A program made the position numbers and the translations under genes. DNA of 26,393 nt from a virus, in IMG/VR virus record IMGVR_UViG_3300044941_000526, positions 1 to 26,393 of that record. One strand, given 5' to 3'. This document shows, piece by piece, positions 1 through 26,393 of the stretch (position 1 is its first letter; each line of letters opens with the position of its first letter). The notes beneath the pieces are model-generated. The model searched no databases. It saw nothing but the letters and a program-made list of their open reading frames with translations, and was not told the DNA's origin.

Positions 1-276
1 TCATGAGTTCAGCAGGCACGCGCCACCATCTACCACCGTGTGATTGAACGTATCCGCCCAGTAGATGTTATCTACGCCTACACGCAGCCTGCCGTCCGTG
101 GAAACTTTAGCTGCACGCACCAAGCGCGGCTCACCATTCGCGCCGTCATGCGATTCCCCCGCAATCACGGAATAGCCAGCCTCTGGCATTGCCATCGGCA
201 AATTGATTTTTAGCCGCTTGTTTGCGTCCACCGATGCAAGATCAGCAGAATCACCTGATTTTAGAATGATACTCAT
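1..276 (-). CDS. Short phage tail-associated protein, possibly truncated
   Basis: This 91-residue protein lies at the distal end of the tail operon, 3 nt after the preceding gene. The start is the ATG at 274-276. The N-terminus (SIILKSGDSADLASVDANKR) resembles the opening of phage proteins of several hundred residues found near tail-fibre genes; this is my recollection of the family and was not searched. The resemblance continues through a STDGRLRVGVD segment, and then the reading frame ends after about 20 more residues. The protein may therefore be a truncated remnant whose remainder lies outside the window or in another frame. No enzymatic motif, signal peptide or membrane segment is visible. 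A structural or fibre-associated role is inferred from position only. Confidence 0.55.
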   Translation of the reverse strand: MSIILKSGDSADLASVDANKRLKINLPMAMPEAGYSVIAGESHDGANGEPRLVRAAKVSTDGRLRVGVDNIYWADTFNHTVVDGGACLLNS

Positions 277-279
277 GAT

Positions 280-678
280 TTAGACCCCCATTATGTTGAT
301 GTTAAAACGTCCCCAGCTTCCCTCTCGCGCACGGGCGATTACGTCGAAGCCAACGCCTTCATTCAGATTTGCCGCCACTGCGCTAATGCCTTCGAGTGCC
401 GCATCCTCTGCATCGTGATCGGGCGTTGCCACCCCTGCGGCCGTGCAAACAATCACCGAGCTACCCGTTACCCATGCAGCGGCAACCGTAATGCTTGCCA
501 GATCAGCTTCCCCGCCGCTGGCATGGCCGAAATCCACCGTGGCTTGTGCAGTGTGCGGAGTGCTACCACCGCCGCCCGTGCCAGGTGGTCCTTGTGTTCC
601 CACCGTAACCACCTCGATTTTCTTTTCTTCCACCTCAACCAGCTGGATCACTTCATTGATGGTGATGATGTCGGTCAT
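280..678 (-). CDS. Small tail-accessory protein with collagen-like linker
   Basis: This is a 132-residue protein whose ATG overlaps the stop of the upstream gene (ATGA at 675-678), which implies translational coupling. Residues 1-25 are acidic and hydrophobic. A short Gly/Pro linker follows (GTQGPPGTGGGGS, about residues 27-39). The remainder is an Ala/Val-rich beta-type domain ending in FNINIMGV. A short collagen-like linker next to a beta-rich domain is common in phage fibre or tail-tip decoration proteins. The exact family is not recognised. Its place between a BppU-like gene and the distal small gene supports a virion or fibre role, which is inference. Confidence 0.6.
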   Translation of the reverse strand: MTDIITINEVIQLVEVEEKKIEVVTVGTQGPPGTGGGGSTPHTAQATVDFGHASGGEADLASITVAAAWVTGSSVIVCTAAGVATPDHDAEDAALEGISAVAANLNEGVGFDVIARAREGSWGRFNINIMGV

Positions 679-1034
679 CGCGTTACCTCGGGGCTAATAA
701 TGACAATTCCTTCCAGCAGGCGCGTCACGGTGACGGTATCGCCTGCGACAATCTCCAAATCATAAACCCCACCCGTCGCGGTGATGGCGGACGTGGCAGC
801 GGCGGTTGCCAGAATGTTAATCGTGCCAGCTGCGCCACCCAGGGTGATGCCGCCGTTTTCAGTGGTCAGGGTGAGAAATGGTGTGGAAGATTCGACCGTT
901 TCACGCATGTGCATCCGTGCGGTGAAACTGGCCAGATCAATCGGCGTGTCGCTTTCATCTTTCCAAGTAATTTGCTCGGAAAACGTCGCACCGCGATAAA
1001 CATAGAGATTATGTTTTGCTGGATGTGTGGTCAT
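675..1034 (-). CDS. BppU-like baseplate/tail beta-domain protein
   Basis: The start at 1032-1034 is chosen because AAAGGA lies about 8 nt upstream; it gives 119 residues. The sequence is a compact beta-sandwich type: YRGATFSEQITWKDESDTPI near residues 12-31, then FTARMHMRE, LTTENGGITLGGAAGTI, YDLEIV and a C-terminal RLLEGIVIISPEV. Many phages carry a protein with this pattern (a 'D-G-pi-DLTG-ytarmqiR' start and a 'LLEGtV.vspeVTR' end), related to the N-terminal domain of baseplate upper protein BppU. It probably serves as an adaptor for fibres at the tail tip. It overlaps the next gene by 4 nt. The family assignment is from memory of the pattern. Confidence 0.6.
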   Translation of the reverse strand: MTTHPAKHNLYVYRGATFSEQITWKDESDTPIDLASFTARMHMRETVESSTPFLTLTTENGGITLGGAAGTINILATAAATSAITATGGVYDLEIVAGDTVTVTRLLEGIVIISPEVTR

Positions 1035-1045
1035 AAATGAATCCT

Positions 1046-1984
1046 TTATGCGCTCAAGTTTGCGTACCATTTGGTGGCGGTGGCCGCCCAAAACATCGCG
1101 TTTTTGCCAGCGGCCAGCGAGAATGCGGCGTTGGCTGCTAGGGCGTTTATGCTATGGCCACTTGCTGGGTACACCGCTAGGGCGTTCGCCCCAGCGTTCG
1201 CTACACAAATGAACTCGCCTTGCTCGGGTGAAGGCAGGATGCCGCCCGTGCCAGTCGCCACGGTGGTGAACTCGTTCGTTTGCTTGGTGATCGCCGTTGC
1301 CGTGCCTTGTGTCGTGCCTGCACCGCTTAACCCTGCGGCGTTGGATTTCAGAGCCACACGGCCATTTGCTGCCAGCATTTTCAGGGCATCAAAGAAGGTC
1401 GAACCATCCGCCGACACTTTGAGGGTAAAATTATCATCGCCCAGCAAGCCGAACTCGGCGCGGCCAGAAAATCCTGTTTGAAAAAGGAAACTGGCTTTAT
1501 TGCCTATGGCATTCTTGTTAATCTTCACCTGCATGTCTGTGCCGATGTGATTAAAAAGGATTGCGCTACTGGCTACCGCGAACTTGTTGGTGCTATCCGC
1601 CGAGGTATTCACGCCCAGCATGGTGAGATTCTGAAACGATGTGGTGTTTACCGTCAGCACCCATGCTGCGCCATCATAGGTGTAGAGCGTGTTTACATCA
1701 TTCGCCCATACCGTTAGCCCCTCCCAAGGAGCAATGAAGTTCCATGCAGTGGTGTAAAACGCGAGAGCTTTGGCTTGCCCAGTCCATGCGCCTGTGGGTG
1801 TGCTGCCTACGATGTAGCTATCCCCCGCGACGGGCGAGCCTGGTGGCGTATTCACCCCCACGCTCACCATTGCCGCCTGCAACAGAGCGTCGATCAGATC
1901 GAGTGATGCATTATGCGTCACTTCCTTCTGCGACTGTGATTGCAGAATATAGGGCAGCTTCACCCGATTAGTGGTGTTTGGCAT
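1046..1984 (-). CDS. DUF2793 phage tail/fibre protein
   Basis: This 312-residue protein begins with the hallmark of DUF2793: residues 7-24 read RVKLPYILQSQSQKEVTH, followed by NASLDLIDALLQAA. The first domain (to about residue 110) contains the Trp/Gly-rich GDSYIVGSTPTGAWTGQ and WNFIAPWEGLTVWAND segments. The middle resembles fibre repeats, and the last 70 residues (GILPSPEQGEFICVANAGAN and after) form a small beta domain often seen at fibre C-termini. A GGAGG ribosome site lies 6-7 nt upstream of the ATG. DUF2793 proteins sit downstream of the GTA-like hub gene in many alphaproteobacterial prophages. Here the two are separated by the inserted transporter genes on the other strand. The biochemical role is unknown; a tail-tip structural role is likely. 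Confidence 0.85.
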   Translation of the reverse strand: MPNTTNRVKLPYILQSQSQKEVTHNASLDLIDALLQAAMVSVGVNTPPGSPVAGDSYIVGSTPTGAWTGQAKALAFYTTAWNFIAPWEGLTVWANDVNTLYTYDGAAWVLTVNTTSFQNLTMLGVNTSADSTNKFAVASSAILFNHIGTDMQVKINKNAIGNKASFLFQTGFSGRAEFGLLGDDNFTLKVSADGSTFFDALKMLAANGRVALKSNAAGLSGAGTTQGTATAITKQTNEFTTVATGTGGILPSPEQGEFICVANAGANALAVYPASGHSINALAANAAFSLAAGKNAMFWAATATKWYANLSA

Positions 1985-2012
1985 AAAAAACCTCCGATAT
2001 TTTTGATAAATA

Positions 2013-2040
2013 TTGATATTTTTTCTTTGCGGCCTATGCT
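2013..2040 (+). promoter_or_regulatory. Possible sigma70-type promoter for the transporter cargo genes
   Basis: TTGATA (2013-2018) and TATGCT (2035-2040) are separated by 16 nt in an AT-rich stretch between the divergent DUF2793 gene and the COG4705 gene. The matches to consensus are 5/6 and 4/6. A promoter is expected here because the two cargo genes face against the phage operon. The evidence is a sequence match only. Confidence 0.3.
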
Positions 2041-2131
2041 TGTTCAGTTAGCATTTACAATGTTCTACGCACAAAGCGGCTTCAGCATTCAACGCACGAA
2101 GCACCTTGAATTAAACAAAAGAATGGCAGCC

Positions 2132-2884
2132 ATGACGCAAAGAGATATTACAAAAGCCCTGAGCAAAGTTCCCCAAGTTACCTTGGCATTTTGGATCATT
2201 AAAATATTCGCGACCACACTCGGTGAAACGGGTGGCGATACGGTTTCAATGACCATGAATCTTGGTTATTTAGTTGGTACTGCAATATTTCTAACTGCAC
2301 TCGTGGGGCTCGTTTTTCTTCAGATAAGAGCGAAAGCGTTCCATCCTTTTCTTTATTGGGCAACCATCGTTGCATCCACTACCGCTGGCACGACGATGGC
2401 AGATTATGCAACGCGCTCGATGGGTATTGGTTATCCTGGCGGATCAATCCTTTTGTTCTTATGCGTTATGGCATCATTAGCGATCTGGTATCGTTCGCAA
2501 GGAACGGTTTCTGTTCAAACTATCAACACGCCAAAAGTAGAGGCATTCTACTGGGCAACGATTACTTTCTCACAAACACTGGGTACTGCTCTAGGCGACT
2601 GGATTGCCGATGCAGGTCCAGGCTACGATGGCGGCGCACTTCTCTTCGGGACATTATTGGCAATCGTTGCCGTCGCTTATTATCACACACGCATTTCACA
2701 TGTTTTGCTTTTCTGGGCAGCCTTCATTCTAACGCGTCCGCTTGGTGCAACAGTCGGCGATTTCCTCGATAAACCTCTGGATAAAGGTGGCTTAGATATA
2801 AGTCGTCCTTTGGCTTCGGCTATTCTTGCTGCCATCGTTATCGTAGGTATTATGCTTTCCTCGAAAAAAGCAGGGAAACATTGA
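2132..2884 (+). CDS. COG4705-family eight-helix membrane protein (prophage cargo)
   Basis: From the ATG at 2132 the protein has 250 residues. Upstream in-frame starts at 2123 and 2036 exist, but the family typically begins just before the first repeat. It consists of four two-helix repeats starting near residues 20, 75, 140 and 194. In each one a Trp is followed by W-x9-G-x4-D: W21/G31/D36, W76/G86/D91, W141/G151/D156 and W195/G205/D210. The second helix of repeats 2 and 3 begins with GYPGG or GYDGG, and that of repeat 1 with GY. About eight transmembrane segments are expected, in the inner membrane. The pattern matches the widespread but uncharacterised COG4705 'membrane-anchored protein' family. 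Four buried acidic residues suggest ion or cation transport, which is inference. The gene lies against the phage operon, is visibly AT-richer than its neighbours, and is followed after 4 nt by an EamA gene, so it looks like acquired cargo. Confidence 0.85.
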   Translation: MTQRDITKALSKVPQVTLAFWIIKIFATTLGETGGDTVSMTMNLGYLVGTAIFLTALVGLVFLQIRAKAFHPFLYWATIVASTTAGTTMADYATRSMGIGYPGGSILLFLCVMASLAIWYRSQGTVSVQTINTPKVEAFYWATITFSQTLGTALGDWIADAGPGYDGGALLFGTLLAIVAVAYYHTRISHVLLFWAAFILTRPLGATVGDFLDKPLDKGGLDISRPLASAILAAIVIVGIMLSSKKAGKH

Positions 2885-2888
2885 GAAG

Positions 2889-3326
2889 ATGAGCAGTATT
2901 AGCCAAACAAATCATTGGGTATTTTTTGCACTGGCTTCAGCTTTTTTTGCAGCATTAACCGCTATTTTTGGCAAACTTGGTGTAACCGATATTAATTCCA
3001 ATCTTGCCACTCTAATTCGCACGGTTGTGATTCTGGTCATGGTCTTTGGCATTGTAGCATTTCGTAATGAATGGCAGCCGCTCAATAAAATGTCTCCTTT
3101 CGGCATATCTATGCTGATACTTTCGGCAATTGCGACTGGGCTATCTTGGCTATGTTATTATCGCGCACTTCAGCTCGGCACAGCATCGCGTGTAGCACCG
3201 CTTGATAAGTTGAGTATCGTTTTCGTGATCGTGCTTTCGGTGGTGTTTTTAGGCGAATCCTTGACATGGAAAGTAATGTTGGGAAGTTTGTTAGTCATTT
3301 CAGGTGCAGTATTACTGGCGATATGA
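2889..3326 (+). CDS. EamA/DMT-superfamily single-domain transporter (prophage cargo)
   Basis: This 145-residue hydrophobic protein has about five transmembrane helices: residues 9-27, about 41-58, about 72-92, about 103-121 and about 127-145. It carries EamA-domain features: FFAALTAIFGKLGV at the N-terminus, ATLIRTVVI, SWLCYYRALQLG, a VAPLDKLSIV segment and FLGESLTWK before the last helix. Single-domain EamA proteins are half the usual DMT length and probably dimerise in the inner membrane; the substrate cannot be read from sequence. It lies 4 nt after the COG4705 gene, so the two are very likely cotranscribed. It converges on the phage hub gene with a 16-nt gap and no clear terminator. The low G+C compared with flanking phage genes points to separate ancestry. 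Confidence 0.85.
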   Translation: MSSISQTNHWVFFALASAFFAALTAIFGKLGVTDINSNLATLIRTVVILVMVFGIVAFRNEWQPLNKMSPFGISMLILSAIATGLSWLCYYRALQLGTASRVAPLDKLSIVFVIVLSVVFLGESLTWKVMLGSLLVISGAVLLAI

Positions 3327-3342
3327 TGATAAATCCTTCCTT

Positions 3343-6300
3343 CTATATAATAGCGATTCCCGCGTATCCACGCCCGACGGCGGCGGAAAGCTGGTACACA
3401 TTCACCAGCACGCTGCTTTGTGCCGAACCGAAATCCGTCACTTGCTGCGCGGCAGTGTAGATGGTTGAAGGCGTTGTCAGGCCGATGATGGTGCGTTTCA
3501 GCGTCACCCCCTGCATGATTTCCACCTCATAGCGTTCGGCCTCCTCGGAAAGCGGAATATCCACCGCGTCCCGCCAATCCCCACCGATGCGCGTGCGCCG
3601 CTTCCAGGTGATGGTGAGATCACCACCCACGTTTCTGCTGCCCTCGATATGCACGGGGGAATAAGGTTTCAGAGCCTTTGCCGCATAGGTGAAATCCTGC
3701 GCGGTGGTTGCCCCGAGTGTGGAGCCAACGGTCACTGGCTTGAACTTCTTACTGATACCCCAGCCAGAGGATGCCATCAGTTCCCGCGCAAGGGCGTTTG
3801 TCAGCATGATGAAGCGTTCACCCGCTATGTGACTACCTACAGCCCATTCCGTACCCAGCCGCCCCCGCAGCAAGCCAGACAAACGATATTTATTCGTATC
3901 GAGCAGTGTTGCGGTTTGGAACTGAATGACTTCATCGCCGATGACGCACACATTCGCGCCATTCAGCACAGCTATATCGGTCACGCTCTGCAGCTGGCCG
4001 AAGGTGAGTAACACATCAATGGTTGTGCTGTTATCCCAAGTGTACACCGTCCCCGCAGGGATGATATTCAGCACCGCGCCGATGGTTGCCTGCGCCGTGA
4101 GTGTTTGCATCAGGGCATAGTTGGAGCCGCCATCATCGGAGCGATACACCGCCGAACCCGCCCAGCCATCGCCCAAGCCCACCACGCCATAGCGCAAATA
4201 CGCATCCGTCACCGCATCGGTGGGGAATGCAGGCAAGTCGAGCAGTTCCAGCCGCGTGGCGGAAATACTCGTCGGCGGCTGAATGTTGGGCGTGCCAGTG
4301 CCTGCGGGATTATAGAAATCATAGGATGACACATCTTCGGCCACCGCTGTGAGCTCCTGCATCCCGTTTCGCACCAGCTTGGTGGAGTTAATCCGCATCA
4401 CATACGACGCACCATCCTTCGTGATGGTAATCACATCGGTCGGCTCAAGTAGCGCATATTTCGGCGGCACGGTGAACTGGTACTGCACGCACCCCACCCA
4501 CACATTGTAGAGCGTCACATCCGCCACCACCTTGGCTTCCTGATCCGAAAGCACAATCGGCAGATTCACCGTGGCATAATCCACCGCTTTGACGGTTTGC
4601 CGCTGCGAGGATTGCGTGCCAGCCTGATAATCCGCCGTGCGGTTGAGATAAATCACATCCACCTGGCGCGGCAATTCCAGTTCCTGCGTGCGGGTGATGG
4701 TGAAGGTATCAATCGCATCATCACGCGGCACCAGCTCCGAGAAATCCAGCGTGGTGTTGGAAACCTTGCCGCGCTTGATAAACTTCAGCAGCCCGTCCGA
4801 TTCCACCATGTCGAAGAAATACGCCGAAGCTAATTGCTCCAAACAGGCACGCACCGTTTGCCTGTTACTCACGATAAAGCCCGACACAATATCTGTCAGG
4901 CGGCTGGTGTCATACATGGTGTTGTCGTAACCCACTTTTTTGAGCAGGTCGGCGACGATCTGGCCGAGGCTCGAAAGCCCCAGCTTGCCTTGCACCCAAT
5001 GGCCTGTTTTCCAGTTGCTGCCATCCGCCCATACCGAGCCGAGGTCAGGGAAAAACGGGAACGGCCTTGCATCCCATGTCCACACGAACTTGCGCGGCAC
5101 AAAGTTGGCTTCCAGCGCATTTTGGGCGTTGAGATAGTCAATCGAGGCATCGAGCGCGGTGCGTTGTGCGAGAAAGTCCACCCGAGAGCGCGAACCCCGA
5201 GGATAGAAACTTTCTGACGAGTCAGGGTCAATGAATACGTTAGGCTGGTTGGCACACCCATCCACAGAGGGAAAGCCAATTTCCGAAAACCACACGGGTT
5301 TCATCTTGGCTGTCCACGCCGTTGTCGAGGCATTGGGGTTGGTATGCGTGCTATTCCACCAGTTCTTTACGTTCTTCCAAGCAAAAGTTGCGCCTGAATA
5401 GAAAGTTTTGGTGGTGCGTGTGCCGTCCCAGTAATAATCCCAGCCCTCATCTTTCGTCCAGCCATCATAGACCTTTTGGTAGTCGATCTGCGTTTGCGGC
5501 AAATCAGGCGTGAGCGGGAAATAGCAATCAATCGCCACCACGTCGATATTAGAATCTGACCAGAGCGGATCGAGGTGATACCAGCCGTTTACCGAATGAT
5601 ATTCGCTCCAATCGCCGCCATACATCACCTTTACGCCTGCACCCACGGCAGATTTCACCGAAGCAGCGAGGCTTTTTAACTGAGTAACCGCAGGGAAAAC
5701 ACCTGCGCTGCTCATATAGGTGGTTAAGCCCACCAGTTCCGAGCCGATCATGAAAGCGTCGATATTGTTCTTCAGCAGCACGCCGCCCACATTCAGGCTG
5801 GCATACCAGTTAATAAAGGCATTATAGCCATTGGTGCGGGTAAAAAAGTTTGCCGCATCCGTAGCATTGGTGGGCGTAATTCTACCGCGCCACGGCTTTG
5901 GTTGTGGCGTGATGGTGTCCACTTGCACCATCGGGTAGAACAGCACCTTATAGCCACGGCTTTTCAGTTCCTGACACAGCCGCACGATGCTTTTGTCCGT
6001 TGGCGTGCCGCCATAAGTGGGCGAACCATCGGGAAAAGTTAAAATCACATGTGCATTATTGCGAGTAAACCCTGCCACCGCCCAGTCATCAGGTGCAACC
6101 CGTGCGCCTTGGCTGTTAAACTCCGCCGCTGGCTTGATAATGCTCACCGCAGGGTCAACGGAATCCGAAAACCAGTTCACCACCACCGACACCCATTCCA
6201 CATTGGGCAGGTTGGCTTTGAGGTTATCCAGTGCCACCAACACATCGGCTTTATTATTGAGGTTGTTCAGGTTCATTTTGGTGACTTTGCCACCTTGCAC

Positions 6301-7062
6301 GAAATTGCCTGATACATCCTGCTGGCCGCTGGTTTTCTCCTGCACAACCGTGTCATAGACAAACTCGCCAGCACCAGGAATAATGGTGATGTCCTTGATT
6401 TTATCCTCAAGGTCGAAGGGCTTTTTCAGCGTGCGGCGCACCTCGAAGGTAAAGTTCGGAATGCGGTTGCCGAAATCCCCCAGCGGGAAATCCTTAATCA
6501 CCACATAGGCCGTGCCGCGATAGGCTGGCGTTTGCCCTGCGGGATAGAAGGATGACATAAACGTGTCAGGCAGCTGCGTTTCGTCACCGAGATAGAGCGA
6601 ATAGCTGCCAGCCGTCAGGTCAAGCTGCTTTGCATCCGCCCATACGCGCACCACTTCGCTGATTGCGCCTTCACAAATCGCAACTGCAAGGCTGGCCGTA
6701 TAGGTGTAAGTTGTGGTGGTGGTTTCCACGCTTCCGCCACCGCCGCCACCTTTACCACCGCCCGAGGATTGCGTTGTGGTGGTCACATGCTCCTGAATCG
6801 GGCGCGACCAGATCACGTTTCCCGCAATACGGGCGTTGCCATAAACCACGGGTATCGACTTGCCATAGGTGGAAGCCTGCACCATCAAATCGGTCAGGCG
6901 CGAGCCTTCCTGATTGATGCGTGCCTTGCTGCCGAAAATGGAACGGTCAATAAAGCCGCCCAAATATCCGCCCACACCACCCGCCAACGCTGCGGCAAAT
7001 GCACCCGCGCCGATAGATGATGCCGCAGAACTGGCGGCGGCTGCTAGAACGATGGCTGCCAT
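3343..7062 (-). CDS. GTA-type host-specificity/tail hub protein with TIM-barrel domain
   Basis: This is a 1239-residue baseplate hub and host-contact protein, about the length of the Rhodobacter GTA orfg15 product. Residues 1-55 are an Ala/Gly-rich hydrophobic N-terminus (GAFAAALAGGVGGYLGGFID). A 'GKSIPVVYGNARIAGNVIWS' segment follows near residue 70, then a Gly-rich linker (GGGKGGGGGGS). The GTA TIM-barrel domain spans about 285-725, with DVVAIDCYFPL near 510 and a glycosidase-like FSEIGFPSVDGCANQP near 590-605. The phage tail-3 domain follows (about 725-890, with YFFDMVESDGLLKFIKRG). The C-terminal third is beta-rich. By analogy to GTA it caps the tail and may cleave or bind cell-surface glycan. 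Its start overlaps the NlpC/P60 gene by 19 nt. Confidence 0.93.
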   Translation of the reverse strand: MAAIVLAAAASSAASSIGAGAFAAALAGGVGGYLGGFIDRSIFGSKARINQEGSRLTDLMVQASTYGKSIPVVYGNARIAGNVIWSRPIQEHVTTTTQSSGGGKGGGGGGSVETTTTTYTYTASLAVAICEGAISEVVRVWADAKQLDLTAGSYSLYLGDETQLPDTFMSSFYPAGQTPAYRGTAYVVIKDFPLGDFGNRIPNFTFEVRRTLKKPFDLEDKIKDITIIPGAGEFVYDTVVQEKTSGQQDVSGNFVQGGKVTKMNLNNLNNKADVLVALDNLKANLPNVEWVSVVVNWFSDSVDPAVSIIKPAAEFNSQGARVAPDDWAVAGFTRNNAHVILTFPDGSPTYGGTPTDKSIVRLCQELKSRGYKVLFYPMVQVDTITPQPKPWRGRITPTNATDAANFFTRTNGYNAFINWYASLNVGGVLLKNNIDAFMIGSELVGLTTYMSSAGVFPAVTQLKSLAASVKSAVGAGVKVMYGGDWSEYHSVNGWYHLDPLWSDSNIDVVAIDCYFPLTPDLPQTQIDYQKVYDGWTKDEGWDYYWDGTRTTKTFYSGATFAWKNVKNWWNSTHTNPNASTTAWTAKMKPVWFSEIGFPSVDGCANQPNVFIDPDSSESFYPRGSRSRVDFLAQRTALDASIDYLNAQNALEANFVPRKFVWTWDARPFPFFPDLGSVWADGSNWKTGHWVQGKLGLSSLGQIVADLLKKVGYDNTMYDTSRLTDIVSGFIVSNRQTVRACLEQLASAYFFDMVESDGLLKFIKRGKVSNTTLDFSELVPRDDAIDTFTITRTQELELPRQVDVIYLNRTADYQAGTQSSQRQTVKAVDYATVNLPIVLSDQEAKVVADVTLYNVWVGCVQYQFTVPPKYALLEPTDVITITKDGASYVMRINSTKLVRNGMQELTAVAEDVSSYDFYNPAGTGTPNIQPPTSISATRLELLDLPAFPTDAVTDAYLRYGVVGLGDGWAGSAVYRSDDGGSNYALMQTLTAQATIGAVLNIIPAGTVYTWDNSTTIDVLLTFGQLQSVTDIAVLNGANVCVIGDEVIQFQTATLLDTNKYRLSGLLRGRLGTEWAVGSHIAGERFIMLTNALARELMASSGWGISKKFKPVTVGSTLGATTAQDFTYAAKALKPYSPVHIEGSRNVGGDLTITWKRRTRIGGDWRDAVDIPLSEEAERYEVEIMQGVTLKRTIIGLTTPSTIYTAAQQVTDFGSAQSSVLVNVYQLSAAVGRGYAGIAII

Positions 7063-7490
7063 CTGAATACCTTCACAAGTCGTTGTTTCCAGTCATCATC
7101 GAGGCGGTGTTCCACCACCCGACGGGCTGGCGCGTAGGAATGAACCATCCCCAGCGTGTTTTCATAATCGGTGAGAAATGCCATGTGCTGCGGGTTCTCG
7201 CGCACCTTAAACAAAGCCAGATCACCTGCCTGCGCTTCGGCTATCGGCACTTCATCCAGCAAAGCGGTGAGCTTTTCGGTGAGATACGCGCCGTCTGGCT
7301 CTTTGGAATAGGTCACCTCGTCATAACCCGCGAGTGGCTGGCCGTGCTTATCCTTCAAGCCCAGCTCATCCACCACGCCGACAATCAGACCGAGGCAATC
7401 ACAACCTTTGCCTTTAAGCCGCGCCTGGTGGTGAAACGGTGTGCCGATCCATGTTCGGGCTTGGGTAACAATGGTTTGTGCTTGGGTCAT
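7044..7490 (-). CDS. NlpC/P60-family tail peptidoglycan peptidase (GTA orfg14-like)
   Basis: The start at 7488-7490 forms an ATGA overlap with the DUF2163 stop and gives 148 residues; upstream in-frame codons do not resemble the family. The NlpC/P60 signature is complete at the nucleophile: residues 27-35 read GKGCDCLGL, with Cys32 in the D-C-L-G position. A basic-residue candidate is His102 in NPQHMAFL. The domain starts at residue 5 with the usual AR.WIGTPF opening, so the whole protein is one catalytic domain. The expected role is local cleavage of the peptide cross-links of peptidoglycan by the tail tip during DNA entry. It lies between DUF2163 and the hub gene as in gene transfer agents. 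Confidence 0.93.
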   Translation of the reverse strand: MTQAQTIVTQARTWIGTPFHHQARLKGKGCDCLGLIVGVVDELGLKDKHGQPLAGYDEVTYSKEPDGAYLTEKLTALLDEVPIAEAQAGDLALFKVRENPQHMAFLTDYENTLGMVHSYAPARRVVEHRLDDDWKQRLVKVFRWQPSF

Positions 7491-8347
7491 ACGCGCTGCA
7501 AATCGTTGGCCGTGGCTGCGGTGGCGAGCATCTTGTCCATGCCTGGGACGTAAGGCTCGCCGCGAAAGTTCACGGCATTGTTGAACTTGGCGATGCAGGT
7601 GCTGATCGTTTTGTCGCAGCCTGCAATCGCGTTGAAGGTGTCGCCCACCGCCACATTGTTGGGCATGGGCAACACAAGGGTGAATTGCTTGTTCGAGAAC
7701 TCTTTGATTTCCATGCGCCGCCCAGCATTCGCGCCCGTCAGCCACACCACTTCGCCGCCTGAAAAATACCCAGCCGCCTGCGTCATCGAATTGCTGATAA
7801 ACACCTGCCTGCTACTGACAGTATTGACACTCCCGCCCACCGTGTAGCTGGCAAGGTTGGCCTTGCAGCGTCCATCACCGAAGATGGCGCGGCATGTGGG
7901 GCTATAGAGTTCCACGATGTTCTGGCTGAGTTTCTGCGCCAGCCCACGCACCTCGGCGACAAATTGCCCGTTCTTGAGTGTCACTTCCCCAAGCCAGCCG
8001 CGCCGATGCGTGATGATGCCTTGCGTTAGGTCGGTGACGTTCACCATGAAGATTTCAATTTCAGCGAAGTCATATTTCCCCGCCATGATGTCGGCTTCGG
8101 TAATCGCTGCCGCGTCAAGGATTCCCGCCACATCGAGGTTATCGACGCTGAACTTGTCTTTTGTTTCCACGCTCGTGGGTGAAAAGCCTGTCGCGGCCTT
8201 GTAAAGCTGGCTGCTCACGGTCAGGTCGGAGGTGTGATCCGTGAAGCCCATCACAGTGCCACCCACCAGCGTGAGTTTCCAGCACACGGCAAGGCTGGTG
8301 ACTTCCCCCGCCAGATGCGCGGCCATATTGCTTGAAGCGGTTCTCAT
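7487..8347 (-). CDS. DUF2163 baseplate hub protein (GTA orfg13-like)
   Basis: The start at 8345-8347 overlaps the DUF2460 stop as ATGA and gives 286 residues beginning MRTASSNMAAHLAG. Family features include ICW-type strands after residue 20 (TSLAVCWKLTLVGG), GFTDHTSDLTV, the HRRGWLGEVTL segment near 120, and a Cys-containing middle (YSPTCRAIFGDGRCKANL). The C-terminal part is the conserved CDKTISTC..KFNNAVNFRG block ending in PYVPGMDKML. In the GTA baseplate the equivalent protein forms a hub ring and binds an iron-sulfur cluster through cysteines. Four cysteines are present here, but iron binding is inference by homology. Gene order with DUF2460 and NlpC/P60 is the standard one. Confidence 0.93.
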   Translation of the reverse strand: MRTASSNMAAHLAGEVTSLAVCWKLTLVGGTVMGFTDHTSDLTVSSQLYKAATGFSPTSVETKDKFSVDNLDVAGILDAAAITEADIMAGKYDFAEIEIFMVNVTDLTQGIITHRRGWLGEVTLKNGQFVAEVRGLAQKLSQNIVELYSPTCRAIFGDGRCKANLASYTVGGSVNTVSSRQVFISNSMTQAAGYFSGGEVVWLTGANAGRRMEIKEFSNKQFTLVLPMPNNVAVGDTFNAIAGCDKTISTCIAKFNNAVNFRGEPYVPGMDKMLATAATANDLQRV

Positions 8348-8946
8348 AAGCGTATCTCCACAATCGGGATGGAATCCCACACAAAAAAGCCTGGTCCATC
8401 GGCACGCACGGCCAGCGTGTCGGTGTCGAAGCGCACAGGCACATCAAAGTCGAAATCACTGCTCACAATCACACCCGCACCAGGCGCGGCGGAAAACGTC
8501 ACCACGCCCGTGGTGTGATCCACCGAGTAGCCCGAGCCTTGCAGCACGCTGTTGAGGTAGATTTTCACTGTGCCTGACACGGGCTTCTTAATTTCCCGCA
8601 CATAGCTGTTGCTGCCGCTGGTATAGGTTTTGTTCAGCTGAAAGGTAGTCAGCGAACCGTTGCCCGTGCCAAGCGTTTGCCCCACCGCCTGATAATCGCT
8701 CCAATCTTTGAAGCGGAAACCATAGGCTTTGCCGAAACGGGCGCGGAAGAAGGCTTGCAGCGCATCCATGTCGGCTTTGCTTTTCAAGCCCGTCGAGACA
8801 TCCCAGCGGCCACGCGCCTTTTGCCAGTTCACATTGCGCTGCTCGAACCCTGAAAAGGTGGTGGTGATACTGGTGTTGAACTCCGCCCCACCGCTTGCGC
8901 CATAAGCGATTTTCGGCGGGAACTGCACTTCATGAAATGTTGGCAT
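8344..8946 (-). CDS. DUF2460 distal tail protein (GTA orfg12-like)
   Basis: This 200-residue protein begins MPTFHEVQFPPKIAYGASGG, the conserved DUF2460 opening, followed by EFNT.I..TFSGFEQRN..W..ARGRWDV. It carries the typical ADMDALQAFFRARFGKAYGF and RFKDWSDY block near residues 58-85. The C-terminal half is a beta domain ending in FVWDSIPIVEIRL. In GTA-type tails it is the distal tail ring joining tube and hub. The ATG overlaps the tape-measure stop by one base (TAATG), and the stop overlaps the DUF2163 start. Confidence 0.94.
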   Translation of the reverse strand: MPTFHEVQFPPKIAYGASGGAEFNTSITTTFSGFEQRNVNWQKARGRWDVSTGLKSKADMDALQAFFRARFGKAYGFRFKDWSDYQAVGQTLGTGNGSLTTFQLNKTYTSGSNSYVREIKKPVSGTVKIYLNSVLQGSGYSVDHTTGVVTFSAAPGAGVIVSSDFDFDVPVRFDTDTLAVRADGPGFFVWDSIPIVEIRL

Positions 8947-11144
8947 TATCCGTTCCTCGCTTTATGCCGCCCCATCTGCGCGGCAAGTTTACTCATGATC
9001 TGGCCTTGGCTTTCCATGAAGCTCTGCGCGTTCGGAGTGGTGATGTTGAAGGTGATATTGTTGCCGCCCATCTTGGTGTTTTTGGGCAGGACGGTTTCAC
9101 CCTTTTGTAAAATGGCGGGGAACTCGTCGGGCATCAGGCCATTATGGAAGCGCGGCGCACCCGCGAACGCATAAGCAGGCACAGCGCGGCGAGTTACACC
9201 CGAAACACCGACCACACCCCCATCATGGAACAGGCTACCAAAGATACTGCCGAAAATGTCACCACCGCTGCCTTTGGCAAAATCACCCAGCGCACCCGCA
9301 ATCGGTCCCGTGATTTGCTGGCGAATAAACATCCGCAAAATATCCTGCTCGATGGACTGCACCAGATCACCCAGCTTCTTGAAGGAAAACTCGCCACTGG
9401 TGACCATATCCACCAGCGTGTCCTCCACCTTGGTGGCCGCGCTGCCGAATAAATCCTCCGCGTTTTTGGCTGCGTTGGTGGCTTCATCGGCATAGCGTTT
9501 GAGCGCACGGCTTGCGCCGTCCTCCCATTTATCGCTATCGAGCAACGACTTGTTGTAAATCTCCTTGAGCTTCACCGAGTAAATCTGCTCGATTTTGTCG
9601 ATATATTCCTGGTTGGCTTCGGTCGCGCCGCCGAGATTCTCGATCAGCTTGGCTTTCCACTCATCCAGTGCCTGCTTTGCCAAATCGTAGGAAGGCTTGG
9701 TCTGCAAAAGCGCACGGTTTACTTCCTGAATGGCGCGTTTGCGGGTTTCTTCGCTGTCATCTTTTGTGCTGCCTGAAGATTTTGCCGTCGTTTTGTTGGC
9801 ATCGGCCAGCTTTGCCTTGGTGGAGGCATTGAGCGCAGCCAGTGCTTCCCGTGCAGCTTCGCTATTTGCATCCCCTTTATTGAGGGCGAGGATCTGCTTG
9901 CGTCGTTCTTCCGCATCCCGCAGGATTTTTTGGCTCGCGGTGAGCGTTATATCCTCATATTCCTTCAAATATTTCTTTTGAAGTTCAAGCAGCTGATTAT
10001 TGCGCCGCTCTGCAGCTGCTTTCTCAGCGGCCGTGCGTGCGTTTTGCGTATCTTCGTCGGCTTTCTTTTGTTCGGCGGCGATCTCGTCGTTAATCTTTTG
10101 CAGTTCGCGCTTTTTAGCCTCAAGCCCAGGCGCACTGCCAAGCACGGCAATGTCGAGCTTAGTGCCGAAGCTGTTCTGCAAATCGGCGATTTCTTCTTCA
10201 AGCTGGCTTTTTTGCTGCTCGCGGGTGGGGTTTAATGCTTCCTGCAAGCCGCGCACCGCTTTGGTGAGCAGATTCAGGCTAACTTGCGCCGCGCCCGATT
10301 CGCTGATGGTACGCCCAAAGGATTCCAGCAGATCATCCCACGCATCCCCCAGCTGGTTAGCTGCACCCGTTAAGCCTTGCGCCTGCGCGTCCGCCAGCCC
10401 TTTGGTTTTTTCTTCCAAATGCTCAAGGATAACCGCCTGCGCCGAAGCAATATCGCCTTGCTTAACAAAGTTTTCGATCACCTCTTTCTGGGTGGGTGAC
10501 AGGTCGGAAAACTTCCGCGCCAGCCTGCCAAGCCCTTCCTCGGGTGATTCCAACGCTTTGCCCAACATATCGGCGGCGGAAGGCACATCCGTTCCCAAAC
10601 GTACCGCAAGGTCTGCGGAGAGCCGCAGCGCACGGGTGAAAGTTTCACCAGCGACGTTTTGGAAAGATACCAGCGAGGAGGCAGCTTGCTGAATATCCTC
10701 TTTCTTAAAGAGCGTGTTGCCTTCCACCGCCTCACCAAGCGCGGTGATTTCCTGTGCGGTCACACCGGCGGTGAAATCGGTCGCTTTAAGGGCAGCGTTT
10801 AGTTGGTTAAGGGCTTGCTCGGCTTCCTTAAACTCTTTGATCCCACCAGCAACTGCAAGGCCGAGCGTGCCAATGACAGCGGCGGCGGCCAGCCCAACGG
10901 GACCAAGCCGCGTGAGGCTTGCCCCGAGCGAACCCGTGCCGCCTGCAAGGTTTTCCATGCCATAGCGAACTTGCTCGCTCACCACATTCACCGCCACCAG
11001 CGACTTGCTAACGGGAGCTGTGGCTTCCTTGATTTTGGCGAGCGCACGTTGTCCCGCTTCACCAGTGAGGGTTAATTCACGGCGCGTTTTATCGCCGTCA
11101 AGAACCGCTATCCTGATTGAAATGTTCTGCGTTGCTGTTGCCAT
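8946..11144 (-). CDS. Tail length tape-measure protein
   Basis: The start is placed at 11142-11144 (MATATQNISIRIAVLDG), giving 732 residues; upstream in-frame codons overlap the chaperone gene and look noncoding. A hydrophobic Ala/Gly helix lies near residues 80-100 (GLAAAAVIGTLGLAVAGG). A very long helical and coiled-coil body rich in Ala, Glu, Lys and Gln runs from about 100 to 600. The lambda-type C-terminal domain with FHDGGVVG, FHNGLMPDEFPAILQKGE and a final MSKLAAQMGRHKARNG follows. The protein sets tail length and is ejected with DNA. At the common rule of thumb of about 1.5 angstrom per residue the tail would be around 110 nm, which implies a siphophage. The gene follows the chaperone frames as in lambda. 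Confidence 0.92.
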   Translation of the reverse strand: MATATQNISIRIAVLDGDKTRRELTLTGEAGQRALAKIKEATAPVSKSLVAVNVVSEQVRYGMENLAGGTGSLGASLTRLGPVGLAAAAVIGTLGLAVAGGIKEFKEAEQALNQLNAALKATDFTAGVTAQEITALGEAVEGNTLFKKEDIQQAASSLVSFQNVAGETFTRALRLSADLAVRLGTDVPSAADMLGKALESPEEGLGRLARKFSDLSPTQKEVIENFVKQGDIASAQAVILEHLEEKTKGLADAQAQGLTGAANQLGDAWDDLLESFGRTISESGAAQVSLNLLTKAVRGLQEALNPTREQQKSQLEEEIADLQNSFGTKLDIAVLGSAPGLEAKKRELQKINDEIAAEQKKADEDTQNARTAAEKAAAERRNNQLLELQKKYLKEYEDITLTASQKILRDAEERRKQILALNKGDANSEAAREALAALNASTKAKLADANKTTAKSSGSTKDDSEETRKRAIQEVNRALLQTKPSYDLAKQALDEWKAKLIENLGGATEANQEYIDKIEQIYSVKLKEIYNKSLLDSDKWEDGASRALKRYADEATNAAKNAEDLFGSAATKVEDTLVDMVTSGEFSFKKLGDLVQSIEQDILRMFIRQQITGPIAGALGDFAKGSGGDIFGSIFGSLFHDGGVVGVSGVTRRAVPAYAFAGAPRFHNGLMPDEFPAILQKGETVLPKNTKMGGNNITFNITTPNAQSFMESQGQIMSKLAAQMGRHKARNG

Positions 11145-11487
11145 GATCGCGAATTGCCTCGTGCAACCCAGCCTCGGCATAATCCAGCAGGCGCAATAAT
11201 GCCTGTCGGTCATAGCCGAGTGCGTCGGTCACACTTAAAATGGTTGGAATGTCGAACCCCGCGATTTTACCGCTGGGATAAAGTTTGAACTGGCCGCTAC
11301 ACCGAAGCAGCACTTCCCATGCCTCGAACCCTTCCATCAAATGCGGTTCGCTTTTGAGGTAGGGGCATAACGGCTCGCCCGTACTTTCGTTTAGCTCGCC
11401 TTTGCTACACGGGAGGGCTTCGTCGTGGCATGTTCTGCAATACCCTGACCCGCCGCCGAAGTGCCATTTACAGCGAGCCCAGAGACG
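11098..11487 (-). CDS. Second half (T-type) of the tail-assembly chaperone, made by -1 frameshift
   Basis: This frame is open from well inside the first chaperone gene to a stop at 11098. It is most simply read by a -1 shift at the heptamer at 11487-11493, which would join its 129 residues to residues 1-139 of the first frame (268 in total). The segment is Cys-rich at its start (GYCRTCHDEALPCSKGE, then EPLCPYL), followed by LMEGFEAWEVLLRCSGQFKL, GFDIPTILSVTDALGYD and an amphipathic helix. The shape matches the short T extension that binds the tape measure in lambda-like phages. An independent start at 11554-11556 is possible but would overlap the first gene by 166 nt. It overlaps the tape-measure start by 47 nt. 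Confidence 0.75.
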   Translation of the reverse strand, partial: RLWARCKWHFGGGSGYCRTCHDEALPCSKGELNESTGEPLCPYLKSEPHLMEGFEAWEVLLRCSGQFKLYPSGKIAGFDIPTILSVTDALGYDRQALLRLLDYAEAGLHEAIRDHGNSNAEHFNQDSGS

Positions 11488-11903
11488 TTTCCCTCCGCGT
11501 CCAGTAGGGAAAGTGAAGCGGTGTATTTTTTCCAGAAATCCTGCGCGATGAACCAAATATCCATGAGGTCGTTCACCGCTTGGTCTTTCACCACCGCAGG
11601 CGCATCACCCGCGCTGTTCAATACGCCTTGCCACTCGATCACCGCGCCTCGTGCCATTGCCTTGATAAGCAGCGATTCCGAAAGACCGTGGCGGGTTTCT
11701 TCATCATCCACATCAGGCAAATCAGAGACATCCGCGCCCACTTCAAGGCGGGATTTACGCTCTTGCCGCCAGTCGGTGATCTGCTTGATGACGGAAGACT
11801 GCGCCGCACTCATGATAGCGGTGGAAAGTGGCCGCACCTTGAGTTTCACTTCGGCAGGCAAATCGAGCCAATACGGTTCTTTTTGTAGGTTTAATCGTAG
11901 CAT
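11391..11903 (-). CDS. Tail-assembly chaperone, first frame (G-type)
   Basis: This 170-residue acidic protein lies between the tail tube gene (9-nt gap) and the tape-measure gene, the position of lambda gpG. The N-terminus (LRLNLQKEPYWLDLPAEVKL) and mid-region helices (AIMSAAQSSVIKQITDWRQE, LSESLLIKAMARGAVIEW, VKDQAVNDLMDIWFIAQDFW) fit phage tail-assembly chaperones. The last 31 residues after the slip site (VSGLAVNGTSAAGQ onward) are low-complexity, as expected for a tail read only when no frameshift occurs. It keeps the tape measure soluble and recruits tail tube subunits. The specific Pfam family is not identified. Confidence 0.75.
   Translation of the reverse strand: MLRLNLQKEPYWLDLPAEVKLKVRPLSTAIMSAAQSSVIKQITDWRQERKSRLEVGADVSDLPDVDDEETRHGLSESLLIKAMARGAVIEWQGVLNSAGDAPAVVKDQAVNDLMDIWFIAQDFWKKYTASLSLLDAEGNVSGLAVNGTSAAGQGIAEHATTKPSRVAKAS
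11487..11493 (-). other. Programmed -1 ribosomal frameshift heptamer (GGGAAAC)
   Basis: On the minus strand the bases read GGGAAAC, and the phase is exactly G GGA AAC relative to the first chaperone frame (first G is a third codon position). This is the X XXY YYZ form needed for simultaneous slippage. It differs in only the last base from the GGGAAAG used by lambda G/GT. The -1 frame then stays open to 11098. No stem downstream was convincingly assigned. Confidence 0.8.
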
Positions 11904-11912
11904 AACGCCTCC

Positions 11913-13187
11913 TTATGGGTAGCTGGTGACATCGTTCTTCAAAACGACGGTGACGGATTTACTGAGTGCGTCGTCATAGACGGCCTGCCAGTTGAAGCTG
12001 GCCTGCACGCCACCTGGTCCCGACACGGGAATGCGCGGTCGCGGCAGATAAACTTCGTGGAATGTCCAGGTGAGTGAGAAGTTGTTCCCGTCCAACCCCG
12101 CCAGCTTGTAGGCAAGCTCTAACTCAATGGCGGTGTTGTTGATCGCGTCATCCACCAGCGTGGTGTCGGCAAAGCGCACGTCTATGCTGCCATTCACATT
12201 GATGATGGTGGGGTCAACCGCTTCAATCAGCCCATCATTGCGGATGGTCGGCACTGCCTGCAATCCGTTCGAATAGGTAAACTGTGCGCCCGTGATATTG
12301 GCCAAAGATGTGCCGTTGCGCTTGATCGAGCCGTTGAACTGGCTGAAGGGTTTATACACTCGTGCTGTGGGCGTGCCGCCTTGCGTGGATGCAAAGCGCG
12401 TTTCCCCTTGAGCGATGATGTTAAGGGTAGCGTTCGCTGCACCTGAACGCTGGAAATTCAATGCCATACTTCCCAACATGCAGCCTGTATGCACGAAATA
12501 AGCTGGCACGTTGGCATGGCCGATTTCCGCCGCGAAAGATGGAAGGCTCGCCGCGCCGCTGACGAAGGTGTGCGTGAAGCCGCCGCCTGAGAGCGTCGCA
12601 CCACTGACCACCCCGTTGGCATTGCCAGAAGCCAGCGTGAAGTTATTGCCCGTTGCCCCCAGCGTATCATGCACGATGTTGAGCTTGGTGCCGCCGCCGT
12701 TGGAATAAGTGGCAGGCGTGATGCTGGCATTGACCGAAGCGTTAAGGTCAGTTGCCAGCTGAGTGAGCGTAGCGTTCAGGTTCGCGCCGATATTGGTTTG
12801 CGTACCCGTCGCACCCGAAGCAACAAATGTCCACGTCACCCCGTTAATGGTGATGGTATGGGTTGCGCTTGGGTTTGCGGTGAAGGTGATGTCACCCGTG
12901 GCCGCCACGCCAGCCGATACAGGGTTGCCGAGTAGCAGTTGCAGCCAGCGGCCAAAGTCGCGGCCTTCCACTGGCACCACCAGATTGCCTTCGTCGTTAA
13001 TCACATCACGGAACGGCGCACGCGGTTCGCGGCCTTGCCCGAGAAGGTCAGAGGAAAGCAGGTTTTGCTCCGCGCTTAAGTCCGAAGACACAAACGCGAA
13101 CTTTTCCCAGTTACCAGTGGGTTTCACACCGTAAGTGGATTCTTTCAAGGCAAGCAACGTCGCTGCCGAGCCATAGGATCGAGCCAT
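11913..13187 (-). CDS. Major tail tube protein with inserted beta domain
   Basis: This 424-residue protein has AGGAG 8 nt upstream of its ATG. The N-terminal part (residues 1-95: SYGSAATLLALKESTYGVKP, SDLLGQGREPRAPFRDV, VPVEGRDFGRWLQLLLGNP) and the part from about 205 to the end (HTFVSGAASLPSFAAEIGH, NFQRSGAANATLNIIAQGE, KPFSQFNGSI) belong to the siphophage tail tube family. Residues about 97-205 form a Thr/Gly/Asn-rich insertion with a repeated phage/flagellin-hook type motif (ITINGVTWTFVASGATG, LTQLATDLNAS, NIVHDTLGATGNNFTLASG). It is probably a surface decoration on the tube. The gene follows the terminator-type gene by 25 nt. Confidence 0.9.
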   Translation of the reverse strand: MARSYGSAATLLALKESTYGVKPTGNWEKFAFVSSDLSAEQNLLSSDLLGQGREPRAPFRDVINDEGNLVVPVEGRDFGRWLQLLLGNPVSAGVAATGDITFTANPSATHTITINGVTWTFVASGATGTQTNIGANLNATLTQLATDLNASVNASITPATYSNGGGTKLNIVHDTLGATGNNFTLASGNANGVVSGATLSGGGFTHTFVSGAASLPSFAAEIGHANVPAYFVHTGCMLGSMALNFQRSGAANATLNIIAQGETRFASTQGGTPTARVYKPFSQFNGSIKRNGTSLANITGAQFTYSNGLQAVPTIRNDGLIEAVDPTIINVNGSIDVRFADTTLVDDAINNTAIELELAYKLAGLDGNNFSLTWTFHEVYLPRPRIPVSGPGGVQASFNWQAVYDDALSKSVTVVLKNDVTSYP

Positions 13188-13212
13188 AAGATTTACTCCT
13201 GATTAGGGTTGG

Positions 13213-13650
13213 TTAATTAAGCGGGTCGGATGTGAAGTAGCGCACCATCACCTGCACCGTGGCGGCGCGGACGCTGGCAGCTCCTTCAATCGGTTCGTCT
13301 TGAAACTCTGGTGATCTGGCCTCGACCCATTCGGCAAGCCCATCCAGTGTGCGGTTTGTGGTGATGACTCCGCTTAATGCCACCAGCAACACGTCCAACA
13401 GCGCATCGCGGGTGGCCGCATCTGGGTTTTGCACCAGCACTTCCACCGTCACCAAATGTTCGTAAATGTAGGTGAGCGGCGAAAGCAGCACTTCGGGGTC
13501 TTGGGCGATACCATCACGCATCACCATCATGCCGTTTGTCGGCACTTGCTCGGGCTTATCGAGGTTGCGATAGACCTTGAGCGTGGCTGTTTCGAGCGTT
13601 TTCAGTTTGGTGAAAAGCCGATCCAGCACCTGTTCACGTTTGCTCGGCAT
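13213..13650 (-). CDS. Tail terminator-like protein
   Basis: This 145-residue protein opens with a helical REQVLDRLFTKLKTLETATL and then strands including YRNLDKPEQVPTNGMMVMRDG. Its centre reads YEHLVTVEVLVQNPDAATRD followed by LDVLLVALSGVI. It ends RAATVQVMVRYFTSD. This alpha/beta pattern and the place between DUF6441 and tail tube match gpU-type tail terminators that cap the growing tube at the head side. Its start overlaps the end of the DUF6441 gene by 17 nt. The assignment rests on pattern and synteny, not on a catalytic motif. Confidence 0.75.
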   Translation of the reverse strand: MPSKREQVLDRLFTKLKTLETATLKVYRNLDKPEQVPTNGMMVMRDGIAQDPEVLLSPLTYIYEHLVTVEVLVQNPDAATRDALLDVLLVALSGVITTNRTLDGLAEWVEARSPEFQDEPIEGAASVRAATVQVMVRYFTSDPLN

Positions 13651-14299
13651 TGGGGGATACCTCTTTCCAATTCTTCAAAATGGTTTGTGGCAACTGGCCT
13701 TCGTGAGCGTTCACCACGGATTGATAATCCAGACGCTTTTTGAGCTTCACTTGCGGCACCAGCAGAAACATCACCACTGTGGTGAGGCCGCGCCCTGATT
13801 TGAGCGCGGATTCACTGGCTTTGCGGAAACCACCGCGCTTGCCCGTGCTGGCACGCAGGGAATCCACCACCAGCAGAGAGATTTTCCCAGGGCGATAGAC
13901 AAAGCGCAGCCGCCCCAGCGAATGCTCGGGGAAGTTTGACGGGTTAATCCGCTTTCCACCCACACCACGCTTCGGAGCGGCTTCGGTGGGGATTGCCAGA
14001 AAGAACCCATCTTTGCTTTTGATGAGCGCACCTTCATTGAAAGCACGGATCAGCTTCGGGGCTTTGGAAAATACCCAGCCCGCCGCTGAAATAGATTTCT
14101 GGCCTTTGGGATAGAGCTTGGCTTGCCAGCTTTTGGCGAGCTTATTGCCGAGTCCCGCACCCGTCACTTGCCCCCGCAGGTCATTCTTTATGCGTTCGGT
14201 CACCTCCGCCACGCCAGCAGTGACGGCGGCTTCCGCCGCCGCCTTTTGCTGCTCCATGAACTTATGAAGGTTTCCCGTGATAGCTGCTTCAATCCGCAT
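13634..14299 (-). CDS. DUF6441 neck/tail-completion protein
   Basis: This basic protein of 221 residues begins MRIEAAITGNLHKFMEQQKA with a long Ala/Glu helix (to about 45). The conserved LRGQVTGAGLGNKLAKSWQA stretch follows, then KLIRAFNEGALIKSKDGFFL and AIPTEAAPKRG. This fits the DUF6441 family found between head-tail joining and tail terminator genes in alphaproteobacterial phages. Synteny suggests the slot occupied by lambda gpZ, which completes tails and attaches them to heads. The start overlaps the preceding gene by 11 nt. Confidence 0.8.
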   Translation of the reverse strand: MRIEAAITGNLHKFMEQQKAAAEAAVTAGVAEVTERIKNDLRGQVTGAGLGNKLAKSWQAKLYPKGQKSISAAGWVFSKAPKLIRAFNEGALIKSKDGFFLAIPTEAAPKRGVGGKRINPSNFPEHSLGRLRFVYRPGKISLLVVDSLRASTGKRGGFRKASESALKSGRGLTTVVMFLLVPQVKLKKRLDYQSVVNAHEGQLPQTILKNWKEVSPNAEQT

Positions 14300-14600
14300 A
14301 ACAATCGACCTGCCAGATTAACCGCTCTGGGTCGCGGCGCGGCCTTGCTTGCGTTTTGTAGGTGATGCCGTCGATCATGAACTGGTCACCAGGCACGATG
14401 GTGGGGCAGTCAGAGACTTGGACTTCCACCACAAGGGTGTGAGTTTCAATCACTGACCCGCCCACATCCTGAAACACGTCTGGCGCACGAGTAATCACGC
14501 GCACCGAACGGTTCGCACCTAACATTGGCAAGAAAAAGGCTGGCTTTGACAGGTTGCGGTCGTTGAAAAGAGCCTGAATCGCTGTTTCAAAAGCCGTCAT
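14289..14600 (-). CDS. Head-tail joining (stopper-type) protein
   Basis: This 103-residue protein lies between the DUF2190 gene and DUF6441. Features are an N-terminal helix (TAFETAIQALFNDRNLS), then strands with ANRSVRVITRAPDVFQDVGG and the common stopper motif IVPGDQFMIDGITYKTQARP, followed by DPERLIWQVDC. This is the beta-barrel head-tail joining family (lambda gpFII / SPP1 gp16 type) that seals DNA in the head and docks the tail. Its ATG shares one base with the upstream stop (TAATG), so translation is probably coupled. Confidence 0.8.
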   Translation of the reverse strand: MTAFETAIQALFNDRNLSKPAFFLPMLGANRSVRVITRAPDVFQDVGGSVIETHTLVVEVQVSDCPTIVPGDQFMIDGITYKTQARPRRDPERLIWQVDCYAD

Positions 14601-14935
14601 TAGCTTATGAATGCAGAGTTCAGGCGCACGTTGCCCACCGTATCGCCCGAAGCAGCGGCAGCGGTAGCAACCCCGATTAGCTTGTTCGTAGCAACCGTGG
14701 TTGTGCAGTTACGCGCCGCGTTGTCCCAGTAGATTAACGCGCCGACTGTCCATGCAGCACCCGTTGCTTTCGTGAGGGTGAACACGCCGTCGGTGATCGC
14801 TTCCACCTCGGTGCTGATGGCGGCATCACCTGATGCCACACCAAAGAGGGAACCAACCAACAAGCCTTGACCAGAAGTCAGGACATACGGGGCTGTGAGG
14901 GTCAGAGTTTTGCCCTCCATTACAAAGTTCTTCAT
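14600..14935 (-). CDS. DUF2190 capsid decoration-type protein
   Basis: The start at 14933-14935 has AAGGAG about 7 nt upstream and gives 111 residues. The sequence (MKNFVMEGKTLTLTAPYVLT, then SGQGLLVGSLFGVASGDAA, WTVGALIYWDNAARN, and LIGVATAAAASGDTVGNVRL) is a clear DUF2190 member. These proteins stud capsids in many phages, and lambda gpD fills the same genomic position. It is separated from the capsid gene by a strong terminator-type hairpin and so has its own ribosome site close behind it. Confidence 0.9.
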   Translation of the reverse strand: MKNFVMEGKTLTLTAPYVLTSGQGLLVGSLFGVASGDAAISTEVEAITDGVFTLTKATGAAWTVGALIYWDNAARNCTTTVATNKLIGVATAAAASGDTVGNVRLNSAFIS

Positions 14936-14957
14936 AGGATTCTCCTTTTTTAGATAC

Positions 14958-14981
14958 AAAAAAAGCGGCTCAGGAGCCGCT
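14958..14981 (-). terminator. Intrinsic terminator between capsid and DUF2190 genes
   Basis: On the minus strand AGCGGCTC and GAGCCGCT form a perfect 8-bp stem (2-nt loop, or a 6-bp stem with loop CCTG), followed directly by seven T residues. It begins 26 nt after the capsid stop codon, and the DUF2190 ATG follows within 25 nt of the T run. It would reduce rather than abolish downstream transcription if the late antiterminator is active. Confidence 0.85.
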
Positions 14982-15007
14982 GGGTTACGTCGTCAGTTGG
15001 GAAAGGC

Positions 15008-17005
15008 TTATGCGCCTGGGTTTCTCCAGAAGCCGCGCCAGTCAATCGCTTTAGCCGCAAAATCGAGGCGTGCTTTCAGTTCCACACCATCCACATCAAA
15101 GCCAACGCGACTTTCGAGATACACGCCTTCCTGACCTTCGAGATACGCATACTCAATCGTATCAATCTGGGCAGGATCTGCGGCGAGATACCAAGAAATT
15201 GCCGAAGCCGCATCGAGGCGCGGTTCTGCGATCACCTGCAACTTATTAGCAAACGGATTGTAATCGCTGCTCTTGGTGTAGATGATGTTGGTCTGCGTCA
15301 CGAATTGTTCGGCCACGGTTTCAATGGCGGCAGGCACCAGCAGATACTTGGCCATGACGTTGATAAAGCGTCCGTTCAAGCCTTTCTGCTTCCGCATACC
15401 TGCACGACCATCGCCCAGCGTTGCCACGCTGATGACTGCGCCAGCACCTGCAAGGTTGCCGTGGTTGGCATGGAACAAGGCTGTTCCGTCACCCATCGTC
15501 GGGTTGCTGGTGATGATGCCCCATACCGTATCGCTCTCTAAGTCAGCGGCGGCACGGCCAAACATTTCAGGCAAGCGCGTGAATGCACCCAGATCATCGT
15601 TGATGATGGTCTGACGGGTGACAGCCACAACCTTGCCATAAGTGGCAAGCGCGTATTGTTCCCGTGCTTCACCCACCGTGCCGCGTTTGAATTCGCCAGA
15701 CTCGTTCACCTTATCCAACGAAGGCGCATCGCCCAGCTGTGTGCGTGCGATGGTCTTGAAATCGGGGTTGGTGGTTTGGCGGGAAAACCCTTTGAAGGTT
15801 TGCGGTGCCGCTTCATAGGCACTGCGAAGGGTTTTGTTCGCCACGTTTGCCAGAATGAACGGAAAATCGCTGTTGGAATGCAATCCACCGCGAGTTTCCA
15901 GCCCCAGCATCGCGCCTGCCACTTCCGATTTGGAAAGGCCACGCGCACGAATGCCGCGACGTTCGAGCAAATCACGCCCCATTTCCATGAGGGTCATGCC
16001 GCGATACTCACGCGCACCATCATCCAGCTTGTATTTTTGCGGATCATGGCGGTGTAGCAGCGCGTTTTCCACCATCGCACGCGCCGAATCCATCTCATCG
16101 CGCACAATCGAAACATGCGGACGGATTTCATTGGCAGGGCTGCTGCGGCGTTCCAGCTCATCCAACACCAGCTTGCGTGCCTGAGTGACGGCAGTGCCAT
16201 CATTCACCATCTTTTGCGCGAAACTATCGGGCAACATGGCTGCACGGGTGATTTTGGTGATTTCTGCTACACGGCTCCGCTCAACCAACGCGCCTTCGGC
16301 ACGCAGCTGATCGGGTTGGGTCGTATCCGCCGCGTCTGCCTGTGTTTCAGCGGCGGCGGTTGCCGACGGGTTCTCCGTGTGATCGGGGAAATCAGTCGGC
16401 TGGGTTTCATTGTACGTCATAGAACGGTTCTCCTTTGGGGGTTGGTAGTTAAGAATCTCACACGGGAATGTGTGAGGGTTGGAACGGATGCCAGCACCAG
16501 CATCCGCGCCGATAGGAACCAGCGAAATTTCGTATGGCTCCCAATCGACGGCACGGTAAAGCGGCACCGCGCCATCACTGCGAATGACCTCGTATCGGTG
16601 GACACGGTAGCCAACGCTGACGTTGCGGATGATGCCATCCCGAATCTTGCGAAGTATGGGTTCGCTTTCCTGGCCGCCGTCGATCTTCAGGCTGGCATAG
16701 CCAAGCCCGTCCTCGATGCGTGCGCTGCCGCCCACCACTACGCCCTTGATATTCTCAAGCGCGAAGTCGCTATGGGTATCGAGTACGGGGGCAGCACCAG
16801 AGTTCAACCTGCCGAGGCGCACGGAGGTGGGGTTCACCACCAGTTCCTCGTCATACATCTCATCGGCCATGAAATTGTAACGCCGCACCACCGCGCCCGT
16901 GGTGAAGATGACATTGAACACGCGGTCTTCCGATTCCGCGTCCAGTGTCGCCATCCGCGTTTGTAGTGGCAGATTACTCGTTTGAAGGTTTGGTGGTTTG
17001 GTCAT
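15008..17005 (-). CDS. Prohead protease / major capsid fusion protein
   Basis: The start at 17003-17005 is preferred because GGAG lies 7 nt upstream; an ATG 12 nt earlier has no ribosome site. The product has 665 residues. Residues about 20-185 are a herpes/HK97-type prohead protease: VLDTHSDF with His78, IIRNVSVGY with Ser130, and WEPYEISLVPIGAD near 155. A Glu/Ala/Gln-rich helical scaffold region follows (about 196-330), then the HK97-fold capsid domain from about 335 (GMTLMEMGRDLLERRG) to a basic-aromatic C-terminus (AKAIDWRGFWRNPGA). Protease, scaffold and coat in one frame is a known arrangement in this phage group. An internal ribosome site at residue 196 probably supplies coat without protease. 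It overlaps the portal gene by 32 nt. Confidence 0.93.
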   Translation of the reverse strand: MTKPPNLQTSNLPLQTRMATLDAESEDRVFNVIFTTGAVVRRYNFMADEMYDEELVVNPTSVRLGRLNSGAAPVLDTHSDFALENIKGVVVGGSARIEDGLGYASLKIDGGQESEPILRKIRDGIIRNVSVGYRVHRYEVIRSDGAVPLYRAVDWEPYEISLVPIGADAGAGIRSNPHTFPCEILNYQPPKENRSMTYNETQPTDFPDHTENPSATAAAETQADAADTTQPDQLRAEGALVERSRVAEITKITRAAMLPDSFAQKMVNDGTAVTQARKLVLDELERRSSPANEIRPHVSIVRDEMDSARAMVENALLHRHDPQKYKLDDGAREYRGMTLMEMGRDLLERRGIRARGLSKSEVAGAMLGLETRGGLHSNSDFPFILANVANKTLRSAYEAAPQTFKGFSRQTTNPDFKTIARTQLGDAPSLDKVNESGEFKRGTVGEAREQYALATYGKVVAVTRQTIINDDLGAFTRLPEMFGRAAADLESDTVWGIITSNPTMGDGTALFHANHGNLAGAGAVISVATLGDGRAGMRKQKGLNGRFINVMAKYLLVPAAIETVAEQFVTQTNIIYTKSSDYNPFANKLQVIAEPRLDAASAISWYLAADPAQIDTIEYAYLEGQEGVYLESRVGFDVDGVELKARLDFAAKAIDWRGFWRNPGA
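16418..16436 (-). promoter_or_regulatory. Internal ribosome binding site and ATG within the protease-capsid fusion
   Basis: On the minus strand AAAGGAG (16436-16430) precedes an in-frame ATG (16420-16418) by 9 nt. Translation from here gives a 470-residue scaffold-capsid protein (MTYNETQPTDF...) lacking the protease. The site falls exactly at the boundary between the protease domain and the scaffold region. It is stronger than the ribosome site of the full-length start. Confidence 0.7.
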
Positions 17006-18500
17006 TACTTGCTCCATCGTTAGGGGTTTGCACCACGCCGCTTTTCGCTGTGGTGCGTGGGTCGCTATCCAGCACCAAGCCAAACGCATCGAGTTTCTGC
17101 GCGGTATCGGCGATTTCTTGCAGCTGCTGCTCTGGGTCAAATCCATGACGGGCAATCGCTTCTTTGAGCGTCAATGTGCCGTTACGCATCATCATGGTGT
17201 CGGCCTGCGCGTCTTTCAGCGGGTCGATCATCTCGAACTTGGGCGGTGTCCACGTCACCGCGTAGTCGATTTTGCTGATTTCCCCCGCGATAAAGGCGCG
17301 TTCGATAAACCGCCGCCACACGGGAGCGCACACTTTCGGGATGAATACCTGCCAGCGCAGCATTTCAATCAGGCTGCGGAACTCAAGCAACCCAGCCCGA
17401 AGTGAACTGTAATTCACTTGGGAAAGGTCGCCCGTCAGCTGCTCGTAAGTAATACCAAGACCTGCGGCTATGGCGTGCAGCTGCACCCGTTCATAGGATT
17501 CATAGTTCCCGTCGCTGGTGGGGTTGCCGAAGCGTATGTCCTCACCAGGATGCAGATACTCAATCATGCCAGGGCGGAACTGTTCCACCCGCTGCGGTTC
17601 GCCACTCGTGCCACCGCTGGCGGCTTTGTTCACCACATTGCCGATGATGGGTCCATCCGAGCCGTTATTTTGCACCACGAAGGCGGCAAAGCAGGCTTCA
17701 ATCTTTTTGCGCCACAATTCCGCGTCATCATAACCGTCAAGGTCACGCATCCGCACCATCGCGGGGGCATAAGCCGTGACTCCGCGTGTTTGACCAGGGC
17801 GGAGCTTGCGGAACACATGCACCACCATATCGGCAGGCACGCGCACGCTTTGAAAGCTGGCTTTACCGACAATCATTTCCCCAGGGTGCTGCGGCCACAT
17901 CCAATAAGCCACGCGGCGGTTTTGCTTGTCAAACTCAATGCCTTGGCGAATGGTGTTGCCGTTCTCGCCCACGGTGGATTTTGCCGTGTCGAGGAAATCC
18001 GCCTCCAAGATCTGCAACTGAAGCGGCACGCGCATGGTGCTGCTGAGTCCTCGATCCCGAAACAAGATGAAGCATTCGCCGCTTTCATACATGGCACGGG
18101 CGGCAAGTGCCTGAAGCCCGTAGAAATCCAAATCACCATCCGCATCACAGAACTGGCACCATTCGTTCCATGCCGCCATGATCTGCTTATTCAGGCGTTC
18201 CGAACTGGTGCGAGCCTGTGCGGTGATGCCTGTGCCGATAGCATTGCCGACGAAAATCTCCACCGCCTTGCTGCCATAGCAGTTATTCCGCACCAAATCG
18301 CGGGAACGCTCGCGCAGGCGATTACCTGCGCCGCTGATTTCCGCGTTGGCCGAAGTGCCGCTGGTGATCCAGTCATCAATCCGCCTGCCAGTTTTCGCGC
18401 CTTCATAGCCACGCGCCAGCATATCCATTGCGATTCTGGCTTGTTTCCGCTTGAACGCTGATTGTGGGGAAAACACCCCGATGATGTCATCAATCCACAT
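16974..18500 (-). CDS. Portal protein, lambda gpB family
   Basis: This 508-residue protein starts 2 nt after the gpW stop. The N-terminus contains RRIDDWITSGTSANAEISGA followed by LRERSRDLVRNNCYGSKAVE, the conserved lambda-family portal opening. ARAMYESGECFILF, LQILEADFLDT, GIEFDKQNRRVAYW and YAPAMVRMRDLDGYDDAELW follow. The C-terminal half includes LHPGEDIRFGNPTSDGNYES, GITYEQLTGDLSQVNYSSLR, AGLLEFR and WTPPKFEMIDPLKDA. Length is close to lambda gpB (about 530). Twelve copies form the ring at one capsid vertex through which the terminase pumps DNA and to which gpW and the tail attach. Confidence 0.95.
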   Translation of the reverse strand: MWIDDIIGVFSPQSAFKRKQARIAMDMLARGYEGAKTGRRIDDWITSGTSANAEISGAGNRLRERSRDLVRNNCYGSKAVEIFVGNAIGTGITAQARTSSERLNKQIMAAWNEWCQFCDADGDLDFYGLQALAARAMYESGECFILFRDRGLSSTMRVPLQLQILEADFLDTAKSTVGENGNTIRQGIEFDKQNRRVAYWMWPQHPGEMIVGKASFQSVRVPADMVVHVFRKLRPGQTRGVTAYAPAMVRMRDLDGYDDAELWRKKIEACFAAFVVQNNGSDGPIIGNVVNKAASGGTSGEPQRVEQFRPGMIEYLHPGEDIRFGNPTSDGNYESYERVQLHAIAAGLGITYEQLTGDLSQVNYSSLRAGLLEFRSLIEMLRWQVFIPKVCAPVWRRFIERAFIAGEISKIDYAVTWTPPKFEMIDPLKDAQADTMMMRNGTLTLKEAIARHGFDPEQQLQEIADTAQKLDAFGLVLDSDPRTTAKSGVVQTPNDGASNDQTTKPSNE

Positions 18501-18502
18501 GG

Positions 18503-18706
18503 CTAATCCCTCACAAAACTGGCGAAGCTGGCGCGGCTGGTCGGTGTTTGCGCGTCAGCATTCAGTTGGTTGCGGATTACGTCGCGGAGCTTTATCATCT
18601 CGTCGAGCGAGTGGTAGCGCACCGACTTATCGCCCGTGCGTACCTCAAGCGTGCCAGAGGCGATTGCCGCTTCCAGTGCGTCCAATTGTGATTGCGTAAA
18701 TGCCAT
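18503..18706 (-). CDS. gpW-family head-tail connector
   Basis: This 67-residue protein lies between the large terminase and portal genes, the same position as lambda W. Its ATG is preceded by GAGG at 6 nt and starts 3 nt after the terminase stop. It has the gpW pattern: helix (FTQSQLDALEAAIASG), a short strand with the basic residues of EVRTGDKSVRYHS, then helix (LDEMIKLRDVIRNQLN). gpW binds the underside of the portal and stabilises packaged DNA. Confidence 0.92.
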   Translation of the reverse strand: MAFTQSQLDALEAAIASGTLEVRTGDKSVRYHSLDEMIKLRDVIRNQLNADAQTPTSRASFASFVRD

Positions 18707-18709
18707 TGT

Positions 18710-20398
18710 TTACCTCGATAGCCAGTTGTCCATGCGTGGAATCCACGCTTGGTTTGGTTGGTTTTTGCTTTCTTGATCCGTTTGCTCAGGCTCGATGCGG
18801 GGCGCGTTCTCCAAATCCTCGGCGAGCTTGGCGAGGTTTGGATTGAGTAGCTTGAAGGCCGCCAGCGCATACACCGTGCAGTCCAGCACCTCATTTCGGG
18901 CGCGGGTTTTAATCCATTCCCGTTTTGAAACACCTTTTGCAAAGCGCGTGACTTGCTTCTCACCCGTCAGCTGCAAGAAATACTCGCGGTCACGTTCCAG
19001 CGGAAAATGGAAGTAACCCGCCCCAGGCTCGGTGAGCCGAAGGCGGCTGAAGATGACTTCCTTCGCCGTGTCCGTGCCGATAGGATAGAGCCGCAGCTTG
19101 TAGCGGTTGTTCTTGCTCGGCCGTCCCACCAGAGGTTTCGCCGTTTGGCTTATGCCCTTGATAGCGAACACGCCGCGCACCGCACGCGCACCACAAAACT
19201 CATACACCGCTTGCGTATGGTGACCGCCAGAGTCCACGCACACGCAGGCGATATTCAGATTCACGCCCAGCTTGCTGCGGATAGGTTGCAGCAGAAACGC
19301 ATCCAGTTCCTGCCACACCATGCTTTGCGCTGGATCACCGTAAAACACGCGGTAATCCAGTGACCAGCATTCTTCACCCAAGCCCCAGCCTTTGACTTCC
19401 ACCTCAAGGCGGTCGCCTTGCACGTCCACCCCAGCGGTGACCAGCACCACGGGTTCGGGCGCATCATTGCCCCAGCTTTCCTTGCGCTGGAGAAGCACAT
19501 CCGCCTCGACGCTTTCGCCGCTTTCCTCCCACGTTTCCCCGAGCGAGGTATTCACCCATGTTTTCAGGGTTTCGGGCAGCTTCTTGGCTTTCAAAAACTC
19601 CGCCACCATCTGCGCGAATGTCACCCACGGGCTGTAAAGCTCGTTGAGGTGAAAGCCGACCACGCCGTTAAACGGGGCTTCGGCAATCCATTCGCCTTTG
19701 AGCAGCATGTCGGCCTTGTCAGCATCACCGATGATGCAGCCGTTATGCTCGCAGATATAGGCAGCCGTTTCAGGCTTGTGCTTTTCGTCACCGTCCTTCT
19801 GGTCGCCTTGCTCCCATTTGACTTGCTGCCATTTCAGGGTTTGCTTCTCACCACACTGAGGGCAAGGAACATAAAACCGCCGCTGATCGCTTTGCTCAAA
19901 AGCAGATTCAATTCGGCTTGCCCCTTTGATGGTCGGGGTGGAGGTCAACAGAATCTTGCGATTCCAGAAAGTCGTGGTGCGCTTTTTTGCCAAGCTCACG
20001 GGGTCACCTTCCGTGCCAGCCGACACAGGGTAGCGATCCACTTCATCACACAGCACCAGCCGAATCGGGCGTGATGCCAGTGATGCAGGCGAATTCGCCC
20101 CCGCCATCGTGATGTGGCCACCAGGGAAGCGTTTATGCAGTAGCGTGTTGCCCGAATCCCGAGTGCGCGGATCTTTCACCAATCCTTTCAAAACGTAAGT
20201 GTCACGCAGCATGGGGGCGAAGCGGTCTTTGCTCCATGCTTCCGCCATCTCAAGCGTCGGCTGTAACAGTAGAATCGGCGATGGGTCGAGATGGACGTTG
20301 TAGCCGATGATGTTGTTAATAATCTCCGTTTTACCCACCTGCGCCGATGACATGATGACCACCATCTCGGTGCGGGGGTCGTTCACTGCATCCATCAT
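18710..20398 (-). CDS. Terminase large subunit (GpA family), N-terminus cut off by an in-frame stop
   Basis: The first usable ATG (20396-20398) gives 562 residues. Motifs are a Walker A-type MSSAQVGKTE near residue 16-25, a Walker B-type RLVLCDEVDRYP near 110, a CPQCGEKQ zinc-ribbon-like segment and CEHNGC. The nuclease blocks VTAGVDVQGDRLEVEVKGWG, CVDSGGHHTQAVYEFCGA and RNEVLDCTVYALAAFKLL follow. The enzyme cuts concatemers and drives DNA into the prohead. Family members begin about 30 residues earlier. Those residues are readable upstream in frame (20399-20494, including FLSSEASAEPGKWHTDRAPY) but are broken by TAA at 20471-20473. This ORF as written lacks the conserved APYQRE adenine-binding region, so activity is doubtful unless the stop is bypassed or is a sequencing error. 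Confidence 0.85.
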   Translation of the reverse strand: MMDAVNDPRTEMVVIMSSAQVGKTEIINNIIGYNVHLDPSPILLLQPTLEMAEAWSKDRFAPMLRDTYVLKGLVKDPRTRDSGNTLLHKRFPGGHITMAGANSPASLASRPIRLVLCDEVDRYPVSAGTEGDPVSLAKKRTTTFWNRKILLTSTPTIKGASRIESAFEQSDQRRFYVPCPQCGEKQTLKWQQVKWEQGDQKDGDEKHKPETAAYICEHNGCIIGDADKADMLLKGEWIAEAPFNGVVGFHLNELYSPWVTFAQMVAEFLKAKKLPETLKTWVNTSLGETWEESGESVEADVLLQRKESWGNDAPEPVVLVTAGVDVQGDRLEVEVKGWGLGEECWSLDYRVFYGDPAQSMVWQELDAFLLQPIRSKLGVNLNIACVCVDSGGHHTQAVYEFCGARAVRGVFAIKGISQTAKPLVGRPSKNNRYKLRLYPIGTDTAKEVIFSRLRLTEPGAGYFHFPLERDREYFLQLTGEKQVTRFAKGVSKREWIKTRARNEVLDCTVYALAAFKLLNPNLAKLAEDLENAPRIEPEQTDQESKNQPNQAWIPRMDNWLSR

Positions 20399-20494
20399 TT
20401 CCCGCTGATACGGGGCGCGGTCGGTGTGCCATTTGCCAGGTTCTGCGCTGGCTTCGCTGCTTAGAAAGCGTTATTCATCCGCCCACTGGCTCAC
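20399..20494 (-). pseudogene. Ancestral N-terminal end of the large terminase, interrupted by TAA
   Basis: In the terminase frame a GTG at 20494-20492 has GAGG 6 nt upstream and reads VSQWADE, then TAA (20473-20471), then RFLSSEASAEPGKWHTDRAP and YQRE joining the ATG at 20398. The GpA family has an aromatic residue or His at the stop position (W-A-D-x-Y/H-R). A single change from TAC or TAT to TAA explains it. No ATG, GTG or TTG lies in frame between the TAA and 20398. Confidence 0.75.
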
Positions 20495-21020
20495 CTTCAG
20501 CCTCGGCGGGGGCTTCAAGTGTTTCAGTGCGCGTTTCAACGCCTTCTGGCCTGATTTGTTGCTCTGGGTCATAGCGTGCGAGTTCCGTTAATGCGTCGCA
20601 CACCAGATCGCGCAGGCTCTGTTCGATCGCGTAAAACTCCTTGAGATGAAGCACCAGGTGCGCCGCACGGGTTGGTACAGCGAGCATTCGTGCGCGAAAG
20701 GTGGCCAGCAAACTTGCCCAAAGCTCCTCCGCTTCATCTGCGGAAATGAGCCTTGCACGCATCATATCCAGTTCCATTTGCGCTCTATCGGCTTGCAGCT
20801 TTAGAAGCCTGCCGCGTTCGGCGTACATATCCACCGTGCCAGTGTCCTTGCCAAAAGCACGGGCTTGCAGGTAGCCGATATAACCTTGAACACATCCCAC
20901 CAGATCGTATTTTCCCTTTTCTGGTTTCGGGATGATGCCGTCACGAGCGAGCTGCTGCACGCGCCGTTCCGTCAAGTTCAAGAACCGCGCAATGACGGCG
21001 ACTTTGTATAAAAGTTGCAT
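20475..21020 (-). CDS. Terminase small subunit (Nu1 family)
   Basis: This 181-residue protein begins with a winged-helix DNA-binding domain: residues 6-33 contain KVAVIARFLNLTERRVQQLA and then RDGIIPKPEKGKYDL. A helical oligomerisation region (ERGRLLKLQADRAQMELDMM, then ARLISADEAEELW) and an acidic C-terminal tail (EAPAEAEGEP) follow. This is the Nu1 design of lambda-type phages, in which the small subunit recognises the packaging (cos) site. The gene begins 10 nt after the methyltransferase gene, and its 3' end overlaps the apparent GTG start of the large subunit by 20 nt. Confidence 0.92.
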   Translation of the reverse strand: MQLLYKVAVIARFLNLTERRVQQLARDGIIPKPEKGKYDLVGCVQGYIGYLQARAFGKDTGTVDMYAERGRLLKLQADRAQMELDMMRARLISADEAEELWASLLATFRARMLAVPTRAAHLVLHLKEFYAIEQSLRDLVCDALTELARYDPEQQIRPEGVETRTETLEAPAEAEGEPVGG

Positions 21021-21030
21021 GATATTTTTC

Positions 21031-21678
21031 TCATTTAGTCACGATCCACCCAGCGAAATCGCCGAAGCGGAACCATTGCACTGCATCGTCGCCCAGCATG
21101 GCGGGGTCGAGTGGTCGTTGAACACCTGATAGACTCAGTTCTTTTGCGATCACGCTTTCCGCATCCACACCTGCGGCAATCTTTCCTGCCAATGTCAGCC
21201 GCCAGAACACGGTGGCTTCATAGCCCGTGGCCGCTTCGCATTTATCGACAATCAGCAGCGCACCACCTGGCTTGATGAGGGATTTCAGATAGTCGATGAA
21301 CTCCTGCCGTTTTCCGACAGGAAGAAACATCAACACCAAATAGCAAATCGCCAAATCATAAGGCTGGAAGCGATAATCAAGCGCGTCGATCTGCACCAAC
21401 TCGCCAGGGGCTTTATACCTCGCGCACATTTCCGCGCTGGCTTCAATGCCCACCAGCTTGGCTTTGCGCTCAACTATCGTTTCTTCAATCGCTTGGCCGA
21501 TGTTGCCTGTGGACGCGCCGATGTCATACACCAGCCCATTTCTGGGGATGTAATGACGGGCGATGTGCGCCACCGCGCCAGTTACCAAATCATACCAAGG
21601 CAGTTGCTCGCGCACATGCCTATCGAAGCCCGAGGCCACTTTCGTGTTCTCGAACGTCCACTCGCGGGGAATATCCAT
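21031..21678 (-). CDS. CmoA-like class I SAM methyltransferase
   Basis: The start at 21676-21678 gives 215 residues (MDIPREWTFENTKVASGFDR). Motif I is VYDIGASTGNIG (about residues 60-71). An acidic end of strand beta-2 follows (LVGIEAS), then DALDY, the strand LAICYLVLMFLP and the post-II loop IKPGGALLIVDK. The layout, including an N-terminal FDxHVREQLPWYD and a C-terminal AKELSLSGVQRPLD..WFRFGDFAGW, resembles tRNA carboxy-SAM synthase CmoA. By eye, however, the Arg that CmoA uses to hold the carboxylate is not in place. A related methyltransferase sits next to terminase genes in many alphaproteobacterial prophages as I recall. The substrate is unknown. The gene follows the HAD gene by 5 nt. 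Confidence 0.82.
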   Translation of the reverse strand: MDIPREWTFENTKVASGFDRHVREQLPWYDLVTGAVAHIARHYIPRNGLVYDIGASTGNIGQAIEETIVERKAKLVGIEASAEMCARYKAPGELVQIDALDYRFQPYDLAICYLVLMFLPVGKRQEFIDYLKSLIKPGGALLIVDKCEAATGYEATVFWRLTLAGKIAAGVDAESVIAKELSLSGVQRPLDPAMLGDDAVQWFRFGDFAGWIVTK

Positions 21679-21683
21679 GATGT

Positions 21684-22097
21684 TTACTCGGGTAATGCGT
21701 CCCAACGCTCACCTGGTTCGATCTTCACTGACCGAATGCCATAGCGTGCATACATTGCGTGGGTTCTTGGGTTGCTTTCGATAGCGAGGAATGTTGCCCC
21801 GCCGTGTTTGGGCAGCACATGCTCCGCAAGCATCCGTTCCTTTGCCAACGGGGGTGTAAGCCCGTAAACATTGAAATGCGCTTCCTGGGGTAACCAGGCG
21901 GTTTTTGCGCTAATGCTCGCAAGCGTTGCTTCTCGGTGCATCGCAGGTCGCGCTGTCATCATGATGACGTGATGCGGCCTGATTAACTCCACCAGCCAGC
22001 GACGATATTGCTCTGCCTCGATCTGTTTTATGAAAGGGCGGCGTTTATCATCGCTGTTTTCCACCAGCGTGTAGTTAAGGTCGAGCAAGAGTATCAT
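21684..22097 (-). CDS. Phage HAD-superfamily protein with DxN motif I
   Basis: This 137-residue protein has an ATGA overlap with the upstream gene (22094-22097). HAD motif I is LLLDLNYTL with nucleophile Asp6, but the usual Asp at +2 is Asn8. Motif II Thr is in IMMTARP (about residue 48). A candidate motif III Lys lies in PLAKERM, and motif IV appears as FLAIESNPRTHAMYARYG, with Glu-Ser in place of the acidic pair. The family looks like small phage phosphatase or nucleotide-handling HADs. Loss of the +2 Asp normally weakens phosphatase activity, so this may act as a phosphotransferase, binding protein or modified enzyme; this is inference. Confidence 0.75.
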   Translation of the reverse strand: MILLLDLNYTLVENSDDKRRPFIKQIEAEQYRRWLVELIRPHHVIMMTARPAMHREATLASISAKTAWLPQEAHFNVYGLTPPLAKERMLAEHVLPKHGGATFLAIESNPRTHAMYARYGIRSVKIEPGERWDALPE

Positions 22098-23608
22098 AGC
22101 ACAAGTCCCGTTCGCTCGGAGAAAGCGCGTTTTGCATCAATTACACGCTCCATCCTGCTGCCATCAGGATAGGGTAAATCGAATTCAAACTCGAGTGCTG
22201 CGTTCAACTTTTTGTAATCAATCGGTTTCGGCCTCGCACAAACCGCCTGCACGTTGCTGTTGCTTTCCGATACCTGGACGATCTCGAAAAACTCTTTGAA
22301 CAGGCAATAGAACTCGTTCTGGCTATGATACTTCTGCACCTTCGGGCTGCTGGTCATATCGCCCAGCGTGATGCCTGATTCATATTCCAGCAGGAAAGCA
22401 CGCCCCGTCGATTGCCGTTCGTTCAGGGAATTATAGCCTTTCAGCTGGCGAATATTGATGTGGTTGATACTTGAGGCCACCGCATAGAGTTTCGTTTGCG
22501 GCGAGCAGAGCGCGGCGCACAGGCAAATGATGTGCTTGCGATCTTCCTCAAACGGCACGCTATTCAGCACGCTGGATATGAACACCGAATTGTAGGGGAT
22601 TTTGCGATCACCCACATCGGCAAGGAACTCATCCACCACGCGGAGCGATTCCGCCTTGTCAATTTCCTCGGCTTCATTCACGCGATACGGTTCAAACGGA
22701 GTGACGCGCACACCGATGGAACGCAGTATCTGCGTTTCATGCAAATGCCCCGCGCCGAAATCCAGCACCGACTTGCCGTGTTCTTTCATCCACTTGTCGC
22801 GGTTCTTTGGCTCGGTCACATCAAAATCCTTTGACGTGCTGTTGCCAGCCACCGCGAAAATAAACCCGCGCCCCAGATCCTCGCGCACGCGGCGCAGGCG
22901 GCGGAACGAATTATAGCGCAGCAGGTCGCGGTAACGATTATGAATGTCAAAATCCATCGAGAGCAGGTTCAACATGGCATCGGCCAGCCGCGCTTCGTCC
23001 TCGGTTACCAACACCACCGCCACATCAGAGCGTTTGGATTCCGCCTGCATCTGTAAGCGGCCTATGCCGTTCACCACGCGCAGGTCTTTGGTGGCAACCA
23101 CGGGCATCAGCACGCCTTTGAGGTAAAGCGTTTTGGAAATGCTAGTGGCATAGGTGATCCAGCGGCCTTTGTTCGCTTTGAGCAACGGCGCAATCGGCAT
23201 CACCTGCGCCTTCAGGCACGGGTAGAACTCGGGCGTGTCAGGCGTTTTGTCAGGAATTGCCGCCGCAATCGCCTTCACATCCACCCGCGCCAGCGCATCG
23301 GTGATATTCTCAGGCGTGTCTTTCGGGCGCAAATCATTGGTGGCGCGGTTAAAGGCGACGTTCACGCCCTTGCGCTCTTCCAAATCCATCGCCCTGGTGA
23401 ACTCCACTGGCACTTGGCGAACGCCCAGCCGCTTCGCCACATGATGCCGCTGGTGACCAGAGATGATTTCGCCGTCGGGCGTGGCATAGATGGGAAGCAG
23501 AAAGCCCAGCTTGCGAAGCGACAGTTCAATCAAATCGAGCCGCCGAGGATCTGCGGTGCGCGGGTTGTAGGTGGACGGGTTCAGGCTATCAATGTCGATT
23601 AGTTTCAT
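22094..23608 (-). CDS. ParB-like domain / methyltransferase-like fusion
   Basis: The start at 23606-23608 overlaps the preceding stop as ATGA and gives 504 residues (MKLIDIDSLNPSTYNPRTAD). Residues 1-90 are a ParB/sulfiredoxin-fold domain with the phosphate-binding motif EIISGHQRHHVAKRLGVRQV near 47-66. A middle region (about 110-270) includes GRWITYATSISKTLYLKGVL and VVNGIGRLQMQAESK. From about 275 to 460 there is a Rossmann methyltransferase-like domain with motif I VLDFGAGHLHETQILRSIGV and FEPYR at the end of strand 2, then VFISSVLNSVPF in the motif IV area. The ParB-fold module may act as a CTP/ATP-dependent switch or nuclease. The methyl acceptor is unknown. Confidence 0.8.
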   Translation of the reverse strand: MKLIDIDSLNPSTYNPRTADPRRLDLIELSLRKLGFLLPIYATPDGEIISGHQRHHVAKRLGVRQVPVEFTRAMDLEERKGVNVAFNRATNDLRPKDTPENITDALARVDVKAIAAAIPDKTPDTPEFYPCLKAQVMPIAPLLKANKGRWITYATSISKTLYLKGVLMPVVATKDLRVVNGIGRLQMQAESKRSDVAVVLVTEDEARLADAMLNLLSMDFDIHNRYRDLLRYNSFRRLRRVREDLGRGFIFAVAGNSTSKDFDVTEPKNRDKWMKEHGKSVLDFGAGHLHETQILRSIGVRVTPFEPYRVNEAEEIDKAESLRVVDEFLADVGDRKIPYNSVFISSVLNSVPFEEDRKHIICLCAALCSPQTKLYAVASSINHINIRQLKGYNSLNERQSTGRAFLLEYESGITLGDMTSSPKVQKYHSQNEFYCLFKEFFEIVQVSESNSNVQAVCARPKPIDYKKLNAALEFEFDLPYPDGSRMERVIDAKRAFSERTGLVL

Positions 23609-24198
23609 AAGCCGAGCCTCTTTTTCAGTTCGTGGACAATGGCTTCCTTGTCGAAGCCAACTTCTTGTTTCACTTCCTCGATCCATGCGAGGTATCGTTC
23701 GCGGGGAATCTCAAAGCTGTAGGGTCCGATGGTTGCGCGGGTGTCGGCTTCGTCGATGGGCTTTTCCTCGTCGTCATCAATGCCGTCGGTCAGCAGGCTT
23801 TCGAGGCTTTTCTGCAGCTGCTCCAATTCCGCTGCTTCAAAGCCAAGCACCGTTTTGTCGAACGACATGTTATCGAGATCGGCCAATTCGAGGGCGAGCA
23901 TTTCGTTATCCCACTGCGCTTCCTCGCCTGTGCGGTTGTCGGCAATGCGATACGCCTTCACCTGTTCGGCGGACAAACCCTCCGCCACATGCACAGGCAC
24001 TTTCTTCAAGCCCAGCTTCTGCGCTGCCTGATAGCGTGTATGCCCCGCGATGATGACCATTTCGGAATCCACGACAATCGGCTGGCGGAATCCGAACTCC
24101 TTTATGGAGGCCGCCACTTTGTCCACGGCGTGCGCGGTAATCCTTGGGTTTCGTGCGTATGGCACGAGCTTCTTCAGGTCGAGTAATTCGACTTTCAT
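23605..24198 (-). CDS. ParB-like N-terminal-domain protein
   Basis: The start at 24196-24198 has GGAG 7 nt upstream, while an ATG 12 nt further up has none; the product has 197 residues. It begins MKVELLDLKKLVPYARNPRI, continues ASIKEFGFRQPIVVDSEMVI, and has the ParB box IIAGHTRYQAAQKLGLKKVP (about residues 49-68). LSAEQVKAYRIADNRTGE follows, typical of phage ParB-like proteins next to DNA-modification or packaging genes. The C-terminal 70 residues are acidic and helical. It is the first minus-strand gene of the operon and overlaps the next by 4 nt. It is unlikely to be a partition protein, because no ParA partner or central helix-turn-helix domain is visible. Confidence 0.87.
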   Translation of the reverse strand: MKVELLDLKKLVPYARNPRITAHAVDKVAASIKEFGFRQPIVVDSEMVIIAGHTRYQAAQKLGLKKVPVHVAEGLSAEQVKAYRIADNRTGEEAQWDNEMLALELADLDNMSFDKTVLGFEAAELEQLQKSLESLLTDGIDDDEEKPIDEADTRATIGPYSFEIPRERYLAWIEEVKQEVGFDKEAIVHELKKRLGL

Positions 24199-24408
24199 AG
24201 GTGTCTCCATGTTTGAAAAAAACGAAACGAAATGGACTTGCCGAACTTGTCGCTGGCGAAATGCCGCGCCAAGCGTCCCCGTATAGGTTCGGGCTTGGAA
24301 GGACCCGAAAGGCCAACCAATTGTTATTACAGGCAAAAGAGCCTTGATTGCAGGTGGCGGGGTGTTATCCGATAGAAGGTTTAACCCCAGCAAATGAAGG
24401 AAAATGCT
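24199..24408. other. Divergent intergenic region between phage operon and DUF3768 gene
   Basis: This is the only place within the window where the long minus-strand operon could begin. It contains an imperfect hairpin (TTCGGG at 24288-24293 with CCCGAA at 24303-24308) that would lie in the 5' leader of the ParB-like gene. On the plus strand AAGGA at 24397-24401 serves the DUF3768 gene. I see no convincing promoter on either strand. Confidence 0.4.
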
Positions 24409-24774
24409 ATGCAAACCATCGAAAACACCACCGAAACACCCCAACATGACAACCAAAGCCCGATCATCGCCGCTTTGAACGACCGATTCCGCCAGACATA
24501 CTGGGGAGGCAAGGTCATGACGACCAGCGGCGTGAACCAACTAAGCGATGATACCCGCGCCGCACTGTTCGCCGCCGTGATGCACTACGACAACTTCACC
24601 GAAGACAACGACCCATACGGCGAGCATGACTTCGGCAAGGTAGTGGTCGAAGGTCAGGACTTCTTTTGGAAGATTGATTACTACGACCACACCCTGACGT
24701 TCGGATCAGAAAACCCCGCCGACCCAAAGCTCACCACCCGCGTGCTGACCATCATGCTCGCAAGTGAGTATTAG
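24409..24774 (+). CDS. DUF3768 protein
   Basis: The start at 24409 (MQTIENTTE) is preferred over 24394 because AAGGA lies 7 nt upstream; it gives 121 residues. The family signature is nearly complete: IIAALNDRFRQTYWGGKVM, then FTEDNDPYGEHDFGKVVVEG, FFWKIDYYD and GSENPADPKLTTRVLTIMLA. DUF3768 proteins are common small genes on alphaproteobacterial plasmids and prophages, and no function is established. It is soluble and acidic. It converges on the unrecognised gene on the other strand, and their 3' ends overlap by 23 nt. Confidence 0.9.
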   Translation: MQTIENTTETPQHDNQSPIIAALNDRFRQTYWGGKVMTTSGVNQLSDDTRAALFAAVMHYDNFTEDNDPYGEHDFGKVVVEGQDFFWKIDYYDHTLTFGSENPADPKLTTRVLTIMLASEY

Positions 24775-25192
24775 GCTCTTCTAATTCAGTGGGATTTTCT
24801 AAATACGCCAACAGTCGCCTTATGTCTTCGCGCCTGTTGGCGTAGTATAACTCTTTTAGCTTTGTTTCATCGAATGGTTCTGGATCATCCGAATATATTT
24901 TAGCTGGGAAATATTCGTCGATAATCCGCAAAGCAATCTCTAACAGTTTGTGCATATCAGGAATGGCCTTAATCAATAAGGCTACACCTATGCGATTCTC
25001 TGAAACCCCTGCGTACTTATCGAGCTGGAAATAACCATTCGCATCAGTTGGGGGGTGATATTGATCTGGCCAAAACTCTCGATCAACAGCAATTGCAGGG
25101 TGGGTGTGTTCGTAAACACCAAAAGCGGGACCACCTTCATCAAGGTGTATAATCCTGACGAGCCAAGGGTAAGGTGTATAGATTTTAGGCAT
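24752..25192 (-). CDS. Unrecognised small protein
   Basis: The start at 25190-25192 has GGAGG 5 nt upstream and gives 146 residues (MPKIYTPYPWLVRIIHLDEG). The sequence is acidic, rich in Tyr, Pro and Glu, with no Cys, signal peptide or membrane segment. It is probably two small domains, a beta-type N-terminal half (GGPAFGVYEHTHPAIAVDRE) and a helical C-terminal half (KLLEIALRIIDEYF, then RREDIRRLLAYLENP). I do not recognise the family. It lies alone on the minus strand behind a long leader with two hairpins and a T run, so attenuation of expression is possible. The 3' end overlaps DUF3768 by 23 nt. Confidence 0.65.
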   Translation of the reverse strand: MPKIYTPYPWLVRIIHLDEGGPAFGVYEHTHPAIAVDREFWPDQYHPPTDANGYFQLDKYAGVSENRIGVALLIKAIPDMHKLLEIALRIIDEYFPAKIYSDDPEPFDETKLKELYYANRREDIRRLLAYLENPTELEEPNTHLRA

Positions 25193-25236
25193 TGAACCTC
25201 CAGTGATGGGTTGAAGTGGCGAGATCATCGGGCAAT

Positions 25237-25269
25237 AAAAAAGGGAGGATGATTGCTCATCCCCCCTTT
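25237..25269 (-). terminator. Intrinsic terminator upstream of the unrecognised gene
   Basis: On the minus strand a 13-bp stem with one mismatch and loop GCAA is formed by 25257-25269 and 25240-25252 and is followed by six T residues (25242-25237, partly in the stem). It ends 44 nt before the ATG of the gene at 25192. A second hairpin (GCCCGA with TCGGGC, 25275-25295) lies just before it. No minus-strand ORF lies to its right, so it ends either a small RNA or an attenuated leader. Confidence 0.65.
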
Positions 25270-25295
25270 ATGCTGCCCGACTTAAAAGCTCGGGC

Positions 25296-25502
25296 TTGAT
25301 AGGCATCTGTAAAACAAGTAATCTCATTTCCTGACAGGTTCGCATAGCGTCTACAACGCCCCGCCATTTTCAGTTGGGTTTGTCAAACCCTCTGGGTTTG
25401 AATCTCAGTCTCGGTTCACGTAGGTTCGAAAATAAGATTTCCTGTTTTTTAGTCGCTGATATATAAGGGAAAAATAAATTCGAATTTTGTGTTGGGAAAA
25501 CT
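25296..25502. other. Noncoding region upstream of the Mrr gene
   Basis: This stretch carries no credible ORF. It holds the palindrome at 25376-25390 with a third half-site at 25394-25400. An AT-rich region with TATATA (25460-25465) could be part of a promoter for the plus-strand Mrr gene, but no good -35 box sits at the right distance. GGGAAAA at 25494-25500 is a weak ribosome site. Confidence 0.4.
25376..25400. repeat. Palindrome with extra half-site (GGGTTTG), possible operator
   Basis: GGGTTTG-T-CAAACCC (25376-25390) is a perfect 7-1-7 inverted repeat. A further GGGTTTG in direct orientation lies at 25394-25400, 18 nt after the first. This arrangement is like the binding sites of dimeric repressors. 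It lies about 110 nt upstream of the Mrr ATG and about 185 nt from the ATG of the minus-strand gene. Confidence 0.4.
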
Positions 25503-26393
25503 ATGGCAGCGGAAAAGAAACAGGCAGAATTTGCGAAATGGATGGGTCCATTACTTGATGCTTTGCGTCAACTTGGGCATACAGGAACCCCCAGAGAAGT
25601 TTCTGATTTGATCGCCAAGAATATTGGGCTTCCTGACTCTAAAAAAGAAGAGCTTTTAGAAAGTGGAACACCAAAATTTCATAATCAAGTTTGTTGGGGA
25701 AGGCAGTATTTAGTTTGGGAAGGTCTGCTTAGTTCAGAATTGCGCGGCATATGGAAACTGACAGATAAGGGCATACCTACCACTCTAACAGAAGATCAAA
25801 GCAGAGAAATTATAAAAAAGTGGGTTACACTTCACGCTCAATTACGCAAGCAATCAGCAAAAGATACAACTCAAAAAGCAACTGCTCCATCAAAAAATGA
25901 ATCTGATGAAGAAGAGGGCGTTGTCCAAGGATATCGTGAAGAGCTTCTCAACTTATTACAATCCTTAAGCCCCGAAGGTTTTGAGAACTTCTGTAAATAT
26001 CTTCTCAGAGTATATGGTTTCGAAAATGTGTCTGTAACCCCCGTAGGTAAGGATGGCGGAATAGATGGATATGGCATTCTACAACTTAACCCATTTGTAA
26101 GCTTCAAAGTTATCTTTCAATGCAAGCGCTATCAAGGAACTGTTTCCAGAGCGCAAGTTGGAGATCTCAGAAACGCGATGATTGGCAGAGCCGACAAAGG
26201 AATAATGATTACAACAGGAATTTTCTCCGAAGATGCAAAGAGAGAGGCAAGCCGTGAAGGTGCTCCACCTATTGAGCTAATTGATGGGGAGTTATTGATG
26301 GATATGCTTGAGGAGAAAGAGGTCGGATTAAGACCTCAGAAAACCTTCGATATTGATTATACATTTTTTGATCCTTTCTTACCTAAAAAATGA
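25503..26393 (+). CDS. Mrr-type modification-dependent restriction endonuclease
   Basis: This is a complete 296-residue protein ending at the window edge. Residues about 8-95 are an Mrr N-terminal winged-helix domain (LGHTGTPREVSDLIAKNIGL, CWGRQYLVWEGLL, GIWKLTDKG). A charged linker rich in Lys, Ser and Glu spans about 112-140. Residues about 150-270 are the Mrr catalytic domain: SPEGFENFCKYLL with Glu161, GKDGGIDGYG with Asp188, and FQCKRY with Gln206 and Lys208, the D-x-QxK metal site of the PD-(D/E)XK fold. Mrr proteins cleave DNA carrying foreign methylation. It may be host defence beside the prophage or phage-borne exclusion. It is AT-rich compared with the late phage genes. Confidence 0.92.
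   Translation: MAAEKKQAEFAKWMGPLLDALRQLGHTGTPREVSDLIAKNIGLPDSKKEELLESGTPKFHNQVCWGRQYLVWEGLLSSELRGIWKLTDKGIPTTLTEDQSREIIKKWVTLHAQLRKQSAKDTTQKATAPSKNESDEEEGVVQGYREELLNLLQSLSPEGFENFCKYLLRVYGFENVSVTPVGKDGGIDGYGILQLNPFVSFKVIFQCKRYQGTVSRAQVGDLRNAMIGRADKGIMITTGIFSEDAKREASREGAPPIELIDGELLMDMLEEKEVGLRPQKTFDIDYTFFDPFLPKK

What the first reader, a model, noticed from the sequence alone, without database searches (positions are those of the whole stretch)
21031..24198. ParB, ParB-methyltransferase, HAD and CmoA-like methyltransferase cassette welded to the terminase genes
Four enzymatic genes are coupled by ATGA overlaps or gaps of 5-10 nt and lead directly into the terminase genes. Two different ParB/Srx-fold proteins, two Rossmann methyltransferase-type domains and an unusual HAD protein in one packaging operon do not fit partition or a plain DNA methylase. 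Possibilities are modification of phage DNA before packaging, a nucleotide- or RNA-directed modification, or control of terminase loading by ParB-type CTP switching. The close coupling argues that the cassette works at the time of packaging. I know of no described function for the whole set.
Basis: partly seen in the sequence, partly recalled or inferred. Interest (0 to 1): 0.62.

Follow-up and report, generated by a model that had tools for sequence, protein, structure and literature searches.

The report
ParB–methyltransferase variant of phage carboxymethyl-DNA pathway
A widespread phage gene cassette next to the DNA-packaging genes pairs a carboxy-SAM synthase (CmoA family) with a ParB–methyltransferase fusion in place of the known DNA carboxymethyltransferase CmoX, which points to a second, undescribed way for phages to put carboxymethyl-type groups on their DNA.

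Summary
The cassette is real and conserved. It reads ParB, ParB–methyltransferase fusion (ParB-MT), HAD, CmoA-like methyltransferase, TerS, TerL, and occurs in phages and prophages of about ten bacterial phyla. It matches a pathway published in December 2025 (PMC12783734). There, phage CmoA makes carboxy-SAM (Cx-SAM), CmoX, a C5-MTase homologue, makes 5-carboxymethylcytosine, and CmoY, an amide ligase, adds glycine. The window's fourth gene is CmoA family. Its nearest relatives outside the cassette (54–58% identity) sit in ParB–(CmoY)–CmoX–CmoA operons, several shown to lie directly before TerL. In those loci ParB-MT+HAD and CmoX never occur together. On the CmoA tree the partner changed at least four times, and two cyanobacterial loci pair ParB-MT with CmoY-like ligases. 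Best reading: ParB-MT fills the CmoX slot as a non-homologous Cx-SAM-dependent transferase, most likely acting on DNA. ParB-MT has a hidden second ParB-like domain and a small-molecule-type Rossmann MTase fold with no CmoX motif. HAD folds like the T4 Pnkp 3'-phosphatase but lacks its acid/base Asp; its role is unknown. ParB partition or CTP-gated packaging has no support. The chemistry and the target base are not shown.

The parts
23605..24198 (-). ParB1: stand-alone ParB/Srx-fold protein (197 aa), GHTR motif, no HTH_ParB domain
   Evidence: Pfam ParB_N 4e-10; phrog_620 2.6e-52; a ParB lies directly upstream of ParB-MT in 116 of 128 loci with flank
22094..23608 (-). ParB-MT (504 aa): ParB domain (res 1-112), second degenerate ParB-like domain (about 139-215), class I Rossmann MTase domain (about 270-504); proposed Cx-SAM-dependent transferase in the CmoX slot
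   Evidence: phrog_5475 3e-110, unknown function; hhalign domain 1 vs 2 prob 96.6, E 6.8e-10; AF2 pLDDT 91; PDB matches to small-molecule MTases and ParB-CTP structures; many invariant columns over 39 diverse rows
21684..22097 (-). HAD protein (137 aa), Pnkp 3'-phosphatase-like, with D6, T48, R50, K86, E107 kept and the +2 acid/base replaced by N8
   Evidence: AF2 pLDDT 97; best PDB match T4 Pnkp phosphatase 5uj0, E 1.3e-6; invariants in 36 rows; Evaa has H at +2; found in 67 of 80 ParB-MT loci and in no CmoX (R350) locus
21031..21678 (-). CmoA-family protein (215 aa), proposed Cx-SAM synthase
   Evidence: TIGR00740 CmoA 5e-14, below cut-off; best PDB match CmoA 4gek 1.3e-11; relatives at 54-58% identity sit in ParB-(CmoY)-CmoX-CmoA operons
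20475..21020 (-). terminase small subunit
   Evidence: phrog_57 1.3e-27
18710..20398 (-). terminase large subunit, gpA type (an in-frame stop lies just upstream of the ATG at 20398)
   Evidence: Pfam GpA_ATPase 7e-88 and GpA_nuclease 8e-95; upstream stop

Best explanation
The cassette is a second flavour of the phage carboxy-SAM DNA-modification pathway. The CmoA-like protein turns SAM (with prephenate) into Cx-SAM. The ParB-MT fusion takes the place of CmoX and transfers the carboxymethyl group to a nucleic acid, most likely phage DNA, with its ParB domains and the separate ParB placing it on DNA. HAD is a partner specific to ParB-MT that does a further tailoring or clean-up step, perhaps filling the position that CmoY holds in other versions. 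Shown here: gene order, conservation, fold, partner replacement and mutual exclusion. Inferred: Cx-SAM synthesis by this CmoA, carboxymethyl transfer by ParB-MT, DNA as target. Not known: which base, what HAD does, and whether the modification protects DNA or marks it for packaging.
For: (1) The MT is CmoA family, and phage CmoA feeding a DNA carboxymethyltransferase is established (PMC12783734). (2) In the scan with the window's own CmoA (58 loci) 37 have CmoX with SPPC+R350, 26 of them with CmoY; 12 have ParB-MT+HAD; none has both; 9 have neither transferase (several are short contigs). (3) The 13 C5-MTases near ParB-MT all have the canonical Asn at the R350 position and none is CmoX; in loci without ParB-MT 39 of 42 have SPPC+R350. 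(4) On the CmoA tree CmoX and ParB-MT partners interleave, with at least 4 label changes forced by well-supported branches, also with strict labels and with several long-branch rows removed. (5) Moraxella phage Mcat8 has ParB-CmoX-CmoA-TerS-TerL; its CmoA is about 45% identical to the window's and its CmoX 48% identical to SpCmoX with SPPC and R350. (6) Nostoc (L102) and a viral contig (L371) have CmoY-like ligases flanking ParB-MT and no CmoX; Nostoc also has ParB-ParB-CmoA about 10 kb upstream on the same strand. (7) The complete genome of phage Evaa has the full cassette and no CmoX or CmoY; in SM1 (no HAD) none was found either.
Against: No biochemistry. Arg199, the only residue that holds the Cx-SAM carboxylate in E. 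coli CmoA (PMC4482062), is Glu in the window protein; but SpCmoA, a proven Cx-SAM synthase, and the CmoX-partnered relatives also have Glu there, so this is inconclusive. No Cx-SAM pocket was identified in ParB-MT; its MTase fold resembles small-molecule MTases, CmoB was not among the matches shown, and no DNA-MTase motif is present, so an RNA, nucleotide or small-molecule target is possible. L004 has ParB-MT and HAD but no CmoA between HAD and TerS. HAD is missing from some lineages (Vibrio, SM1, HJ05, Nostoc), and L325 has HAD and CmoA without a detected ParB-MT.
Confidence: 0.66

Rival explanations
1. Ordinary methylation: the CmoA-like protein and ParB-MT are two plain SAM-dependent methyltransferases that methylate phage DNA (or RNA), as ParB-DNA-MTase fusions in the same slot are thought to do.
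For: A ParB-DNA methylase fusion occupies the same place before TerL in Streptococcus phage EJ-1 (phrog_498). The CmoA hit is below the curated cut-off and Arg199 is lost.
Against: The same CmoA lineage repeatedly partners with CmoX, which binds the Cx-SAM carboxylate through R350, and CmoY-like ligases flank ParB-MT in cyanobacterial loci. ParB-MT has no C5, N4 or N6 DNA-MTase motif.
Confidence: 0.17
2. The target is RNA or a free nucleotide: the set makes a cmo5U-like tRNA change or a modified dNTP pool, and its place before the terminase is only late-gene timing.
For: CmoA is a tRNA-modification enzyme in bacteria; PHROG names the MT a tRNA methyltransferase; the ParB-MT fold is small-molecule type.
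Against: Tight linkage to ParB-type domains and the terminase; exchange with CmoX, a DNA enzyme, in the same slot; no CmoB-family match for ParB-MT in Pfam or NCBIfam.
Confidence: 0.12
3. Packaging control: ParB proteins act as CTP switches that load terminase, with local modification at cos/pac as a licence to cut.
For: Cassette and terminase stay together across several TerL families, and in SM1 even where terminase is far from the portal.
Against: No HTH_ParB domain in the window's ParBs and no GERR motif in most members; no ParA among the window ORFs scanned; in S-B43 the equivalent chemistry has no terminase nearby in the stretch viewed.
Confidence: 0.05

Closest known systems
CmoA/CmoX/CmoY 5-carboxymethylcytosine pathway of Synechococcus phage S-B43 (PMC12783734)
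   Same: CmoA-family Cx-SAM synthase in a tight operon with a transferase; ParB often nearby; CmoX and ParB-MT versions share the ParB-[transferase]-CmoA order, and several CmoX versions lie before TerL
   Different: The transferase is a ParB-ParB-like-Rossmann MTase fusion with no C5-MTase motif, SPPC or R350; a Pnkp-like HAD replaces CmoY in most loci; target base unknown
ParB-DNA methylase fusions before terminase (phrog_498; Streptococcus phage EJ-1)
   Same: ParB domain fused to an MTase and sited before the terminase
   Different: There the catalytic domain is annotated as a DNA methylase, with no CmoA or HAD in the EJ-1 stretch viewed
CmoA/CmoB tRNA cmo5U pathway
   Same: CmoA family supplies the cofactor; non-C5 Rossmann transferase
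   Different: ParB-MT has no CmoB family match and carries ParB domains; phage operon
T4 polynucleotide kinase 3'-phosphatase (HAD)
   Same: Best solved fold match of the HAD; nucleophile Asp, T-x-R, Lys and acidic motif IV kept
   Different: The +2 acid/base Asp is Asn (His in Evaa); no kinase domain; a phosphatase role is not shown

Membership tests
CmoA (Cx-SAM synthase) | Sequence membership: TIGR00740 curated cut-off 193.3 bits | tested here: not met
   52.5 bits, E 5e-14; CmoA is still the best PDB match. A distant family member, not an equivalog by this rule
CmoA (Cx-SAM synthase) | Arg199, which holds the Cx-SAM carboxylate in E. coli CmoA | tested here: inconclusive
   Glu in the window, but Glu also in the proven SpCmoA
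CmoA (Cx-SAM synthase) | Makes Cx-SAM from SAM and prephenate | not testable with these tools
   needs an enzyme assay
CmoX (DNA cytosine carboxymethyltransferase) | C5-MTase family with SPPC motif and R350 | tested here: not met
   ParB-MT has no PF00145 match and no conserved PC motif in the alignment; C5-MTases near it are canonical
CmoX (DNA cytosine carboxymethyltransferase) | Works with a phage CmoA in one operon | tested here: met
   CmoA near ParB-MT in 78 of 80 loci with flank; genomic association only
CmoB (tRNA carboxymethyltransferase) | CmoB family profile; Lys91, Tyr200, Arg315 | tested here: not met
   No Pfam or NCBIfam CmoB match, CmoB not among the listed PDB folds; the three residues could not be compared
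ParB partition / CTPase clamp | ParB_N followed by HTH_ParB; GERR-type nucleotide motif; ParA partner | tested here: not met
   ParB_N only; GHTR in ParB1, GHQR in 243 of about 260 ParB-MT N domains; no ParA seen among the window ORFs scanned (not an exhaustive search)
T4 Pnkp-type HAD 3'-phosphatase | DxD motif with +2 acid/base Asp | tested here: not met
   N8 at +2 in all 36 rows; fold match only

The most novel reading that the evidence does not exclude
ParB-MT (phrog_5475) is a new, widely spread class of nucleic-acid carboxymethyltransferase, unrelated to the C5-MTases, that with HAD makes a DNA modification other than 5-carboxymethylcytosine, possibly on another base.
Probability: 0.45. 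Interest if true: 0.85.

Novelty: new variant of a known kind. Interest (0 to 1): 0.7.

Why it matters
The carboxy-SAM route to DNA hypermodification was reported only in December 2025 and rests on one transferase family. A second, unrelated transferase, found in phages and prophages of about ten phyla, would show that Cx-SAM chemistry on nucleic acids is more varied than reported, would give a function to two PHROG families of unknown function (5475 and 32036), and would make the puzzling ParB and HAD partners testable. Phages for the test already exist: Gordonia phage Evaa has all four genes, Pseudomonas phage SM1 the version without HAD. A new DNA base modification would also bear on restriction escape.

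Tried and rejected
Partition or CTP-switch control: rejected for lack of HTH_ParB and of the canonical motif. Plain C5/N4/N6 DNA methylase: no motif in ParB-MT. The R199 test for CmoA looked decisive but fell when SpCmoA proved to carry Glu as well. The profile contains E. coli CmoA as a row, so its E-values for CmoA structures are not independent evidence. CmoX-like hits near ParB-MT turned out to be ordinary C5-MTases. A sequence search of the PDB with the HAD profile found nothing useful. The collection search with the broad CmoA alignment failed, so single CmoA proteins were used. A survey of 293 genomes from the order of the Nostoc genome gave only that one full ParB-MT. Paper searches found no description of ParB-MT in this role; subscription papers and preprints were not searchable.
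Full report
Observation. The window is a 26,393-base IMG/VR virus record with late phage genes on the minus strand: GTA-like tail genes, tape measure, capsid, lambda-type portal, gpA-type TerL and TerS, preceded by the cassette. Order in transcription: ParB (24198–23605), ParB-MT (23608–22094), HAD (22097–21684), CmoA-like MT (21678–21031), TerS (21020–20475), TerL (from 20398). The first two junctions are ATGA overlaps, the next gaps 5 and 10 nt.

The proteins. ParB1 is ParB_N only, without the HTH that partition ParBs carry. ParB-MT belongs to phrog_5475, of unknown function. Its model is good (pLDDT 91). Residues 1–112 and about 139–215 are both ParB-like: a profile comparison of the two gives probability 96.6 and E 6.8e-10, and the order of helices and strands repeats in the model. 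The C-terminal domain is a class I Rossmann MTase whose nearest solved folds are small-molecule methyltransferases; the ParB part matches ParB–CTP structures. It has no SPPC, NPPY or similar DNA-MTase motif. HAD (phrog_32036, unknown function) has an excellent model (pLDDT 97) and matches the T4 Pnkp 3'-phosphatase best (5uj0, E 1.3e-6). Nucleophile D6, T48, R50, K86 and E107 are kept, but the +2 acid/base Asp is Asn in all 36 aligned rows. The fourth protein is CmoA family.

Distribution. ParB-MT relatives: 224 matches in IMG/VR and 74 loci in GTDB species genomes, in Pseudomonadota, Verrucomicrobiota, Lentisphaerota, Bacteroidota, Bacillota, Thermodesulfobacteriota, Chloroflexota, Cyanobacteriota, Rhodothermota, Sumerlaeota and others, plus cultured phages of Gordonia, Pseudomonas and Aeromonas. 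Many of these genomes are metagenome bins, so single phylum assignments can be wrong. In loci with enough flank a ParB precedes in 116 of 128, CmoA is near in 78 of 80, HAD in 67 of 80, and TerL lies within 6 kb downstream in at least 72 of 93. Terminases of several families follow the cassette, and in phage SM1 it is with the terminase although the portal is far away. The whole cassette is thus a conserved module.

What it resembles. A December 2025 paper (PMC12783734) shows that Synechococcus phage S-B43 CmoA makes Cx-SAM, CmoX (a C5-MTase homologue with SPPC and R350) makes 5-carboxymethylcytosine, and CmoY adds glycine; it notes ParB-domain genes nearby, of unknown role. In the parts read here it does not describe ParB-MT or the HAD.

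Link between the two. A scan with the window's own CmoA found 58 loci: 37 with true CmoX (26 of them also CmoY), 12 with ParB-MT+HAD, none with both, 9 with neither transferase. CmoX operons read ParB–(CmoY)–CmoX–CmoA and, in four loci examined (three viral contigs and Moraxella phage Mcat8), are followed by one small gene and TerL. In Mcat8 the C5-MTase is 48% identical to SpCmoX with both key motifs, and the CmoA is about 45% identical to the window's. All 13 C5-MTases near ParB-MT are canonical, with Asn where CmoX has R350, whereas 39 of 42 in loci without ParB-MT have SPPC and R350. On a CmoA tree the two partner types interleave; well-supported branches force at least four changes of the CmoX label, also with strict labels and several long-branch rows removed. 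In Nostoc (L102) and one viral contig (L371) ParB-MT is flanked by CmoY-like ligases, which in the known pathway act on the carboxyl group, and no CmoX is present; Nostoc has ParB–ParB–CmoA about 10 kb upstream on the same strand, and in L371 a TerL follows. The complete Evaa and SM1 genomes hold no CmoX or CmoY by these profiles. Many loci came from ParB-MT or HAD queries, so the exclusion figures quoted first are from the CmoA-queried scan.

Arg199. In E. coli CmoA only Arg199 holds the Cx-SAM carboxylate (PMC4482062). Cassette CmoAs have Arg in many members and Glu or Asp in the window's group. This is not evidence against function: SpCmoA, proven active, has Glu there, and so do CmoX-partnered relatives, which share the KELSL.GVQRP-like motif with the window.

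Mechanism. Best reading: CmoA makes Cx-SAM; ParB-MT transfers the carboxymethyl group to DNA; the ParB domains position it; HAD does an unknown ParB-MT-specific step. Shown: conservation, order, folds, exclusion, partner exchange, co-occurrence with CmoY-like ligases. Inferred: cofactor, reaction, DNA target. Rivals are plain methylation, an RNA or nucleotide target, and packaging control. The terminase slot is also used by a ParB–DNA-MTase fusion in EJ-1, so position alone says little about packaging.

Verdict. A new variant of a known kind: it works like the CmoA/CmoX pathway, but the transferase is not a CmoX by the tested motifs and not a CmoB by profile. Interest 0.7.

Noticed in passing
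window 20471-20473 (-): In the TerL reading frame a stop codon lies just upstream of the ATG at 20398; nine relatives checked read through that codon, so the window's TerL is shortened at its N-terminus or the base is an assembly error.
   Followed up: partly
window 25503-26393 (+): An Mrr-type restriction endonuclease gene (Mrr_N plus Mrr_cat) lies on the opposite strand beyond the cassette; Mrr/type IV enzymes cut modified DNA, so its place beside a modification cassette may or may not be meaningful.
   Followed up: no
L004:3409-4370: A close relative (ParB-MT 89% identical) has ParB-MT and HAD but no CmoA between HAD and TerS; it may use host CmoA or have lost the function.
   Followed up: no
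L325:5388-6702: HAD, CmoA and TerL present with 5 kb upstream but no detectable ParB-MT; the other HAD-only loci are mostly cut off at a contig end.
   Followed up: partly
L171:4989-6688, L173:5001-7519: Staphylococcus phages carry CmoA beside a C5-MTase that lacks SPPC and R350 (GSPC and Gly instead): possibly another kind of Cx-SAM-using transferase.
   Followed up: no
L072:7239-11530, L073:7724-11509: Chloroflexota versions have the order ParB, CmoA, ParB, ParB-MT.
   Followed up: no
L102:8784-15680, L371:5790-14184: Three CmoY-like ligase genes around one ParB-MT in cyanobacterial loci, suggesting several different amide tailorings.
   Followed up: partly
window 3343-7062 (-): Tail protein with a GTA TIM-barrel domain and Rcc01698-like C-terminus, typical of gene-transfer-agent-like phages of alphaproteobacteria.
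   Followed up: no
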